Source of the DNA: Thermovirga lienii DSM 17291
GTDB lineage: Bacteria; Synergistota; Synergistia; Synergistales; Thermovirgaceae
NCBI GenBank assembly: GCA_000233775.1
Contig: CP003096.1
Location: forward strand, 1,886,501 to 1,950,500
Length of the DNA stretch: 64,000 bases
Direction of reading: 5' to 3'
Position 1 is the first letter of the stretch. Each line of letters starts with the position of its first letter. The translations under genes were made by a program, and so were the position numbers. Positions 1 to 64,000 of the stretch are shown piece by piece. Below the pieces are notes generated by a model. The model did no database searches. It was not told the DNA's origin and worked only from the letters and a program-made list of their open reading frames with translations.

Positions 1-430
1 CAGTAAGTATACGGTTTACCTCCTCTGGCATTCGCATGTTAAACGAACGCAAACCTGCCTCTACATGTGCCACCGGTATATGCAGCTTCACAGCTGCTAA
101 GGCGCCGGCTAAAGTAGAATTCGTATCTCCATATACCAACACTGCATCAGGTTTTTCTTTTAGAAGAACTTTCTCTATCTTCTCCAACATCCTACCGGTC
201 ATAGCCCCATGAGATGTTCCACCTATGCCCAAATGATAATCAGGTCTAGGTATTCTCATTTCCTCAAAAAAGACATCCGACATATTTGCATCATAATGTT
301 GACCCGTATGTATTATTACTTCTTCTATAACCTTTTCCCCTTTTTCCCTATTAAATTCTGCAATCGCTCTAGACACCACCGCTGCTTTCACAAACTGCGG
401 CCTAGCTCCTACTATCGTAACGATCTTCAT
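1..430 (-). CDS. Non-hydrolysing UDP-GlcNAc 2-epimerase family, partial
   Basis: This is the N-terminal ~143 codons of a UDP-sugar 2-epimerase of the WecB/WbpI family; the C-terminus lies beyond the window edge. It begins [17 protein letters not shown], the family's GARPQF motif, and continues with [22 protein letters not shown] and [11 protein letters not shown], all typical of this fold. The ATG at 430 has GAGGAG 8 nt upstream, and the gene lies 18 bp downstream of the glycosyltransferase gene. Because wbpA, wbpB and wbpD homologues sit in the same locus, a WbpI role (UDP-GlcNAc3NAcA to UDP-ManNAc3NAcA) is as plausible as WecB (UDP-GlcNAc to UDP-ManNAc). The sequence visible here does not separate the two. 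Confidence 0.9.
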
Positions 431-448
431 GGCAATAACTCCTCAATC

Positions 449-1525
449 CTACCTTCTAAAATCTTTTATTATTTCCCTGTACAATTTCTCCATTCTGTCA
501 GCATTTTCTTTCCATTCATAATTTGCCAGCACGAAACTCCGCCCTTCAGCTCCCATTTTAACTCTGAGGCTCTCATCATTAATAAGTTTTTCTAGCATAT
601 ATGCAGCCATCTCAGGATTATTGCGGGGTACGATATAACCCGTCTTTTCATTAACCACTACCTCTGGCAATCCACCAACATCTGAAACCACCACCGGAAT
701 CCCACATGCTGAAGCTTCCAGAACAGCTACTCCAAAGCTTTCACTTTCACTTAAAGTTACGTATACATCAAAACTGTTAAGCCATTTGGGGACATCCTTA
801 TGGGGCACTCTACCTACAAAACTCACCAAGTCGGCAATTCCCAGCGTTTCAGCCAATTTTTTTAATTCTTTCTCCTGATTTCCTCCGCCAACCAGTACAA
901 GTTCTATCTTTTTGTTTATCCTTTGCTTTAGTAATGCAAAAGCTTTTATTAAAATCTCTATTCCATATTTGGGTTCCATTTTTTTAACAGTACCAACGAC
1001 AACTTTATCATCATCTCTTTTATTATTTTTCACAGGCTTAAACCGTTCACAATCTACCCCAAAAGGAGTTAACGCAATATCCTTCTTTGGTTTATATAAA
1101 GTTTCCGTTTGTTTTTTCATAATCAAACTTGTTGATGCTATTCTATCGGCCGCCTTAAGATTTTTCTTAATAACATGCATATTAAACTTAGACTTATAAG
1201 GAAAGTCAAAGACGTCACTTCCCCAAACTGATAGGAGATTTGGGTGAAAGCGAGACAATCTGGCTAAAGTTCCGTACCCACTGGCATAATGCGTGTTTAA
1301 TATATCTGGTTTGATGTTGTTTAATATTTTTTTTACATAACTAGCATTTAAATAATACCCCCATGGTGCTTGAAAAGGCAAATTATATACCTTAATATTC
1401 TTATTCAATTTCTCTTCTCCATGATGCATAGTTATCAAATACACATCATGACCTCTAAGAGCCATCTCATTAACCCATTTCACAGTGTGAATCGAACTAT
1501 GCGCAGCAAGAAAGGCTATTTTCAT
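449..1525 (-). CDS. Family 4 glycosyltransferase
   Basis: A 358-residue GT-B glycosyltransferase that probably adds one sugar to the polysaccharide repeat unit at the inner membrane. The N-terminal acceptor domain starts MKIAFLAAHSSIHTVKW. The donor-binding domain has the KMEPKYGIEILIKA segment near residue 185. It also has the family 4 E-x7-E signature (ESFGVAVLE, near residue 265) followed by ACGIPVVVSDVGGLPEVV. Length is normal for the family. The ATG is preceded by GGAGAAGG 5 nt upstream. Donor and acceptor cannot be told from sequence. Confidence 0.9.
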   Translation of the reverse strand: MKIAFLAAHSSIHTVKWVNEMALRGHDVYLITMHHGEEKLNKNIKVYNLPFQAPWGYYLNASYVKKILNNIKPDILNTHYASGYGTLARLSRFHPNLLSVWGSDVFDFPYKSKFNMHVIKKNLKAADRIASTSLIMKKQTETLYKPKKDIALTPFGVDCERFKPVKNNKRDDDKVVVGTVKKMEPKYGIEILIKAFALLKQRINKKIELVLVGGGNQEKELKKLAETLGIADLVSFVGRVPHKDVPKWLNSFDVYVTLSESESFGVAVLEASACGIPVVVSDVGGLPEVVVNEKTGYIVPRNNPEMAAYMLEKLINDESLRVKMGAEGRSFVLANYEWKENADRMEKLYREIIKDFRR

Positions 1526-1800
1526 GAAACCTTCTCCTTCAGGGTCGTATTAGAGTTTTTGTGTATACTATAATCACATAACTATTTTAACAGCTTTCCT
1601 ACTTCACCAATCTTTTTAGCTTTTCCTCCCGCATCTAGTACATTTATCTTGCCTTCTTAATAAGGCTTTTCATTATAAGTTCGAACGCATGGGTGGATCA
1701 ACGTCACCAACGTTACCAATCTGCATTTTATAAAGAGCATGTAATTTAGCCAGCTGAAGAGTATGCCCAGAACACTTTCACATGTAATGCATTTATCCAT
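1526..1800. other. Intergenic region, no supported gene
   Basis: This gap separates the O-antigen ligase stop from the glycosyltransferase start. On the minus strand, an open stretch of about 35 codons ending near 1679 reads GHTLQLAKLHALYKM then IGNVGDVDPPMRSNL. It has no start codon with a ribosome site and I do not recognise it. A second short open run below it contains NVLDAGGKAKKIGEVGKL. These may be debris of a lost gene. Confidence 0.4.
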
Positions 1801-3066
1801 TCATTTGCTTAAAACATTTGCCCGACAATCGGTAACATTTAGCACTGCTACACAAAATCCAAGTAGCACCCACATAGGCAACAGATATATTACAGAACTT
1901 GCACTTGCAGCTGCGGGGAAAAAGCCCAATAAAGCTAACGATGTTGCTGCCCCCAAATATCCTTCTTTTTCACCTCTATATCTGTAGGCTACTAAATATA
2001 AATTTATAAATAATTTCAAATACCATAAGATAAATATAACAAAAAATATAGCCCCTCCCTCTACCAACAGTTCTATCCAAAAATTATGCATACTTAATAC
2101 TCCACGTGTATTCGAAAACTGTTCTTGAATGTATTTTGATGCTCCTCCACCTATCCCTAATCCATGAGACTTACGAAAAGCTACCAACCCATTAATAATC
2201 AATTGCTTTCGAATTCCTACAGAGTCATATCCTTCAACTTCACTTATATTCACATAACGGCTAAATGCAATATAGCTGTTTCTAAAAGGGTTCAAAACCT
2301 TCTGATAGTCATACAAAAACCCTCCAAAAAATAAAAGCAATATGACCAGCAAAAAAAACAAAGCATTTTTTAAAGACATATACCTATGCTTAATGTCTTT
2401 TCTGTATAGAATTTTATAAATTATTAACATGGAAGCCACTGCCAAAATACAAGCCCTAGACTCATTAGAAATAATAATTACAAAGACAGATAAGATACCT
2501 ATATATTTGATAAATATTTTTTTGTTTGCAAAAATCATAAAAGGGAGTACTATTGTCATAACAACAGATAAATTATTCATATTTCCATAAAAACCGGCCG
2601 TTACCCGCATCTCTGCCCCATAAGGAGAATGCGGTAATCGGAATGTTGTAAATATTTCAAGAAAGCAATAAATAATCATGCAAATAACAATAAACCCCAG
2701 TGCTGAAAAAACCTCAAATAATCTATTTTTATCCTTACCGATATAATAAATTACAACCAAAGCAAGAAAGGTCCCACTAATAATGTAAACCATGTAAATA
2801 ATAGAATAAAGGCGATACCAAGACCACAAAATTGATAAAAAATACCAAACAAAGATAAAATAAAACATGTAGTGATATTTTGTAGGCAAACGGGGGCAAG
2901 TTAGTTTCTTTTTCATTAATGTCACTAATATAAATCTAACGAAAATCACTAGCCCCAAAATGTGAAACAGGTATACTTTATGATAGCTAACTGCTACTCC
3001 AAGTACAGATGACACAATAAACAGTCTTATTAAAAAATCACTTTTCCTTTTATCTTGTGCTCTCAT
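1801..3066 (-). CDS. O-antigen ligase/polymerase-like membrane protein
   Basis: A 421-residue integral membrane protein with roughly 11-12 hydrophobic segments. The long periplasmic loop carries HNFWIELLVEGG near residue 325, the usual signature of the WaaL/Wzy_C (O-antigen ligase) family. Members either polymerise lipid-linked repeat units or transfer the chain to its acceptor, and the two roles cannot be separated by sequence. The ATG has AAAGGAG 6 nt upstream. The gene begins 41 bp from IS256 copy A, so its present promoter may come partly from that element. A broken paralogue lies at 7375-8885. Confidence 0.85.
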   Translation of the reverse strand: MRAQDKRKSDFLIRLFIVSSVLGVAVSYHKVYLFHILGLVIFVRFILVTLMKKKLTCPRLPTKYHYMFYFIFVWYFLSILWSWYRLYSIIYMVYIISGTFLALVVIYYIGKDKNRLFEVFSALGFIVICMIIYCFLEIFTTFRLPHSPYGAEMRVTAGFYGNMNNLSVVMTIVLPFMIFANKKIFIKYIGILSVFVIIISNESRACILAVASMLIIYKILYRKDIKHRYMSLKNALFFLLVILLLFFGGFLYDYQKVLNPFRNSYIAFSRYVNISEVEGYDSVGIRKQLIINGLVAFRKSHGLGIGGGASKYIQEQFSNTRGVLSMHNFWIELLVEGGAIFFVIFILWYLKLFINLYLVAYRYRGEKEGYLGAATSLALLGFFPAAASASSVIYLLPMWVLLGFCVAVLNVTDCRANVLSK

Positions 3067-3086
3067 AAAAATCTCCTTTCTAAAAA

Positions 3087-3113
3087 CTTATACTTTATTG
3101 ACATACGGGTCAA
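3087..3113 (-). promoter_or_regulatory. Possible hybrid promoter from IS256 end into the O-antigen ligase gene
   Basis: Reading outward from copy A on the minus strand, the last bases of the IS contain TTGACC (3108-3113), a good -35 match. Flanking DNA gives TATAAG (3087-3092) after a 15-bp spacer, with the ligase start at 3066. The spacer is 2 bp shorter than ideal. IS256-type ends are known to form such hybrid promoters; activity here is inferred. Confidence 0.35.
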
Positions 3114-4503
3114 GTCCTATATTTTGTGTAAATTTGTTTTGGTCTCTGGTAATGGTCTTATGCATTTTTCTTATTTTTTGTTAAAGGCAATAGATTTTAG
3201 GGCTTGATCTAGATTGCTGTTGTGAAAGATATTCATAGTACTCATCCATATCAAGGTACTTCCTTCCACCAGCCCACTTGTTGTCTATTTCAAGAAGAAC
3301 TGCGCCAAGCAACCTTACTGCCGATTCCCTGCTTGGAAATATCCGTATAACCCTCTCCCTACGCCTTATCTCCTCATTCAATCTCTCCACACTGTTGGTC
3401 GTCCTCAAACGCCTACGATACTTCTCCGGCAAAGACAATACCGCCACAGCATCGTCAAACCCCTCTTCCAAAATCCTCATCGCCTTAGGAGCTTTCTCTT
3501 CGTATTCCTCTAAAACCCTCCTCAACAACATCCTGGCTGTCTCCATATCCGGAGCATGCAAAATAGCCTGTATCCGAGTCTTGAGCTCCCCCTGAATACC
3601 TTTAGGTGAAGCAGATAATATGTTCCGTATAAAATGAGTTTGACACCTCTGCCAGCTCGATCCTTGAAAATTTACCCTCAAAGCCTTTACTAATCCCTTG
3701 TGGTCATCAGATACCACTAACTCCACACCTCTTAAACCTCTATCTTTCAACCAACTGAAAAAATTCCCCCAGCTCTCCTCTGATTCGCTGTCACCTACCA
3801 TGAACCCCAAAACTTCTCGTATACCTTCTCTGTTCACCCCTACACATATAAGCATGCTCCTATGTAAAACCCTGTTTTCTTCCCTCACCCTTATAACCAA
3901 TGCATCTACAATCAAAAAGGATACTCATCACCCTTCAAAGACCTGCCTCTCCACGATTCTATAACTGGATCTAGCCTTCTGCATAATTCCGATACCAATG
4001 ACTTGGATATCCTTACTCCACATAACTCCTCGGTTATCTTAGACACCTTACGGGTTGATACCCCATTTACTACCATCTCCATCAGAGCCAAAATAAAAGC
4101 CTGTTCGCTCCTCTGATACCTGCTGAAAAGCTCCGTAGAAAACTTACCATTACGAAGCCTGGGCACCCTCAAAACAAGGCTCCCTACTCTCGTCGTAAGC
4201 CTGTGCGGGTATGTTCCGTTGCGATACCCTCGTCTTTCCTCTGTCCGCTCGTAAGCCTCTGCTCTCAATTGTTCCGTTGCCTGGGCTTGAAGAACTTGAT
4301 TCAATACCGACTCCAATAACTTAGATACTCCAGAATCCTTACTGTCCGACAAAAATAACTGATGCAGTAATTCTGAGTCGATGGTAATATTGTACTGAGC
4401 CATTGCAAGGTCACCTCCGGTTTGGGTTTGTTTTTCCGCTTACCATTTTAAACCAGAGACCTTGCCTTGGCTCTTAATTTTACACAATTATATGGACGTA
4501 ACT
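3108..4503 (-). mobile_element. IS256-family insertion sequence, copy A (defective)
   Basis: A 1,396-bp element from GGTCAAGTCC at the left to GGACGTAACT at the right. Subterminal inverted repeats share GTCC and TTGTGTAAA. The ends were fixed by comparison with copies B and D, which have clean 9-bp target repeats. Flanks here are TGACATACG and ATTCAGCAC, which do not match, so the neighbouring DNA has been rearranged since insertion. It is the most diverged of the four related copies in the window. Confidence 0.9.
3181..4403 (-). pseudogene. IS256 transposase, copy A, frameshifted
   Basis: The intact relatives in this window are 407 residues. Here the frame breaks after ...GDEYPF (residue 163) and resumes as ...IVDALVIRVREENR. 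A T-run at about 3915-3920 is one base shorter than in copy D, which causes the shift. The break falls exactly at the first catalytic Asp (IVDALV). The second Asp (VVSDDHKG) and the Glu (NSVERLNEE) are in the downstream piece. Many substitutions relative to copies B-D show this copy has been inactive, or separate, for longer. Confidence 0.9.
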
Positions 4504-5287
4504 ATTCAGCACCGCTATAATGAACTATTTTCACATTTTTAGTTAGTAATGGTTTGTATAAAGCTTCTTCGGACTGCCATTCTTCCTTTCTGCAACACAA
4601 AACTAATTCTATATTAACTATCTCTGAAAGCAATTGCATTACCTCAAACATTGGAACCAAATCGTAAAGAGGAGGCTTAATTCCTCCAACATAAATCATC
4701 TTTATCATATTTTCATGTTTGTAATCACAAGCCAGCTTTTCTTTAAAAAACTCCCCTCCAGGAGGTAAGGATGTAACTTTACTATTGTCCCAATTAATTG
4801 GTAGTACACTTTTCATGCGTAATGATGGCAAATACAAATAATCCACCAATCTTTTATATGCAAACAAATCATACCAGTACATAGGAATTGAAATTATCCT
4901 TTTATACAAAGAAACTTCTTTTTTGTACGTTTCATATTTCCAGTGAATATCTCTGTAAAACAAACCAATCGGTATTCCTCTTTTTTTAGCCCAACTAAAA
5001 AAACTAAAATCTAAAAAAGGATAAATAGGCAAATGGTGCGTTTCAGTTAAAAGAGTCGGCATAGTGGAAGATTCTGAGTATATAAAATCAAACTTACGCC
5101 CTTTTCTAAAATCAGCTTTTATTTTTTTTATAGCTTTTTTTCGCTCTGCTCCATATCCTGTTACCATTTCCACTTCATAACCAATATTCTCAAAAGCTTT
5201 AGCCATCTTAAAGGGCCTTACTTGACTTCCTGAATTGCCGTCTGGTTTTACTGGTAATGGGTGGTGAAATATCATTGTTTTTTTCAA
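4504..5287 (-). pseudogene. Glycosyltransferase truncated by IS256 copy A
   Basis: About 260 residues of a GT-B type glycosyltransferase remain, starting MKKTMIFHHPLPVKPDGN. A TTG start at 5287 has GGGAGG 8 nt upstream inside the end of the preceding gene; an ATG four codons on is an alternative. The region reads up to the hinge (MIKMIYVGGIKPPLYDL) and into the donor domain. It then stops where copy A begins, with the TAG formed at the junction (GAA T|AG). The C-terminal donor-binding part with the E-x7-E motif is missing and is not found beyond the IS. It is therefore very unlikely to be active. Confidence 0.85.
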
Positions 5288-6049
5288 TTAATTTGCCTCC
5301 CATCTAGATATCTTTGTAGATGGTTTAGTCTTTTTATTCCAAGGTAAGCTAACGATTAAATACCACAACACAATAATAAACACAATAATGAAAAATCCTG
5401 GATTATAAATAAAATCTACAAATCCTCCAGTTATAGGCCAATATAAGCATAAATATGTATAAAACCCTAAGCTAAGAGGATTTTTGGGTAGTTTTAAAAT
5501 AATAATGTAAAACAACTGCACTATACAACCAACTATAATTGGAGCTAAAACTAAACCAATTAAGCCAAACATTGCCCAAGCTTCTCCTATAAACAATGTA
5601 TTCATAACACCGGCACTACCATGTTCTATACCACTAGGATTAACATACATCATTACCATTCTAGATGGTCTAATATGTTCTAATGGGATATTGAAAAAAT
5701 TTAAAAATGCATTAGGAAATGCTTGTATTCTCATAAAAGAGTAAAAATTGGGCCAAAGAAACATCATATAAAATAATCCTGCAATTTGCCCAAGAATAAT
5801 TCTTCCTATTGGCCCAGAATTGTAACTTAGAAAAGACTCTAAACCTGTTCCTGTTAAAGTATAGTAAAAAACTATAATTATAAATACAATACCTACAGAA
5901 CCATATAATAATTTTCTGTTAATCTTTCCATCAAGTAGCACTTTCAAAAATATAAAACTTAGTAAAAACCACAATGCAGGAGCTTTAGCTGCATTATATG
6001 TTAATATTAAAATAGAAAAAAAGAATAACATATAAAACATAATGCTAGG
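5288..6049 (-). pseudogene. O-antigen polymerase (Wzy-like), C-terminal fragment
   Basis: About 254 residues of a multi-spanning membrane protein remain. Hydrophobic segments alternate with a periplasmic stretch containing RIQAFPNAFLNFF and RPSRMVMMYVNPSG, then IGEAWAMFGLIGLVLAPI. This resembles the C-terminal half of oligosaccharide repeat-unit polymerases. The N-terminal half is absent: coding sequence abuts the second IS256-type element at 6050, and the apparent ATG at 6115 lies inside that IS. The stop is immediately followed by the glycosyltransferase start, so both belonged to one operon. It is not the same gene as the polymerase fragment on the other side of the IS. Confidence 0.75.
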
Positions 6050-7374
6050 GTCTGTCAACATTTTTGTGTAAGCCCCTTTAGGTACATTATAGATATCGTT
6101 CCACCCGGTTACCAAAAATAATAATTAGCTGGGCCAAGATTAATCCCCAGTTGTGCACCTTGGCCGTCCGCTTCTCCGTTACGTCCATGGTAACGAGGTA
6201 AAGCAGCTTAAGTAAAGCCTCGTCGTTGGGCAGTATGGCCTTGCTCTTGGTAACCTTGCGCAGCTGGCGATGGAAGGCCTCTATCAGATTGGTGGTGTAT
6301 ATAATTTTCCTTATCTCCGGGGGATACTTAAAGCAGGTGGAGAGCTCTTCCCAGTTCCTCCGCCAGGACTTCACTGCCAGAGGATATTTGCCTTGCCACT
6401 TGGTCTCCAGGGCTTCAAGGGAGGCATAAGCCTCTTGTTCATTTACCGCTTTGTAGACGGCCTTGAGGTCTTTGACAAAAGCAGGGCGGTCTTTGTAGTT
6501 CACGTACTTTAGAGAATTCCTTATCTGGTGTACTACGCACTTCTGGATGTCGGCTTCGGGAAAGGTGGCCTTTATGGCTTCGCTTATTCCGGTTAAGTTA
6601 TCGGCTGAGATTATAAGTACGTCTTCCACTCCACGGTTCTTAAGGTCGCTAAGTACTGACAGCCAGAAGCGAGCGTTCTCCGTCTCGCCTATCCAGATGC
6701 CCAAGACATCTTTCCTACCTTCAAGGTCAATGCCTATGACCACGTAGGCGGCTTTCTTTAAGACCTGGCCGTCCTGGCGTACAGTGTAGTGAACGGCATC
6801 AATGAAGACGAAGGCGTATGCAGGTTGTAAAGGCCTATTCTGCCACTCTCGGATTATGGGCAGTATCTTATCCGTGATGCTGGATATCAATGTGGGTGAG
6901 GCCTCAAAGCCGTATATCCTCTGGAGGTGCTCCTTTATGTCCCGGGTGCTCATGCCCTTGGCGTTCATGGATAGTATCTGGTCTTCAATACTGGAGATGT
7001 CCCTCTGATGTTTTTTGACTACTATAGGTTCAAATTCACCCTTGCGATCCCGGGGAACCTTGATCTCCATAGGCCCAAGTTCGGATTTGACCGCCTTCTT
7101 GCTGTGCCCATTTCTTACGTTGTCAGTCCTTTTGTTACGGTAGTCATACCTGCTATAACCGAGTTCGTGCTCGAGTTATGCTTCGAGCATCTCCTGGATA
7201 AGCTGACTGAACAAGGTTTTGACCGCCTCCTGGGCGTCCTGAGCAGTCACCAGGTTGTTCTCTTGAATAAAGGCTCGCAGTTGTTCTTTGGAAAACGAAC
7301 GTACCATTAGTCTTACCCCCTCAGCTTAAGTTTAGCATTTATTCAGAGGGGTTTACACAAGTTATTTTACACTC
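6050..7374 (-). mobile_element. Second IS256-family element, type 2 (defective)
   Basis: A 1,325-bp element clearly different from copies A-D. Its two ends carry inverted repeats sharing TTGTGTAA then CCCCT, with outer G..TGT.AA. The left end lies in 6050-6080 and the right end in 7345-7374. Flanks are AATGCTAGG and CCAAATAAA, so no target duplication remains. The left flank is the C-terminal half of one polymerase and the right flank the N-terminus of a different one. This implies a deletion or recombination through the element. Confidence 0.8.
6087..7307 (-). pseudogene. IS256-family transposase, type 2, with internal stop
   Basis: A full frame of 406 codons runs from the ATG at 7307 (MVRSFSKEQLRAFIQ) to the stop at 6087. 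Codon 44 is TAA (7176-7178) where the family has Glu (LEA*LEHELGYSRYDY), a single-base nonsense change. The rest is intact: FIDAVHYTV (first Asp), ISADNLTG (second Asp), KCVVHQIRNS and NLIEAFHRQLR (Glu). Reinitiation downstream would lack the N-terminal DNA-binding part. It shares only family-level similarity with copies A-D. Confidence 0.85.
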
Positions 7375-7431
7375 CCAAATAAATATATTTTATGATAACT
7401 AATTGAAACACCTACAACTGCTGATACCACA

Positions 7432-7440
7432 AATAATATT
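7432..7440. repeat. 9-bp target-site duplication, left of IS256 copy B
   Basis: AATAATATT directly precedes the IS end and is repeated exactly at 8839-8847. It fixes both the element's ends and the 9-bp duplication length. Confidence 0.95.
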
Positions 7441-8838
7441 AGTTACGTCCATATAATTGTGTAAAATTAAGAGCCAAGGCAAGGTCTCTGGTTTAAAATG
7501 GTAAGCGGAAAAACAAACCCAAACCGGAGGTGACCTTGCAATGGCTCAGTACAATATTACCATCGACTCAGAATTACTGCATCAGTTATTTTTGTCGGAC
7601 AGTAAGGATTCTGGAGTATCTAAGTTATTGGAGTCGGTATTGAATCAAGTTCTTCAAGCCCAGGCAACGGAACAATTGAGAGCAGAGGCTTACGAGCGGA
7701 CAGAGGAAAGACGAGGGTATCGCAACGGAACATACCCGCACAGGCTTACGACGAGAGTAGGGAGCCTTGTTTTGAGGGTGCCCAGGCTTCGTAATGGCAA
7801 GTTTTCTACGGAGCTTTTCAGCAGATATCAGAGGAGCGAACAGGCCTTTATTTTGGCTTTGATGGAGATGGTAGTAAATGGGGTATCAACCCGTAAGGTA
7901 TCTGAGATAACCGAGGAGTTATGTGGAGTAAGGATATCCAAGTCATTGGTGTCGGAATTATGCAGGAGGCTGGATCCAGTTATAGAAGCGTGGAGAGATA
8001 GGTCTTTGAAGGATAAGGAGTATCCCTTTCTGATTGTAGATGCATTGGTTATAAGGGGTGAGGGAAGAAAACAGGGTCTTACATAGGAGCATGCTTATAT
8101 GTGTAGGGGTGAACAGAGAAGGTATACGAGAAGTTTTGGGGTTTGTGGTAGGAGATAGCGAATCAGAGGAGAGCTGGGGGGATTTTTTCGGTTGGTTGAA
8201 AGATAGAGGTTTAAGAGGTGTGGATTTAGTGGTATCTGACGACCACAAGGGATTAGTAAAGGCTTTGAGGAGAAATTTTCAGGGGTCAAGCTGGCAGAGG
8301 TGTCAAACTCATTTTATACGGAACATACTATCTGCTTCACCTAAGGGTCTTCAGGGGGAGCTCAAGACTCGGATACAGGCTATTTTGCATGCTCCGGATA
8401 TGGGGACAGCCAGGATGTTGTTGATGAGGGTTTTAGAGGAATACGAAGAAAAAGCTCCTAAGGCGATGAGGATTTTGGAAGAGGGATTTGACGATGCTGT
8501 GGCGATATTGTCTTTGCCGGAGAAGTATCGTAAGCGTCTGAGGACGACCAACAGTGTGGAGAGATTGAATGAGGAGATAAGGCGTAGGGAGAGGGTTATA
8601 CGGATATTTCCAAGCAGGGAATCGGCAGTAAGGTTGCTTGGCGCAGTTCTTCTTGAGATAGACAACAAGTGGGCTGGTGGAAGGAAGTACCTTGATATGG
8701 ATGAGTACTATGAATATCTTTCACAACAGCAATCTAGATCAAGCCCTAAAATCTATTGCCTTTAACAAAAAATAAGAAAAATGCATAAGACCATTACCAG
8801 AGACCAAAACAAATTTACACAAAATATAGGACTTGACC
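7441..8838 (+). mobile_element. IS256-family insertion sequence, copy B
   Basis: A 1,398-bp element, one base longer than copies C and D because of a single inserted G. It is flanked by perfect 9-bp direct repeats, so it is a simple transposition with both original flanks still in place. Unlike copies A, C and D it is on the plus strand. It inserted into the N-terminus of an O-antigen ligase paralogue. Confidence 0.95.
7541..8765 (+). pseudogene. IS256 transposase, copy B, frameshifted
   Basis: It starts MAQYNITIDSELLHQLFL with AACCGGAGGTGA upstream and matches copies C and D almost exactly. At about 8053-8057 a G-run has four Gs (ATAAGGGGTGAGG) where copies C and D have three. The first piece therefore ends at 181 residues, and the frame resumes with REENRVLHRSMLICVG. 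As the rest is near-identical to the intact copies, the lesion is recent, or a sequencing error in a homopolymer. Confidence 0.9.
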
Positions 8839-8847
8839 AATAATATT
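8839..8847. repeat. 9-bp target-site duplication, right of IS256 copy B
   Basis: AATAATATT, identical to 7432-7440, immediately follows the IS terminus GGACTTGACC. Confidence 0.95.
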
Positions 8848-9103
8848 ATTAATAAGTCTTCTGCCTTAAGCAATTTTATTTTCATTTCCGAACTGCCCCT
8901 AACTATATAGAAACTATCTTAATAGAAACTATCTTTAAAAATACTATATCCTATAAATTTACCATAGTTACTATTTGAGACTTTTGTACATAATCTAGTG
9001 CGACTTGTCCTTTTAAATTCATATACTGTTCTACTAAAATCCCTTCCATAACAATAAGAAAACGCCTTATAAATCTACAAAATTTTTAATATTTTGTATT
9101 TTT

Positions 9104-9685
9104 CTACAGCTCTTTAATTAACTTAGCTGGAACTCCTCCTATAACACATTTGCCACCAGGGAAAGATTTTGTTACCACACTTCCAGCAGCAACTATAGTT
9201 TGATTTCCTAAAATCACCCCTGGAAGAATCACAGAATTCATGCCAATCCAACACTTTTCTCCTATCACTACATCTTTAGCCGATAAGTGTTCATCTAAAT
9301 TATATGGATTATGATTAGCAGTAATTATACCTACATTAGGTCGAATATATGTCCCATGCCCAATATAGATATGCCCTTTACCACATTGAAAATAACATCC
9401 TGGGCTTTGAAAATTATTTAAGTCATCATTATTGAAATGAATATTTCTATAGTCCATTATTTTCGTAAAAGGACATACTGGAAAAGGAATATTTCTGTTA
9501 AAACCTAAAATTTTTTGATACCATAGACCTCTCAGCACCCATTTCCAACCCGTATTATAAACTTCGAACCATTTCCCAGTTAAGTATTTATTATCATAAA
9601 TTATATATCCTATTAAACGAATTATCGGTATCACTAAATACATAATAACAAATCTTCTAAGTTTATATCTAAACCTGTAACGCAT
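9104..9685 (-). CDS. Hexapeptide-repeat acetyltransferase
   Basis: A 193-residue left-handed beta-helix acyltransferase of the LbH/WbbJ type that probably O-acetylates a sugar in the repeat unit. Hexapeptide turns are visible from about residue 95 on: GKGHIYIGHGTYIRPNVGI, then GEKCWIGMNSVILPGVILG and NQTIVAAGSVVTKSF. The His of ITANHNPYNLDEH near residue 128 is at the usual catalytic position. The C-terminal GGVPAKLIKEL ending is standard. The N-terminus is basic and hydrophobic and may sit on the membrane. AAAGGGGAG lies 5 nt before the ATG. About 220 bp upstream (8886-9103) hold no gene. Confidence 0.85.
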   Translation of the reverse strand: MRYRFRYKLRRFVIMYLVIPIIRLIGYIIYDNKYLTGKWFEVYNTGWKWVLRGLWYQKILGFNRNIPFPVCPFTKIMDYRNIHFNNDDLNNFQSPGCYFQCGKGHIYIGHGTYIRPNVGIITANHNPYNLDEHLSAKDVVIGEKCWIGMNSVILPGVILGNQTIVAAGSVVTKSFPGGKCVIGGVPAKLIKEL

Positions 9686-9757
9686 TATATCTCCCCTTTT
9701 AATTTACATAAAAAGATCTCTATCTTACTTATTTTTTGTTTAATGATAGTAATAAAA

Positions 9758-11209
9758 CTATTTAAAAAATATACTTCTATTTATAATCAAAAATACTCCT
9801 AAGCTTAATACTACACTCAATAAGTAAATAGTTTCTCCAGTATTTATCAAAAGAAACAAGATAGGTAAACAAATATATGGCGCGGCTAATAAACTCTGTT
9901 TAACTAAATATCCAAATACTTTCTTTATAGGTATGTCAATAACTTTCATTATATAAAAACAAATCCCAAAATAAATTATTGCACCACATAATCCCAAAAA
10001 CTTTATAATAAATAAATCATTACCAACAAAGCCCCCCCATAACAAAACTCCAATTCTAGAAACAAATAAGCATATATTTGATATTAATAATTGAATTTGT
10101 TTATTCATTACAAAATAAACTGTCGACATTGGGGAAGAAATAAATTGAAAAAAAATCCAAATTGATAAATACCTTACATATTCACCGGCTGCTGCCCACT
10201 GTTTACCAAATACTAAAGAAAACAAATCCGGTGCAGATATGGCAATAAGGGCTAACGGCACCAATCCTATAGCCACTAATTTTTTAAAAACATCAAAAGT
10301 TATCTGTTCCAGATTTCCATTTATTTTCGCCTCATTAGCTCTAGGAAAGAATACCTGTGCTATAGCCCCACCTGCCACATTCATTGGAACCGTCAAGACT
10401 CTATGCCCCAAAGCATAAAACCCAACTACAGCCGGACTAAAAAAATATCCCAACAAAACAGGTATTATCATATGAGAAGCGACATTTAAAAGATTTGCCC
10501 ATAAAGTATATAAAGGGAAATTTCTATATAAAATAAGTACATTTTTTAAACTTTTTCCATCAATAGACACATAAAACTTTTCTTTCTCTTCCTTCCAAAC
10601 CCTCCAGGCCAGCCTTCCTGTTGCTGCCGCCTGTCCGGCTATATATCCGCCTATCAATCCCCCAGCACCAGCATTTAAGGAGGCCCCTGATGCTATCTGG
10701 GTAACAGCCGTAACTGAATTTTGGGTTATCTGCCTTATAGCTAATCTTTTGAATTGTTTACGCCTGGTGCTCCAGTAATTCAGGGCCTGGAAGGTTCCGG
10801 TCAAAAAAAGGCTTGCTGGCAAAAACCAGAGCCAGAAGGATATTTTGGGAGCACTTAATAGTAAAGCAAAACTGTCCCTAAAAAGGGCTACCAGTACCAG
10901 CACCATCAGGCTGGTAACCGAACATATCAGCAGGCACAATACCAAAAGATTAGCCGCATCTTCATCTTTCTCGGGCAGTACTATGGCCAGTTCATACCTC
11001 AGGCAGGCTATTACAGATAATATGCCCAGGATTGAGGTGTACAGGGCATATACACCGAAATCATCCGGGGTATAAAGCCTGGTTAAAATCGGGGCTATTA
11101 GTATAAGCAAGGCCTGGGCAAAGGTAGTTCCGGTCATTAAGGTTGCTACATTTCTTATAAAGCTGCCCGGGGGAAGCTTGTGATTAAGCCAGTTTTTAAA
11201 TTTATCCAT
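9758..11209 (-). CDS. Wzx-type O-antigen flippase
   Basis: A 483-residue MOP-superfamily membrane protein, the expected length for Wzx. It moves undecaprenyl-linked repeat units across the inner membrane. It opens with a short basic N-terminus and VATLMTGTTFAQALLILIAPILTRLY, the usual first-helix pattern. About 12 hydrophobic helices follow, with PLYTLWANLLNVASHMIIPVL in the middle. A DNA-sugar pathway set (wbpA, B, D) lies directly upstream on the same strand. It appears intact, so export capacity remains even though both polymerase genes at 5.3-8.9 kb are broken. Confidence 0.9.
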   Translation of the reverse strand: MDKFKNWLNHKLPPGSFIRNVATLMTGTTFAQALLILIAPILTRLYTPDDFGVYALYTSILGILSVIACLRYELAIVLPEKDEDAANLLVLCLLICSVTSLMVLVLVALFRDSFALLLSAPKISFWLWFLPASLFLTGTFQALNYWSTRRKQFKRLAIRQITQNSVTAVTQIASGASLNAGAGGLIGGYIAGQAAATGRLAWRVWKEEKEKFYVSIDGKSLKNVLILYRNFPLYTLWANLLNVASHMIIPVLLGYFFSPAVVGFYALGHRVLTVPMNVAGGAIAQVFFPRANEAKINGNLEQITFDVFKKLVAIGLVPLALIAISAPDLFSLVFGKQWAAAGEYVRYLSIWIFFQFISSPMSTVYFVMNKQIQLLISNICLFVSRIGVLLWGGFVGNDLFIIKFLGLCGAIIYFGICFYIMKVIDIPIKKVFGYLVKQSLLAAPYICLPILFLLINTGETIYLLSVVLSLGVFLIINRSIFFK

Positions 11210-11258
11210 ATAAGTTTGATGAGGAAGCAGGATTAATTACCATGCTCATCCCCTTCCC

Positions 11259-12260
11259 TCATCTCCCCCTCACTTCCCTGTATATCTCCTCTAAAAGCCA
11301 CAGGGATTTTCGGCCTTCGCTGCCGTCGCAAACCGGTTTTTCCTTCCCGGCTAAAACATCCAGGACATTCCTGTAATAGCCGCTGTGTCCAAAGCCATAT
11401 ACGGAAGACGGGTTGGTGCTGGCTTTTTCTACTTCCCGGTCATAATCCCTGGTATCTGCAAATTCCCAGTGTTCTATCCTGTTCATGGCTATGCCGCTTA
11501 TTCTGACCGTTCCTTTTTCGCCCAGGATGGTGATGGAGCCTTCCATATTTCTGGGATAAGTCAGCATGGTTACATTTATGGAGCCGATAGCCCCGTTTTT
11601 GAAACGGATGATGGCAGCCCCGGTGTCTTCAGCTTCTATTTTTCTTTCCAGGGTAGCTGTTATTGATTTTACTTCCTCTATTTCCCCTCCAAACCACTGC
11701 ACCATGTCTACATAGTGGGAAGCCTGGTTCATGAAGGCTCCGCCGTCACATTTCCAGGTTCCCCGCCAGGGTGCCTGGTCGTAGTATTCCTGCGGCCTAG
11801 TCCAGAATACATTGGAAGTTATCATGTAAATCCTGCCAAAACGCCCTTCTTCGTAAGCCCTCCTTAAAAGCTGGATTGAAGGGTTTAAGCGGTTCTGCAG
11901 GACGACAAAGAGTTTTACCCCTCTGGCAGCACAGGTTTTTATAAGCTGGTCTGCTTCTTTAAGCCTTACCCCCATCGGCTTTTCGGTTATGACATGCTTG
12001 CCGTGCTCGGCAGCCATTATGCCGTGTTCAGGGTGCAGGCCGGAAGGAGTGCAGACAGATACAAAATCTATCTCCCTGATTTTAAGCATTTCTTCATATG
12101 ATGATGTCCAGAAAGGTATGCCATATTTTTGAGCTGCTTCCCTGGCCCTTTCTGGTATAATGTCACAGCAGGCCACACATTCCGCATCCATCTGGGCAGC
12201 TATGGCTTCAAAGTGGTTCCTCGATATGCGACCGCAGCCGACAAGCCCTATTTTTATCAT
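11259..12260 (-). CDS. wbpB: Gfo/Idh/MocA dehydrogenase, WbpB-like
   Basis: A 333-residue NAD-dependent oxidoreductase. The Rossmann motif IGLVGCGRISRNHFEAI is at the N-terminus, EKPMGVRLKEAD near residue 94 (the family's EKP), and GGAFMNQASHYVDMVQWFGG near residue 172 holds the catalytic His. Lying between wbpA- and wbpD-like genes, it most likely oxidises UDP-GlcNAcA at C3 to the 3-keto sugar. The next step needs the aminotransferase WbpE, whose gene directly upstream is a remnant. The ATG has GGAGG 7 nt upstream. Symbol assigned from family and context. Confidence 0.85.
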   Translation of the reverse strand: MIKIGLVGCGRISRNHFEAIAAQMDAECVACCDIIPERAREAAQKYGIPFWTSSYEEMLKIREIDFVSVCTPSGLHPEHGIMAAEHGKHVITEKPMGVRLKEADQLIKTCAARGVKLFVVLQNRLNPSIQLLRRAYEEGRFGRIYMITSNVFWTRPQEYYDQAPWRGTWKCDGGAFMNQASHYVDMVQWFGGEIEEVKSITATLERKIEAEDTGAAIIRFKNGAIGSINVTMLTYPRNMEGSITILGEKGTVRISGIAMNRIEHWEFADTRDYDREVEKASTNPSSVYGFGHSGYYRNVLDVLAGKEKPVCDGSEGRKSLWLLEEIYREVRGR

Positions 12261-12272
12261 TCCTGATCCTCC

Positions 12273-12420
12273 TTATAATCTTTTCATCTGGCAAAAAATT
12301 TTCCTGCACTTTGGATCCCAGTATATATTCGCCGCTTACCAGCACTTCCACTATGGCCTGGTCTATTTCCGGCTTTATTTTCTGGTACTGGCTTACTAAG
12401 TCAAGCGTGGGGATTTTCAT
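12273..12420 (-). pseudogene. wbpE: WbpE-like aminotransferase, internally deleted remnant
   Basis: The start is normal, with GAGGAG upstream, and reads MKIPTLDLVSQYQKIKPEI through VLVSGEYILGSKVQ. This is the N-terminus of DegT/DnrJ/EryC1 PLP aminotransferases, including the flexible G-x-Y-I-x-G segment. A family member has about 360 residues, but only about 40 codons follow before the sequence runs into the ribosome site of wbpB. In a different frame the last codons read KIFCQMKRL and stop at 12273-12275, just before GGAGG. That is what the original C-terminus might look like. The PLP lysine and all core motifs are gone. Confidence 0.8.
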
Positions 12421-12427
12421 TTCTTAT

Positions 12428-13012
12428 CTATCTTTTCTCCTCGTCAGGTCTTATTTCGGTTTCGCTTACTTTTATGTAGCCTGCTCCACATGCGGGACAG
12501 GCAGCAACATCATTCTTGAAATCAAGCTTTTCCCCACACTTGCATACCCATCCCTTAATCCGGGCAGGATTGCCGTAAACCAAAGCATAGTCTGGTATGT
12601 CCCTGGTTACTACTGCACCTGCTCCCACCAAGGCATATCTTCCAATAGTGCTGCCGCAGACAACTGTGGCATTAGCTCCGATGGAAGCCCCCTTTTTTAT
12701 AAGGGTACTCCTGAACTCATCTTTTCTCTCAATAAAGGCACGGGGATTTATCACATTGGTAAAAACCATGGAGGGCCCCAAAAAAACATCGTCTTCACAT
12801 ATAACCCCGCTGTACAGGGAAACATTATTCTGCACCTTTACATTGTTGCCCAAAATGACTCCCGAAGCTACAAACACATTCTGCCCCAGAACGCAGTTTT
12901 TCCCTATGCGGCTATCCTTCATGACATGGCAGAAATGCCATATTTTTGTGCCTTCCCCTATTTCGCAAGGTTCATCTATATAACTGGAAGGGTGAACAAA
13001 GTATTTTTCCAT
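12428..13012 (-). CDS. wbpD: WbpD-like N-acetyltransferase with C-terminal zinc ribbon
   Basis: About 194 residues. Hexapeptide beta-helix turns run from the start (KYFVHPSSYIDEPCEIGEG) to IGRYALVGAGAVVTRDIPD. The His of FCHVMKDSRIG and the NVSLYSGV and AFIERKDEFR segments match WbpD/WlbB, which N-acetylates the C3 amine of UDP-GlcNAc3NA. After the usual GNPARIKGW comes an extra CKCGEKL...CPACGAGY module, a probable Zn ribbon of four Cys. I start it at the ATG at 13012, since the upstream GTG falls inside the AGGTGA ribosome site. Its substrate needs WbpE, which is broken here. Confidence 0.85.
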   Translation of the reverse strand: MEKYFVHPSSYIDEPCEIGEGTKIWHFCHVMKDSRIGKNCVLGQNVFVASGVILGNNVKVQNNVSLYSGVICEDDVFLGPSMVFTNVINPRAFIERKDEFRSTLIKKGASIGANATVVCGSTIGRYALVGAGAVVTRDIPDYALVYGNPARIKGWVCKCGEKLDFKNDVAACPACGAGYIKVSETEIRPDEEKR

Positions 13013-13032
13013 AAGCTTCACCTACACTTCAT

Positions 13033-14349
13033 CTACAAGAGTATAATTTTCTCTCGCCCGCTTTTTACCCCCCTGGTTGCATTGCGGGTGTCAAATACGC
13101 ACTTGGCATGGTCTACAACCCACTGATAATCAATATTGCTGTGGTCAGTAGTTATTATTACAATATCCACACCTTTTACCAGCTCTTCCGTAAGGGGAAC
13201 TGATTCCATGCTTATGTCGTGTTCACGGAACGCAGGAATAAAGGGGTCATGGTAAACTACTTCCATCCTTTCAGCCAGTAAAAGCTTTATGACATCTATA
13301 GCCGGGGATTCCCGACCATCTTCTATATCTTTTTTATAAGCTACCCCTAAAACCAGGGCCTTGGCACGGGAAGGAGCTGTGCCCTGCCTGTTTAATATGC
13401 GCACTGTTTTTTCCTTCACAAACTCTGGCATTCTGCGGTTTATCTCTCCAGCCAGGGATATGAAATGGGTGCTAAAGTTGTATTCCCTGGCTTTCCATTC
13501 CAGATAGTGAGGGTCAATAGGTATGCAGTGGCCTCCTACCCCCGGCCCCGGATAAAAAGGCATTATGCCAAAAGGCTTGGTAAAGGCAGCATCCAAAACT
13601 TCCCATACATTAAGCCCCATGCGGTCGCAAAGGAGGGCCATTTCATTCACCAGGGCAATATTTACCGCCCGGAAGGTGTTTTCAAAAACTTTGCTGAGTT
13701 CAGCCGCTTTGGCACATGATACAGCCACCACATTTTCAATAGTCTGGCTGTAGAATTCCATGGCTACTTCCAGAGATTCCGGATCCACCCCTCCTACCAC
13801 CTTAAAGGTGTTCTTGGTGGTATACCTCTTGTTGCCCGGGTCAACCCGCTCCGGTGAATGAGCCAGGTAAAAGTCTTTCCCTGCCTTCAGGCCGGACGAT
13901 TCCAACATGGGCAGCATTACCTCTTCGGTCGTACCCGGATAGGTGGTAGATTCCAGGGTTACAAGCTGCCCCCTTCTCAAATAAGGGGCTATCGATCTGG
14001 TTACCGACTCCACATACTGCAGGTCAGGGGTAAGGTTTTTGGTCAGGGGAGTAGGAACACATATCACTATTACATCCATCTTCGGCACACTTCTAAAGTC
14101 AGTTTCGGCTGCAAGCAGCCCTTTTTCCACCAGCATTTTCAGCTCATCATCTTTTACATCAAGTATGTAGTTTTCTCCCCGGTTTATTTTCTCCGCCCTT
14201 TTGGGGTTTTGTTCAATGCCTATCACCCTGTAGCCTACTTTGCCTTTTTCCACGGCAAAAGGAAGCCCTACATAACCCAGGCCTACTACTCCCACCAGCG
14301 CACTGCGGTCCCTGATTTTGGCTAGCAGTTCTGCTTTACAGCTATTCAT
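13033..14349 (-). CDS. wbpA: UDP-GlcNAc 6-dehydrogenase, WbpA-like
   Basis: A 438-residue nucleotide-sugar dehydrogenase of the UDP-Glc/GDP-Man dehydrogenase family. VGVVGLGYVGLPFA near residue 18 is the NAD-binding motif, and VCVPTPLTKNLTPDLQYV and LESTTYPGTTEEV follow. The catalytic Cys is in PGPGVGGHCIPIDPHYL near residue 266. The C-terminal domain has VLGVAYKKDIEDGRESPA. It oxidises the C6 of a UDP-HexNAc to the uronic acid, the entry step to the diacetamido-uronic acid route. It is the first gene of the wbpA-wbpD-(wbpE)-wbpB run. Confidence 0.9.
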   Translation of the reverse strand: MNSCKAELLAKIRDRSALVGVVGLGYVGLPFAVEKGKVGYRVIGIEQNPKRAEKINRGENYILDVKDDELKMLVEKGLLAAETDFRSVPKMDVIVICVPTPLTKNLTPDLQYVESVTRSIAPYLRRGQLVTLESTTYPGTTEEVMLPMLESSGLKAGKDFYLAHSPERVDPGNKRYTTKNTFKVVGGVDPESLEVAMEFYSQTIENVVAVSCAKAAELSKVFENTFRAVNIALVNEMALLCDRMGLNVWEVLDAAFTKPFGIMPFYPGPGVGGHCIPIDPHYLEWKAREYNFSTHFISLAGEINRRMPEFVKEKTVRILNRQGTAPSRAKALVLGVAYKKDIEDGRESPAIDVIKLLLAERMEVVYHDPFIPAFREHDISMESVPLTEELVKGVDIVIITTDHSNIDYQWVVDHAKCVFDTRNATRGVKSGREKIILL

Positions 14350-14448
14350 GATTACCCCGTCCTTAACTATGATTTTTTATTTCTACCTGTTTTAATTTAT
14401 ATTTGTTTAAATACAGCAAACAGTGTTTGTCCTTTCCGCCTTAAAATC

Positions 14449-16413
14449 CTACCCCATCCCCCATTTCCTGCCTTCTGCCTCCTTTCGCTCATCGGCTGCG
14501 GCCACTTCGCCTGCCGCCTGGAATTCCGGGATAAGGGAATGTATGAAATCCATTACTGCTTTCCTGTCCAGTCTTCTGGCTCTGGTTATGGTTTTTTCCC
14601 ATTCGTCTATCATGTTCAGGATATTAAGATTTTGAGGAGGCAGATGGCAGAGGAATATCCTTTCATGCCGGGTAGCCTCTATCTGCTCCCGGGCAGCAAA
14701 GAGCTCTTCATGCAGTTTTTCTCCCGGCCTTATGCCGGTAATCTTTATTTCAATATCTTCTCCTGGCTGGTAGCCCACGAGCCTTATCATGTCATATGCC
14801 AGATCCATTATTCTTACGGGTTCTCCCATGTCCAGGACAAATATTTCCCCTCCCATGGCCATGGCTCCTGCCTGGATTACCAGCTGGACCGCTTCCGGTA
14901 TAGTCATGAAGTAACGGGTCATTTCCGGATGGGTTACGGTGACCGGTCCGCCTTTTTCAATCTGCTTTCTGAATATGGGAACCACACTCCCCCTGCTGCC
15001 CAGTACATTGCCGAAACGAACGGCAGCAAAAGTGGTCTGGCTCTTATGGTTCATCTCCTGGATTATAAGTTCGGCTGCCCTTTTGGTAGCTCCCATGACG
15101 TTAGACGGGTTTACCGCCTTGTCGGTCGAGATAAGGATAAAGGTTTCCGACTGAAAGCGATCCGCGGCTTCTGCCAGGTTGCGGGTACCGAAGATGTTGT
15201 TTTTTACCGCTTCCAGGGGGTGTTTTTCCATCATCGGCACATGTTTGTAGGCAGCCGCATGGAATACTACCTGCGGCCTGCAGGTGCCGAATATATGGAT
15301 AAGCCGTTCCTTATCTCTTATATCTGCCAGCTCCGGCACGATATCAAGGGCAGGGAGATTTTCCCTCAGCTCATTTTCAATCTCAAACAGGTCATTTTCA
15401 GAGCAGTCAAGGAGAATGAGCCTTTTCGGTTTATTTACGGCTATCTGCCGGCACAGTTCAGAGCCGATGGAGCCCCCGGCCCCGCTTACCAGAACAGTTT
15501 TATCCTTAAGATAGCCGGCTATTTCATCCAGGTTTAGCTTTACCGGCTCCCTTTTCAGTAGGTCATCCAGTTCTATTTCTTTTATGCGGTATTTTCTGCC
15601 CAAGAGAGTATCGGCTCCCTGGAATATGCGGGCCTTCGCCCCAATCTGCCGGCATATCTGGTTAATCTCCCGGATGGTCCTGCCTCCTGCGGAAGGCATG
15701 GCTATTATTATCTCATCTATGTGATACTCTCTTACTATCCTGGGTATTGCTTCCCTGGTGCCTAAAACCGGGATGCCGTAAATGCTGAGCTTCTGCTTCA
15801 TGGGATTATCATCGATGAAACCTACCGCCTCTAGGTTAAGCTTCCTGTTGTTCATTATTTCCCTTGCCACCATGGCACCTGCATCGCCGGCTCCTATAAT
15901 TAGAACGCGGGAAGATGGAGAATTCCTGTTTGCCAGCATCATATCCCGCACAAGCCGCCATCCCAGACGGGAACTGCCTACAAACGCGATTATGAAAAAC
16001 CAGGAAAGTATATATACACTGCGCGGCAGGGTGGGAAAGCCCAAAGCATAAATAAGGACCACCATTATTACTGCCCCGGCCGTGGCTGCCTTTAAAAGGC
16101 CGTACAGCTCCCTTATGCTCGCATACCGCCACATGCGGTGGTAAAGCCTTCCCAGGTAAAAACATATTATGTTTACCAGGATGTAATAGGGAAGGAGATA
16201 ACGAAAAGCTGATACATACTGGCCCGGTATATCTCCTTCAAAGCGAAGGAGAAGCCCCGTCATGAGGGCTGCTGCTATTAACAGGCTGTCAATGAGTATG
16301 AGGATTATAATTCTTGCTGCTCCATTCAAGTTTCCCGCCGCCTTTGGTTTAATCTGCCTCTGCTCTACCTGCCATTTTAAGATATTCGGCATACCCATGG
16401 TTGTAGAAAGCAA
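14449..16413 (-). CDS. Membrane-bound UDP-GlcNAc 4,6-dehydratase (WbpM/PglF/CapD type)
   Basis: A 654-residue protein. Four transmembrane helices occupy the first ~150 residues, followed by a CoA-binding-like Rossmann domain (RVLIIGAGDAGAMVAREI near residue 170). The catalytic SDR domain starts near residue 305 with KTVLVSGAGGSIGSELCRQI. The active-site segment is STDKAVNPSNVMGATKRAAE, where Met replaces the usual SDR Tyr, as in the large membrane dehydratases. It makes UDP-4-keto-6-deoxy sugars for N-acetylated deoxy sugars such as QuiNAc. The start is unclear: TTG at 16413 or ATG at 16398 or 16392; none has a strong ribosome site. Confidence 0.85.
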   Translation of the reverse strand: MLSTTMGMPNILKWQVEQRQIKPKAAGNLNGAARIIILILIDSLLIAAALMTGLLLRFEGDIPGQYVSAFRYLLPYYILVNIICFYLGRLYHRMWRYASIRELYGLLKAATAGAVIMVVLIYALGFPTLPRSVYILSWFFIIAFVGSSRLGWRLVRDMMLANRNSPSSRVLIIGAGDAGAMVAREIMNNRKLNLEAVGFIDDNPMKQKLSIYGIPVLGTREAIPRIVREYHIDEIIIAMPSAGGRTIREINQICRQIGAKARIFQGADTLLGRKYRIKEIELDDLLKREPVKLNLDEIAGYLKDKTVLVSGAGGSIGSELCRQIAVNKPKRLILLDCSENDLFEIENELRENLPALDIVPELADIRDKERLIHIFGTCRPQVVFHAAAYKHVPMMEKHPLEAVKNNIFGTRNLAEAADRFQSETFILISTDKAVNPSNVMGATKRAAELIIQEMNHKSQTTFAAVRFGNVLGSRGSVVPIFRKQIEKGGPVTVTHPEMTRYFMTIPEAVQLVIQAGAMAMGGEIFVLDMGEPVRIMDLAYDMIRLVGYQPGEDIEIKITGIRPGEKLHEELFAAREQIEATRHERIFLCHLPPQNLNILNMIDEWEKTITRARRLDRKAVMDFIHSLIPEFQAAGEVAAADERKEAEGRKWGMG

Positions 16414-16492
16414 AGCTCACATTTTAGTACAAGTTTCCAGTCCCGCTTATGTTCCCCCATATATCCTCAGCTGCTCTGGTATCTACACCAGG

Positions 16493-16546
16493 ATGCAGAT
16501 TATATTTTAAATGCAGACTATATTTTAGATGCAGATTATATTTTAA
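16493..16546. repeat. Three tandem 18-bp repeats
   Basis: Three head-to-tail copies of ATGCAGATTATATTTTAA (16493-16510, 16511-16528, 16529-16546); the middle copy has two base changes (C for T and G for A). The unit is AT-rich and not part of a supported gene. It lies in the 262-bp gap between murJ and the WbpM-like gene, where promoters for the latter would be expected. Confidence 0.9.
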
Positions 16547-16675
16547 ATACTTTGTAGCAAATATCAAGTGTATATTCTGTTCCCGGATAAGGTGGTATTT
16601 TGAGGTGATCTTATGAATAACAAAAGAAGCCCTTTGTCTGCTGCCAGGTATAACCCTTAAATACGAAAACACTTA

Positions 16676-18199
16676 TCAGCTCAGGAATCTTGCTAGGATT
16701 GTTTTAACTTCATAGATGATTATTTCTACCTCTTTTATTTTCATGAAATATATTATTGCTCCATATATAAAGGCGCCGACGGCAGTGGCGATAATCAAAG
16801 CCCAGTTGCTGCCTAGGGGAGCCAGCATAAAATCGTAAGCAGCCTTGGCTAAAAGCCCCATGACCGCAGAAGCCAAAGCTGTCTTGCTAAGCGTTACAGC
16901 TATATTCCTTATCCCAAAGGGTCCTATCTTTTTTCTCAAACTTATAAACAGGAGGGCAACGGCCAAAATAGCCGATATGCTGGTAGCCAGAGCAAGCCCT
17001 CCAATACCCAAAAAACGGGACAGTATTATGTTCAATATGATATTGGCGGCGACAGCTATGGCTCCATTTACCATTGGGGTTTTAGTATCGTGCATGGCAT
17101 AAAAAGCTCTGCTTAAAATTTCCCTATAAGCCACAGCGGTCATCCCCACCGCATAGAAGAACAAGGCGGACGAGGTAAGCTCCAATGCCTTTAGGTCGAA
17201 GGCTCCCCGGCCGAACAAAAACTTTATTACAGGAACGGAGAAAACCATTGTTCCTACCGTAAACGGAACCACGACAAGGCCTACCAAATTCATGGTTTTG
17301 GTCAGCATCCCCTTTAACCCAGCTATATTGTTAGCGGAAGCCATTCTCGAAATCGCAGGAAACATTACAGTCGCTACCGACATCACGAATATGCCCTGGT
17401 TAAAGCCATTAAGCCGGCTTGCATAATTAAGGGCAGATATCCCCCCCACCACTATCCGGGAAGCCAGGGTCCTGTCGACCAAAACGTTGATCTGGCTTAC
17501 AGAGACTCCAAAAACGACCGGCAGCGCAAGAAGGACCATCTTTCTTATGTTGGGGTCCGACTTATCAAGGGTCAGGCAATAGCGGTAGCCTTTTTTGTAG
17601 GCAAAGGGCAGAAGAAAAAAAAGCTGAGACGCAGCAGCCAGGACAAGGCCAAGGGGCAGGAAAATGTTTTTTGTCCATGCGCTCAAGGTTATGGAGGCGA
17701 TAACTATTATGTTGTATGGAAAGCCAATGAGGGCAGGCGGAATAAAGTCGTTTCGTATCTGGAGGAAACTTTTGAATATGTAAGTTACACCAGTAAAAAA
17801 CACTGCCGCAATGCTTAACCTGGTAAAAAATACAGCCAAACGCAAGGTCTCACCGCTAAAACCAGAGGCAAATAGCTTAACAATAGGAACAGTGAAAGTG
17901 AGTCCTATTACAACTACAATAAAAGCAAAAAGGAGGATAAAATTAACTAGATTGTTTGAGAACCTAAAAGCTTCCTCTTCTCCTCTTTCCCTTTCAACCC
18001 TAGTAAAGATGGGAATATAGCTTGTAGAAAGCGCTGCTCCTACAAAGGCAAAGATGACCGCAGGGATAGTGATGGAAATCAAATAAGCATCGCTTACATC
18101 TGAGGCCCCATAGAAATAGGACAACACGATCTCCCTTAAAAAGCCTAAGAACTTAGATGCGGTGCTTATCACTGTAAGCCAGATAATAAATTTTTTCAT
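16676..18199 (-). CDS. murJ: MurJ/MviN lipid II flippase
   Basis: A 507-residue MOP-superfamily protein with about 14 hydrophobic helices. The N-terminus MKKFIIWLTVISTASKFLGFLRE and the SRVLG-like positioning, with YFYGASDVSDAYLISITIPA, are typical of MurJ. Further conserved parts are SQINVLVDRTLAS near residue 235 and LSRAFYAMHDTKTPM near residue 355. It flips lipid II for peptidoglycan synthesis, although MurJ-like proteins near polysaccharide clusters can have other lipid-linked cargo. Length is normal. It is a likely boundary gene of the polysaccharide locus. Confidence 0.9.
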   Translation of the reverse strand: MKKFIIWLTVISTASKFLGFLREIVLSYFYGASDVSDAYLISITIPAVIFAFVGAALSTSYIPIFTRVERERGEEEAFRFSNNLVNFILLFAFIVVVIGLTFTVPIVKLFASGFSGETLRLAVFFTRLSIAAVFFTGVTYIFKSFLQIRNDFIPPALIGFPYNIIVIASITLSAWTKNIFLPLGLVLAAASQLFFLLPFAYKKGYRYCLTLDKSDPNIRKMVLLALPVVFGVSVSQINVLVDRTLASRIVVGGISALNYASRLNGFNQGIFVMSVATVMFPAISRMASANNIAGLKGMLTKTMNLVGLVVVPFTVGTMVFSVPVIKFLFGRGAFDLKALELTSSALFFYAVGMTAVAYREILSRAFYAMHDTKTPMVNGAIAVAANIILNIILSRFLGIGGLALATSISAILAVALLFISLRKKIGPFGIRNIAVTLSKTALASAVMGLLAKAAYDFMLAPLGSNWALIIATAVGAFIYGAIIYFMKIKEVEIIIYEVKTILARFLS

Positions 18200-18305
18200 G
18201 ATCTGCTATTTATACGCCCTTCTTTTTGTGCTTATCTTTGCTGTTTGCACATGCGCTCCCATTCTAAATACTTACCCCTATAAGGTCAATGAAGGCCAAC
18301 ATGAT

Positions 18306-18334
18306 CTATAGGCCGTCTTTAAGACGGCCTATAG
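18306..18334. terminator. Perfect palindrome downstream of the sigma-like gene
   Basis: Two 14-base arms (CTATAGGCCGTCTT and its complement) flank a single central T, four bases after the sigma-like stop. It could form a very stable hairpin between this gene and murJ. No clear T-run follows on either strand, so it may act as a transcript end or processing site and not as a textbook terminator. Confidence 0.55.
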
Positions 18335-18338
18335 AGTG

Positions 18339-18824
18339 CTACTCCTCGTTCAAGGCTTCCTTTATCTTTTCCTTCATTATCTTCATCTTCTTGCTTATTG
18401 CCTGTTGGGTCATCCCAAGGATCTCCCCTATCTGCTGTTGTGTCTTTCCTGCAAGAAAGTGTCTTAATATCTCCACATCTTTCTTTAGGATATTCTCAAG
18501 GAACATTCGAAAATCCACGATTTCAAAGTCACTTATTGCTCTTGGGTCCGATATATTTTCGAACTCTTCCTTGAAGTCGTATTTCGATTCCTCCCTATAT
18601 TTCCAAAGCTTTCTGGCCTTGGATCTCATCATTCCGGGCAGGCGCTTTTTGACATAATCCATAAGCTCCCCTGTCTTCTTAATCTTTTCCTGCGTTCTGC
18701 CCTTCAAAAGCTCCAATAAAGCCAAATGCCCTTCCTGAACAAGGTCCTCGAAGTCCTCACGCGAATTGGCATACCTCCTTGCCGTCGCAATGATCAACTT
18801 ACTGAAGTCCTTATTCATCTTCAT
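18339..18824 (-). CDS. Small sigma-70-family-like factor
   Basis: A 161-residue protein with a sigma region-2-like N-terminus (REDFEDLVQEGHLALLELL, compare the DLVQEG core motif). A C-terminal region-4-like helix-turn-helix reads LRHFLAGKTQQQIGEILGMTQQAISKKMKIMKEK. The middle is short and lysine-rich, with no region 3. Such proteins direct RNA polymerase to special promoters or regulate mobile DNA; the target is unknown. The ATG at 18824 has AAGGAGGT 14 nt upstream, directly against the end of IS256 copy C. Any native promoter has therefore been displaced. Confidence 0.75.
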   Translation of the reverse strand: MKMNKDFSKLIIATARRYANSREDFEDLVQEGHLALLELLKGRTQEKIKKTGELMDYVKKRLPGMMRSKARKLWKYREESKYDFKEEFENISDPRAISDFEIVDFRMFLENILKKDVEILRHFLAGKTQQQIGEILGMTQQAISKKMKIMKEKIKEALNEE

Positions 18825-18846
18825 GATAACTAAGCTTTACCTCCTT

Positions 18847-20243
18847 GGTCAAGTCCTATATTTTGTGTAAATTTGTTTTGGTCTCTGGTAATGGTCTTAT
18901 GCATTTTTCTTATTTTTTGTTAAAGGCAATAGATTTTAGGGCTTGATCTAGATTGCTGTTGTGAAAGATATTCATAGTACTCATCCATATCAAGGTACTT
19001 CCTTCCACCAGCCCACTTGTTGTCTATCTCAAGAAGAACTGCGCCAAGCAACCTTACTGCCGATTCCCTGCTTGGAAATATCCGTATAACCCTCTCCCTA
19101 CGCCTTATCTCCTCATTCAATCTCTCCACACTGTTGGTCGTCCTCAGACGCTTACGATACTTCTCCGGCAAAGACAATATCGCCACAGCATCGTCAAATC
19201 CCTCTTCCAAAATCCTCATCGCCTTAGGAGCTTTTTCTTCGTATTCCTCTAAAACCCTCATCAACAACATCCTGGCTGTCCCCATATCCGGAGCATGCAA
19301 AATAGCCTGTATCCGAGTCTTGAGCTCCCCCTGAAGACCCTTAGGTGAAGCAGATAGTATGTTCCGTATAAAATGAGTTTGACACCTCTGCCAGCTTGAC
19401 CCCTGAAAATTTCTCCTCAAAGCCTTTACTAATCCCTTGTGGTCGTCAGATACCACTAAATCCACACCTCTTAAACCTCTATCTTTCAACCAACCGAAAA
19501 AATCCCCCCAGCTCTCCTCTGATTCGCTATCTCCTACCACAAACCCCAAAACTTCTCGTATACCTTCTCTGTTCACACCCACACATATAAGCATGCTCCT
19601 ATGTAAGACCCTGTTTTCTTCCCTCACCCTTATAACCAATGCATCTACAATCAGAAAGGGATACTCCTTATCCTTCAAAGACCTATCTCTCCACGCTTCT
19701 ATAACTGGATCCAGCCTCCTGCATAATTCCGACACCAATGACTTGGATATCCTTACTCCACATAACTCCTCGGTTATCTCAGATACCTTACGGGTTGATA
19801 CCCCATTTACTACCATCTCCATCAAAGCCAAAATAAAGGCCTGTTCGCTCCTCTGATATCTGCTGAAAAGCTCCGTAGAAAACTTGCCATTACGAAGCCT
19901 GGGCACCCTCAAAACAAGGCTCCCTACTCTCGTCGTAAGCCTGTGCGGGTATGTTCCGTTGCGATACCCTCGTCTTTCCTCTGTCCGCTCGTAAGCCTCT
20001 GCTCTCAATTGTTCCGTTGCCTGGGCTTGAAGAACTTGATTCAATACCGACTCCAATAACTTAGATACTCCAGAATCCTTACTGTCCGACAAAAATAACT
20101 GATGCAGTAATTCTGAGTCGATGGTAATATTGTACTGAGCCATTGCAAGGTCACCTCCGGTTTGGGTTTGTTTTTCCGCTTACCATTTTAAACCAGAGAC
20201 CTTGCCTTGGCTCTTAATTTTACACAATTATATGGACGTAACT
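18847..20243 (-). mobile_element. IS256-family insertion sequence, copy C (intact)
   Basis: A 1,397-bp element with the same ends as copies A, B and D. Left flank TACCTCCTT and right flank CTCATATAC do not match, so there is no target duplication. One side is the ribosome site of the sigma-like gene. The other is the start codon of a gene that is otherwise missing. The mismatch fits homologous recombination between IS copies or an adjacent deletion. Confidence 0.9.
18920..20143 (-). CDS. IS256-family transposase, copy C
   Basis: An intact 407-residue mutator-type transposase, MAQYNITIDSELLHQLFL to SSPKIYCL. The N-terminal part holds the DNA-binding region (GYRNGTYPHRLTTRVG). The DDE triad is visible as IVDALVIR, LVVSDDHKGL and NSVERLNEEIRRR. 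The family Cys/His patch is WQRCQTHFIRNIL. The ATG follows CCGGAGGTGACCTTGCA. The protein is identical to that of copy D, so this element was active recently and can probably still move copies A and B in trans. Confidence 0.95.
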   Translation of the reverse strand: MAQYNITIDSELLHQLFLSDSKDSGVSKLLESVLNQVLQAQATEQLRAEAYERTEERRGYRNGTYPHRLTTRVGSLVLRVPRLRNGKFSTELFSRYQRSEQAFILALMEMVVNGVSTRKVSEITEELCGVRISKSLVSELCRRLDPVIEAWRDRSLKDKEYPFLIVDALVIRVREENRVLHRSMLICVGVNREGIREVLGFVVGDSESEESWGDFFGWLKDRGLRGVDLVVSDDHKGLVKALRRNFQGSSWQRCQTHFIRNILSASPKGLQGELKTRIQAILHAPDMGTARMLLMRVLEEYEEKAPKAMRILEEGFDDAVAILSLPEKYRKRLRTTNSVERLNEEIRRRERVIRIFPSRESAVRLLGAVLLEIDNKWAGGRKYLDMDEYYEYLSQQQSRSSPKIYCL

Positions 20244-20245
20244 CT

Positions 20246-20348
20246 CATATACTTTTAGCTCCTCATTTCTCATTTATTTATAAAAATTGTCGACAGACAA
20301 CTTTCTGGTTATTTTGTTGATTCTATAATACAAAAAAGTCTTTTGCAA
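20246..20348 (-). promoter_or_regulatory. Promoter, operator-like site and start codon of a gene removed by IS256 copy C
   Basis: On the minus strand: TTGCAA (20343-20348), 17-bp spacer, TAGAAT (20320-20325), then a near-palindrome TTGTCTGTCGACAA (20287-20300) at about +14 to +27. GAGGAG and an ATG at 20248 follow. Only ATGAG is left before the IS begins. The inverted TTGTC/GACAA arms are the type bound by GntR/FCD repressors. Ten bases (CTGTCGACAA) recur downstream of the promoter at 28506-28562. Confidence 0.6.
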
Positions 20349-20389
20349 GCTCAGCTCTAGCTGTTGTAACCGGACAATGATATTGTCAC

Positions 20390-21515
20390 CCTGTAAGGGG
20401 ACAGAAAAAATGTCACCATGAGGAAGAGTAACTTTTTGAGCGAGCACTAAATAGAGAGGCTTAAGAGCGAGAGTGAGGTAAAGAGGTATAGCAGCGCTGG
20501 CGCATGGGAACAGGGGAAGCAAATCTAAACATGCTACTCCGAAAGAGATAAAAGAGGTTATAGTCAGGTTTGCTATGAGCAAATACCATGGTGCTAGTTA
20601 CCAGCACATGTGGGAGCTTTTGGACGAACATGAGAGCATATCTATACCATCCAAAACCATAGGCCGTATTCGCAAAGAAGCTTCAATACCGCACAGGCAT
20701 ACCCATAAGGCATCAAGGAATAGGCGTCCAGGGGACGTATGCCCCAGGAGGGCATGCTCGTACAATGTGATGCCAGCCTCCATGAGTGGCTTGAGTGCAG
20801 ATACTCCAGGTTGTGCCTTCATGGAGCCATAGATGATGCCACAGGTAAGGTCCTTAGTCTATATTTCAGGCCTAATGAGGACTTATTGGGTTACCTGTAC
20901 ATTTTAACACAAATGGATTTGTAAATAGGCTCAACGCTCGTTTCGCTGTTGAAGCAGATGACAAAGACCCTGCCTTCAAGGTCGCACCTAATAAGAATTC
21001 ATTGAATAACACCAAATGACTAGGAAAGCATCCAAAGGCTCCACCATATCTTTCGAAGGAAATATTTATCAGCTGCCATATCATAGAAGTTCTGTAATGC
21101 CTTTGAAACCCAGGAGTACCGTCTATGCTACAAGCATTTGATGGCTCCCTGGGCGCCATGTATGGTGACGATTATTTCAGGTTAAGACTCCTAACTGATA
21201 CCAATATCAACAATGTCCCTTCCAACAAGGAGGCAAAACCGAAAGGGCCACAAGCCTCTTATAGACCTTCCCTGGCGCAAAACCCTTATAACAAAAAAGA
21301 AAGCGCCAAAAGAAAATACGAAGACTATAAGGGATATTTCATAGATGACGAATGGAGAAAGATATATGCTGCATATTAACTAATCAAAGAGTCTTTAAAC
21401 ACCTTAAAACAGAAAAAACTAGTCCTGCCCTAAATCTCAAAAACACAACCAAGGCAGGACTAGATAACATTACCAAAAATATCCTAAAAAGGAGACATTT
21501 TCACTGTCCGTTGGC
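20390..21515 (+). mobile_element. Decayed insertion sequence (ISNCY/IS1202-like)
   Basis: Imperfect inverted ends pair GGACAG...AAAATGTC..CC near 20397-20416 with its complement at 21491-21511. Between them lies a transposase broken into several frames. The element is old compared with the IS256 copies. No target duplication was confirmed. Confidence 0.6.
20440..21379 (+). pseudogene. ISNCY-type transposase, multiply frameshifted
   Basis: Pieces in different frames line up with the ISNCY/IS1202 transposase order. First comes a helix-turn-helix remnant with GAWEQGKQ near 20500. Then SKYHGASYQHMWELLDEHE at 20575. Next is the catalytic core MLVQCDASLHEWLECR then LHGAIDDATGKVLSLYF at about 20740-20880. 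Last is a C-terminal piece ending ENKDYKG-like KRKYEDYKGYFIDDEWRK near 21360. Family members have LVQMDGS-H-WLE at the core. At least three frame breaks and one gap rule out function. Confidence 0.7.
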
Positions 21516-21639
21516 AGTTTCATCCTTTTATAGTTTGTACATGGGTCTTGTTTTCACTCCATCTATTTCGGAAGCTTCCACACTTCTTGCAATTTAGTGT
21601 ATTTAATTTATGGACATATAGCTAACTAAAGCATCTAAA

Positions 21640-23358
21640 TTAATCTTTACGCCATAGATATGTCGCAAAAATTACAAATAACATTTCAACAAATAATGCA
21701 AAAATAGTTACCCATGTCCAAATTGGAATCCCCAAAGCAGAACGGGCATTCCAACTCTCTGGGGCGTACCATGGAACCATTAGAGCAATAACTATTACAA
21801 GGCCAAACCAGAACGTTTTTGATTGCGCAGGGAGCATGTATTTTATTTCGCCATTTCTTGTATCCTCTATCGTTGCATACTTAAGAATTCCCTTAGCTCT
21901 TTCTGTTTCCTGATTTTCCCCAGTAATGTAGCTTCCTACTATTACTATTAATGAATTTATTGCAAATCCCACCAAACCAGCATGTATCCCATACACCTTA
22001 GAATGTCCTGTCAATGTAAGTACGACTGCAGCACTACCTCCGATGAGCATACCTGCTATAGTAGGATTTTTCTTTATTCTAGGAAGATAGAGGCTAAAAA
22101 CTAGAACTGAAGTAGCTTGAAGTAATAATTCGAATTTTATTTCTGTCCAACGCCATATTGTAATTGACGGGTTGAAAGCTAATATAAGAGCTAATACTAA
22201 TAGGATACATATACTTATCCTGCTTACAGCAATAACTTTATCATCCGGAGCATCTGGGTTTATAAATCTTTTGTACAATTCTTTTGATAGAATCATAGAG
22301 AGCACCATTACTGTAGCTCCAGCTGTGGAAAGAGTCGCCATAATTACTCCTAGGTTTATGATAGAGCCTAGTGTATACCCCCCAGGGAAAGAAAGGGCTA
22401 ATGCTCCTACTAGGTAAGGAACAAGCTTTTCAGATTCCAACTTAGAAAGGTTTGGGAATATTCCAACTCCGAACATTCCAATTAGCCATAAGACTAATGC
22501 AGCAAAGAGAAAAACTGGCGCTTTTAACCTAAAAGTCTTTTTAAGGTTATCTATATCACGTGCACCCATATAAAATTGGAGCACATGTGGGTACGTAGGC
22601 AGACCTAACAGTATTAGTATGATAGTACTATACCAGGTAACCATAGTAGCTGTAGATGGTATAGCTAGCTTCTTAGGAGCCACCTGCCAAGCAATGTTAA
22701 TACTATTACCAAATCCTCCTAGTATTTCGATGAGAACAAGCATCACAAACAAAGAAAAAATCATTACTGCCCCTTGGATAGCTGCTGTCAATGCCGTCCC
22801 CCTAAACCCACCTAAGCCCACGTAAATGAGAATAACAATTGCAAAGGTTATTACAATCAATTGATACGGCAACACACCTCCAGATGCCACTTCGCCTAGG
22901 TAACCCATCGCAAAAAACTGCTCTGCAAACTGAACAAAAGTACCCCATGCCATAAAAATTAGGGCAATCAATGCTACTAACTTAGAGTTAAATCTATGTT
23001 CAATATAATCAAACGGAGACACATATCCCCATTTTTTCCCTAGGTTTATAATTGGTGGTGCCACTATAAGAGCTCCTATTAATGCAGCAACCATAAACTG
23101 GGGATATACTAAAAACCAGGCTCCCGACCTATAAGTCTTTGCTGCATAACCCAAAAAGGAGTTTCCGCTATATGCATCGGCAAATAGAGCAAGAGCTAAA
23201 ACCATAAATCCTAAGCTCTTACCTGCAGCAAAAAAGTCATCTATAGTAGTGCCTACTCTTTTTTTGTACGAATACCATCCTGCAAATACCATCCCTACAA
23301 GAGCCAAAACAACCAAAACCACCATTTGCAATCCGAAAGACACCATTTTGGGCTCCAT
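21640..23358 (-). CDS. Sodium:solute symporter (SSS family)
   Basis: A 572-residue membrane protein with about 13 helices. The core LALFADAYSGNSFLGYAAKTYRSGAWF near residue 55 and GGFRGTALTAAIQGAVM near residue 185 are typical of SSSF (PanF/PutP-like) transporters that import organic acids or amino acids with Na+. It is the last gene of the catabolic cluster, 2 bp after the LeuD-like gene, so it is the likely uptake system for that pathway's substrate. The C-terminal third has an extra cytoplasmic segment (ENQETERAKGILKYATIE) and two more helices. Substrate is unknown. Confidence 0.85.
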   Translation of the reverse strand: MEPKMVSFGLQMVVLVVLALVGMVFAGWYSYKKRVGTTIDDFFAAGKSLGFMVLALALFADAYSGNSFLGYAAKTYRSGAWFLVYPQFMVAALIGALIVAPPIINLGKKWGYVSPFDYIEHRFNSKLVALIALIFMAWGTFVQFAEQFFAMGYLGEVASGGVLPYQLIVITFAIVILIYVGLGGFRGTALTAAIQGAVMIFSLFVMLVLIEILGGFGNSINIAWQVAPKKLAIPSTATMVTWYSTIILILLGLPTYPHVLQFYMGARDIDNLKKTFRLKAPVFLFAALVLWLIGMFGVGIFPNLSKLESEKLVPYLVGALALSFPGGYTLGSIINLGVIMATLSTAGATVMVLSMILSKELYKRFINPDAPDDKVIAVSRISICILLVLALILAFNPSITIWRWTEIKFELLLQATSVLVFSLYLPRIKKNPTIAGMLIGGSAAVVLTLTGHSKVYGIHAGLVGFAINSLIVIVGSYITGENQETERAKGILKYATIEDTRNGEIKYMLPAQSKTFWFGLVIVIALMVPWYAPESWNARSALGIPIWTWVTIFALFVEMLFVIFATYLWRKD

Positions 23359-23360
23359 GA

Positions 23361-23870
23361 CTAAGGCCTCCTTTTATGTTTATTAACTTGAGATTTGACA
23401 AAATTCACTAATCCTCCCATTCCTACTAGCTCTTCTAAAAACTCTGGATAGGGGTCAAAGTAATAATTTTTATCGTCATGTAAAACATTGATAACTCCTT
23501 TTTGCGTGTCTATCTCAACTTCTGTCCTCTCAAGCACATTTTCGACAACCTCCGGAGATACAAATATTGGAAGCCCTATGTTAATAGAATTCCTAAGAAA
23601 TATTCTTGCGAAAGATTTTGCAACTATTGCAGAAACACCAGCTGCTTTTAGAACTCGTGGTGCTTGTTCTCTTGACGATCCACACCCAAAATTTTCCCCT
23701 GCAACAAGGATGGTTCCAGGAGTTATTTTTTCCCTTAACACTTCACCTAAGTCTTCAAAAACATGTTCTTTTAGCTCATCTATCTCTGTTATTTGCAAGT
23801 ATCTTCCTGGAATTATCAAATCGGTGTCTATGTTATCCCCAATTTTGACAACTTTCCCTCTAATCAGCAT
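23361..23870 (-). CDS. LeuD-type hydro-lyase small subunit
   Basis: A 169-residue aconitase swivel-domain protein, the normal size for a LeuD/dimethylmaleate-hydratase small subunit. Motifs are GDNIDTDLIIPGRYL at the N-terminus and AGENFGCGSSREQAPRVLKAAG near residue 60, the substrate-binding loop. It pairs with the large subunit encoded 10 bp upstream. No leuA or leuB is nearby, and the neighbours are lyases, a CoA-transferase and a symporter. A catabolic substrate is therefore more likely than isopropylmalate. Candidates are citramalate/citraconate or 2,3-dimethylmalate. Confidence 0.85.
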   Translation of the reverse strand: MLIRGKVVKIGDNIDTDLIIPGRYLQITEIDELKEHVFEDLGEVLREKITPGTILVAGENFGCGSSREQAPRVLKAAGVSAIVAKSFARIFLRNSINIGLPIFVSPEVVENVLERTEVEIDTQKGVINVLHDDKNYYFDPYPEFLEELVGMGGLVNFVKSQVNKHKRRP

Positions 23871-23880
23871 TTACCCCACC

Positions 23881-25143
23881 TCACTCAAGCTCTTCCGGAG
23901 ACGCTAGATACCCCAAAACAGCGGATGCTGCTGCCACTGCTGGAGATGCCAAAATAACTTTTGCATCTTTTGATCCCATCCTCCCTACGAAATTCCTATT
24001 TGTAGTGCTTACGGCTACTTCTCCTGGCGCTAAATTTCCCATATGACCGCCAAAACAAGGTCCGCAACTTGGGAAACCAATAGATGCTCCTGCTTCAATC
24101 AGTTTTTCTATAACACCTTCTTTTATAGCCTTTAGATATATTTCATTAGATCCAGGGAAAACAAGAACTCTCACTTTTGGATGTATTTTTCGCCCTTCCA
24201 ATATTTGGGATGCTACTAACAGATCACTATATCGGCCATTTGTACAAGAGCCTATTACAACTTGATTAATCCTGATTTTCTCTTTAACATCATCTATGCA
24301 TCTTGCGTTTCCCGGAGAGTTAGGCATCGCGACCACTGGTCTTAACTCAGACAGATTAATTTCAATCTCTTGTTTGTAGTCGGCTTCTTCGTCACTTTCA
24401 TAGACGACATATTTTCTATTTAATCTATTTTCAATATATTTTCTAGTGATCTCATCAAATGCAAAAATGCCCGCCTTAGCGCCTGCTTCTATTGCCATAT
24501 TACTTATCGTAAACCTATCATCAATACTCAGATGTTTAAGACCTTCACCTGAAAATTCCAACACATTATATGTCGCTCCAGAAACACCAATCTCTCCTAT
24601 TACATGAAGAATAATATCTTTACCCATTACCCATTTTCCTGGTTTGCCTTTAAGGACAACTTTTATACTCTCAGGAACCTGCAACCATATTTTCCCTAGT
24701 ACCATTGCGGCAGCCAAGTCTGTTGAGCCCACTCCCGTTGCAAATGCAGCAAGCGCACCATACGTTGTTGTGTGAGAATCAGCTCCTATAATTAGCTCTC
24801 CAGGGGCAACAAACCCTTTTTCATGTATTATTACGTGCTCAATTCCCTCCCCTTCAAGAGAGATAAGATGGAACTTTTCTGCAAACTCTCTCATGGCTTT
24901 GTGGTTACTGGCAGAAGCTGTGTCTTTTGCGGGATAATAGTGGTCTAACACAATGCCTACTCGCGTAGGGTCAAAAACTTCTTCAGCTCCAATCTCGTTG
25001 TTAAAAACTTCCATTGCTATCGGAAATGTTATATCTGAGCCAAAAGCGAAATCTATATCCGCTAATATGAATTCCCCGGGTTTAACTTTTTCTTTCTGGG
25101 AATGCTTTGCTAAAATTTTTTCAGCAATCGTCATCCCGCTCAT
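23881..25143 (-). CDS. LeuC-type hydro-lyase large subunit ([4Fe-4S])
   Basis: About 420 residues, matching the short LeuC/HACN large-subunit class. Cluster ligands are in VVIGSCTNGR near residue 285 and GFPSCGPCFGG near residue 345. GADSHTTTYGALAAFATGVGSTD near residue 120 and the C-terminal STTNRNFVGRMGS are also conserved. The start at 25143 is chosen over an upstream frame extension because GGAGGTGA sits 5 nt before it. It reversibly dehydrates a malate-type acid or isomerises it, with the small subunit. See the small subunit entry for substrate reasoning. Confidence 0.9.
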   Translation of the reverse strand: MSGMTIAEKILAKHSQKEKVKPGEFILADIDFAFGSDITFPIAMEVFNNEIGAEEVFDPTRVGIVLDHYYPAKDTASASNHKAMREFAEKFHLISLEGEGIEHVIIHEKGFVAPGELIIGADSHTTTYGALAAFATGVGSTDLAAAMVLGKIWLQVPESIKVVLKGKPGKWVMGKDIILHVIGEIGVSGATYNVLEFSGEGLKHLSIDDRFTISNMAIEAGAKAGIFAFDEITRKYIENRLNRKYVVYESDEEADYKQEIEINLSELRPVVAMPNSPGNARCIDDVKEKIRINQVVIGSCTNGRYSDLLVASQILEGRKIHPKVRVLVFPGSNEIYLKAIKEGVIEKLIEAGASIGFPSCGPCFGGHMGNLAPGEVAVSTTNRNFVGRMGSKDAKVILASPAVAAASAVLGYLASPEELE

Positions 25144-25457
25144 ATCATCACCTCCACAAAAACTTTTGCGGTACCCCTTTGATCCCATTTCTTTAACGTC
25201 TTTTTAACAATTTTCTCCTCCAAAATTTTCTTCTGGCATACATCTTTTGACCTGAGCAACTTAACCTTATTTCTTAGGCAATGTTATCTTTTAATTATCC
25301 CCCCCTACATTTCAAATCGACGATTATCAGACGACAGTCGACGGTACTTAGGAGGCAAAAAAATCATCTTCTACTCCGAAAATTATCTATACCAAGAAAC
25401 AGGAATTATATAGCCGCATCCTTATATTAGGTTTACTCGCTCTATACCTGGACAGTA
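25144..25457. other. Intergenic region inside the catabolic cluster
   Basis: The 314 bp between the HMGL-like stop and the LeuC-like start hold no gene. An operator-like sequence CGACAGTCGAC (25332-25342) shares nine bases (CGACAGTCG) with the site at 28509-28517. This suggests a second regulated promoter for the leuCD-symporter half. I could not pick a convincing -35/-10 pair here. Confidence 0.45.
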
Positions 25458-26378
25458 CTAAGAACAAACACTGCAAGAAGCTAAGTGACTTATAACGTTG
25501 AAACCATACGACTGAAGTTCTCTCGCTATACCTATTACTTTCATAAGGTCCACCCCTGTGATTATTCCCAACTTGTCAAGAAAGTTAACCAGGTCTTCTG
25601 TAGCAAGGTTACCCGCTGCTCCAGGAGCAAAGGGGCAACCTCCAAGTCCTCCAGTTGCCGCATCAAACCTACTGTATCCTAATTCAAGGGCAACCATCGT
25701 ATTGGCAAGAGCCATACCTTGAGTATCGTGGAGGTGAAGGAAGAATGGATAGTCTTTATATCTTTGTTTTATCTTTTTCAAGGTTCTTTTTACTTCTGAG
25801 GGGTTTGCAGTACCAATAGTATCTGCCAGCGTCACGTTCTTAATTCCCATCTCCAATATTGCATCAAGCAATTCTATGACTCTTTCCGGCGGTACTGCTC
25901 CACAAAAAGGGCATTCGAATGCAGTGGCTACGGAAACTGCAAGTTCTGTATCTTCAGCTAAATCAGCTATTTTTTTGAGTTCTTCGAGGGATTCTTTTAC
26001 ACTCCTATTTGTGTTGGCCTTATTATGCGCTTCACTGGCAGAGATTACAAAATTTAGGCTATCAGGATTAACCTTCAGGGCATTCTCTGCACCTCTCAGA
26101 TTAGGAACAAGTACATAGCTTTTTATTTTCCCCTTCCATTTTTTGTTAAATTCTTCCATTACTTCTGCAGCGTCTCTCATTTGTGGTATCGCTTTAGGAC
26201 TAACAAAAGACGTAACTTCCATACAGCTTATGCCAGTAGAAGCCAACTTGTCTATTATGTTAATTTTTCTCTCTGTTGGAATAAACTCTTTGACATTTTG
26301 AAACCCGTCGCGGGGGCATACTTCCCTAATAATCGCCCTTTTGGGCTTTTTAGGTTCTGCCTCACAGCAACTTTTCAT
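25458..26378 (-). CDS. HMG-CoA lyase-like enzyme
   Basis: A 306-residue TIM-barrel lyase of the HMGL/citramalate-synthase superfamily. EVCPRDGFQNVKEFIPT near residue 20 holds the metal-binding Asp, and FLHLHDTQGMALANTM near residue 205 the His pair. GGLGGCPFAPGAAGNLATEDLV near residue 240 is the HMGL signature with the catalytic Cys. It should split a 3-hydroxy-3-methyl-acyl-CoA (HMG-CoA or citramalyl-CoA) into acetyl-CoA and a keto acid. Its ATG overlaps the stop of the CoA-transferase gene by 4 bp, so the two steps are translationally coupled. Cys residues cluster at both ends (SCC, CSVCS). Confidence 0.85.
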   Translation of the reverse strand: MKSCCEAEPKKPKRAIIREVCPRDGFQNVKEFIPTERKINIIDKLASTGISCMEVTSFVSPKAIPQMRDAAEVMEEFNKKWKGKIKSYVLVPNLRGAENALKVNPDSLNFVISASEAHNKANTNRSVKESLEELKKIADLAEDTELAVSVATAFECPFCGAVPPERVIELLDAILEMGIKNVTLADTIGTANPSEVKRTLKKIKQRYKDYPFFLHLHDTQGMALANTMVALELGYSRFDAATGGLGGCPFAPGAAGNLATEDLVNFLDKLGIITGVDLMKVIGIARELQSYGFNVISHLASCSVCS

Positions 26379-27571
26379 ATTACACCTTCCTCCTTCAGCT
26401 TATCTATCTCTGCCTCGTCCATTCCAAGCTCTCCAACATAGATATCTTTATTATGTTGTCCCAACAGAGGAGAACATGTTTTTATCGCTGGAGGGGTATC
26501 AGAAAGCTTAATATGACTTCCTGTTATCTTTATGGCACCCGCTATTGGGTGGTAAGTCTCCACAAACATTTGTCTATCCTCTGCTATGTGAGGGTCGTTT
26601 ACTACTTTATCTATGGTCATTATAGGAGCACAAGGTATGCCCTCGGCTTCCAAAAGATCCAGAACTTCCTGCATTTTATGCTTCATGGTCCATTCTTCTA
26701 TTATTGCTTTAACTTCCTCATGATGCTCTACTCTATCCTTTATGCGCAAGAATTCAGGCTTTTCTGCAATATCAGGTTTCCCCATAACTTCACAAAGCTT
26801 TTGCCATAGCCTGTCATTTCCAGCCCCTATGACAATACTTCCATCGGATGTTCTAAAGGAATCATAGGGGTAAGTAGATTCGTAGCGGTTTCCTATTCTC
26901 TCAGGCACTCTACCTTCCACCAGATATATCATGTTTATTATCTCTAAGCTCGCCACGGCGGAATCTACTAATGCAACATCCACCATTTGGCCTTTTCCAG
27001 TTATGCTTCTAGCGTTGACCGCAGCCAGTATCCCTATTGCGCAGGATAACCCCCCAAGCACGTCGCCTATAGCAGTCCCTGTCCTAGTAGGTTCTCCCCC
27101 AGGCCATCCTGTGGTACTCATAAGTCCACTCATGGCCTGAGCTATTATGTCGTAGCCCGGGCGCATCTTGTAGGGCCCTGTTTGTCCAAATCCTGATATG
27201 GCCGCATAAATTATCCTTGGATTTACTTCTTTTAGCACTTCATACCCCAGTCCAAGTTTTTCCATAGTCCCTGGTCTGTAATTCTCCACCACCACATCGG
27301 CCCTCTTCACCAATTCAAGGAATATCTCTTTGCCTTTTGCACTCTTTAGGTTAAGGGTTATTCCCCTCTTATTTCTATTAAGGTTCATGTAATAAGCGCT
27401 TTCTCCTTCCTTAAAAGGCCCCATCTGCCGCGTATCATCTCCTCTTTCAGGTATTTCAATCTTTATAACATCTGCCCCCATGTCTGCTAATATCATGGTA
27501 CAGAAGGGACCTGCCAAAACCCGCGTTAAATCCAACACTCTTAAATTAGATAGCGCCCCTTTAATTGCCAT
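26375..27571 (-). CDS. Family III CoA-transferase (CaiB/BaiF)
   Basis: A 398-residue CoA-transferase. The N-terminus LRVLDLTRVLAGPFCTMILADMGADVIKIE is the family hallmark. The catalytic Asp is in TGTAIGDVLGGLSCAIG near residue 170. Motifs NLNRNKRGITLNLK and VVENYRPGTMEKLG are present. It moves CoA between carboxylic acids, here presumably onto the hydroxy-dicarboxylate that the adjacent HMGL-like lyase then cleaves. It is the second gene after the lyase at 27605. Itaconate/citramalate pathways pair this family with a citramalyl-CoA lyase, which is the closest known analogy. Confidence 0.9.
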   Translation of the reverse strand: MAIKGALSNLRVLDLTRVLAGPFCTMILADMGADVIKIEIPERGDDTRQMGPFKEGESAYYMNLNRNKRGITLNLKSAKGKEIFLELVKRADVVVENYRPGTMEKLGLGYEVLKEVNPRIIYAAISGFGQTGPYKMRPGYDIIAQAMSGLMSTTGWPGGEPTRTGTAIGDVLGGLSCAIGILAAVNARSITGKGQMVDVALVDSAVASLEIINMIYLVEGRVPERIGNRYESTYPYDSFRTSDGSIVIGAGNDRLWQKLCEVMGKPDIAEKPEFLRIKDRVEHHEEVKAIIEEWTMKHKMQEVLDLLEAEGIPCAPIMTIDKVVNDPHIAEDRQMFVETYHPIAGAIKITGSHIKLSDTPPAIKTCSPLLGQHNKDIYVGELGMDEAEIDKLKEEGVI

Positions 27572-27604
27572 CTGGAATCAACCTCTTTTTTTATAAATTT
27601 TTTA

Positions 27605-28483
27605 TTAGACATCTCTGCCGGTAGCGTACATTTTCTCTGCTTTTTTAATGTCAGGAAGGCCTACAAGTTCATTGAAGGCCTCAAAGTCAAATATTCTGCT
27701 AACCGTTGATGCAGTTGTGCCCCTATTTTTAAGTTCTTCCAGCATGTCAAAAACCGCTTTAGTCGCGGCCAAAAGGGAACTCACTGGAAATATTGCAATG
27801 TCGTATCCAATTTCTTGAAGTTCTTCAGCACTCAGAAGGGGCGTTCTTCCGCGTTCAACCATGTTAGCAATAACTGGGGCATTGAAAGATGAAGTTATCA
27901 TCTTCATTTCTTCTATAGACTCTGGCGATTCTATAAAAATGATATCCGCTCCTGCTGCTTCGTAAGCTTTTCCTCGTTCTATCGCCTCTTCTATTCCCAT
28001 AGAGGTCCTTGCATCTGTACGCGCCATTATCATAAGGCTATCGTCTCTTCTAGCATCACAAGCAGCCTTTATCTTTCCAACCATTTCATCCTTTGAAATT
28101 ACTTGGCGCCCCAACATATGTCCGCACTTTTTTGGAGCAACCTGATCTTCTATTTGTATACACGCCACCCCTGCCTTTTCGTAAAGCCTTACCGTTCTTT
28201 GGACATTAATCGCATTGCCAAATCCATTATCAGCATCTGCTATCACTGGAATATTCACCGCTTCGACCATGTTAGCGGCATGGCAGGCCATTTCCGAAAG
28301 GGTAAGCAACCCTACATCTGGTCTACCCAACAAGCTGGCAGAGGCTCCAAAACCCGTCATATAAACGGCGTCAAACCCCGCCTTTTCAACTATTTTTGCT
28401 GAAAGCGAGTCGTAGGCACCTGGGACTACAAGTATTTCATTTTTTAAAAGCAACTCTCTAAGCTTTTTCCTTGCATTATTCAT
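27605..28483 (-). CDS. Isocitrate lyase/PEP mutase superfamily lyase
   Basis: About 292 residues. The start at 28483 has GAGGTG 5 nt upstream; the in-frame extension runs into the operator region. Conserved parts are VPGAYDSLSAKIVEKAGFDAVYMTGFG, then IADADNGFGNA (metal-binding Asp) and EDQVAPKKCGHMLG near residue 120, with the catalytic Cys as in methylisocitrate and 2,3-dimethylmalate lyases. These enzymes split a 2-hydroxy (di)carboxylate to pyruvate plus another acid. It is the first gene of the cluster. With a LeuCD-type hydratase it resembles the dimethylmaleate hydratase/dimethylmalate lyase pair of nicotinate fermenters, though no other nicotinate gene is seen here. Confidence 0.85.
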   Translation of the reverse strand: MNNARKKLRELLLKNEILVVPGAYDSLSAKIVEKAGFDAVYMTGFGASASLLGRPDVGLLTLSEMACHAANMVEAVNIPVIADADNGFGNAINVQRTVRLYEKAGVACIQIEDQVAPKKCGHMLGRQVISKDEMVGKIKAACDARRDDSLMIMARTDARTSMGIEEAIERGKAYEAAGADIIFIESPESIEEMKMITSSFNAPVIANMVERGRTPLLSAEELQEIGYDIAIFPVSSLLAATKAVFDMLEELKNRGTTASTVSRIFDFEAFNELVGLPDIKKAEKMYATGRDV

Positions 28484-28505
28484 CGTAACACCTCTTTCTG
28501 ACTTT

Positions 28506-28562
28506 TGTCGACAGTCGCCATATGCCAAAACTAATTGTATTAATGTTAGAAATTTTTGTCAA
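28506..28562 (-). promoter_or_regulatory. Strong sigma-70-type promoter with downstream operator-like site
   Basis: On the minus strand TTGACA (28557-28562), a 17-bp spacer and TACAAT (28534-28539) form a near-consensus promoter for the catabolic cluster. At about +10 to +21 lies CGACTGTCGACA (28506-28517), sharing CTGTCGACAA with the site at 20287-20300. Its position between start site and ribosome site suits a repressor operator. No full-length regulator gene is nearby. Confidence 0.75.
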
Positions 28563-28692
28563 GCGTTGAAGCATTTCCTTTTTGTATGTTTACCTAACGA
28601 AGGTCTCCAATAATCAAATTTGCCATTTCAAACCTGCTGAAGTAAAATCTCTGCAACAAAACTCGTTGCCCGCTTACGTGGAGGGGATGGCC

Positions 28693-29787
28693 TTGGATTG
28701 GGATAAGAAAAACGAGATAGCAGAAATGAGGCAAAAAATTGACCAGCTTGACCAATCGCTCGCCCAAATACTGAAAGAACGCGTCGAGGCCGCACGGGCC
28801 ATCGGCAAGCTGAAAGGCAAACATCAAGTTCTGGATCCCATAAGGGAGCAGGAGGTCATTGACAGGACAGTCAAAATCTGCAGCGGGCTGGACCCCAAGG
28901 GCATAGAGGCCGTGATGAAAGAAGTAATATCCCTTTGTAGAGCTGTCCAGAAAAGGCCAACGGTGGCTTGCCTGGGGCCAGAAGGGTCCTTTTCTCAGCA
29001 AGCAGCCTACGCCTGCCTTGGAAGGAGCATCGACCTTGAATATCTTGAAGACATAGAAGGCATTTTCAGTGCCGTAGATAGAAAATCCACCTTATTTGGG
29101 ATCGTGCCGGTAGAAAATTCCATCGAAGGAGTGGTCTACAGCACCCTCGACGCCTTCTCCTCCTCCTCTTTAGATCTTTCAATTTCCATGGAAATAATGC
29201 TTCCAATAAACCATGTCCTGGCAAGTAAAAGCTCTACTTTGTCTCAAATAACAGAGGTACGTTCTCATCCTCAAGCTTTGGCCCAATGCAAGGGGTGGCT
29301 TTCCATGAACCTGCCTCAATGCCCCAGAAAAACGACTGCAAGCACCAGCGCTGCCGCCATGGAAGCGGCAAAGGACCAACGCCTTGCCGCCGTATGCACC
29401 TTGCTGGCTGCAGAGATAAACGGATTGAACGTATTGGCCAAAGATATCCAGGACCACCCTCATAACACCACCAGATTCTGGCTCATATCCAAAGGACAAA
29501 ACCCAACAAAACCCCTCAAAGGCATGAACAAGGCCTCTATCCTTTTCACCGTGGCTCACAAGCCTGGTTCGCTCTTTTACGCCCTCGAGCCGGTGAAGGA
29601 TGCAGGACTGAACATGATGTTCATCCAGTCCCGTCCCCTTACCAGCAACCCATTTGAGTACCTCTTCTTCGTGGATATAGAACTGGACCCCCAAGGCGAG
29701 AAAGCCCTGGAGGCCCTAAAAGAAATGGAGAAAAGATGTTTCAGCTTCAGGATCTTGGGGATATACCCCTCATTCAAAAGCCGCTGA
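28693..29787 (+). CDS. pheA: Bifunctional chorismate mutase/prephenate dehydratase (P-protein)
   Basis: About 364 residues in three parts. The chorismate mutase domain (AEMRQKIDQLDQSLAQILKER, residues ~8-85) is AroQ-type. The prephenate dehydratase domain has VACLGPEGSFSQQAAY, IVPVENSIEGVVYSTLDAF and the active-site HNTTRFWLIS. The C-terminal ACT domain (ILFTVAHKPGSLFYALEP, FIQSRP) senses phenylalanine. I favour the TTG at 28693, 8 nt after GGAGGGG; an ATG two codons earlier almost touches that site. It faces the trp operon, and the two 3' ends overlap by 18 bp. It makes phenylpyruvate from chorismate, the branch point shared with TrpE. Confidence 0.9.
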   Translation: MDWDKKNEIAEMRQKIDQLDQSLAQILKERVEAARAIGKLKGKHQVLDPIREQEVIDRTVKICSGLDPKGIEAVMKEVISLCRAVQKRPTVACLGPEGSFSQQAAYACLGRSIDLEYLEDIEGIFSAVDRKSTLFGIVPVENSIEGVVYSTLDAFSSSSLDLSISMEIMLPINHVLASKSSTLSQITEVRSHPQALAQCKGWLSMNLPQCPRKTTASTSAAAMEAAKDQRLAAVCTLLAAEINGLNVLAKDIQDHPHNTTRFWLISKGQNPTKPLKGMNKASILFTVAHKPGSLFYALEPVKDAGLNMMFIQSRPLTSNPFEYLFFVDIELDPQGEKALEALKEMEKRCFSFRILGIYPSFKSR

Positions 29788-30570
29788 GTCCAGTGCTTTC
29801 CTGAGGCTCGAAGTGAAGGCCCTGACCTTTTCTTCAAGGGCATGTACGTCCTTTTGGCTTTCCTCTATCAACCTGACCAAGGCACTCCCTACTACCACAC
29901 CGTCAGCCAGGACCGCGGCATCCTTGGCCTTCTTTTGATCGTCGATCCCAAACCCCAAGGCCAGAGGAATTTTTATGTGGCGCCTTACCCTTCCTATGTA
30001 CTCGTCCAGGTTCTTTGCCGGCCCCCTCTTGTCTCCGGTTATGCCAAACAAGGAGACACAGTACACAAACCCTCTGGCAAAGGTTGCCATCCTTGATATC
30101 CGTTCCTCCTGGGTATTTGGCGCGACCATCAATATTCCGTCCACTCCCTCGTCCTCCAGGGCCCTATAAAACGAAGGGTCTTCATCGAAAGGAAGGTCAG
30201 GGACTATGACACCTGCTACCCCTGCATCCTTTGCCTCGGAGGCAAAGCGCTGCAGGCCATACTGCAGAATTGGATTGTAGTATCCCATCAAAACCAGTGG
30301 AACCTTCACCCTTGAAGCATTTTCCCGAAGGGTCTTCAATACCCCTTCCAGGGTGACTCCCCTCTCCAGGGCTCGCTTGGAGGCCATCTGAATGATCGGC
30401 CCATCCGCCTGAGGGTCCGAAAAAGGAACGCCCACCTCCACTATGTCCGCTCCACTTTCCTGCAGCACCTCTATAAGACGCACCGTCTCCTCCAAGGAAG
30501 GATCACCAGCAGTAATGTAGGGTATCAATGCTTTCCTCTTGGCAAAAGCCTCCTGCAATCTCATCATCAT
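29770..30570 (-). CDS. trpA: Tryptophan synthase alpha subunit
   Basis: About 266 residues. The TIM-barrel active site has [21 protein letters not shown] (catalytic Glu and Asp), and [11 protein letters not shown] near the phosphate site. It cleaves indole-3-glycerol phosphate to indole, which is channelled to TrpB. The ATG at 30570 overlaps the trpB stop (ATGA), with AGGTGGTG upstream, so translation is coupled. Two more ATG codons follow at once (ATGATGATG), so the exact start is uncertain by two residues. It is the last gene of the operon and ends inside the 3' end of pheA. Confidence 0.95.
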
Positions 30571-31757
30571 ATGGAAACACCACCTTTCAGCAGATAAGGC
30601 CTCACTGAGGACATATCCTTGTCTCCCCTTCCCGAAAGGCACACCACAACCAAGGCATCCTCCCCCAAAAGGGGCGCCCTCTTTATGGCTTCAGCCAATG
30701 CATGGGAGCTTTCCAGAGCCGGGATTATCCCCTCAAGCTTGCTTAGAAGCTCAAAGGCCTCAAGAGCCTCATGGTCCGTGACAGAAGTGTACTCCACTCG
30801 CCCTTTCTCTTTGAGGTAACTGTGTTCCGGTCCTACACCGGGATAATCCAACCCCGCAGAAATCGAGTAAGCCACCTGCACCTGTCCATATGGATCCTGA
30901 AGCAAATAAGACTTACTTCCATGGAGAACTCCCACCTTGCCAGCAGTGAGAGTGCATGCGTGACGCCCTGTGAAAAGGCCCGCTCCTGCAGCCTCCACAC
31001 CTACCATCCCAACGTGCTCGTCCTCAAGAAAGGGATGGAAGAACCCTATTGAGTTGCTTCCTCCACCTACGCAAGCTATTAGTACATCGGGAAGCCTTCC
31101 CTCGGCCTCCAATATCTGAGACTTTGTCTCCTCGCCTATCACTCTCTGGAAATCTCTTACTATAGTGGGATAAGGATGAGGCCCTACTACCGACCCTATG
31201 ACATAATACGTGTCTTTGACGTTGGTTACCCAATCCCTTATCGCCTCGTTGGTGGCGTCCTTCAGCGTCTGGCTGCCTGAGGTTACTGGCACCACCTCTG
31301 CTCCCAAAAGCCTCATTTTCTCCACGTTCAACGCCTGGCGCTCCATGTCCTCGGCGCCCATATAAACGTGGCATTCAAGGCCCTCCCTGGCGGAGGCCGT
31401 GGCCACTGCAACTCCGTGCTGGCCCGCTCCGGTTTCAGCTATTATCCGCTTCTTGCCCATCCGTTTGGCCAAAAGGACCTGGCCCAAGGCGTTGTTTATC
31501 TTATGAGCCCCCGTGTGGTTCAAGTCCTCCCGTTTGAGATATACCCTTCGATCCAACCTTTCCGAGAGGCGTTCAGCAAAATAAAGAGGTGTGGGCCTGC
31601 CGCAGTAGGTTTTAAGGAGCCTTTTTAGCTCCTCATTGAAGGAACTGTCGCGCCTTACCTCTTGGTACATTTTCTCCAACTCATCCAGGGCTGGTATCAA
31701 GGTCTCAGGCACATACCGGCCACCGAAATCTCCAAAATACCCTCTTCTGTCACTCAT
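30567..31757 (-). CDS. trpB: Tryptophan synthase beta subunit
   Basis: A 396-residue PLP enzyme of the TrpB1 type. [19 protein letters not shown] near residue 80 contains the PLP lysine. [13 protein letters not shown] near residue 108 has the catalytic Glu, and [14 protein letters not shown] near residue 230 binds the PLP phosphate. The N-terminal [17 protein letters not shown] is typical of TrpB1 and contacts TrpA. It condenses indole with serine. It overlaps trpF by 8 bp upstream and trpA by 4 bp downstream. Confidence 0.97.
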
Positions 31758-32391
31758 CTTTTCTCCCCTCCATCTTAGTCAACTGGTAGCTTCTTATAAT
31801 CCTTATCGTCTCTTCCATGAGACGGTGGTCCTTAACACCTGGAGATATCTCCAGTCGGCTGTTCAAGTCCACGCCGCAGGGTTTTACTTTTTCAATAGCA
31901 TTCAATACGTTCCCCGGTCCAAGTCCCCCTGCCAAAATAAAGGGTTTCCTCATCCTTTCGTGCTCGACTCTTTCCCAACGAAAGGGCTTTCCCGTCCCTC
32001 CTGCTTTGGCTTTTGCTGAGTCCAACAGAAAAAAATCTGCAACGTTCCTGTATTTCTCAAAATCCGCTCTTTCTCCCTCAGCAAAGGAAAAGGCCTTTAT
32101 CACCTTCACTGGCAATCCCTCAAGAAGGCTTGGATCTTCCTTTCCGTGAAATTGGATGGCGTCAAAAATACCGCAGGAAATCACTTTCATTAAAAATGTT
32201 TCCTCGGGATCCGCCACCACGGCCACTACGCTCACGAAAGGAAAGACACCCTCGGTCAAACGCCTTGCATCGTCAAGGGTTACCTGCCTTGGGCTGGGGG
32301 CTAGAATAAAACCCAAAGCGTCGAACCCAAGCTCCAGGGCCTTCAAAACGTCCTCTTTTCTTTTCAACCCGCAAAGCTTGACTCTCACCAT
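31750..32391 (-). CDS. trpF: Phosphoribosylanthranilate isomerase
   Basis: 213 residues. [28 protein letters not shown] begins the TIM barrel and carries the catalytic Cys. The catalytic Asp is in [21 protein letters not shown], followed by [12 protein letters not shown] and [20 protein letters not shown]. It performs the Amadori rearrangement of phosphoribosylanthranilate. It is a separate gene here and not fused to trpC. It lies 2 bp from trpC and overlaps trpB. Confidence 0.95.
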
Positions 32392-32393
32392 GG

Positions 32394-33146
32394 CTATCGG
32401 GTCCTTTCCACTATTTCCCTTATCCTGTCCTGGGGGTCTTGGGCCTCCACAAGATAAGTCCCCACCAAAAGGGCATCCACGCCGCAGCTTGCCAAAAAGA
32501 GAGCATCTTCCAGGGAGGAAATCCCGCTTTCTGAGACCATTTTTCGCTTCAGGGGATTCTCAAGCTTTCGCGCCAAATCCATCATCCTTTGAGTCACCCT
32601 AAGATCTATGGAAAAGTCCTTTAGGTTTCTGTTGTTGATTCCTATTATTCTCGCAGGAGTGTCCATGGCTCTTTTCAATTCATCGGGGGTATGAACCTCC
32701 AACAAAACTTCAAGGCCCAGCTCCAGCGCCTTTTCCACCATCATGGAAAGCTTTTTCCCCTCTAAAAGGGAAGCTATAAGAAGCACGGCATCAGCTCCCA
32801 AAAACAAGCTCTCGTAAAGTTGAAGGGGATCTATTATGAAATCCTTCCGCAGAAGGGGAACGGGAGAAATGGCACTCAGCTGTCTCAAGGTCTCGTTAGA
32901 ACCTCCAAAGAAGTTCCCTTCAGTTACCACCGATACCGCCACAGCCCCTCCCTCCACGTACTTTTGGAACCTGGCTTCGGGCGTTAAAGTCCTTTCTATG
33001 ACTCCCCTGCTGGGAGATGCCTTTTTGATCTCCGCTATGACCGCAAGCCCCCTGGCAGACGAAATGGCTTCTTTCAAAGAACGGCGAGGAGCTTTCATCC
33101 TCTTAATCTCAGCCTTTTTGGCTTCCACTATTCTTGAAAGGGTCAT
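32394..33146 (-). CDS. trpC: Indole-3-glycerol phosphate synthase
   Basis: 250 residues. VIAEIKKASPSRGVI near residue 37 holds the catalytic Lys and phosphate-site residues. VTEGNFFGGSNETL, PLLRKDFIIDPLQLYES and ARIIGINNRNLKDFSIDL are the other family motifs, with VSESGI near the C-terminus. It decarboxylates and closes the ring of CdRP to give IGP, the substrate of TrpA. The start overlaps the trpD stop by 4 bp. Confidence 0.96.
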   Translation of the reverse strand: MTLSRIVEAKKAEIKRMKAPRRSLKEAISSARGLAVIAEIKKASPSRGVIERTLTPEARFQKYVEGGAVAVSVVTEGNFFGGSNETLRQLSAISPVPLLRKDFIIDPLQLYESLFLGADAVLLIASLLEGKKLSMMVEKALELGLEVLLEVHTPDELKRAMDTPARIIGINNRNLKDFSIDLRVTQRMMDLARKLENPLKRKMVSESGISSLEDALFLASCGVDALLVGTYLVEAQDPQDRIREIVERTR

Positions 33147-34171
33147 ATGGCTTCCTCCCTTCTCGCTTCCCTCGTAAAGGCCCTGAGTTCAAAAAGAAGC
33201 TTATATGCCTTTCCGTTTGAGATTACGTCTCTGGCCAAGAACGCTCCCTCCCTCAAAGAGGGGGTTACTCCGGCCGTGAAGAAAGCCGCTGCCGCATTGA
33301 ACACCACAGCCTCCACCAGGGGACCTCCTTCTCCTCTCAGCACACCTTCCATGAGGGCGGCGTTTCCTTTGGCATCCTGGCCAGCAAGAAGGTCGTTGCT
33401 CTTTTTCTCAAGCCCTACATCTTCTGGTCCTATCTCCCCTTCTTCCAATCTCCCTCGCTCTACGAAGCAAACCTTGTTGGGTCCTTCAAGGGAAAATTCA
33501 TCTATGTTACCAAAGCCGCAGACCACCAGAGCTCTCTCCACACCCAACCCCGCAAGGGCCTCGGCCATGGGCCTCACCAGGTGGGGTGAATAAACACCTA
33601 AAACCTGAAACCTAACCCTGGCGGGGTTCGTGAGAGGCCCTAATATGTTAAATATGGTTCTGACTCCCAAGGCCTTCCTTATCGGAGCTACGTTCCTCAT
33701 AGCCTCATGAAAGTAGGGAGCATAGATGAACCCGAAGTTGGTCCTTTCTATGCATTGAGCCACCAAGGATGGATCATCAAAAATGCCCACTCCAAGCTCC
33801 TCCAGCACATCCGCACTCCCGCACTTGCTTGAAATGGCCCTGTTGCCGTGCTTCGCAACAGCTACCCCCCCTGCTGCCGTCACCAAAGCCGCTGCGGTGG
33901 ATATATTGAAGGTTCCCTTTCCATCCCCGCCAGTGCCCACTATGTCTATCAGGATCTCTTTTTTTACATTCAGGCCTTTGGCCTTTCCTCTCATCACCTC
34001 CGCAGCGGCCCTTATCTCCTCTGGGGTCTCCCCCTTGACCCGCAAGGCCGCAAGGAACGCCGCTACCTGTATTGGAGGTGCCGCTCCCTCCATTATGGCG
34101 TCCATGACGTCCTTCATCTCCAAGTAGTCGAGGTTTTTCCTCTCCAAAACCTTCTCAATGGTCATCTTCAT
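33143..34171 (-). CDS. trpD: Anthranilate phosphoribosyltransferase
   Basis: 342 residues. The nucleoside-phosphate-binding motif is DIVGTGGDGKGTFNISTAAALV near residue 75, with KHGNRAISSKCGSADVLEELG after it and FGFIYAPYFHEAMRNVAPIRKALGVRTIFNILGPLTNPA in the middle. It joins anthranilate to PRPP. It is not fused to TrpG, although trpG overlaps it by 4 bp. No anomalies. Confidence 0.96.
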   Translation of the reverse strand: MKMTIEKVLERKNLDYLEMKDVMDAIMEGAAPPIQVAAFLAALRVKGETPEEIRAAAEVMRGKAKGLNVKKEILIDIVGTGGDGKGTFNISTAAALVTAAGGVAVAKHGNRAISSKCGSADVLEELGVGIFDDPSLVAQCIERTNFGFIYAPYFHEAMRNVAPIRKALGVRTIFNILGPLTNPARVRFQVLGVYSPHLVRPMAEALAGLGVERALVVCGFGNIDEFSLEGPNKVCFVERGRLEEGEIGPEDVGLEKKSNDLLAGQDAKGNAALMEGVLRGEGGPLVEAVVFNAAAAFFTAGVTPSLREGAFLARDVISNGKAYKLLFELRAFTREARREEAI

Positions 34172-34764
34172 CTCTGCTCAGCTCCTCTTCTCAGATGTTC
34201 TTTTGCTATCTTGTGAAAATTCCTCAATATCTTCTCTCCGTGATCGGTCATGATTGATTCAGGGTGAAACTGAACGCCGTACACCGGAAAGGATGTGTGC
34301 TGAATGGCCATTATGGTACCGTCCAAGGTGGTTGCTACGACCTTCAGTTCCCTGGGCAGGGAGGTCTCTTCAACCACAAGGGAATGGTACCTGGTAGCCC
34401 TGAAGGGAGATGGAAGGCCCTCCAATACTCCTTCTCCGCGGTGGTATATCTCCGAGGTCTTTCCGTGGAAGGGTACCTCTCCCCTTATTACCCTACCGCC
34501 AAAGACCTCTGCTATGGCCTGGTGTCCCAAGCACACACCCAGGATGGGTATAACTCCTGCAAAAGCCCTTATTACTTCCTTGGATATCCCCGATTCATCA
34601 GGGGTCCCCGGACCGGGAGAGATAACTATGCCGTCCGGTTGAATATCCTTTATTTCCTCGCATTGAATTTCATCGTTTCTATAAGTCCGTACAGTATCTA
34701 TTAGGGAAAGGTACTGCACCAGGTTGTAGGTAAAGGAATCGTAGTTGTCTATGACCAAAATCAC
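34168..34764 (-). CDS. trpG: Anthranilate synthase component II (glutamine amidotransferase)
   Basis: 198 residues of a class I amidotransferase. The catalytic Cys is in PILGVCLGHQAIAEVFGG near residue 80, and the His and Glu in VYGVQFHPESIMTDHG near residue 172. ISPGPGTPDESGISKEV forms the oxyanion loop. It supplies ammonia to TrpE and may also serve PabA's role, since no separate pabA is visible here. Its start directly abuts the trpE stop. Confidence 0.95.
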   Translation of the reverse strand: MILVIDNYDSFTYNLVQYLSLIDTVRTYRNDEIQCEEIKDIQPDGIVISPGPGTPDESGISKEVIRAFAGVIPILGVCLGHQAIAEVFGGRVIRGEVPFHGKTSEIYHRGEGVLEGLPSPFRATRYHSLVVEETSLPRELKVVATTLDGTIMAIQHTSFPVYGVQFHPESIMTDHGEKILRNFHKIAKEHLRRGAEQR

Positions 34765-36288
34765 CTAGGCCACCCCCTTTGTTCTTTGGCCTTCCAGTAT
34801 CTTGATTAGGGCCTTGGCCTTGTTCTTGGTCTCCTCGTACTCCCTCTCAGGCAATGAATCGTAGACTATGCCTGCACCAGCCTGAACGTGCAGCCTTTCT
34901 CCCTCCTGAAGAAACGTCCTTATGGCAATGCACATGTCCATGTCTTGGCCAAATCCTATATATCCCACTGCTCCGGCATAGGGCCCCCTGGCTTCAGGCT
35001 CCAGCTCCTCTATGATCTCCATGGCCTTGATCTTGGGAGCTCCGGATACGGTCCCAGCGGGGAAAGCGCTCTTCAGGATCTCGAGGGGAAAGCAGTCCTC
35101 TCGCTTGATGCCTTCCACGTTGGAGACGATGTGCATTACCTTGGAGTACTTCTCTATCCCCATAAGCTCCGTTACCTTGACCGTCCCAGGCACACAGACC
35201 CTTCCCAAGTCGTTCCTGGCAAGATCCACCAGCATCAGATGTTCTGCCCTCTCCTTCTCATCGGACAGAAGGTCATCTTCCAAGTGCCTGTCCTCAGTGG
35301 GACACCTTCCTCTCCTCCTGGTTCCAGCCAAGGGCCTTGTGGTGGCTTTGCTGCCCTCAACTCGGACCAAGACCTCCGGCGAAGAGCCAATTAGCCTAAA
35401 GTCCTTTAAATCCAGCAGAAACATGTAAGGGGAGGGGTTGGCCGACTTCAATGCCTGATAAAGAGTCAAAGGGTTAACCTTCGCCTGGGCGGTGAACCTT
35501 TGGGATAGGACCACCTGACATATATCTCCAGAACGTATTCTCTCCTTTGCCTCCTCCACCATGGAAAGGAAGCAAGATTCGGTCATGTTAGAACGAAACG
35601 TTGCCGCTATCTCCGTAGGGTCATCAAACTCCATGGGAAACTTTGGCTCCGAGATCTTTCTTTCGAGTTCCTCCAGCGAAAGTAGTCCTTCATCGTAGAG
35701 GGTCTTTTTTTCTGCTGAAGTCGCTCCTTCTGGGATCCTAACCGTCTCTATCAAGAAGATCCTTTCATATAGGTGGTCTATGGCCACCACGGAACGAAAA
35801 GCTATCATCATAGCTTCCGGGAATGGGCTTTCCTTCAGTTTCCTTTCGGGATCCTGATGGAAAAGTTTCTCCCAGTGCTGAACCATTTCATAACCCAAAT
35901 AGCCCGCAAGACCTCCTGGGAAGGGGGGTAGGCCCTCGAAAAGCTCGTTTTTATGGCTTGATATATACTCCTCAATAGCTTTGTCGAACAGCTCCGGCCC
36001 GCCACTTCGCAACAGATTACCTTTAGGCCCCTTCTCCCTGAACGTGCCTTTAGCCAAGGCGAAAACCCGTTCTGGCCTTGATGCCACGAAGGAGAACCTT
36101 CCCTCGTGGGGCCTTGAAATTCCGCTCTCGAAAAGGAGGGAAAAGTTCCCTTTTCCAGCGACCCGGCGGTATATATCAAAAGGACTGTTTCTTCCGAGGG
36201 GCATTTCCCTCACCAGGGGCACTGCATTGAAACAATGGCTATACTTTTCAAATTCCACAAAACTGACCTCTTTTCTCAAACTCTTCAT
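34765..36288 (-). CDS. trpE: Anthranilate synthase component I
   Basis: About 507 residues. The start at 36288 has GAGGT right before it and AGGAGG 9 nt upstream. The in-frame extension to 36348 runs into the attenuator hairpin and is rejected. The N-terminal domain has FSLLFESG, close to the LLES element that binds feedback tryptophan. The chorismate-binding domain shows DICQVVLSQRF, LIGSSPEVLVRVEG, RPLAGTRRRGR and SGAPKIKAMEIIEELEP, with GYIGFGQDMDMCIAIRT near the end. It makes anthranilate with TrpG. It is controlled by the leader at 36329-36532. Confidence 0.96.
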   Translation of the reverse strand: MKSLRKEVSFVEFEKYSHCFNAVPLVREMPLGRNSPFDIYRRVAGKGNFSLLFESGISRPHEGRFSFVASRPERVFALAKGTFREKGPKGNLLRSGGPELFDKAIEEYISSHKNELFEGLPPFPGGLAGYLGYEMVQHWEKLFHQDPERKLKESPFPEAMMIAFRSVVAIDHLYERIFLIETVRIPEGATSAEKKTLYDEGLLSLEELERKISEPKFPMEFDDPTEIAATFRSNMTESCFLSMVEEAKERIRSGDICQVVLSQRFTAQAKVNPLTLYQALKSANPSPYMFLLDLKDFRLIGSSPEVLVRVEGSKATTRPLAGTRRRGRCPTEDRHLEDDLLSDEKERAEHLMLVDLARNDLGRVCVPGTVKVTELMGIEKYSKVMHIVSNVEGIKREDCFPLEILKSAFPAGTVSGAPKIKAMEIIEELEPEARGPYAGAVGYIGFGQDMDMCIAIRTFLQEGERLHVQAGAGIVYDSLPEREYEETKNKAKALIKILEGQRTKGVA

Positions 36289-36328
36289 ACCTCGTCTACC
36301 TCCTTTTTCTCCCCTTGACTTCAAAATA

Positions 36329-36437
36329 AGAGGGGAGAGGCTCTTCAAGGCCTCTCCCCTCTTTGATTACAGCTAAAACTCAAGCAAAACAAAAGGGCCT
36401 TGAAGAGAATCCCAAAAGGGATCCGCCTCCAAGGCCC
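36329..36437 (-). promoter_or_regulatory. trp attenuator (terminator, antiterminator, anti-antiterminator)
   Basis: On the minus strand three mutually exclusive pairings can be read. The terminator is a perfect 13-bp stem, AGAGGGGAGAGGC with its complement (36329-36362), followed by TTATTTT. Its 5' arm and loop contain GGCCTTGAAGAG (36341-36352), which pairs perfectly with CTCTTCAAGGCC (36396-36407) to form the antiterminator. That segment's GGCC part can instead pair with GGGCCTTGG (36429-36437) further upstream. The arrangement sits just after the leader peptide stop, as ribosome-stalling attenuation requires. Confidence 0.92.
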
Positions 36438-36451
36438 TAAGCTCTATTTAT

Positions 36452-36532
36452 TTACATCGCTTCAGGCTCTTGGGGGCAGACCGCGAAAGTCTGCCACCAC
36501 CAATTGCGTAACGATGCTTTTTTAATGCTCAA
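36452..36532 (-). CDS. trpL: trp leader peptide with three tandem Trp codons
   Basis: A 26-codon frame starting with TTG at 36532, 8 nt after GGAGG. It reads (M)SIKKASLRNWWWQTFAV and ends CPQEPEAM. The TGG TGG TGG run is at 36494-36502. Stalling at these codons when charged Trp-tRNA is scarce would leave segment 36395-36407 free to form the antiterminator. The peptide gene begins 26 bp after the chemoreceptor stop codon. The trp promoter must therefore lie within that gene's 3' end, or trp is partly read through from it. Confidence 0.88.
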   Translation of the reverse strand: MSIKKASLRNWWWQTFAVCPQEPEAM

Positions 36533-36557
36533 CTATCTTTCCTCCTGCAAAATGATT

Positions 36558-38729
36558 TTACGAGATGTTAGCACCTTCCTTTTCCTCCGTCAAGTGTTCT
36601 TCCTCTTCAAGTTCCTCCTGCACCTTCGCTTTTTCCTCTACTTTAAACCTGTTGAGCATAACTTCGAGTTTATCGGCATTCGCCATAAGGGTTTGTGCTT
36701 CTTCAGCCACTTGCATAGCTTTCTCGTTAGTGGAAACAGAGGAGGATTCTATTCCTTCCACTTTCTCGACCAGCTGGTTGTTAGCCAAAGTTATCTGTTC
36801 AACGGCTTCAGCGATTTCGTGACTTGCAGCCGCCTGCTCTTGGGCAAAGGCCGCCATGGAATGTATTGTTTCATCGATGGAGTGGATATGCTCCAAAACG
36901 GACTCTATGTTGTTCTGGGCCTCTGCTGCTTGTTGCGCCGTGATCTTAAGCTCTTCCGCTGAGGTCATTACGGCATCTGCAGAATTTCTGCTCTCCACAC
37001 GAAGGACTTCCACCAAAGTGCTTATTTCCTTGGCGGCTTTGTTGGAGTTCTCTGCGAGTTTCCTGACTTCATCCGCAACCACTGCAAAGCTCCTGCCGTG
37101 TTCTCCAGCTCTCGCTGCCTCTATGGCAGCGTTAAGGGCCAACAAGTTGGTCTGATCGGCAATAGTACCTATGGTGCTTACAAAGGATGTTATCTTCTCA
37201 ACGGAATCCACCAATTTCTCTATGGCCTTGGCGTTGAGTTCCGCATCCTCCGAAGTCTTGTACACAGCCTGTATTACGCTCTTAACCTGTCCTGTAGCCT
37301 CCTCTCCGATCTTGCGGGTCTTATCCGAGAGGGCCGCTGCTTCTGCTGCAGACTCTGCAACATTCTTGGAACCGCTGGAGACCTCTTCTATGCTAGCGTT
37401 GGTCTCTTCCAGGGAAGCCGCATTGTTTTCCGCAAGTTCCGCTAGGTCCTTTACCGCCCCCTGTATAACTTCCATGGCTTCATTCACTGAATCGGACAAC
37501 CTTGCGAGCTCATCTGCTCCGTGTTTGTTGTTTGCCACCTCATCTTTTATGGCTTCTATGATCTGCTTTTGGTTGGTGATCATTTTTTCCATTTCCACAG
37601 CTACTTCGTATATCTCATCGCGGAAGGGGAAAGAGTACCAGCTTAAAGACACCGTGAGATCTCCGGAACCAGCCTTTTGAGCCATGTCCGAAAGGTTGCG
37701 GAGAGGTTTCTTTATGCTTCTGGTGATCAAGAAAGAGACCACCAAACCTAATAATATTACGACCAAGGTAACCACTAAGCTCAATTTGAGGCTTTGAGAA
37801 AGGCGCACCATTATATTTGAAGCAACTTCATTGACTTTCTTCAGAGTCTCCTTGTTCACATCATCAACTAACTTGTTGGTCTTCTCCGCTCTATCCTCCA
37901 AATCTTGGGCTATGCTCTGAAGGGCCTCCCAATTTGCCACCAAGTCTTCTACCGCCTTTTTGTATGAGCCTATGGCCTCAATCACCTTTTCCAAGTTCTT
38001 TTTGCTGGAAAGAACGTAGGTGTCTTTCTTGATGGCCCCCACTTCGCCTTGGACCTTAGTCAACCTTGAGAGCAAAGCCTTTACCTCGCTGTCGCTTCGA
38101 GCCAGCTGAGCTTTATATATGTCAATTCCCACGCTTTCCATTTCCCTCAACAAATCCATGGCCTTATTGATTTTTCCCATGCGCTTCATTACCGCTGCAA
38201 CGCCAAGTTCAAATTCTATCTCGTTTTTTAGTTCCTCTCTCTCTCCTGCTAAGTATGCCCTCATGTTTTCCCTAACCGTAGATAAAGCCTTTTCTGTTTC
38301 TGCGCGGCTATCCTTTATACTCTCCATGGCTCTTCCTATCTTTCTGGCCGCGTTCTTGAGAGAACTTATAGCACTTGTAGCCACATTGGCTCCTTGTTCT
38401 AGCTCCTCAATGTCGCTCCTTGCGGTGGCCATCCGCATCGCCTGTTGAACAAGGGCTTCTGCTTCTTTTAATTTTTCGTCACCTTTAAGAAGGTAGCCTT
38501 TTTCGCCCACTAGAGCATATTTGGAGTAGTAAGACGATCCCTCCAAAAGTTTTTGCCTGATATCGGAAGTAAGATTTATCTCAGCAAACCTTTGCTTCAC
38601 CAAGTCTTCCGTGGAGTATTGAATCTCCTGGAAATTTTTCCAGGAAAAGAACGTGGCAATAGCAAATACAACCACTACTGCCAAAATGCTTCCTGCAAGC
38701 CTTGGACCTATTTTGGTGTTTTTAAACAA
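36558..38729 (-). CDS. Methyl-accepting chemotaxis protein
   Basis: About 723 residues. The first TM segment ([18 protein letters not shown]) is near the N-terminus. A long helical, charged periplasmic sensor runs to about residue 320, then the second TM ([19 protein letters not shown]) and a HAMP domain. The signalling tip is [19 protein letters not shown] then [23 protein letters not shown] prefer the TTG at 38729 because GGGGGGAAGAG precedes it. A solute-binding protein gene lies upstream on the same strand, so the receptor may sense ligand through it. The C-terminus is very acidic ([15 protein letters not shown]). Confidence 0.92.
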
Positions 38730-38764
38730 ACTCTTCCCCCCCTTTAAGGCGCACCGCAACTAAC

Positions 38765-38806
38765 AAGGTTGTCAAGGGCGTTATGAATCCACCGCTTGAC
38801 AACCTT
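38765..38806 (-). terminator. Hairpin between the solute-binding protein and chemoreceptor genes
   Basis: Perfect 12-bp arms AAGGTTGTCAAG (38765-38776) and its complement (38795-38806) with an 18-nt loop. No U-run follows, so it may only partly terminate or may stabilise the upstream mRNA. That is common when a binding protein gene must be expressed above its operon partner. Confidence 0.6.
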
Positions 38807-38820
38807 GAACCCTGCAGGTC

Positions 38821-39558
38821 CTACTTGAACCACTTTTCGAATAGTTCCTTCCTGTTTTTCTTTACCACCTCATCTATGACTGCCTTAAGCTCGGAAGTGT
38901 TTTTAGGCATTGCCACTCCATATCGCTCTCTCGTAAAATTTTCATCCAGCAACCTAAAACGCGGGTCTTTCTTAACCTTGTACTGCAGGAATCCTCCGTC
39001 GTACACCATTGCATCGGCTTCGCCGTTCAATAACTTCTCGTATCCCTCGTCTACGCTGCTTACCAATACAATCTGGTCAGTCAATTGAGACGCCACATCT
39101 TCACAAACAGAGGCCTTCAAAGCTGCAACCTTGCGCCCTTTAAGCTGATCAGGCGACTGTATCGACGAATCCTTTGGCACTATTACCATCTGGCCACTCA
39201 TGAAATACCAATCGGAAAAGTCACATACCTTGGCCCTCTCTTCCGTTATGGTTATAGCGCCCATGGCGATATCAAAGTCGCTCCAATCATAGTTGGGATC
39301 CCAAGCTTTCGTTATGTTTTCCCAACCAGGCAAACTAATCTCCAACTTTACACCTATCGCTTCCGCTATAGCGTTGGCCATATCCACTTCTAAGCCTTTG
39401 AGCTGGCCTTCCTCTTCGTAGCAAAATGGCTCGGTGACGTCCAAAGCTACCTTGATTACTCCCCTATCCTGGATTTCCTTGAGAGTCGCACCATAAACCT
39501 GGGAAACCATCAATAAAGACAAAAACACTACACACAGAACAGACAACACCTTCCTCAT
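38821..39558 (-). CDS. Family 3 extracellular solute-binding protein
   Basis: 245 residues. A Sec signal peptide (MRKVLSVLCVVFLSLLMVSQVYG) precedes a two-lobed amino-acid-type binding domain. GVIKVALDVTEPFCYEEEGQLKGLEVDMANAIAEAIG and FDIAMGAITITEERAKVCDFSDWYF are the ligand-site segments. No ABC permease or ATPase gene adjoins it; the downstream partner is a chemoreceptor. It may therefore act mainly in taxis. GGAGGTG is 6 nt before the ATG. Confidence 0.88.
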   Translation of the reverse strand: MRKVLSVLCVVFLSLLMVSQVYGATLKEIQDRGVIKVALDVTEPFCYEEEGQLKGLEVDMANAIAEAIGVKLEISLPGWENITKAWDPNYDWSDFDIAMGAITITEERAKVCDFSDWYFMSGQMVIVPKDSSIQSPDQLKGRKVAALKASVCEDVASQLTDQIVLVSSVDEGYEKLLNGEADAMVYDGGFLQYKVKKDPRFRLLDENFTRERYGVAMPKNTSELKAVIDEVVKKNRKELFEKWFK

Positions 39559-39604
39559 AACTCACACCTCCAGGTGCAATATTTATCTGCAAGATCTAAT
39601 GGAA

Positions 39605-39633
39605 AGTATAAGAGGCACATTTTGTGCATTCAA
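39605..39633 (-). promoter_or_regulatory. Promoter of the solute-binding protein/chemoreceptor pair
   Basis: On the minus strand TTGAAT (39628-39633), 17-bp spacer, TATACT (39605-39610), 47 bp before the start codon. The spacer includes GCACAAAATGTGC, a small palindrome that could bind a regulator. Confidence 0.65.
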
Positions 39634-39766
39634 TTTTTTCTTATTAGTTTTTGCAAATATTTGGTTTCATCAAGGCTTTTATGATTTATTGCCTTATTTG
39701 TGATATTTTTCATTACTAAATAATCTCTCCCCAAGAACTTATTACGTCCAAAACGGAGGTATAAAA

Positions 39767-40821
39767 ATGGATAAGGAAACCGCCCAACAGAACGTTACAA
39801 AAGAAGACAACAAAGGAAAAACTTCAAAGAAACGAATAGTCATAACACTTGGATTTTTAATCGCTCTTTTCGGAGCAGCAGTATATGGAGCCCCCAAGGC
39901 CATATACGGTTTCAAGCACGAAAGCACCGATGACGCCTTCGCGGAAGGGACCATAGTCTACGTTTCTCCGGAGGTTACAGGAAGGATAGTAAACGTCCTG
40001 GTGGACAAAAACCAGAAGGTCAAAAAAGGAGACGTACTCATGGAGATAGATTCCGCTGACTACAATGCTGCAGTTAAAAGGGCCCAATCGGACCTTTATT
40101 CCATACTGGCCGAAAAGGAGGCCCTAGACGCCCAGATCAAGCAGGCCCAAGGCAAGCTCGCCCAAGCGGAGGCCGTAGTGGAAGCTGCAGAGGCAGAGCA
40201 TGACCTGGCCCAAAAGGACCTTTCACGGTACAAAGGGCTTATTGAGGAGGAAGTGATCCCTCAAGCCCAATTCGATCAAGTAAAGGCCCGCTCGAAAGCT
40301 TCTTCCGCTAAGCTTGCGGAAGCAAAACAAATGGTAAAAGAGGCTCAGGCATCAATAGAAAGCATCAAGAAGCAAAGGAAGCCCAGGCCGCCCTAGAAGA
40401 GGCCAAGCTGGATCTGCAGCGAACCAAGGTGCTTTCTCCGATAGATGGAACTATAGCGAAAAAACAGGCTGAGGTAGGCAATCTTGCCGTTGCGGGCCAG
40501 CCTGCCTTCGCCATCGTTCAAGAAGGCCCCCTATGGATCACAGCCAACTTCAAGGAAACCCAGACTGAGAAGATAAAAGTTGGCCAGGATGTGGACATAA
40601 AAGTGGACGCATATCCGGGCTTGACGTTAAAAGGCCACGTGGAAAGCTTCCAGCCTGGAACCGGAGCAGTGTTCAGCTTGTTGCCCCCAGAAAACGCTTC
40701 AGGCAACTTCGTCAAAGTGGTACAAAGGGTGCCGGTGAGAATAGCCATAGATTCTCCCATTGACGCAGAACATCCCCTGCGCCCAGGGCTTTCCGTGGTG
40801 GTTTTTGTAAAAGTCAGATAA
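39767..40821 (+). pseudogene. EmrA/HlyD-type membrane fusion protein with frameshift
   Basis: One membrane fusion protein is split in two. The first part (39767-40396) has an N-terminal TM (IVITLGFLIALFGAAVYGAP). The lipoyl half FAEGTIVYVSPEVTGRIVNVLVDKNQKVKKGDVL and most of the coiled-coil hairpin follow. It ends prematurely at SIKKQRKPRPP. In the next frame the coiled coil continues as EAQAALEEAKLDLQRTKVLSPIDGTIAKK to the end of the beta-barrel. A single-base change near 40365-40380 explains the break. A real mutation and a sequencing error are both possible. A weak promoter (TTGTGA-17-TAATCT) lies just upstream. Confidence 0.85.
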
Positions 40822-40839
40822 AGGCAGGCCAAAGCACAA

Positions 40840-42386
40840 ATGCCCTACGAATCCCATAAAAATGGTTAATCACCTTTACCGTGATATTGGGAACGTTCAT
40901 AGCGGCGCTGGACAGCAGCATTGTCAACGTTGCCATGCCCACCGTGAGGGGTACCCTAGGGGCATCCACCAGCGAGATAACCTGGATGGCCACTGCATAT
41001 ATGCTCGCAAATGTAGTGGTAATGCCTTCCATAGCCTTCCTGAGCTCAAGGTTTGGAAGAGCAAGGTACTTTTTCTGGAGCGTGGTACTCTTCGGGATAG
41101 GATCAGTAATGTGTGGCCTTGCCAGAAGCCTTTCGTTCATGATCTTTTCCCGGGTGCTTCAGGGAATTGGAGGGGGAGCTTTAATTCCCATATCTCAGGC
41201 CATAATTCGCGAGACCTTTCCCCCGGAGGAGCAAGGAAAGGCCATGGACATCTTCGGCATGTGGGGTATCCTGGGCCCAGCCAGCCCCACCCTTGGTGGA
41301 TGGCTCACCGACACGTACTCCTGGCCCTGGATATTCTACATCAACGTCCCAGCCATAATAGCCAGCATGATCCTCATACCAATATTCATAAAGGACCCCC
41401 CGTACCTCAAAAGAACCAAAGGCTACGTAGACGCCTTAGGGTTGGTTTCCATGGCCATAGGACTATCGTGCCTCCAGATAATGTTGGAGAAAGGACAAGA
41501 GCACAACTGGTTTCAATCTGCCTTCATAGTAAAATTGTCATTGGTCTCCTTCTTTGCCTTGGCCTTCTTCGTATGGTGGGAGCTCAGGGTGAAGGAACCT
41601 GCAGTCAACTTACGGGTACTCAAGAACATCCACCTAGCCACAGGAACATCCATATCCACCTTCCTGGGCATGGGATTATTCGGAAGCCTTTTCCTGTTGC
41701 CCCTTTTCGTACAGGAGATAAGGGGATATCCTGTGGTGGACTCAGGGATAGCCATGCTTCCTAGAAGCCTGACCATGGCCCTAACCATGCCATTGGCCGG
41801 CCGTTTCTACCAGAAACTTGGCCCAAGGAAGATGCTTCTTGCAGGGGTTGGCCTGTGCAGCGTTTCTTTCTTTTTCATGGCAAGACTCACAGTGGAAACC
41901 AGCGTGAAGGACCTTTTTATCCCTCAGCTCATCCAGGGTTTGGGCTTCGGCATAATCTTCGTATCCCTAAGCACCGCTTACCTTGCCACAGTGGACGAAA
42001 AGGACATGAACGCCGCCACGGGACTTTTCAACCTGGTAAGGACCATATTCGGAAGCGTGGGCATCGCACTGGCTGCCACGTACCTTGAAAGGGCAACCAT
42101 CACTGCCAGGGCCGTCCTGGCGGAGAATCTTACTATAACCAGTCCTAAAACGTCCATATGGCTCGAAAAAGTGACTTCTGGGCTCACCTCCCAGGGAATA
42201 CCAGAGAGTGTAGCTCATCAAAAGGCCCTGGCGCTTTTGGAGAGACTCTTAACCCAACAGGCTGCAGTCATAGGATACAACTACGTTTTCATGCTCGGGG
42301 TTTTCCTCTTCGCTGCATGCATCCCATTGGTGTTCTTGTTTCGATCCCCCAAAGGGGAAAAAGAAATAAGGAGTTTAATGGAATAA
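40840..42386 (+). CDS. EmrB/QacA-type drug:H+ antiporter (DHA2), N-terminus frameshifted
   Basis: A 14-helix MFS transporter. The frame is clean from 40860 on, reading KWLITFTVILGTFIAALDSSI then VNVAMPTVRGTLGAS, with ALDSSIVNVAMP as the DHA2 signature. FGMWGILGPASPTLGGWL is motif C. The only good start, ATG at 40840 (MPYESHK), is one base out of frame and joins through an A5 run (CATAAAAATGG). As written, translation would have to start at GTG 40881 with no ribosome site, losing about 14 residues. It pairs with the broken EmrA-like gene upstream for efflux across the envelope. Confidence 0.85.
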
Positions 42387-42387
42387 T

Positions 42388-42416
42388 TTGACAAAATAGG
42401 CATCAAGTGATAAATC
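42388..42416 (+). promoter_or_regulatory. Promoter of the thiC-thi4 operon
   Basis: TTGACA (42388-42393), 17-bp spacer, TAAATC (42411-42416), placed 2 bp after the efflux gene stop and about 20 bp before the TPP aptamer. Confidence 0.75.
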
Positions 42417-42434
42417 TTTAAACGCTGACTGAAG

Positions 42435-42512
42435 GCCATGGGGGCGCCCCTAAGAGGGGCTGAGAAGGTACCCCTTGAACCTGATCCAGGTAATACTGGC
42501 GGAGGGAATGGC
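42435..42512 (+). ncRNA. TPP (THI-box) riboswitch
   Basis: The conserved THI-box elements are all present: GGGGCTGAGAAGG, ACCCCTTGAACCTGATC, then CAGGTAATACTGGCGGAGGGAA. The P1 stem pairs GCCAT (42435-42439) with ATGGC (42508-42512). It is followed by an intrinsic terminator, so it probably shuts off transcription of thiC and thi4 when thiamine pyrophosphate binds. Confidence 0.96.
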
Positions 42513-42535
42513 AAGAAAAGGGAAACAACTCCTCT

Positions 42536-42556
42536 GCCGCCGTGGGCGGCTTTTTC
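42536..42556 (+). terminator. Rho-independent terminator of the TPP riboswitch
   Basis: GCCGCC (42536-42541), a 3-nt loop, GGCGGC (42545-42550), then TTTTTCTTTTC. It is a textbook expression platform 24 nt after the aptamer. Confidence 0.9.
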
Positions 42557-42614
42557 TTTTCTTTCTTTTCCTTTTCACTTGCCCCTCCACCGAAAAGATG
42601 AAGGAGGGAAGAGC

Positions 42615-43892
42615 ATGTCAAAGACCCAACTGGAAAGCGCCAAGGCTGGGATAGTCACCAAGGAGATGGTGGAAGCATCCCAGGGCGAAGAACTTACCCC
42701 AGAGGAGATACGAGATTACATCGCCAATGGCTGGGTGGTCATACCCAAGAACAAAAACAGATCAGTCAAAAACGTAAAGGCCATAGGAAAGGGACTTCGA
42801 ACCAAGGTAAACGCCAACCTAGGAACCAGCGATGAAAAGGCAGATCTTGACTTCGAAAAAAGGAAATTGGAAGCGGCCATCAAAGCTGGAACAGACTCCG
42901 TAATGGACCTTTCAACTGGAGGGGACCTTAATAAAGCAAGGGAGTTCTTTCTGGAGAACTCTCCTGTCATGGTGGGAGCCGTTCCCATATACGGCATTGC
43001 CTCAGAGATGGCCAGAAAAGGCCGCAATGTGGAGGAAATGACCGAGGAGATGATATTCGACTCCATCGAACAACAGTGCCTCCAGGGAGTGGACTACATA
43101 ACGGTTCACTGTGGCGTCACCCAGGAAACCGCTGCTCGCCTGAAGTACGCGGAACGCATAATGCCCTGCGTCAGCAGAGGTGGCTCTATAACTCTTCGTT
43201 GGATGAGGAAGAACAAAAAGGAAAACCCCCTATACGAGCATTTCGATGAACTTTTGAAGATTGCCCACAAATACGACGTGACACTGAGCCTGGGGGACGG
43301 CTTCAGGCCAGGAACGGTGCTCGATGCCATAGATGGGCCTCAGATAAGCGAACTTTTGATCCTTGGGGAACTTGCCAAACGAGCCAGGGAAAAAGGCGTC
43401 CAGGTGATAATAGAAGGCCCGGGCCACGTACCCTTGGAGCACATAAAGCCTCACGTAAGACTCGAGAAAAAGCTGTGCAATGAAGCCCCGTTCTACGTGT
43501 TGGGCCCCCTTCCGACGGATATAGCACCGGGATACGACCACATAACAGCAGCCATTGGAGGAGCCGTAGCGGCCGCAGCAGGGGTGGACTTCTTGTGTTA
43601 CGTGACCCCGGCGGAACATCTTGGGCTGCCCGATGAAAAGGACGTATATCTTGGTGTGATGGCTGCAAGGATCGCTGCGCACGTAGGGGATATTTCAAAG
43701 GGTATCAAAAGCGCCATAGAAAGGGACAGGGCCATGTCCGTAGCAAGGCAAAACCTAAACTGGGAGGAAATGGCAAGACAAGCCCTGGATGGAGAACTTT
43801 TAAGGTGTAGGGCTCACATTGCCCAAGACAAGGAGGCCTGCACCATGTGTGGGAAGCTTTGCGCAGTAAAGTTAAGCCGTACAGAAGACTGA
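42615..43892 (+). CDS. thiC: Phosphomethylpyrimidine synthase
   Basis: About 425 residues, the short ThiC form without the N-terminal extension. The start at 42615 has AAGGAGGG 7 nt upstream; the longer open frame back to 42438 is the riboswitch. [31 protein letters not shown] and [20 protein letters not shown] are conserved. The C-terminal iron-sulfur motif reads CTMCGKLC, with CX2CX3C spacing, one residue tighter than the common CX2CX4C. This radical-SAM enzyme turns AIR into the HMP pyrimidine of thiamine. Confidence 0.96.
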
Positions 43893-43914
43893 AACCCAAA
43901 AGGAGGATGGACAA

Positions 43915-44694
43915 ATGAAGCTGGACGAAAAGATTATCTCAAAGGCAATTATAACCAGGTACTATCAGAAGATACTGAGCCATCTCCAGGTGGACGTAGC
44001 CATAGTTGGAGGAGGTCCCTCCGGCCTTGTCGCAGGCTACTATCTTGCAAAGGAAGGGCACCGCGTTGCACTATTTGAGCGCAAGCTGAGCGTTGGAGGA
44101 GGCATGTGGGGAGGAGGAATGCTCTTCAATGAAATAGTCGTGCAGGAGGACGCAAAGGAGATCCTGGAGGATTTTGGTGTGCGAGTCCAACCGTGGGAAG
44201 ATGCTGGATACTACACTGCGGATGCCATAGAGAGCGTATGCTCCATAACCAGCAAGGCCATCCAAGCAGGACTTACCGTCTTCAACTGCATAAGCGTAGA
44301 AGATGTCTCCGTTGAAGGTGACCGCATCACGGGGTTGGTCATCAATTGGACTCCCGTAGAGATGTCGGGGCTTCATGTGGATCCCCTTTCAATAGGGGCT
44401 TCCTTCGTTATAGATGCTACAGGACACGACACCGAGGTAGTGCACATGGTGGCCAAGAAAGCTCCTGGCAAACTTATGACCCCCTCTGGAGACATCGAAG
44501 GAGAGAAGTTCATGTGCCCCGACGAAGCGGAAAAGAAGACCGTCGAAAACACCAAGGAAGTCTTCCCAGGTCTCTATGTTGCCGGCATGGCGTGCAACGC
44601 TACCTTCGGCGGCCCCAGGATGGGTCCCATATTCGGAGGCATGCTACTTTCTGGCCGAAAGGTAGCCGCACTAATATCACAACGTTTAAAATAG
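43915..44694 (+). CDS. thi4: Thi4-type thiazole synthase, probably sulfide-dependent
   Basis: 259 residues of a FAD/NAD-fold protein with [20 protein letters not shown] near residue 26, [18 protein letters not shown] and [20 protein letters not shown] near the end. In yeast Thi4 a Cys in this region gives up its sulfur and the enzyme dies after one turnover. Here the equivalent position appears to be His154 ([10 protein letters not shown]), as in archaeal enzymes that use free sulfide and turn over. That fits an anaerobic, sulfide-rich life. It forms one operon with thiC (22-bp gap) and replaces the usual bacterial ThiG/ThiH/ThiO. Confidence 0.9.
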
Positions 44695-44704
44695 CAAAAA
44701 AATA

Positions 44705-44734
44705 GAAAAGGCCGGCAATTAGCCGGCCCTTTTC
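44705..44734. terminator. Bidirectional terminator between thi4 and the antiporter gene
   Basis: GGCCGGC (44710-44716), loop AATTA, GCCGGCC (44722-44728), with A-runs before and CTTTTC after. It can end transcripts from both converging genes. Confidence 0.88.
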
Positions 44735-44750
44735 TATATTTGCTGATTAT

Positions 44751-46148
44751 TTAGTCCTTTTTATAGAAGATTCCTATGCCGAAGAACGTCAAAGCTATGG
44801 CCACTATGGGGTTGAGCCAGTTTAGCACTGCGTAGGGTGCGTAGGAAAAGGCATTTACTCCGAGCATGGCTGACATGTAGCCGCCACAGGCCGTCCAAGG
44901 TATCAGAGGAGACGTAAGGGTTCCACAGTCCTCCAAGGTTCTGGAAAGCATCCTAGGGGCAAGGTTCAACCTGTCGAAGGCCGGCTTGAACATACGGCCC
45001 GGAACCACAATGCCCAGGAACTGATCTCCAAGGAATAGGTTACCAAATAGACTGGAGAAGATAGTAGTGGTTATAAGCCCTGTGACGTTGTTTATTATCT
45101 TGCTCAGGGCGTTAAGAAGGCTTTCCAAGTAGCCGCACCTTTCCATGATGCCTCCGAAACTCAAAGCGCAGATTATCAAGGAAATGGTCCACATCATGTG
45201 GTCCAGTCCGCCTCTGGTCAAAAGCTTGTCCACAGCTTCTACGCCGGTGGAGGATTCATATCCATAGTGGGCAGCAGTGATGAGGTCTGCCGCTGATGCT
45301 CCCTGATAGACCACAGCAACTATCACTCCTGCCAAGGTTCCCAGGATAAGCCCCGGTATCGCAGGAAATTTCTTGGCAGCCAGCAATATTACGAGGACAG
45401 GGGGAAGCAAGGTCATGAGATTCAGATTGAACTGGCTTGCCAGAGTGGTCCTTATAGTCTCAACGGCCTGTGCATCCACCGTCTGGCCATGAAATTTCAT
45501 GCTCATGAAAGTATAAACGGCTATTACGATCAAATAGGTTGGCAAGGTTGTCCAGAGCATCGCCCTTATGTGATCGAAAAGCTCTCCTCCTGCGACGGCA
45601 GGCGCCAGGTTCGTGGTATCCGAAAGGGGGGACATTTTATCACCAAAGTAAGCCCCAGAGACTATCACTCCTGCAGTGATGGGGGCAGGAATTCCAAGGC
45701 CCGATCCGATTCCCATCAAAGCCACTCCTATAGTTCCCGCGGTGGTCCAAGAGCTTCCAGTAGCAAGAGAAACAACGGAACACGACAGAAGAGCCGCTAC
45801 GAGGAAGACCTTGGGGGAAAGGATCTTGAGGCCATAATAGATCAAGGCTGGCACGGTTCCGCTCTGGATCCAAACACCGACTACCACACCCACCATCATG
45901 AGTATCACGATGGGCAAGAGAGCCAAAGAAATGCCGTTGAGCATTCCCTCCTGAAGATCGTCCCACTTCTTTCCTAGAAAGAGCATGCCGCAAAGAGCAG
46001 ATATGATGGCTGCAATGAGGATAGGGATATGGGCATCCACTTTCAACTTGAGGACGGAAAAACCAATGACGAAGGCTGAGATAGCGATAACCGCTGCTGA
46101 CAAACCTACTGGGGGCAGCTTCTTTTCATTCTGCTTCTGGTACTCCAA
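44751..46148 (-). CDS. NhaC-family Na+/H+ antiporter
   Basis: About 465 residues and 11-12 helices. GSSWTTAGTIGVALMGIGSGLGIPAPITAG near residue 125 and GAYFGDKMSPLSDTTNLAPAVAG are NhaC family motifs, with GGIMERCGYLESLLNAL and LIPWTACGGYMSAMLGV later. It exchanges Na+ (or malate/lactate in MleN-type members) for protons. I choose the TTG at 46148 because GGAGGTG lies 6 nt before it, and the longer frame would run through the promoter. It suits the sodium economy suggested by the SSS symporter. Confidence 0.88.
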   Translation of the reverse strand: MEYQKQNEKKLPPVGLSAAVIAISAFVIGFSVLKLKVDAHIPILIAAIISALCGMLFLGKKWDDLQEGMLNGISLALLPIVILMMVGVVVGVWIQSGTVPALIYYGLKILSPKVFLVAALLSCSVVSLATGSSWTTAGTIGVALMGIGSGLGIPAPITAGVIVSGAYFGDKMSPLSDTTNLAPAVAGGELFDHIRAMLWTTLPTYLIVIAVYTFMSMKFHGQTVDAQAVETIRTTLASQFNLNLMTLLPPVLVILLAAKKFPAIPGLILGTLAGVIVAVVYQGASAADLITAAHYGYESSTGVEAVDKLLTRGGLDHMMWTISLIICALSFGGIMERCGYLESLLNALSKIINNVTGLITTTIFSSLFGNLFLGDQFLGIVVPGRMFKPAFDRLNLAPRMLSRTLEDCGTLTSPLIPWTACGGYMSAMLGVNAFSYAPYAVLNWLNPIVAIALTFFGIGIFYKKD

Positions 46149-46163
46149 AACTTCCACCTCCAA

Positions 46164-46226
46164 TATACTATGTACAGTATACTGGCGCGCCGGAGGTATG
46201 ATACCAGAATCACAATGTCCCATCAA
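46164..46226 (-). promoter_or_regulatory. Promoter and inverted repeat of the NhaC-type gene
   Basis: On the minus strand TTGATG (46221-46226), 17-bp spacer, TATCAT (46198-46203). Between start site and ribosome site lie TATACT and AGTATA arms spaced by six bases (46164-46181), a possible operator. Confidence 0.55.
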
Positions 46227-46285
46227 CCCTCCATTTGGGAAGGCGACGGGACATTTTGTCTTTTATGCTTTAATTGTTGAATTTT

Positions 46286-46714
46286 TTAAAGATTTTCTTG
46301 GCTTTTCTCTTTCTGAGAATTTTGCTCCAGCTTGGTCCACATAAACACCTTGAGTATTTCGTTCTTCTTTTCCAACGGTAGCTCTCCGAAGTTCACCCCT
46401 GCCTCAACCATCTTTACTCCATCAGGAGTTTCCTCTTTAGTCACCCAGGCCAACTTTCCAACGTAAACCTTGTCTTCGCCCTTCGCGTGAAACTTTACCG
46501 CGCAGACCTCACCTTGCTCACCTTTCACTATGGTCTCGTCGTTTTTAAAGCGAACATGCGCCCCACCAAAACTTATATCCATGACTTGGGCCTCTATCCA
46601 AGGGCCTGAAGGAGAAGGGCCAACGCTTGCCTTGGTTTCGAAGGGCGCACGGGCATACCTTCGCTTTTTAGAGGGATCTTCCACACTGGGTTTATTCATA
46701 TCCTCTGACACCAT
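46286..46714 (-). CDS. PilZ-domain c-di-GMP-binding protein
   Basis: About 142 residues. The c-di-GMP motif pieces are KKRRYARAPF near residue 16 (RxxxR-like) and VMDISFGGAHVRF (D-x-S-x-G-G). The barrel continues through KLAWVTKEETPDGVKMVEAGVNF. Start at 46714, with GAGGAG 8 nt upstream. It lies next to two diguanylate cyclase genes on the same strand, so it likely reads the messenger they make. Output (motility or polysaccharide export) is unknown. Confidence 0.85.
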   Translation of the reverse strand: MVSEDMNKPSVEDPSKKRRYARAPFETKASVGPSPSGPWIEAQVMDISFGGAHVRFKNDETIVKGEQGEVCAVKFHAKGEDKVYVGKLAWVTKEETPDGVKMVEAGVNFGELPLEKKNEILKVFMWTKLEQNSQKEKSQENL

Positions 46715-46790
46715 TCGGACCACTCCTCACCGTTACAGATAGCTTTATTCTATATTAACAAAAAACGCCATCTACACCACCGTACTTATA

Positions 46791-48101
46791 CTAATAAATT
46801 GCATATCTTACGCAATTTCTGCCCTCATTTTTAGCCTTGTATAGAGCTTCATCTGCTCTTTTTATCAAATCTTTGCCCGATTCCCCTTCAAGGAAAGCTG
46901 TAACGCCAAAACTGGCAGTACAGTTGCCATCGAAGGGCATATTTTCCTGTTCTATTTTCTTTCTTAACTCCTCCGCTAAAAAAACGGCCTTTTCCAACGT
47001 TGTCCCAGGCAAAATAACTAAGAACTCTTCCCCACCCCAACGTCCCAAAGTATCAATCTTACGAATCCTCCTCTTTACTACATCCGTCACCCTTTTAAGC
47101 ACTTCGTCCCCTATATCATGGCCAAACTCATCGTTTACACGTTTGAAATGATCTAAGTCAAACATTATCACAGAGAAAACAGTCCTCATCCGCTTGGAAC
47201 GTTCCATTTCTTCCTGTAGCCTTTGTTCCGTGTACCTTCGATTATATGCTCCAGTGAGGGGATCTGTTATGGAAAGATATAACAATTTTTCCTGTAGCTC
47301 TTTATGCTTGGTCACATCTTTACCTGCTACAACATAGTAGGCTCTTTCCTCTATTTTCAACAAAGAAAAGGTCATATCCACAAAGATCGGTCTTTCTTCC
47401 CTTTTATGCTTAAATTTTACTTCTAGTTCCTTCCCTTCAAGGTGCTTTAAATATTCCAGTTTTTCACTTTTTACCTCGTCTCCAGATACCAAATCCAGAA
47501 TCCATTCGGGTTCCAGCAAAGAAAACAAACCCTTTCCTCGGGCTTCGCTGTTGGTATAACCAAATATCTTTTCCGCTGCAGAATTTAAAAACAAAACTCT
47601 TCCCGCTTGGTCTAACAACAATATTCCATCTTTAACGGTGTTCACTATGGCCCTCAGAGTGGCTTCCTTTTCCTTCAGTTTAAGCCTGGTTTCATGAAGC
47701 TTAAGGGCCATATTTACATTGGAAAGAAGAGATACTCCCTCCGTGCCCTTGGGTATGTATCCGTAAGCACCTAAGCTATTTATCCTTTCCAAAGTTTTGG
47801 GATCTGTACTTGATGTTAGAAAGAGTATCGGAATATCTCTAACCTTTAGGATCTCCTCTGCCGTTTTGATTCCGTCGAGCTGCCCACTTAGGACAACATC
47901 CATTAAAACTATAGCTATATCTTTATCTTCGAAAACTCTCTTTATGGCCTCTTCTCCAGAGGAAACCGTGATTACGATGAAGACATCCTTGGGCAGCAGG
48001 TTCTCAACGATCCTGACATAAAAAGGAGCATCTTCTACAAGTAGCACCTTATTTATTATTTGGCCGCTGGTCTCACGCTCAACTTCTATCATCCTGCCCA
48101 C
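46791..48101 (-). CDS. Response regulator with PAS and GGDEF domains (diguanylate cyclase)
   Basis: 436 residues in three domains. The receiver (KVLLVEDAPFYVRIVENLLP, phospho-acceptor Asp in VLMDVVLSGQLDG, FLTSS, PKG) covers residues ~17-135. A PAS domain (LRAIVNTVKDGILLLDQAGRVLFLN) covers ~150-265. The GGDEF domain has the active motif GRWGGEEFLVILPG near residue 355 and ends ADEALYKAKNEGRNCV. An RxxD inhibitory site is not obvious. No histidine kinase is nearby, so its partner is elsewhere. Confidence 0.92.
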   Translation of the reverse strand: MGRMIEVERETSGQIINKVLLVEDAPFYVRIVENLLPKDVFIVITVSSGEEAIKRVFEDKDIAIVLMDVVLSGQLDGIKTAEEILKVRDIPILFLTSSTDPKTLERINSLGAYGYIPKGTEGVSLLSNVNMALKLHETRLKLKEKEATLRAIVNTVKDGILLLDQAGRVLFLNSAAEKIFGYTNSEARGKGLFSLLEPEWILDLVSGDEVKSEKLEYLKHLEGKELEVKFKHKREERPIFVDMTFSLLKIEERAYYVVAGKDVTKHKELQEKLLYLSITDPLTGAYNRRYTEQRLQEEMERSKRMRTVFSVIMFDLDHFKRVNDEFGHDIGDEVLKRVTDVVKRRIRKIDTLGRWGGEEFLVILPGTTLEKAVFLAEELRKKIEQENMPFDGNCTASFGVTAFLEGESGKDLIKRADEALYKAKNEGRNCVRYAIY

Positions 48102-48134
48102 CGTCTTTATGCCTCATCCAAAAATCAAAAATCC

Positions 48135-49547
48135 CTATGTATCAATACCAATCAAAACCTCTACCCTGTTTTTACCCTGAGCTTTGGCTCTGTATAGGGC
48201 CCTATCCGCCCTCTCAAGAAGGCTGGAAGCTGTATCGTTCTCCTGGTATTCCGCAACTCCGAAACTTGCGGAGACCGTTATTCCCTTACATATAGTTGCA
48301 TCTTTTAATTTCTTCCTCATTCTCTCCGCGCACTCAGCGGCTTCATAAAAGTTTGCCCCTGGCAAAATTATCAAAAACTCCTCTCCCCCGTACCTGAAAG
48401 CTAGATCATTTACTCTAATGCAATCTCTGATCAGTCGTCCAAACTCAGCTAAAATCTCGTCCCCCACCTTGTGACCGTAAGTGTCATTTAAATCCTTGAA
48501 GTTATCTAGGTCGGCCATAATTATTGAAAAATGCTGATCCTTTGCCCTCTCTATGTATCGTTCCAGTATGGTTTCCATTTCATGTCTAGACCTCAGTCCA
48601 GTCAGAGGATCCACCCTGAAGTACTCTATGAAACGACTTACCGCATCAGCTATATTTCCTATCTCTCCTCTTTTTCTTGCATAGCCGCTAATCTGGTCTG
48701 GGTCCTTATCCAATAAAGCTTTTCCCATATCCTTTAAGGGCTTGATGAACCTAAAGTAAACATACCCAATGATCAATAGGCCAAAGGAAATGCTGGTCCC
48801 CAAAGCTATAAGAGAAAGGCTTACCAAAAGCTTCTTGCCCATAGGGAGCAAGGGATCAAGCTCCCTGAACACCAAATAACCCACTGGTTTTCCATGGTCA
48901 CCCCTGAGGGGCACCGAAACAAGCCCCAGCTGGGGTTCAGGCTCCTTTGCCGCAAAGGTCACAGAACAATTAGTCAAAAGGGCCAATCGTCCTAAATAAT
49001 GAGCGTCTATAACTTTTATCACAAACAGGTACCCCTGAGGGACACTTCTGCGCTCCACATCTCCTCCTGGTTGAATTGGAGCGATATAATACATGACAGT
49101 ACTGTCGCCGAAGGTTCCATAGAAATGCTTAAATTCAGGCTTTTTGAAGTTTAACTTCCTTATGTATCCTTCAAGCAGGGCATCAGTTGCTACGCCGTCT
49201 TGAAATATTACTTTCCCGCTTCTATTCACCACCGCTATCCCATCAACCACATACTGAGAAAGCAAACTATCCAGGGCAATGTTATCCGCAGCCCAAAGTT
49301 GGTCTTCAGTGGAAAGAAATTCCACCATCTCGTCCCACCAAGAATAATCTTTGGCCACGAAGTCATATACGTTGTTTACCTCCTCCAGGACTACCCCTAT
49401 GTTTTCCTGTAGAGTCCTATGTCGTTCAGAGGCCATATGGTTGAATTGACTCCAAATAGCTGCACAAACTACCAATATAATTAAGGTCTCCAACGCTAAA
49501 ATGGAAAAAAGGAATATCAAAGACCTGCGCAAGAAAGAGTACTTCAT
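48135..49547 (-). CDS. CHASE4-type sensor diguanylate cyclase
   Basis: 470 residues. TM1 (SLIFLFSILALETLIILVVCAAIW) and TM2 (LLVSLSLIALGTSISFGLLIIGYVY) bracket a periplasmic domain with the CHASE4-like DYSWWDEMVEFL near residue 67. A short HAMP-like linker leads to GGDEF, with FRYGGEEFLIILPGANF near residue 390 and ADRALYRAKAQGKNRV at the end. It makes c-di-GMP in response to an unknown periplasmic signal. It lies 33 bp upstream of the receiver-GGDEF gene, so the pair with PilZ forms a c-di-GMP module. Confidence 0.9.
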   Translation of the reverse strand: MKYSFLRRSLIFLFSILALETLIILVVCAAIWSQFNHMASERHRTLQENIGVVLEEVNNVYDFVAKDYSWWDEMVEFLSTEDQLWAADNIALDSLLSQYVVDGIAVVNRSGKVIFQDGVATDALLEGYIRKLNFKKPEFKHFYGTFGDSTVMYYIAPIQPGGDVERRSVPQGYLFVIKVIDAHYLGRLALLTNCSVTFAAKEPEPQLGLVSVPLRGDHGKPVGYLVFRELDPLLPMGKKLLVSLSLIALGTSISFGLLIIGYVYFRFIKPLKDMGKALLDKDPDQISGYARKRGEIGNIADAVSRFIEYFRVDPLTGLRSRHEMETILERYIERAKDQHFSIIMADLDNFKDLNDTYGHKVGDEILAEFGRLIRDCIRVNDLAFRYGGEEFLIILPGANFYEAAECAERMRKKLKDATICKGITVSASFGVAEYQENDTASSLLERADRALYRAKAQGKNRVEVLIGIDT

Positions 49548-49580
49548 GGCTAACTCCTGACATCGCCAGCCACAAGAAGG

Positions 49581-50300
49581 CTAAAATTCAATATCAAGCC
49601 ACCTCTTTTCCGGCGAAAGTAACCACACGTCAACTTCACCGCCGCACTTGGACTTCACCAGTTTGGCAACTTCAAAAGCCGCTCTTCGGTGCTCCTCTTG
49701 AGGGACGACGTCCATCATGGCGTCTATATTTATGGCCACAACCTTAGTTTCGGGCGTTATCTTGCTTGAATCGCCGTTCTTCCAGCACCAGCCTCTGCAG
49801 AAAACATCTTTGGTGCCCGTATCGTAAAGGATTATCTCCCCAGGCGCAGGGGTTTCTGTTTCTTGGGGTTTACCAAGGGGGTTGTATGTCTCATCACCTG
49901 CGGCTTGCCCCAAAAGCAAGGTACCCCTGACGACGCTCAGGTCATCTCCTCCACAAGGCACTATATACTTTAAGCTTACGATATTGAATATGCAAACCAA
50001 CTTGTTGACAAAGGGCAGATCCTTGCCAGATCTGACCCGCTTCACAAGGTTCGCTATGGATGGGGGGAACCTGTTGGGGTTCAAATTCATGTCCTCGAAG
50101 ACCTTTCTCCAAACCAAAATTCTGGGGTGCTCCTTGTAGTTTGAAAGATCCTCACAGCTTCTCACAGCCTGCTCTTTTTCCCTGAGCATCCCTTCCAGCT
50201 CTTCGTCCCTCCCTGAATTGTCGACTCCTTTGGCCAGTACTACGTAGCGCCTGTAATTGGGGTATGATTCGAACACCTCTTTTGCTATCTCTATCCTCAA
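49581..50300 (-). CDS. B3/B4 tRNA-binding-domain protein
   Basis: 239 residues related to the B3/B4 (editing-site) region of the PheRS beta subunit (COG3382 type). Typical segments are EHPRILVWRKVFEDMNLNPNRFPPSIANLVKRV and FVNKLVCIFNIVSLKYIVPCGG-DDL, then GEIILYDTGTKDVFCRGWCWKNGDSSKI. Stand-alone versions are thought to edit or bind misacylated tRNA or amino acids; the actual role is not established. The start is TTG at 50300. Its GGGAG ribosome site lies in the 9-bp target duplication of IS256 copy D, so the IS displaced its promoter but left translation signals intact. Confidence 0.8.
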   Translation of the reverse strand: MRIEIAKEVFESYPNYRRYVVLAKGVDNSGRDEELEGMLREKEQAVRSCEDLSNYKEHPRILVWRKVFEDMNLNPNRFPPSIANLVKRVRSGKDLPFVNKLVCIFNIVSLKYIVPCGGDDLSVVRGTLLLGQAAGDETYNPLGKPQETETPAPGEIILYDTGTKDVFCRGWCWKNGDSSKITPETKVVAINIDAMMDVVPQEEHRRAAFEVAKLVKSKCGGEVDVWLLSPEKRWLDIEF

Positions 50301-50305
50301 CAGCC

Positions 50306-50314
50306 CTCACTCCC
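50306..50314. repeat. 9-bp target-site duplication, left of IS256 copy D
   Basis: CTCACTCCC, repeated exactly at 51712-51720. Confidence 0.95.
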
Positions 50315-51711
50315 GGTCAAGTCCTATATTTTGTGTAAATTTGTTTTGGTCTCTGGTAATGGTCTTATGCATTTTTCTTATTTTTTGTTAAAGGCAATAG
50401 ATTTTAGGGCTTGATCTAGATTGCTGTTGTGAAAGATATTCATAGTACTCATCCATATCAAGGTACTTCCTTCCACCAGCCCACTTGTTGTCTATCTCAA
50501 GAAGAACTGCGCCAAGCAACCTTACTGCCGATTCCCTGCTTGGAAATATCCGTATAACCCTCTCCCTACGCCTTATCTCCTCATTCAATCTCTCCACACT
50601 GTTGGTCGTCCTCAGACGCTTACGATACTTCTCCGGCAAAGACAATATCGCCACAGCATCGTCAAATCCCTCTTCCAAAATCCTCATCGCCTTAGGAGCT
50701 TTTTCTTCGTATTCCTCTAAAACCCTCATCAACAACATCCTGGCTGTCCCCATATCCGGAGCATGCAAAATAGCCTGTATCCGAGTCTTGAGCTCCCCCT
50801 GAAGACCCTTAGGTGAAGCAGATAGTATGTTCCGTATAAAATGAGTTTGACACCTCTGCCAGCTTGACCCCTGAAAATTTCTCCTCAAAGCCTTTACTAA
50901 TCCCTTGTGGTCGTCAGATACCACTAAATCCACACCTCTTAAACCTCTATCTTTCAACCAACCGAAAAAATCCCCCCAGCTCTCCTCTGATTCGCTATCT
51001 CCTACCACAAACCCCAAAACTTCTCGTATACCTTCTCTGTTCACACCCACACATATAAGCATGCTCCTATGTAAGACCCTGTTTTCTTCCCTCACCCTTA
51101 TAACCAATGCATCTACAATCAAAAAAGGATACTCCTTGTCCTTCAAAGACCTATCTCTCCACGCTTCTATAACTGGATCCAGCCTCCTGCATAATTCCGA
51201 CACCAATGACTTGGATATCCTTACTCCACATAACTCCTCGGTTATCTCAGATACCTTACGGGTTGATACCCCATTTACTACCATCTCCATCAAAGCCAAA
51301 ATAAAGGCCTGTTCGCTCCTCTGATATCTGCTGAAAAGCTCCGTAGAAAACTTGCCATTACGAAGCCTGGGCACCCTCAAAACAAGGCTCCCTACTCTCG
51401 TCGTAAGCCTGTGCGGGTATGTCCCGTTGCGATACCCTCGTCTTTCCTCTGTCCGCTCGTAAGCCTCTGCTCTCAACTGTTCCGTTGCCTGGGCTTGAAG
51501 AACTTGATTCAATACCGACTCCAATAACTTAGATACTCCAGAATCCTTACTGTCCGACAAAAATAACTGATGCAGTAATTCTGAGTCGATGGTAATATTG
51601 TACTGAGCCATTGCAAGGTCACCTCCGGTTTGGGTTTGTTTTTCCGCTTACCATTTTAAACCAGAGACCTTGCCTTGGCTCTTAATTTTACACAATTATA
51701 TGGACACAACT
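50315..51711 (-). mobile_element. IS256-family insertion sequence, copy D (intact)
   Basis: A 1,397-bp element from GGTCAAGTCC to GGACACAACT between perfect 9-bp direct repeats. It is a clean recent insertion between the nuclease-like gene and the B3/B4 protein gene. Its right terminus differs from A-C (ACAACT, not GTAACT). Confidence 0.95.
50388..51611 (-). CDS. IS256-family transposase, copy D
   Basis: An intact 407-residue transposase, identical in protein sequence to copy C. It has the same DDE residues (IVDALVIR, VVSDDHKG, NSVERLNEE) and the same CCGGAGGTGACC ribosome site. Silent differences from copy C include six As at 51121-51126 where copy C has AGAAAG. This A-run is the spot where copy A lost a base. 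Confidence 0.95.
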   Translation of the reverse strand: MAQYNITIDSELLHQLFLSDSKDSGVSKLLESVLNQVLQAQATEQLRAEAYERTEERRGYRNGTYPHRLTTRVGSLVLRVPRLRNGKFSTELFSRYQRSEQAFILALMEMVVNGVSTRKVSEITEELCGVRISKSLVSELCRRLDPVIEAWRDRSLKDKEYPFLIVDALVIRVREENRVLHRSMLICVGVNREGIREVLGFVVGDSESEESWGDFFGWLKDRGLRGVDLVVSDDHKGLVKALRRNFQGSSWQRCQTHFIRNILSASPKGLQGELKTRIQAILHAPDMGTARMLLMRVLEEYEEKAPKAMRILEEGFDDAVAILSLPEKYRKRLRTTNSVERLNEEIRRRERVIRIFPSRESAVRLLGAVLLEIDNKWAGGRKYLDMDEYYEYLSQQQSRSSPKIYCL

Positions 51712-51720
51712 CTCACTCCC
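51712..51720. repeat. 9-bp target-site duplication, right of IS256 copy D
   Basis: CTCACTCCC, identical to 50306-50314. Confidence 0.95.
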
Positions 51721-51806
51721 TCTAGCTTTTCACTATCCTAATATCAACAATTGAATGAATTATATATAAAAAAATCTACTTCTTACAACCCTTTTGCAAT
51801 GACACC

Positions 51807-53111
51807 TCAATGGGGCAGATGGGATTGTATGTTCTCCACGTGGCGCCTAATGCTCTCCTGGAGTTTGTCTACGTTCTTTTCTATGGCATCTGCGCTGTTT
51901 CTAATGGTCCCAACCTTGGTCAGGATATCGGAGGCTCTCTCCAAGGCCTTGATTATGTTCTCCATCTCGCTTCTTATGTAGCCTTCGTCTATGGCCTTCT
52001 TCTCCTCCTCCCTTACCCTCGTGGCAATCATCGCTCGGGCTATCCTGTAGGCTGTCTCAAAAAATATTACGGGCTTATCCCCCATAAGAGCGTCTTCGTC
52101 CACGGTGACAACGAAATCTCCGCCCATCCTGTAGAAATCTCCCACCTCCGGCGGCTCGTATCCCTTGCAGAAGACGAAGATTCCCATGTCCGCTTCCCTG
52201 TTCTTCTTTGCCCTGTCCAGCTCGTCCTTTATCTTCCTCAGGTTGTACCCTGAGGCCTTCTTGGCCTCGAAGACAAGCACCTTTCCAGAAGCGGCCGAAT
52301 CTTCCCCCAGGCGCACTACATAATCTCCTACTTTCTCGTAGGCCACCGATCCCTTGGAGCCTGAGACGTTCTCCGACCAATCCCCAAGCTCTCTGGCAAG
52401 CCGGGCCAATCGCTCATAAAGGGCATCTTCAAAATCTCTACCCTTGGCAGTACCCCTTTGGGCCTCCTCCATCCTCCCCTTTTCCCTCTCCAAAAGAGCT
52501 AGGATGGAAGCATATTGTTCAGACGCCTTTTTATCGAACCTCTCCAGCTCTTCCCTTATGGACCGTTTAAGGCGGCTCAATGAACTGTTCTCGTCGTCCA
52601 AGGAAAAGGCCCCCAGTACCTGCCGAGAGTTTTCCTTAATTATCTCTTCAACAACTGACTCTACCCTCGCTATTAGTCCCTCTCTGTTGGCGGGATCCAT
52701 CTGTCTTCCCAGGAAACTTTCGGGCCCTACTTGGCGCTTAAGCACCTCGGAAAGCCTTCCTCTCTCCATGTCAAAATACTCCTCCATGGCCCTGGCAAGA
52801 CTCCCGTTCTCTCCAAAATAGCGTTCAAGGCACAGGGGAACAAAGCCCCCCTCAGCCTTGAAGTACTGCTCCAGCTTCGTCCTGATCTCTTCCTTGAAAT
52901 CTGAGATTGCCCCGTTTATATCCTCTTCAACCTGGCGAAACTTTTCTTCCACCACCCTGGTGTCCAAGGAGGGCGAAGCCGATTGAATGGCTATAACGCC
53001 AACTTTCAGCGCGTCCAGGGCCTTTTCACACCTTACCTCCTCTGGAAACTGCTCCAAGTACTCCAAAACAACCCTTTCGGTTATCTCCAAGGTCAAAGTC
53101 AACTTCTCCAT
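51807..53111 (-). CDS. Coiled-coil protein with a possible PD-(D/E)XK nuclease fold
   Basis: About 434 residues, not assigned to a named family. The start at 53111 has GAGGAGG upstream; longer frames run through a hairpin. The first ~240 residues are highly charged and helical (VEEKFRQVEEDINGAISDFKEE). Then comes KGRDFEDALYERLARLARELGDW, followed by KVGDYVVRLGED and VLVFEAKKASGYNLRKIKDEL. The GDY...FEAKK spacing matches the D-(E)xK core of restriction-like nucleases, as in RmuC or DUF2130-type proteins. IGIF-like ADMGIFVFCKGYEPP follows. The C-terminus is another helical hairpin. Function is unknown; a DNA repair or defence nuclease is a guess. Confidence 0.6.
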   Translation of the reverse strand: MEKLTLTLEITERVVLEYLEQFPEEVRCEKALDALKVGVIAIQSASPSLDTRVVEEKFRQVEEDINGAISDFKEEIRTKLEQYFKAEGGFVPLCLERYFGENGSLARAMEEYFDMERGRLSEVLKRQVGPESFLGRQMDPANREGLIARVESVVEEIIKENSRQVLGAFSLDDENSSLSRLKRSIREELERFDKKASEQYASILALLEREKGRMEEAQRGTAKGRDFEDALYERLARLARELGDWSENVSGSKGSVAYEKVGDYVVRLGEDSAASGKVLVFEAKKASGYNLRKIKDELDRAKKNREADMGIFVFCKGYEPPEVGDFYRMGGDFVVTVDEDALMGDKPVIFFETAYRIARAMIATRVREEEKKAIDEGYIRSEMENIIKALERASDILTKVGTIRNSADAIEKNVDKLQESIRRHVENIQSHLPH

Positions 53112-53139
53112 CCTGTCCTCCTCAGCTTCCTTTAACACA

Positions 53140-53174
53140 GAGCGGCCATTTGCATGTTCCATCAATGGCCGCTC
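53140..53174 (-). terminator. Hairpin downstream of malic enzyme
   Basis: Perfect 11-bp arms GAGCGGCCATT (53140-53150) and its complement (53164-53174), 37 bp after the malic enzyme stop. There is no strong U-run, so termination may be partial. Confidence 0.65.
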
Positions 53175-53210
53175 CAGTTGACTAGAAATATTTTAATAAG
53201 ATTTTTTACT

Positions 53211-54407
53211 CTATTCCAACGGCAACCGTGCCACGCCGCTTTTGCAGGCCGCTTCCGCAACAGCTTTTGCAACAGCAGGGACCACTCGAGGATCCAAGGC
53301 ACTTGGGATTATGTACTCTGGTGACAGCTTTTCATCTGAAACCAATTCAGCCAGGGCCTTTGTCGCCGCAAGTTTCATCTCTTCATTTATGGCTCTTGCT
53401 CTTACATCCAAGGCCCCTCTGAAAATCCCCGGAAAACCGAGGCAGTTGTTTATCTGGTTGGGGAAGTCGCTCCTGCCCGTGGCAACCACGGCCGCCCCAG
53501 CCTCTTTGGCCTCATCGGGGAATATCTCCGGCGTGGGGTTCGCCATGGCAAAAATTATGGGGTCCTTGTTCATGGAACGCACCATATCCTGGGTCAAAAG
53601 TCCAGGACCAGAAAGCCCCAAGAACACGTCGGCACCCTTTATTACGTCCTCCAGCGCCCCCTTCTCTTTGCCAGGGTTGGTCTTTTTTGCTATCTCTTCT
53701 TTAGCAGGGTTCATGTGCTCCTTTCTTCCCTCATAGATGGAACCAGACCTGTCGCACAATATTACGTTCCTTGCCCCTGCAGATAAAAGGAAAAAGGCTA
53801 TGGCTATGCCCGCTGCTCCCGCTCCCGTCATGACGATCTTTACGTCCTCCAGTTTCTTCTCCACTATCTTCAGAGCATTATAAAGCCCTGCAAGAGCTAT
53901 GACGGCCGTTCCGTGCTGATCATCGTGGAATACAGGAATATCCAGCCTCTCTTGAAGTTTCCTCTCTATCTCAAAACATCTGGGGGCTGAGATATCCTCC
54001 AGGTTTATACCCCCAAAAGAGGAAGCTATTTTAGCAGCGATATCCACTATCTCATCGGGGTCCTTGGAATCAATGCATATAGGAAAGGCATCTATGCCCG
54101 CAAAACGCTTGAAAAGCACTGCCTTGCCCTCCATCACTGGAAGGGCAGCGTCTGGACCTATGTCACCAAGCCCCAAGACGGCGGTGCCGTCAGTTACCAC
54201 CGCTACCATGTTGCCCTTGGATGTAACTTCGAATATGGAGGAAGGATTTCTCTCTATCTCCCTGCATGGCTCTGCGACCCCAGGCGTGTAAACCAAAGAA
54301 AGGTCCTCCATGGTCTCAACGGACATCTTACTTTCTACACTTATTTTGCCCTTGTACTGCTTATGCAATTTCAACGACCTCTTATAGACATCCTCTCTGC
54401 TGTTCAT
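53211..54407 (-). CDS. Malic enzyme
   Basis: 398 residues of the short bacterial/archaeal malic enzyme. The N-terminal domain has LSLVYTPGVAEPCREIE (active-site Tyr) and VAVVTDGTAVLGLGDIGPDAALPVMEGKAVLFKRFAG with the catalytic Lys. The metal ligands are in VFHDDQHGTAVIALAG near residue 160, followed by the NAD(P) site IVMTGAGAAGIAIAFFLLSAGA. It converts malate to pyruvate and CO2. Coenzyme preference is not clear. The ATG has GGGGAGGCG upstream. 54408-54579 upstream hold no gene. Confidence 0.93.
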   Translation of the reverse strand: MNSREDVYKRSLKLHKQYKGKISVESKMSVETMEDLSLVYTPGVAEPCREIERNPSSIFEVTSKGNMVAVVTDGTAVLGLGDIGPDAALPVMEGKAVLFKRFAGIDAFPICIDSKDPDEIVDIAAKIASSFGGINLEDISAPRCFEIERKLQERLDIPVFHDDQHGTAVIALAGLYNALKIVEKKLEDVKIVMTGAGAAGIAIAFFLLSAGARNVILCDRSGSIYEGRKEHMNPAKEEIAKKTNPGKEKGALEDVIKGADVFLGLSGPGLLTQDMVRSMNKDPIIFAMANPTPEIFPDEAKEAGAAVVATGRSDFPNQINNCLGFPGIFRGALDVRARAINEEMKLAATKALAELVSDEKLSPEYIIPSALDPRVVPAVAKAVAEAACKSGVARLPLE

Positions 54408-54579
54408 TACCTCATAACGCCTCCCCGCTTAGTTCATATGGTGGTATAAAAATTAAAATTCGCAACATAACATCCACTTAGCAGCAAAGCAAATAATGAA
54501 GCAAACTACCAAGTGGCCTTGTAATAATCCAGCACGGTATAGTGTGCTGACTATTTCATTGTCCGTACACCTCTTAAGG

Positions 54580-55743
54580 CTAACATTCAAAATCGATAAG
54601 TTTCATAACGTCCCTATAAATTCCTACAATTGAATTTCCTGTTTTCTTAGCAACAGCTTTAACATCTTCGTATTCTGGATGCGCTTTAACAAGTTTTCCA
54701 TTTAAATAACCTTTTTTTACCCTTACTTCGCTCCCCGAAATATTCACTATTGAAAAATCCCTATCAAGCTCGTGTCTTAGCGTTTCATAACACCTTACAC
54801 CGAAAGTGGAAGTTTCTCTAAATATTATCTCTTTCAACTTATTGATCTTTTCCTTTCTACAAGTCACTGTCAAAAGAGTCCCCGGCCTCTGTTTTTTCAT
54901 AATGGTAGGAGTCAAAAAAACATCTAATGCACCATTTTCAAAGAGTAACTCAAATAAATACTGGTAAAATTCTGGATTCATATCATCTATATTTGTTTCC
55001 AAAACCATCAACGTTCTAGGTTTTTTTTCTTCTTCACCTACATATGTTCTCAATAGGTTTGGTATTTCTAAATCCTTAGTACCAGCACCATATCCCACAG
55101 AACCTATCCTCATATCAGGTACACCGTCAAATTCGTCGACTAAAGTTTTAATAATAGCTGCACCAGTAGGCGTCACTATTTCTTCTTTCACATCACTTTT
55201 ATAAACAGGTATCCCTTTTAACAACTCTACAGTTGCAGGTGCAGGCACAGGCATAATACCGTGAAGCGTCTTAACAAAACCTGAACTCAATGGCAATGGT
55301 GAGGAAACAATCTTATCGGGCTTTATCATATCTATAAGTATGGCCGCACCTATTACATCTACTATTGAATCCACTGCACCAACCTCGTGAAAATGCACTT
55401 CTTCAGGAGAGATTCCATGCACCTTGGCCTCTGCTTCCGCTAATTTTTCAAACACCTCAATACTTATTCTTTTAATGTTTTCTTCTAAATCACTTTTACT
55501 AATTATTTCTCTTATATCTTCCATGTGTCTATTGTGGTTATGAAATTTTTCCCTGTGTAATACTTTAAAAAACCGTGCAACTATACTGTTCTTTCGTGTC
55601 TCTCCTATCTCTATATCAAAATCACTCAAAGCTATCTTCTTTACTTTTCTTTTGAACGCTTCCTCATTAACATGGCACAATAACGAAGCAATAATCATAT
55701 CTCCGGAAACTCCAGCAAAACAATCAAAATACAAAACCTTCAT
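54580..55743 (-). CDS. larC: LarC, nickel insertion enzyme for the NPN cofactor
   Basis: 387 residues, a full-length LarC in one frame; Lactiplantibacillus needs a ribosomal frameshift between larC1 and larC2. The start KVLYFDCFAGVSGDMIIASLL is the family signature. Conserved parts include HFHEVGAVDSIVDVIGAAIL near residue 115, VTPTGAAIIKTL, and ETNIDDMNPEFYQYLFELLFENGALDVFLTPTIMKKQRPG, rich in metal-site residues. It inserts nickel into pyridinium-3,5-bisthiocarboxylate mononucleotide with CTP. Last gene of the lar operon, 1 bp after larB. Confidence 0.94.
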   Translation of the reverse strand: MKVLYFDCFAGVSGDMIIASLLCHVNEEAFKRKVKKIALSDFDIEIGETRKNSIVARFFKVLHREKFHNHNRHMEDIREIISKSDLEENIKRISIEVFEKLAEAEAKVHGISPEEVHFHEVGAVDSIVDVIGAAILIDMIKPDKIVSSPLPLSSGFVKTLHGIMPVPAPATVELLKGIPVYKSDVKEEIVTPTGAAIIKTLVDEFDGVPDMRIGSVGYGAGTKDLEIPNLLRTYVGEEEKKPRTLMVLETNIDDMNPEFYQYLFELLFENGALDVFLTPTIMKKQRPGTLLTVTCRKEKINKLKEIIFRETSTFGVRCYETLRHELDRDFSIVNISGSEVRVKKGYLNGKLVKAHPEYEDVKAVAKKTGNSIVGIYRDVMKLIDFEC

Positions 55744-55744
55744 G

Positions 55745-56500
55745 TTAGCTTTCTCCTATTCTGTTTATCAAACTTGCAGTATAAGCCGCCCCAAAACCAT
55801 TATCTATGTTTACAACACTTACTCCACAGGCACAGGAGTTAAGCATGGCCAAAAGAGCGGATAAACCATGAAAATTAGCGCCATAACCCACACTAGTAGG
55901 TACTGCAATTATGGGAGAACTAACCAATCCTCCTAACACAGTAGGGAGTGCCCCTTCCATACCAGCAATAGCAATTAAAACACTGCATTGCCTGATTTCA
56001 TCTAATTTATCTATGAGCCTATGTACCCCTGCAACTCCTACATCATAAAACCTTTTTACCGTATTCCCCAGAAGTTCTGCGGTCACAGCTGCTTCTTCGG
56101 CAACATTTAGATCAGAAGTCCCAGCAGCTACTACTCCAATTATTCCTTTCGCTTTATTAACTACCGTGTTTCTTATAAAAATTATCCTTGCTTCCTCATA
56201 GTAATCTGCCTCTTCTATCGCTTCTTTTACCGCCTCAAAATGATGCTTCGAAGATCTCGTTCCCAAAACGTTGCTTCCATTTTTATGCATATGCAAAGCT
56301 ATTTCTTTAACTTGCTGTGGAGTCTTTCCCTGACAAAAAATCACCTCAGGGAACCCCTTCCTCATTTCTCTGTGGTGGTCTATCTTAGCAAACCCCAAAT
56401 CCTCATAAAGAAGTTTCTTCAAAGCCTCTAATGTTTCGTCCGTTGATAGTGCGTCTTGCTTAAAATTCATTAAAATCTGCAATATTTTATCTTTATACAT
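55745..56500 (-). CDS. larB: LarB, pyridinium carboxylase
   Basis: 251 residues. The N-terminal part is specific to LarB. The C-terminal half resembles PurE (GIIGVVAAGTSDLNVAEEAAVTAELLG, then ALIAIAGMEGALPTVLGGLV-like ALPTVLGGLVSSPIIAVPTSVGYG). It carboxylates and hydrolyses nicotinic acid adenine dinucleotide to start NPN cofactor synthesis. Its start overlaps the larE stop by 8 bp. Confidence 0.94.
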   Translation of the reverse strand: MYKDKILQILMNFKQDALSTDETLEALKKLLYEDLGFAKIDHHREMRKGFPEVIFCQGKTPQQVKEIALHMHKNGSNVLGTRSSKHHFEAVKEAIEEADYYEEARIIFIRNTVVNKAKGIIGVVAAGTSDLNVAEEAAVTAELLGNTVKRFYDVGVAGVHRLIDKLDEIRQCSVLIAIAGMEGALPTVLGGLVSSPIIAVPTSVGYGANFHGLSALLAMLNSCACGVSVVNIDNGFGAAYTASLINRIGES

Positions 56501-57272
56501 GACACGCCCTCTCTACGGAATGTTCATTCAAACTACCCATCCTATATCCTTCTAAATCCAAAGCCACATATTTAAACCCCGTAGACTTAATTTTTTGCAC
56601 AATTTGTTCCGTTACGCCTTCTTCAAAAACTTTTATCATTTGTGATTTCGGAAGCTCTATTCGCGCAACATCTCCGTGGTGTCTAACTCTAACTCCCGAA
56701 AAACCCAAACTCTTCAAAGATTCCTCCGCTTTTTCCACCATAGTGAGCTTATAATGGGTTATTTCTTCTCTATAAGGGATCCTTGAAGCAAGGCATGGGT
56801 TAGAAGGTTTATTCCACGTAGGAAGTTCAATCTTTTTAGATAAGATTCTTATATCTTCCTTTGTTAGGCCACACTCCAACAAAGGGCTTAAAACTCCTAG
56901 CTCCTTTAATGCTCTTCTACCTGGTCTAAAATCCGATACATCATCTACATTTGTGCCTTCTAGAAGGTGTTCTAGGCCCTTTTCGTTTGCAATAGTTTTA
57001 AACTTAAGAAACAAATTAAACTTGCATATATAGCATCTGTTTAAAGGATTCTTTTTAAATTCTTCTTTCTCAAGAATGTCATGAAAATCCACAACCGCAT
57101 GGGGAATTCCTATTTCTTTAGCAAGATTCACAGCTTCTTCTACTTCGCTCGAAGGATGTATAGGCGAAACAGCAGTCACAGCAAATATCTTATCCCCCAA
57201 AACATCGTAACCTATTTTAGCCAAAAAGGTACTATCAACCCCTCCAGAAAAAGCAATCAGGGCACTACCCAA
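56493..57272 (-). CDS. larE: LarE, sulfur-inserting PP-loop enzyme
   Basis: At least 259 residues. The PP-loop LIAFSGGVDSTFLAKIGYD is at the N-terminus, with NRCYICKFNLFLKFK near residue 78 and NPCLASRIPYREEI near residue 160, whose Cys is in the region used as sulfur donor or cluster ligand. It thiolates the two carboxylates of the cofactor precursor. The start is odd. The only standard codon is TTG at 57272, just before the PP-loop. Upstream the frame stays open for about 20 family-like residues (NAGVREKLQRLKGYIQSLG) that have only ATA or ATT as possible starts. Confidence 0.9.
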   Translation of the reverse strand: MGSALIAFSGGVDSTFLAKIGYDVLGDKIFAVTAVSPIHPSSEVEEAVNLAKEIGIPHAVVDFHDILEKEEFKKNPLNRCYICKFNLFLKFKTIANEKGLEHLLEGTNVDDVSDFRPGRRALKELGVLSPLLECGLTKEDIRILSKKIELPTWNKPSNPCLASRIPYREEITHYKLTMVEKAEESLKSLGFSGVRVRHHGDVARIELPKSQMIKVFEEGVTEQIVQKIKSTGFKYVALDLEGYRMGSLNEHSVERACHV

Positions 57273-57413
57273 ACTTTGTATATACCCTTTTAATCTTTGT
57301 AACTTTTCCCTAACGCCAGCGTTTATTGCACTCTTCCCCTCTCTCTTATCTTTAATGAATTAAGCGTAAAACAATATTAGTTAGTTTTTGCCAAATTGCG
57401 GGAGCTTTCGTTA

Positions 57414-58676
57414 TTAACTTGAAAGCACAGGTACCGTCAAACTACCCTGAGGCATCAGTATATAGCTAGGCCTTTCATGCTTTTTTTCCACATATTTTAT
57501 CGCTTCGTCAATTGAAGTCATTTTACGCATAAATAGTTCCTCTGTCTTTTCTTCAGAGAGAGAAGAAATCAAAATAATTTCCTTTTCGGCAGCGACCTTA
57601 CAAATTCCGTAGGCTTTGTGTCCACCCATAACAAAGTTTTTCTTTATGCGCTCTATAACGTCATTTGGTGTCTTAGCCTCTAACATCCACTCCTCGAAGA
57701 CCTTCTCCCCATATCCCTGAGAACACTCAGCTACTAGGATGATAGTTCCCCCTGGCTTTGTAGCTTTATCCGCATGATCAAGAGCCTTTTGTGCTTGATA
57801 AACATTAATGTCTCTTGGGAAACCACCTGCACTGGCTATAGCAACATCTGCTTTTTGCGGTATTGGAACTTCATACATATCTGAAGAAACCGACACGCCC
57901 TTATACCATGCTTCTTCTAAATCGCCTGCAACAATTTCAACAATTTCTTTCTTGCTATTAGTAACTACATTTAATATAAAATCCACTCCCACTAATCTAG
58001 CTGCCTCTATCATTTCGAGACTTACTGGGTTCTGCTTTATAGGCGGAAGGTCATCCATTAGATATACCATCCTAGAATGATTTTTTTCTATACTTTCCCT
58101 TCCGGCAACACCTGGCAATATACTCTTTCTGCCACCCGAGAAGCCGGCAAAATAATGAGGCATAATCACCCCCAAGGTGATTAAGAAATCAGCCTCTACG
58201 GCTAACTTGTTAACTTTTAACTTTAAGCCTGTAGAAAGATCTCCTACTTCAACTAAGGAAGAAGTGTCATCAGCTTTATGCGACAAAAACCGGTATTTAT
58301 TTACTAGGTTTTTGCCGTAAACTTCTTCGTCTTGTTCCCGCGTATGAGGGTCATGAATTCCCGTTGCCGTCAGGAAAGTGATTTGGTCATCTTTCAATCC
58401 GCTACCATGTAAAACTTCAAGCAATGGAGGAAGCAGAAATTCATAAGGTGTAGGACGGGTAATATCATTGACTATAATAACTACATTTTGAGGCTTCCTC
58501 GCTTCTAGCATGTCAGCCAAAGATGGAGTCCCTATAGGTGTTTTCAAAGCTTCCCTCACTGCATTTAAAGGGTCCAATTTCCCAGGTCTTTCGTTAGGCC
58601 ATAGCGTTTTGATTACTCTATGTTGGTCAACATCAAAAGAAATCTCTGATCTTCCATATCTCATCTGTGTTAACAC
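57414..58676 (-). CDS. larA: LarA-family nickel-pincer racemase/epimerase
   Basis: 420 residues, first enzyme gene of the lar operon. GTG start with AGAGGTGA 6 nt upstream. Cofactor and catalytic residues are visible: VNDITRPTPYEFLLP near residue 70, TATGIHDPHTREQ near residue 105 (His), VIMPHYFAGFSGGRKSILPGVAG near residue 170 (His and the Lys that holds the NPN cofactor) and NHSRMVYL. Lactate racemase is the founding activity, but the family acts on many 2-hydroxy acids. The TctB remnant next door leaves the substrate open. Confidence 0.92.
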   Translation of the reverse strand: MLTQMRYGRSEISFDVDQHRVIKTLWPNERPGKLDPLNAVREALKTPIGTPSLADMLEARKPQNVVIIVNDITRPTPYEFLLPPLLEVLHGSGLKDDQITFLTATGIHDPHTREQDEEVYGKNLVNKYRFLSHKADDTSSLVEVGDLSTGLKLKVNKLAVEADFLITLGVIMPHYFAGFSGGRKSILPGVAGRESIEKNHSRMVYLMDDLPPIKQNPVSLEMIEAARLVGVDFILNVVTNSKKEIVEIVAGDLEEAWYKGVSVSSDMYEVPIPQKADVAIASAGGFPRDINVYQAQKALDHADKATKPGGTIILVAECSQGYGEKVFEEWMLEAKTPNDVIERIKKNFVMGGHKAYGICKVAAEKEIILISSLSEEKTEELFMRKMTSIDEAIKYVEKKHERPSYILMPQGSLTVPVLSS

Positions 58677-58695
58677 TTAAAATCACCTCTATCTT

Positions 58696-58992
58696 TTAGA
58701 AGAGAAAACCTTCTGGGAAGAAAATATATAAATATTTCGTGAACGTGTAATATATAACAAACACACAACCAACAGATACTGCTAAAAACTTGACTGCACT
58801 TTTTAGATCACGATCACTGCTGAGAGACCACTGAATCATCCACATAGACGTAACGCTAGCAACAAAAAAACCAATGTACTTTATGGAAATAACCCATATC
58901 AGAGACCACACCATCACTGCAACCATGTATTTGTTCATATCTTTTAAAAAATTACTCGTATATTGGGGTTTTACTTTCGATTTAACTATCAT
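58696..58992 (-). pseudogene. TctB-like small transporter subunit, N-terminally truncated
   Basis: 98 residues with two or three hydrophobic segments. YIGFFVASVTSMWMIQWSLSSDRDLKSAVKF and the ending TKYLYIFFPEGFLF resemble the C-terminal half of TctB, the small membrane subunit of tripartite tricarboxylate transporters (about 150 residues). The first helices are missing, and no tctA or tctC is present. It begins at the break point of the truncated GntR gene. One deletion probably removed the rest of both genes and what lay between. Confidence 0.65.
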
Positions 58993-59186
58993 CTTCCCTG
59001 CCTATCCCGAATCTCAATTACACCAAAGGCCTCAAGTATTGCTAAGGCCTCTCTTACCAATGTGCGAGTAATACCAAACATATCCGCCAACTCGCGCTCA
59101 CTTGGTAATTTATTGCCTCCGCCAAACCTCTCTTCTTTTATGTGCTTATAAATGAGAATCGCTACTTCTCTTCTCGTCATTCTCAT
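58989..59186 (-). pseudogene. GntR-family regulator, DNA-binding domain only
   Basis: 65 residues containing a full winged helix: VAILIYKHIKEERFGGGNKLPSERELADMFGI then TRTLVREALAILEAFGVIEIRDRQG. It stops right after the wing, where FCD- or UTRA-type regulators continue for about 150 residues. The frame then runs into the TctB remnant. The remaining domain could still bind DNA weakly but cannot sense a ligand or form the normal dimer. It is first in the lar transcript. Confidence 0.8.
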
Positions 59187-59233
59187 ACCTCTAAATCTGG
59201 TAGCCCAAGATAGTCCAGTTGTATATAAAACAA

Positions 59234-59272
59234 ATCATTATGAATGATAATATCTGCTCTTTTATTAGTCAA
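59234..59272 (-). promoter_or_regulatory. Promoter and operator-like palindrome of the lar operon
   Basis: On the minus strand TTGACT (59267-59272), 17-bp spacer, TATCAT (59244-59249). A palindrome ATCATT-ATG-AATGAT (59234-59248, written on plus) overlaps the -10 and start site, a good place for autorepression by the GntR protein before it was truncated. Confidence 0.7.
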
Positions 59273-59286
59273 CCCACTAGAAGCGT

Positions 59287-59326
59287 TGCAGTTGCAAGGT
59301 AATGATATCGTCCCCTTGCAACTGCA
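59287..59326. repeat. Perfect 13-bp inverted repeat
   Basis: TGCAGTTGCAAGG (59287-59299) and its complement (59314-59326) with a 14-nt spacer. It lies just upstream of the lar promoter. It could be a terminator hairpin for upstream transcription or a protein site. Confidence 0.8.
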
Positions 59327-59335
59327 CAAAGCAAA

Positions 59336-59388
59336 CGTATACAGTAAAGCCATATCATTTTCAAAACTAGAAGGCCTTACAGTATACG
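59336..59388. repeat. Imperfect 16-bp inverted repeat
   Basis: CGTATACAGTAAAGCC (59336-59351) and the complement of CGTATACTGTAAGGCC (59373-59388) match at 14 of 16 positions. Nested beside the previous repeat, it makes this a structure-rich gene-free stretch. Confidence 0.75.
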
Positions 59389-59622
59389 TTGACTGAGGTT
59401 TTGCTTTTTGAGACAGACAGTAAGGAGGCCGAAAGGGGTGGAATAAGCTCATTACCAGAGGAACTTGGACAAGATCACAAAATAGTTAAGGCAGCTACTT
59501 GCGTAGCTGCCTTAACTACAAAACTTGCACGAAACCCTATTGCGGTAATAGCAATTCTACCCTCAAGGCTTTAAAAAGGCCCTGATCTCTTCATATAACT
59601 TCAGCACAGAGCCCACTTAATC
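59389..59622. other. Gene-free stretch with a strong hairpin
   Basis: The region between the lar promoter and the nitroreductase gene holds a perfect 14-bp stem with a TTGC loop, GTTAAGGCAGCTAC and complement (59485-59516). A 61-codon plus-strand frame (59389-59574, ending AVIAILPSRL) spans it, but has no ribosome site and I do not recognise it. The hairpin may end a transcript from either side. Confidence 0.5.
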
Positions 59623-60141
59623 TTAAAATTTCTCTAGATGAATTTTATTGTATGGCAGCTCCCCTTTAGGTATGGGCTTTTTCTCCTCGGCTGGATATCC
59701 TACCGCCAGGATACATAGCACCCTGTAAGGCTCGGGGATCCCCAGAAGGTTTCTAACGTAATCCTCGGCGCTAAGCTCCGGTGAATGGTCTCGGTTTCGT
59801 ATCTGGATCCAGCAGGAGCCAAGTCCTATGGAGGTAGCCACAAGCTGACCTATCATGGCGGCAAGGGAGGCGTCCTCCACCCAAACATTGGTGGTTTGTT
59901 CGTTTCCCATGACGACTATCGCAAGGGGCGCTCCTGCCAAGAAACTTGAGCTTGCTCCTCTTACCTGCGCAAGCTTCTTTATGGTTTCGGGGTTCTCAAC
60001 GAAAACAAACTCCCAGGACTTTAAGTTCTTCGCCGAAGGAGACCGCAGAAGTCCCTCTTTTAGCGTCTCTATCTTCTCGGGCTCTATGGGCCTTTCCTGA
60101 TATTTTCTTATGCTTCTGCGCTTTCTTAGGATATCCAACAT
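59623..60141 (-). CDS. Nitroreductase-family flavoprotein
   Basis: 172 residues. The FMN-binding start LDILRKRRSIRKYQERPI and LLRSPSAKNLKSWEFVFVENPETIKKL are typical. GLGSCWIQIRNRDH near residue 107 and LGIPEPYRVLCILAVGYPAEEKKPIPKGEL close the domain. It reduces nitro or quinone-like compounds or other oxidised substrates with NAD(P)H; the true substrate is unknown. The gene is complete and stands alone. Confidence 0.88.
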   Translation of the reverse strand: MLDILRKRRSIRKYQERPIEPEKIETLKEGLLRSPSAKNLKSWEFVFVENPETIKKLAQVRGASSSFLAGAPLAIVVMGNEQTTNVWVEDASLAAMIGQLVATSIGLGSCWIQIRNRDHSPELSAEDYVRNLLGIPEPYRVLCILAVGYPAEEKKPIPKGELPYNKIHLEKF

Positions 60142-60223
60142 GGTTATTACCTCCCCGACTTTCGGATGCTTGCCTATGCGATTCTATTCTATATCAAGGC
60201 AGCCTAGAATACACAGGCAGGCT

Positions 60224-61405
60224 TTACGACCTGAAAAACCCCTTCAGCGTGAAGGCCTCTTTTATCAGTTTCACCTTCTCTCTCTCCTCGGGGTCCTCCG
60301 AAGCTCTGTGGAAAAACTCCATGAAAAAGGCAGAAAAGACCCCAATAAAAAGTCCTAAGACCAGGGCCACCGCCAGGAGGAGCTTCTTGTTGGGTTTAAA
60401 GGGTTTGTCAGGAACCTGGGCACTTCCAAGGGAGACAACCGAAACGTTCAATGTCTTTTCCTGAAGAACCACTTTATCGTACAAGGACTGCAGCTTTTGG
60501 TAAAGCATCCACTGAACAAGCCACTCTTTGCGCTTTTTGAGGTATTCGGAGAACACCTCAAAGGAAGCCGAGCTTTGACCATTTAAGGCGCTTTTCATGA
60601 TCGACTCCTCATACTGCTCAAGCTCAAGATTTAGTTCCGACAACTCCTCTTTCATGGTGGCAACCTCTGGGTTATTCCCAACGTCCGCCTCTTTTTCCGA
60701 AATAAGCATAACCTTATCCATGATTTTTTCCTGAAGCTTCAACCACTCTGCAACCACTGGTTCAAGGTCCCTGATCTTTCCGTCCACTCCCACAGATTTG
60801 GCTCCTATACCTAATTTTCCCTCCAACTCCGCCAGGTCCTTTTCAATGGCCCTGAGGTTGCCTGAAACCTCGTTGAGCTTCCCTGCGTAATCTTCTGCCA
60901 TTTTTCGATACTCCCCGTATCTTACGTCCTTTAGAACGTTCTCCAGGGCATTTACGTATTCATTGGTTATCTCTGCAGCCTTCTTGGGATCAGTATAGGT
61001 AACAGAAAGCTTTATAACTCCCTCTTTGGTCCCTTGAGCTTCCATTTCGCCTATATACTTTGCAACAAGCTGATCCTTTTTTAGTTTCTTGTCAGGACCA
61101 ACCATCTCCCTCCAGTTTTTCGGGGCGAATCTATCCAAAACCCTGTCCTGGACAGCGGAGCTTTTCAAAAGTCCTAAATAACTTTTGTCCGTTTCCGCCA
61201 CCAGCACAGAAGCCTTGTAAAGGGGGGTCATCATAAAAGCAAAGATCAAGGCACCCACAGCAAAAAGCAGAACAGTGGCAGCTATCAAGCGTCTCCACTT
61301 GGCAAATATCACCATAATGTCCAGTAGCGATATCTCCTCGGCGTATCTTCCCTCGTAAGGCTCAACTTGATAAGTTCTTCCCTGAGACAAATCCTCCGGC
61401 ATCAA
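60224..61405 (-). CDS. Wzz/GNVR-type polysaccharide chain-length protein
   Basis: 393 residues. TM1 (LIAATVLLFAVGALIFAFMMTPLY) is near residue 38 and TM2 (LLLAVALVLGLFIGVFSAFFMEF) near residue 350. Between them lies a long periplasmic coiled coil (YAGKLNEVSGNLRAIEKDLAELEGKLG). The proline-rich run before TM2 (VPDKPFKPNKK) is a Wzz hallmark. No tyrosine-kinase domain is attached. It should set chain length for the Wzy-made polymer. It lies about 42 kb from the polysaccharide locus in this window. Confidence 0.88.
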   Translation of the reverse strand: MMPEDLSQGRTYQVEPYEGRYAEEISLLDIMVIFAKWRRLIAATVLLFAVGALIFAFMMTPLYKASVLVAETDKSYLGLLKSSAVQDRVLDRFAPKNWREMVGPDKKLKKDQLVAKYIGEMEAQGTKEGVIKLSVTYTDPKKAAEITNEYVNALENVLKDVRYGEYRKMAEDYAGKLNEVSGNLRAIEKDLAELEGKLGIGAKSVGVDGKIRDLEPVVAEWLKLQEKIMDKVMLISEKEADVGNNPEVATMKEELSELNLELEQYEESIMKSALNGQSSASFEVFSEYLKKRKEWLVQWMLYQKLQSLYDKVVLQEKTLNVSVVSLGSAQVPDKPFKPNKKLLLAVALVLGLFIGVFSAFFMEFFHRASEDPEEREKVKLIKEAFTLKGFFRS

Positions 61406-61454
61406 CCATACCTCCTTGACCTAACCATGAGTGTTTTAATTATGCTGAACAAAA

Positions 61455-62186
61455 TTAAATATACTTTTGCAGCTTTTCACTAACACAATATAACACTTTG
61501 TTTATTTCTTCGGCAATTACCCTTTCAGCGAGGGCGTCCAGCGGGGTGGGCTCCATGTTTATGATGAAAAGCTCTGCCCCATTCCTCTTGGCCAAGGACG
61601 GAAACCAGTTTGCAGGAGATACCCGAAGGGATGAGCCCAGAACCAAAAAACACTTGCAGGACAAAGAGAGCTCCTCTGCCTTTTCCAGAGCCAAGTCAGG
61701 CAGACTCTCGCCAAAAAGGACCACATCGGGTCTGAGCTTCCCTCCACAGTTGGGGCAACTGGTTCTTTCCAGGAAAAGAGCGCTTTCGTACCTGCTGCGG
61801 CACCTCATGCACCTTACCTTTCTCAGTGTTCCATGGAGTTCCCACACCTTTTTGCTTCCAGCCTCTTGGTGAAAACCGTCCACGTTCTGGGTTATTATGC
61901 CCTTTACGTAGCCCTTTTCCTCCCAATTTGCCAATATAAAATGTCCTTCATTGGGTTTGGCCTCCAGCAGGGCCTTTATCCGCCAGCGATAGAACTCGCA
62001 AAACTCCTGGTAGTTGTTCTCCAATGCGCCTACGGATGCCAAAAGGGAAGGGTCCTTCTCCTTCCACAGACCCTTTTTGCCCCTGAAGTCCGGAAGGCCT
62101 GAGGCAGTACTCATCCCCGCACCGGTGAAGACCACCACTTCCTTGGACTTCAAAAAGGAAACCAACCGCTCCAGCCCTTCCAACAT
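61455..62186 (-). CDS. Sir2-family NAD-dependent protein deacylase
   Basis: About 243 residues. The start at 62186 has GAGGGGAGG upstream; the longer frame would overlap the transporter gene. VVVFTGAGMSTASGLPDFRGKKGLW binds NAD, and ITQNVDGFHQEAGS and ELHGTLRKVRCMRC hold the catalytic His. Four Cys in CMRC...CPNC bind zinc, followed by LRPDVVLFGESLP and LGSSLRVSPA. It removes acyl groups from protein lysines. Targets are unknown. Confidence 0.93.
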   Translation of the reverse strand: MLEGLERLVSFLKSKEVVVFTGAGMSTASGLPDFRGKKGLWKEKDPSLLASVGALENNYQEFCEFYRWRIKALLEAKPNEGHFILANWEEKGYVKGIITQNVDGFHQEAGSKKVWELHGTLRKVRCMRCRSRYESALFLERTSCPNCGGKLRPDVVLFGESLPDLALEKAEELSLSCKCFLVLGSSLRVSPANWFPSLAKRNGAELFIINMEPTPLDALAERVIAEEINKVLYCVSEKLQKYI

Positions 62187-62226
62187 GCTTCCGCCTCCCC
62201 TCAAATATAAGCCTTGCGCTGGCCGC

Positions 62227-63135
62227 CTACCCTCGTCTTTGTACTTTCGCCAGGAAAACCAAGGCAACCCCGGAGAGGATCACCGCCATGGCCAGCAAGG
62301 CAACTAAAGAGAACCTCTCTCCAGCGAGGGTTGCCCCCAAGATGGCCGCTATTATGGGATTGACCAAAGCATAACTGGTGGCCACTGCAGGTCTAGTGGT
62401 CTTAAGAAGATGAACGTAAAGGGAAAAACCAGCGACAGAACCAAATACGACCAGGTGGAAGATCCCCCATGCTGCTTTCATCGTGAGAGGCCCCATTCTT
62501 TCACCCAACAAGAAGGAAATAAAAGCCAATATAGCCCCTCCTACGATCATCTGCGCCGCCGTCACAGTCTGCTGGGACTGCCATTTGATCCTTCGGTTGA
62601 GCGCCGAGCCAAAACCCCAGCACGCCGCTGCCGACAATATGTATATGACCCCGATTGGATTGCCCCTTATGCCCCTCTCCATGTTGAGCATGGCCACGCC
62701 CAAAATACCGATGACCAGCCCCAAGATCTCCAGTCTGCCTGGCCTGCCCTCCCAAAAGCTTGTGAAGACTACCGTCCACAAAGGCACGGTGGCTATAAGG
62801 GTCGCGGCAAGACCTGATGCCACCCACTGCTGACCCACGGTGAGCCCCCCTGAACCACCTACCACCATGAAAAGTCCAACAATTCCTGCCTTCATCCACT
62901 CTCCGAAGGTAGGGTCTTTCTCTCCCTTGAACTTCATTATGGCATATAAAATCACTCCGCCAGACAAAAACCTAACAGCATTCAGCATATAGGGAGGAAA
63001 GCTTTCCAAGCCAAACTTATTGGCCAGAAACGTAGACCCCCACACAGCATAAAGGGAAGCAAGACAAAGAGCTGTCTTGGCTTCCCATCTTTTGCTGCCG
63101 CTTGCAAAATCTTGATCTTTAACAAAAAGTCCCAC
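62227..63135 (-). CDS. EamA/DMT-family transporter
   Basis: 302 residues with ten predicted helices in two EamA repeats. The first repeat has YAVWGSTFLANKFGLESFPPYMLNAVRFLSGGVILY, the second GVIYILSAAACWGFGSALNRRIKWQ and ending GERFSLVALLAMAVILSGVALVF. Members export metabolites or amino acids. Substrate is unknown. The C-terminus is basic (KVQRRG). Confidence 0.88.
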   Translation of the reverse strand: MGLFVKDQDFASGSKRWEAKTALCLASLYAVWGSTFLANKFGLESFPPYMLNAVRFLSGGVILYAIMKFKGEKDPTFGEWMKAGIVGLFMVVGGSGGLTVGQQWVASGLAATLIATVPLWTVVFTSFWEGRPGRLEILGLVIGILGVAMLNMERGIRGNPIGVIYILSAAACWGFGSALNRRIKWQSQQTVTAAQMIVGGAILAFISFLLGERMGPLTMKAAWGIFHLVVFGSVAGFSLYVHLLKTTRPAVATSYALVNPIIAAILGATLAGERFSLVALLAMAVILSGVALVFLAKVQRRG

Positions 63136-63242
63136 TCAGCGCCCTCCGCTCGATTATGGTATGTAATTTAGGACAATTCTACTACGAGAGCAGAGGAGAG
63201 TTAAAGGAAAAGTGGTTTTAGTCAATAAAAATCAATTTTACC

Positions 63243-63809
63243 TTACTCTTTTTGCTCGCGAATTAGCCCCTTTATACGAGGCGCCACCTTGGCTCCAAGT
63301 AGAGCCACACCTAAAGCCTTGAGGGCATCACTTACAACGAAGGGGAAAAAGCCGATCTTAAGCACCGTCCAGAACGTGACGGACTTCCCTGCAACGTAGT
63401 TTAGGTTCAAATACAGCCCCAAAAGCCCTAAAACGTAAAGGGCAGCGCTTCCTGCGATGCAGGCCACTAAAACCTTGACGAAGGAGTAATCCTTGCTCCT
63501 TTCAAGAACTGCCCCTGCAACGAAAGCCGCTGCAATGAAACCCAAAAGAAAGCCAAACGTCGGGCGAAAGACAGTCTGCAAGCCTCCCGCTCCTCCCGCG
63601 AACACAGGAAGCCCCAAAAGCCCAATGAGAATGTACAAAACCTGAGACAAGGCCCCTATGCGAGACCCCAGAAGCACTCCCGCAAGAAGTACAAAGGCCG
63701 TCTGTAAAGTGAAAGGAACCACTGGCATGGGTACCCTGATGTAAGCACCCACAGTCGTCAAAACTGCGAACATAGCTGCAAGAACCATAGTTTTTGGTGT
63801 AAACCTCAT
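63243..63809 (-). CDS. bioY: BioY, biotin ECF-transporter substrate-binding subunit
   Basis: 188 residues and about six helices. VPMPVVPFTLQTAFVLLAGVLLGSRIGALSQVLYILIGLLGLPVFAGGAGG near the N-terminus is the BioY signature, and FRPTFGFLLGFIAAAFVAG follows. It binds biotin and works with a shared ECF energising module or alone at lower efficiency. No bioM/bioN genes are in the window, so a group II arrangement is likely. Confidence 0.93.
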   Translation of the reverse strand: MRFTPKTMVLAAMFAVLTTVGAYIRVPMPVVPFTLQTAFVLLAGVLLGSRIGALSQVLYILIGLLGLPVFAGGAGGLQTVFRPTFGFLLGFIAAAFVAGAVLERSKDYSFVKVLVACIAGSAALYVLGLLGLYLNLNYVAGKSVTFWTVLKIGFFPFVVSDALKALGVALLGAKVAPRIKGLIREQKE

Positions 63810-63904
63810 GACTTAACCTCCTTGTCAACCTAATTTAAAATATGGGTGACCATGATAGATGATTATACTCCTTTCCTCTCCGTTTACAAGCTCCCAAAAA
63901 CTAC

Positions 63905-63926
63905 GGGGCGGGTTTCTACCCGCCCC
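63905..63926 (-). terminator. Rho-independent terminator of an upstream minus-strand gene
   Basis: GGGGCGGGT (63905-63913), 4-nt loop, ACCCGCCCC (63918-63926). On the minus strand it is followed by GTAGTTTTTGG. Confidence 0.8.
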
Positions 63927-63964
63927 TTCTAGGTTTAAGATCCATGCTTTTCTGTTGTTAGCAA

Positions 63965-64000
63965 TTACACAGCGCTTATAACTTCTTGGGCAAGTCCTTT
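63965..64000 (-). CDS. Possible C-terminal end of a gene beyond the window
   Basis: The last minus-strand codons read KGLAQEVISAV then TAA, 38 bp before a terminator hairpin. Too short to identify; its position before the terminator is the main support. Confidence 0.35.
   Translation of the reverse strand, partial: KGLAQEVISAV

Follow-up and report, generated by a model that had tools for sequence, protein, structure and literature searches.

A probable six-segment, tryptophan-sensing attenuator ahead of the trp operon of Thermovirga and related Synergistota

Introduction

In the open-access literature, transcription attenuation by a translated leader peptide is documented in Proteobacteria, Actinobacteria and some Bacilli, and the authors of a case in Bacilli were aware of no earlier example beyond the first two groups (PMC2965389). 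The enterobacterial his leader consists of six segments (A–F), in which the pairings A:B, C:D and E:F are terminating and the pairings B:C and D:E are antiterminating (PMC4046918, PMC1183508). The trp attenuators of Actinobacteria (e.g. Corynebacterium and Streptomyces) are described with one antiterminator and one terminator hairpin, and no relay has been reported for them (PMC1262725). According to Elf and Ehrenberg (PMC1183508), the extra hairpin of the his leader, or a stop codon located far into region II, lowers basal readthrough; the E. coli trp operon tolerates leakage since TrpR also acts, and their prediction concerns attenuation that has no repressor backing. We found no report of leader-peptide attenuation in Synergistota in the open-access literature; the wide survey of Lopatovskaya et al. 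2010 (cited in PMC4833913) lies outside that literature and may include related predictions.

Here we analyse the leader of the trp operon in a 64,000-nucleotide stretch (hereafter the window) of the Thermovirga lienii genome (1,999,646 bases, 2 contigs). We consider it highly probable, as a prediction, that this leader senses tryptophan by ribosome-mediated transcription attenuation and works as a six-segment relay.

Results

The leader and operon in the window

The leader region (minus strand, 36532-36289) precedes trpEGDCFBA, a gene order read from Pfam matches (trpE-G-D-C-F-B-A), and contains a TTG-start open reading frame (MSIKKASLRNWWWQTFAVCPQEPEAM, then a stop) with a good Shine–Dalgarno sequence (AGGAGG, 8 nt 5' of the TTG, which directly follows an in-frame TAG). 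The candidate promoter sits in the 3'-terminal part of the chemotaxis-receptor gene upstream, and the sister genome G001 likewise has TTGACG followed by TAGTAT upstream of its leader. The 204-nt leader (36532-36329) folds to -96 kcal/mol, compared with -63.2 +/- 4.6 kcal/mol for dinucleotide shuffles (z -7.06, 0/200). Reading frame, Shine–Dalgarno sequence, Trp codons and this folding excess together confirm the initial annotation, which had proposed a trp attenuator with a TTG-initiated WWW leader peptide; its guess of a Synergistota lineage was also right, the closest named TrpE being that of a Thermovirga sp. MAG (70% identity).

Two neighbouring features were also recorded: a chorismate mutase/prephenate dehydratase-like reading frame (28582-29787, plus strand) that is convergent with the trp operon, and a TPP riboswitch (RF00059, 82.9 bits; 42430-42524, plus strand) just 3' of an MFS-type transporter gene.

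Table 1. Leader and operon features, in window coordinates
Feature	Position	Strand	Description or basis
Candidate sigma-70 promoter	36565..36593	-	TTGACG-17-TAACAT, TGn before the -10; consensus scan
Leader peptide ORF	36452..36532	-	TTG start, 26 aa, translation LSIKKASLRNWWWQTFAVCPQEPEAM and stop; RNWWWQ kept in relatives
Three consecutive Trp codons (sensing site)	36494..36502	-	Motif AAYTGGTGGTGGCRGRC
Segment 1, GGTGGTGGCAGAC	36489..36501	-	Pairs with segment 2; 98.4% of helix cells paired; cognate z -7.0
Segment 2, GTCTGCCCCCAAGAGCCTGAAGC	36459..36481	-	Pairs with 1 or 3; 2:3 covariation and cognate z -8.6
Segment 3, GCTTAGGGCCTTGGAGGCGGATCCC	36418..36442	-	Pairs with 2 (antiterminator) or 4
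Segment 4, GGGATTCTCTTCAAGGCCC	36395..36413	-	Pairs with 3 (first terminator-like hairpin, -32.5 kcal/mol) or 5
U-tract after hairpin 3:4, TTTTGTTTTG	36385..36394	-	Sequence
Segment 5, AGAGGGGAGAGGCCTTGAAGAG	36341..36362	-	Pairs with 6 or 4
Segment 6, GCCTCTCCCCTCT	36329..36341	-	Closes second terminator-like hairpin 5:6, -27.4 kcal/mol
U-tract after hairpin 5:6, TTATTTTG	36329-36322	-	Sequence
trpE, first controlled gene	34768..36288	-	Pfam PF00425 and PF04715; RBS AAAGGAGG upstream
trpG, trpD, trpC, trpF, trpB, trpA (rest of operon)	29773..34764	-	Pfam and ORF list

Six segments and two terminator-like hairpins

The initial annotation described three competing RNA segments and a terminator. 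The pairings 1:2, 2:3 and 3:4 stand, and the description was incomplete: the leader has six segments (Table 1) and two terminator-like hairpins, 3:4 (36442-36395) and 5:6 (36362-36329). We hold with good confidence that a terminating state (1:2, 3:4 and 5:6) alternates with an antiterminating one (2:3 and 4:5), which is the relay logic of the his leader. The consensus 2:3 pairing is 5'-CUGCCnCCAAGaGCCU / AGGCCUUGGaGGCGG, and 4:5 comprises 12 continuous Watson–Crick pairs in the window (CUCUUCAAGGCC with GGCCUUGAAGAG).

By sequence, intrinsic terminators with U-tracts are present ahead of the operon after 36395 and 36329; a simple consensus terminator scan, whose loop and tail rules are strict, found 0. 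The U-tract is modest after the second hairpin of the window and better after the first. The hairpin 3:4 has its own U-tract in the window and several relatives, which departs from the his arrangement in which only the last hairpin is a terminator; in several other relatives (e.g. L004, L005 and L020) this first U-tract is poor or absent. By a crude T count over 44 leaders, a U-tract follows the first hairpin in 23 and the second in 32. Because the second U-tract is usually the better one in relatives, the last hairpin is generally the probable main terminator, and in the window both hairpins appear usable.

Predicted behaviour of the switch

From the reading frame, its codons, the hairpins with their conservation and the 2:3 alternative, all of which are observed, we infer how ribosome and polymerase would behave. 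When charged Trp-tRNA is plentiful, the ribosome would pass the WWW codons and reach the stop codon, which lies beyond segment 2 in Thermovirga, and would thereby mask segment 2; 3:4 and then 5:6 would form, and RNA polymerase would halt at either hairpin of the terminator-like tandem. With Trp-tRNA in short supply, a ribosome stalled on the Trp codons would cover segment 1, which would let segment 2 pair with 3, free segment 4 to pair with 5 and so prevent 5:6; with both terminators disarmed, trpEGDCFBA would be transcribed. Without translation, 1:2, 3:4 and 5:6 would form and transcription would end.

When the window RNA is folded stepwise with a ribosome on the Trp codons, transcripts that end with segment 3 or segment 4 adopt 2:3, and those that end with segment 5 adopt both 2:3 and 4:5; a ribosome at the stop codon gives 3:4 and 5:6. 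The minimum-energy fold of the full-length free RNA is again 3:4 plus 5:6, so the relay must act kinetically during transcription, as in other attenuators.

Conservation of the pairings

The pairings were compared in two ways: (i) by fixed-column counts on a MAFFT alignment of 17 leaders (A1), which is also the basis of the covariance model R1; and (ii) by a register-free cognate test, in which the energy of the duplex between a segment and its partner in the same leader is compared with that for partners from other leaders, the partners being permuted. The second test was used because the 5–6 region aligns poorly and the register of 4:5 varies.

In the alignment, the helices 1:2, 3:4 and 5:6 are jointly 91.8% paired (0/500 shuffles as high); in 11 pairs both sides have changed, and 5:6 has 6 such pairs. 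The alternative 2:3 is 90.8% paired, with a covariation score of 0.163 against 0.106 +/- 0.015 (0/500 shuffles), and slid versions of it are at most 54% paired. For 4:5, the fixed-column count gives no support (71.1% paired; 341/500 shuffles as high).

The cognate test over 44 leaders gives z scores of -7.0 for 1:2, -8.6 for 2:3, -17.0 for 3:4, -4.2 for 4:5 and -21.1 for 5:6; nine pairings outside the model are null in the same set, including 3:6 (+0.5), 2:5 (+1.1), 3:5 (-0.3), 4:6 (-0.5) and 2:4 (-1.5). Among 34 non-redundant leaders, 2:3 and 4:5 score -7.4 and -4.1, a result that is kept at stricter redundancy limits and is weaker when trpE and non-trpE leaders are taken separately. Limited to the apical loop of 5:6, which is free of the 5:6 constraint, the test gives a modest result (p 0.01-0.02). 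We also considered whether 4:5 complementarity is a by-product of a duplicated terminator; if 5:6 were a mere copy of 3:4, a cognate excess would be expected for 3:6, and its absence disfavours this idea.

Comparison thus shows the predicted 2:3 alternative to be a real, conserved pairing, mutually exclusive with the likewise conserved terminator 3:4, and indicates that 4:5 is probably real as well. The outcome that would have refuted the initial annotation, pairings lost in relatives, was not seen: 1:2, 3:4, 5:6 and 2:3 covary, and cognate partners beat non-cognate ones for 1:2, 2:3 and 3:4. Its proposal that ribosome-mediated trp attenuation extends to Synergistota is strongly supported by this covariation and cognate pairing, as a prediction from sequence.

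These tests bear directly on a simpler scheme, in which the leader has the four-segment design of E. coli and nothing more, 5:6 backs up the first terminator in tandem or bars readthrough from upstream, and 4:5 has no function. The better U-tract of the window does belong to 3:4, both hairpins are present in the full-length fold and the fixed-column counts lend nothing to 4:5. However, an unregulated 5:6 immediately before trpE would block the operon even with 2:3 formed, and 3:4 has no U-tract in several relatives, where 5:6 must therefore be the controlled terminator. Moreover, 4:5 is lineage-matched, unlike 3:6, 3:5, 2:5 and 4:6, and in stepwise folding it belongs to the best state once segment 5 has emerged. 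We regard the four-segment scheme as unlikely and retain the six-segment relay.

Distribution across Synergistota

Every close relative inspected has a WWW leader upstream of trpE, and the consensus of such leaders in the order is (R)NWWWQTF. In most relatives, a peptide of 14-15 aa starts with ATG and stops right after WWWQTF, while the window and its sister G001 have TTG starts and peptides of greater length, 26 and 24 aa, which extend into segment 2 or beyond it. By our tally, at least 31 of the 45 Synergistales genomes with a trpE match have such a leader ahead of trpE. The remaining 14 comprise ten with inspected upstream regions (L178-L186 and L190), in which neither the usual W-rich leader nor an Rfam element was found, and others whose regions are at a contig end, partial or uninspected.

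With an E cut-off of 0.01, the covariance model R1 finds matches in 62 of the 183 Synergistales genomes, where those with E above ~1e-3 look like chance or antisense echoes; it has no match at 78 TrpE loci of other phyla, mainly Bacillota, Acidobacteriota and Nocardia. Scanning 188 Synergistota genomes for the motif AAYTGGTGGTGGCRGRC gives 45 occurrences, spread over 40 genomes, compared with 1 for the reversed control. A few of the 45 occurrences were set aside, having no leader architecture (G182, contig C2; G025 and G045, contigs C3 and C12). Two genomes outside Synergistales (G184 and G186) have a WWW leader with both hairpins ahead of trpEGD, gene names here being assigned by reading.

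Tryptophan genes beyond trpE

The leader element also precedes other genes, whose names are given by sequence reading where Pfam does not cover them: trpD (L158-L160 and L163); trpC (L157, IGPS by Pfam); trpB (e.g. L161, L166, L172, L173, L189, L191 and L203); TrpP tryptophan transporters (L170 and L171 by Pfam, L188 by sequence similarity); an NhaC-family transporter (L145); and AMP-binding enzymes (L192, L193 and L199). The leaders of these last three read GRWWWF or GRWWWY, and the enzymes resemble phenylacetate-CoA ligase.

Two leaders (L149 in G002 and L151 in G007) contain Phe-Tyr-Tyr-Trp codons and precede the gene of a membrane protein that matches no Pfam family and may transport aromatic amino acids; neither genome has a trpE match. 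Such a variant before a different gene is as expected if the codons set specificity.

Peptides that extend through segment 2 (L145, L149, L151 and the window) have a common tail like VCPQEPE, which is thus common to Thermovirga trpE leaders and to transporter leaders elsewhere. This tail is a by-product of the conserved segment 2 RNA being read in frame.

Other tryptophan regulators

None of the 183 Synergistales genomes passes the TIGR01321 cut-off for TrpR. Look-alikes found with Pfam PF01371 were rejected, the four tested being YerC/YecD (TIGR02531) and not TrpR. The initial annotation set this kind of attenuation against lineages that use TRAP or T-boxes, which is too simple a contrast: the Thermovirga genome itself has a gene for TRAP, as well as T-boxes elsewhere. 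Its TRAP gene (mtrB, PF02081) lies at G000:C1:789686-789886 (L217:3160-3411), and TRAP is encoded in 57 of 188 Synergistota genomes, in a dnaE-mtrB-pyk neighbourhood.

Spaced GAG arrays that look like TRAP sites occur in some TRAP-bearing genomes, on start codons or close to them: at the trpE starts of G014 (L011) and G056 (L020), at trpB of G038 (L191) and near the AMP-ligase leaders of G014 and G038 (L193 and L199), with p of 0.005-0.02 against shuffles, uncorrected for multiple testing. The genes concerned also bear a WWW leader, and arrays are found only in TRAP-bearing genomes. GAG/UAG triplets are dense around the trpE starts of TRAP-bearing genomes (mean 6.5 versus 3.2 background, p 1e-5); in the window, 7 such triplets lie at the trpE start (36318-36243) and 8 at the trpD start (34201-34126), against a background mean of 3.2, with irregular spacing. 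TRAP could add a layer to control of the window operon. It is possible, if doubtful, that in part of Synergistota the trp mRNAs are under two independent sensors, a his-like six-segment relay for Trp-tRNA and TRAP for free tryptophan, with TrpR absent; in this joint proposal, TRAP would bind where GAG/UAG repeats cover the start codons of trpE, trpB and others related to them.

That TRAP or another protein is the main control and the WWW reading frame is incidental seems very improbable. The TRAP gene and the dense triplets at trpE starts speak for such control, but in the window leader, (G/U)AG triplets at 2-3 nt spacing form no array (longest chain 2, versus 2.2 in shuffles), genomes with no TRAP match retain the WWW leader and all pairings, and Trp codons recur ahead of dispersed tryptophan genes.

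A T-box search (RF00230) gave no match in the window and three elsewhere in the genome (G000:C1:630141, 1226042 and 1537094, one of them below the cut-off), which by ORF reading precede threonine synthase/homoserine kinase-like, argG-like and lysX/argC-like genes. In the leader, the Rfam search returned no match at the gathering threshold and no relevant family at E up to 10, and the covariance model of Trp_leader (RF00513) matched neither at gathering nor at E up to 10. A T-box, a riboswitch or a chance reading frame over an ordinary terminator can be given practically no weight: T-boxes do occur at those other loci, but the leader has no relevant Rfam match, the motif far exceeds its reversed control, and reading frame and structure are conserved.

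Discussion

The attenuation mechanism and the his relay (PMC4046918) are already known. Judging by the open-access literature, the novelty lies in a trp version found phylum-wide, with two terminator-like hairpins, that serves a tryptophan regulon. In this diderm phylum, where T-boxes and TRAP are in use as well, it represents a conserved, regulon-wide attenuation device.

Actinobacterial trp attenuators have double or triple UGG codons, a GC-rich terminator with a U-tract and copies at other trp-related genes (PMC1262725), and the Synergistota element resembles them in these respects; model R1 has no match at the Nocardia trpE loci tested.

The E. coli trp leader (RF00513) likewise has consecutive Trp codons in segment 1, the 1:2/2:3/3:4 logic and a position upstream of trpE. 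The Synergistota element differs by (i) the additional segments 5 and 6 with the 4:5 alternative; (ii) three Trp codons instead of two; (iii) the lack of an Rfam match; (iv) the absence of TrpR in the Synergistales lineage; and (v) the Thermovirga stop codon beyond segment 2. The Thermovirga leader thus combines both low-leak features considered by Elf and Ehrenberg, an extra hairpin and a stop codon far into region II, with absence of TrpR. A low-leak design that compensates for the absent repressor is a consistent explanation rather than a demonstration, and this combination makes the low-leak idea testable on trp rather than his.

The his leader differs in several respects: the Thermovirga element is predicted to sense Trp and serves the trp operon, its leader has no Rfam match to any his leader family, and in many members, the window among them, the Synergistota hairpin 3:4 is itself followed by a U-tract. 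The two systems probably share the same relay logic, and in both the last hairpin stands before the first structural gene.
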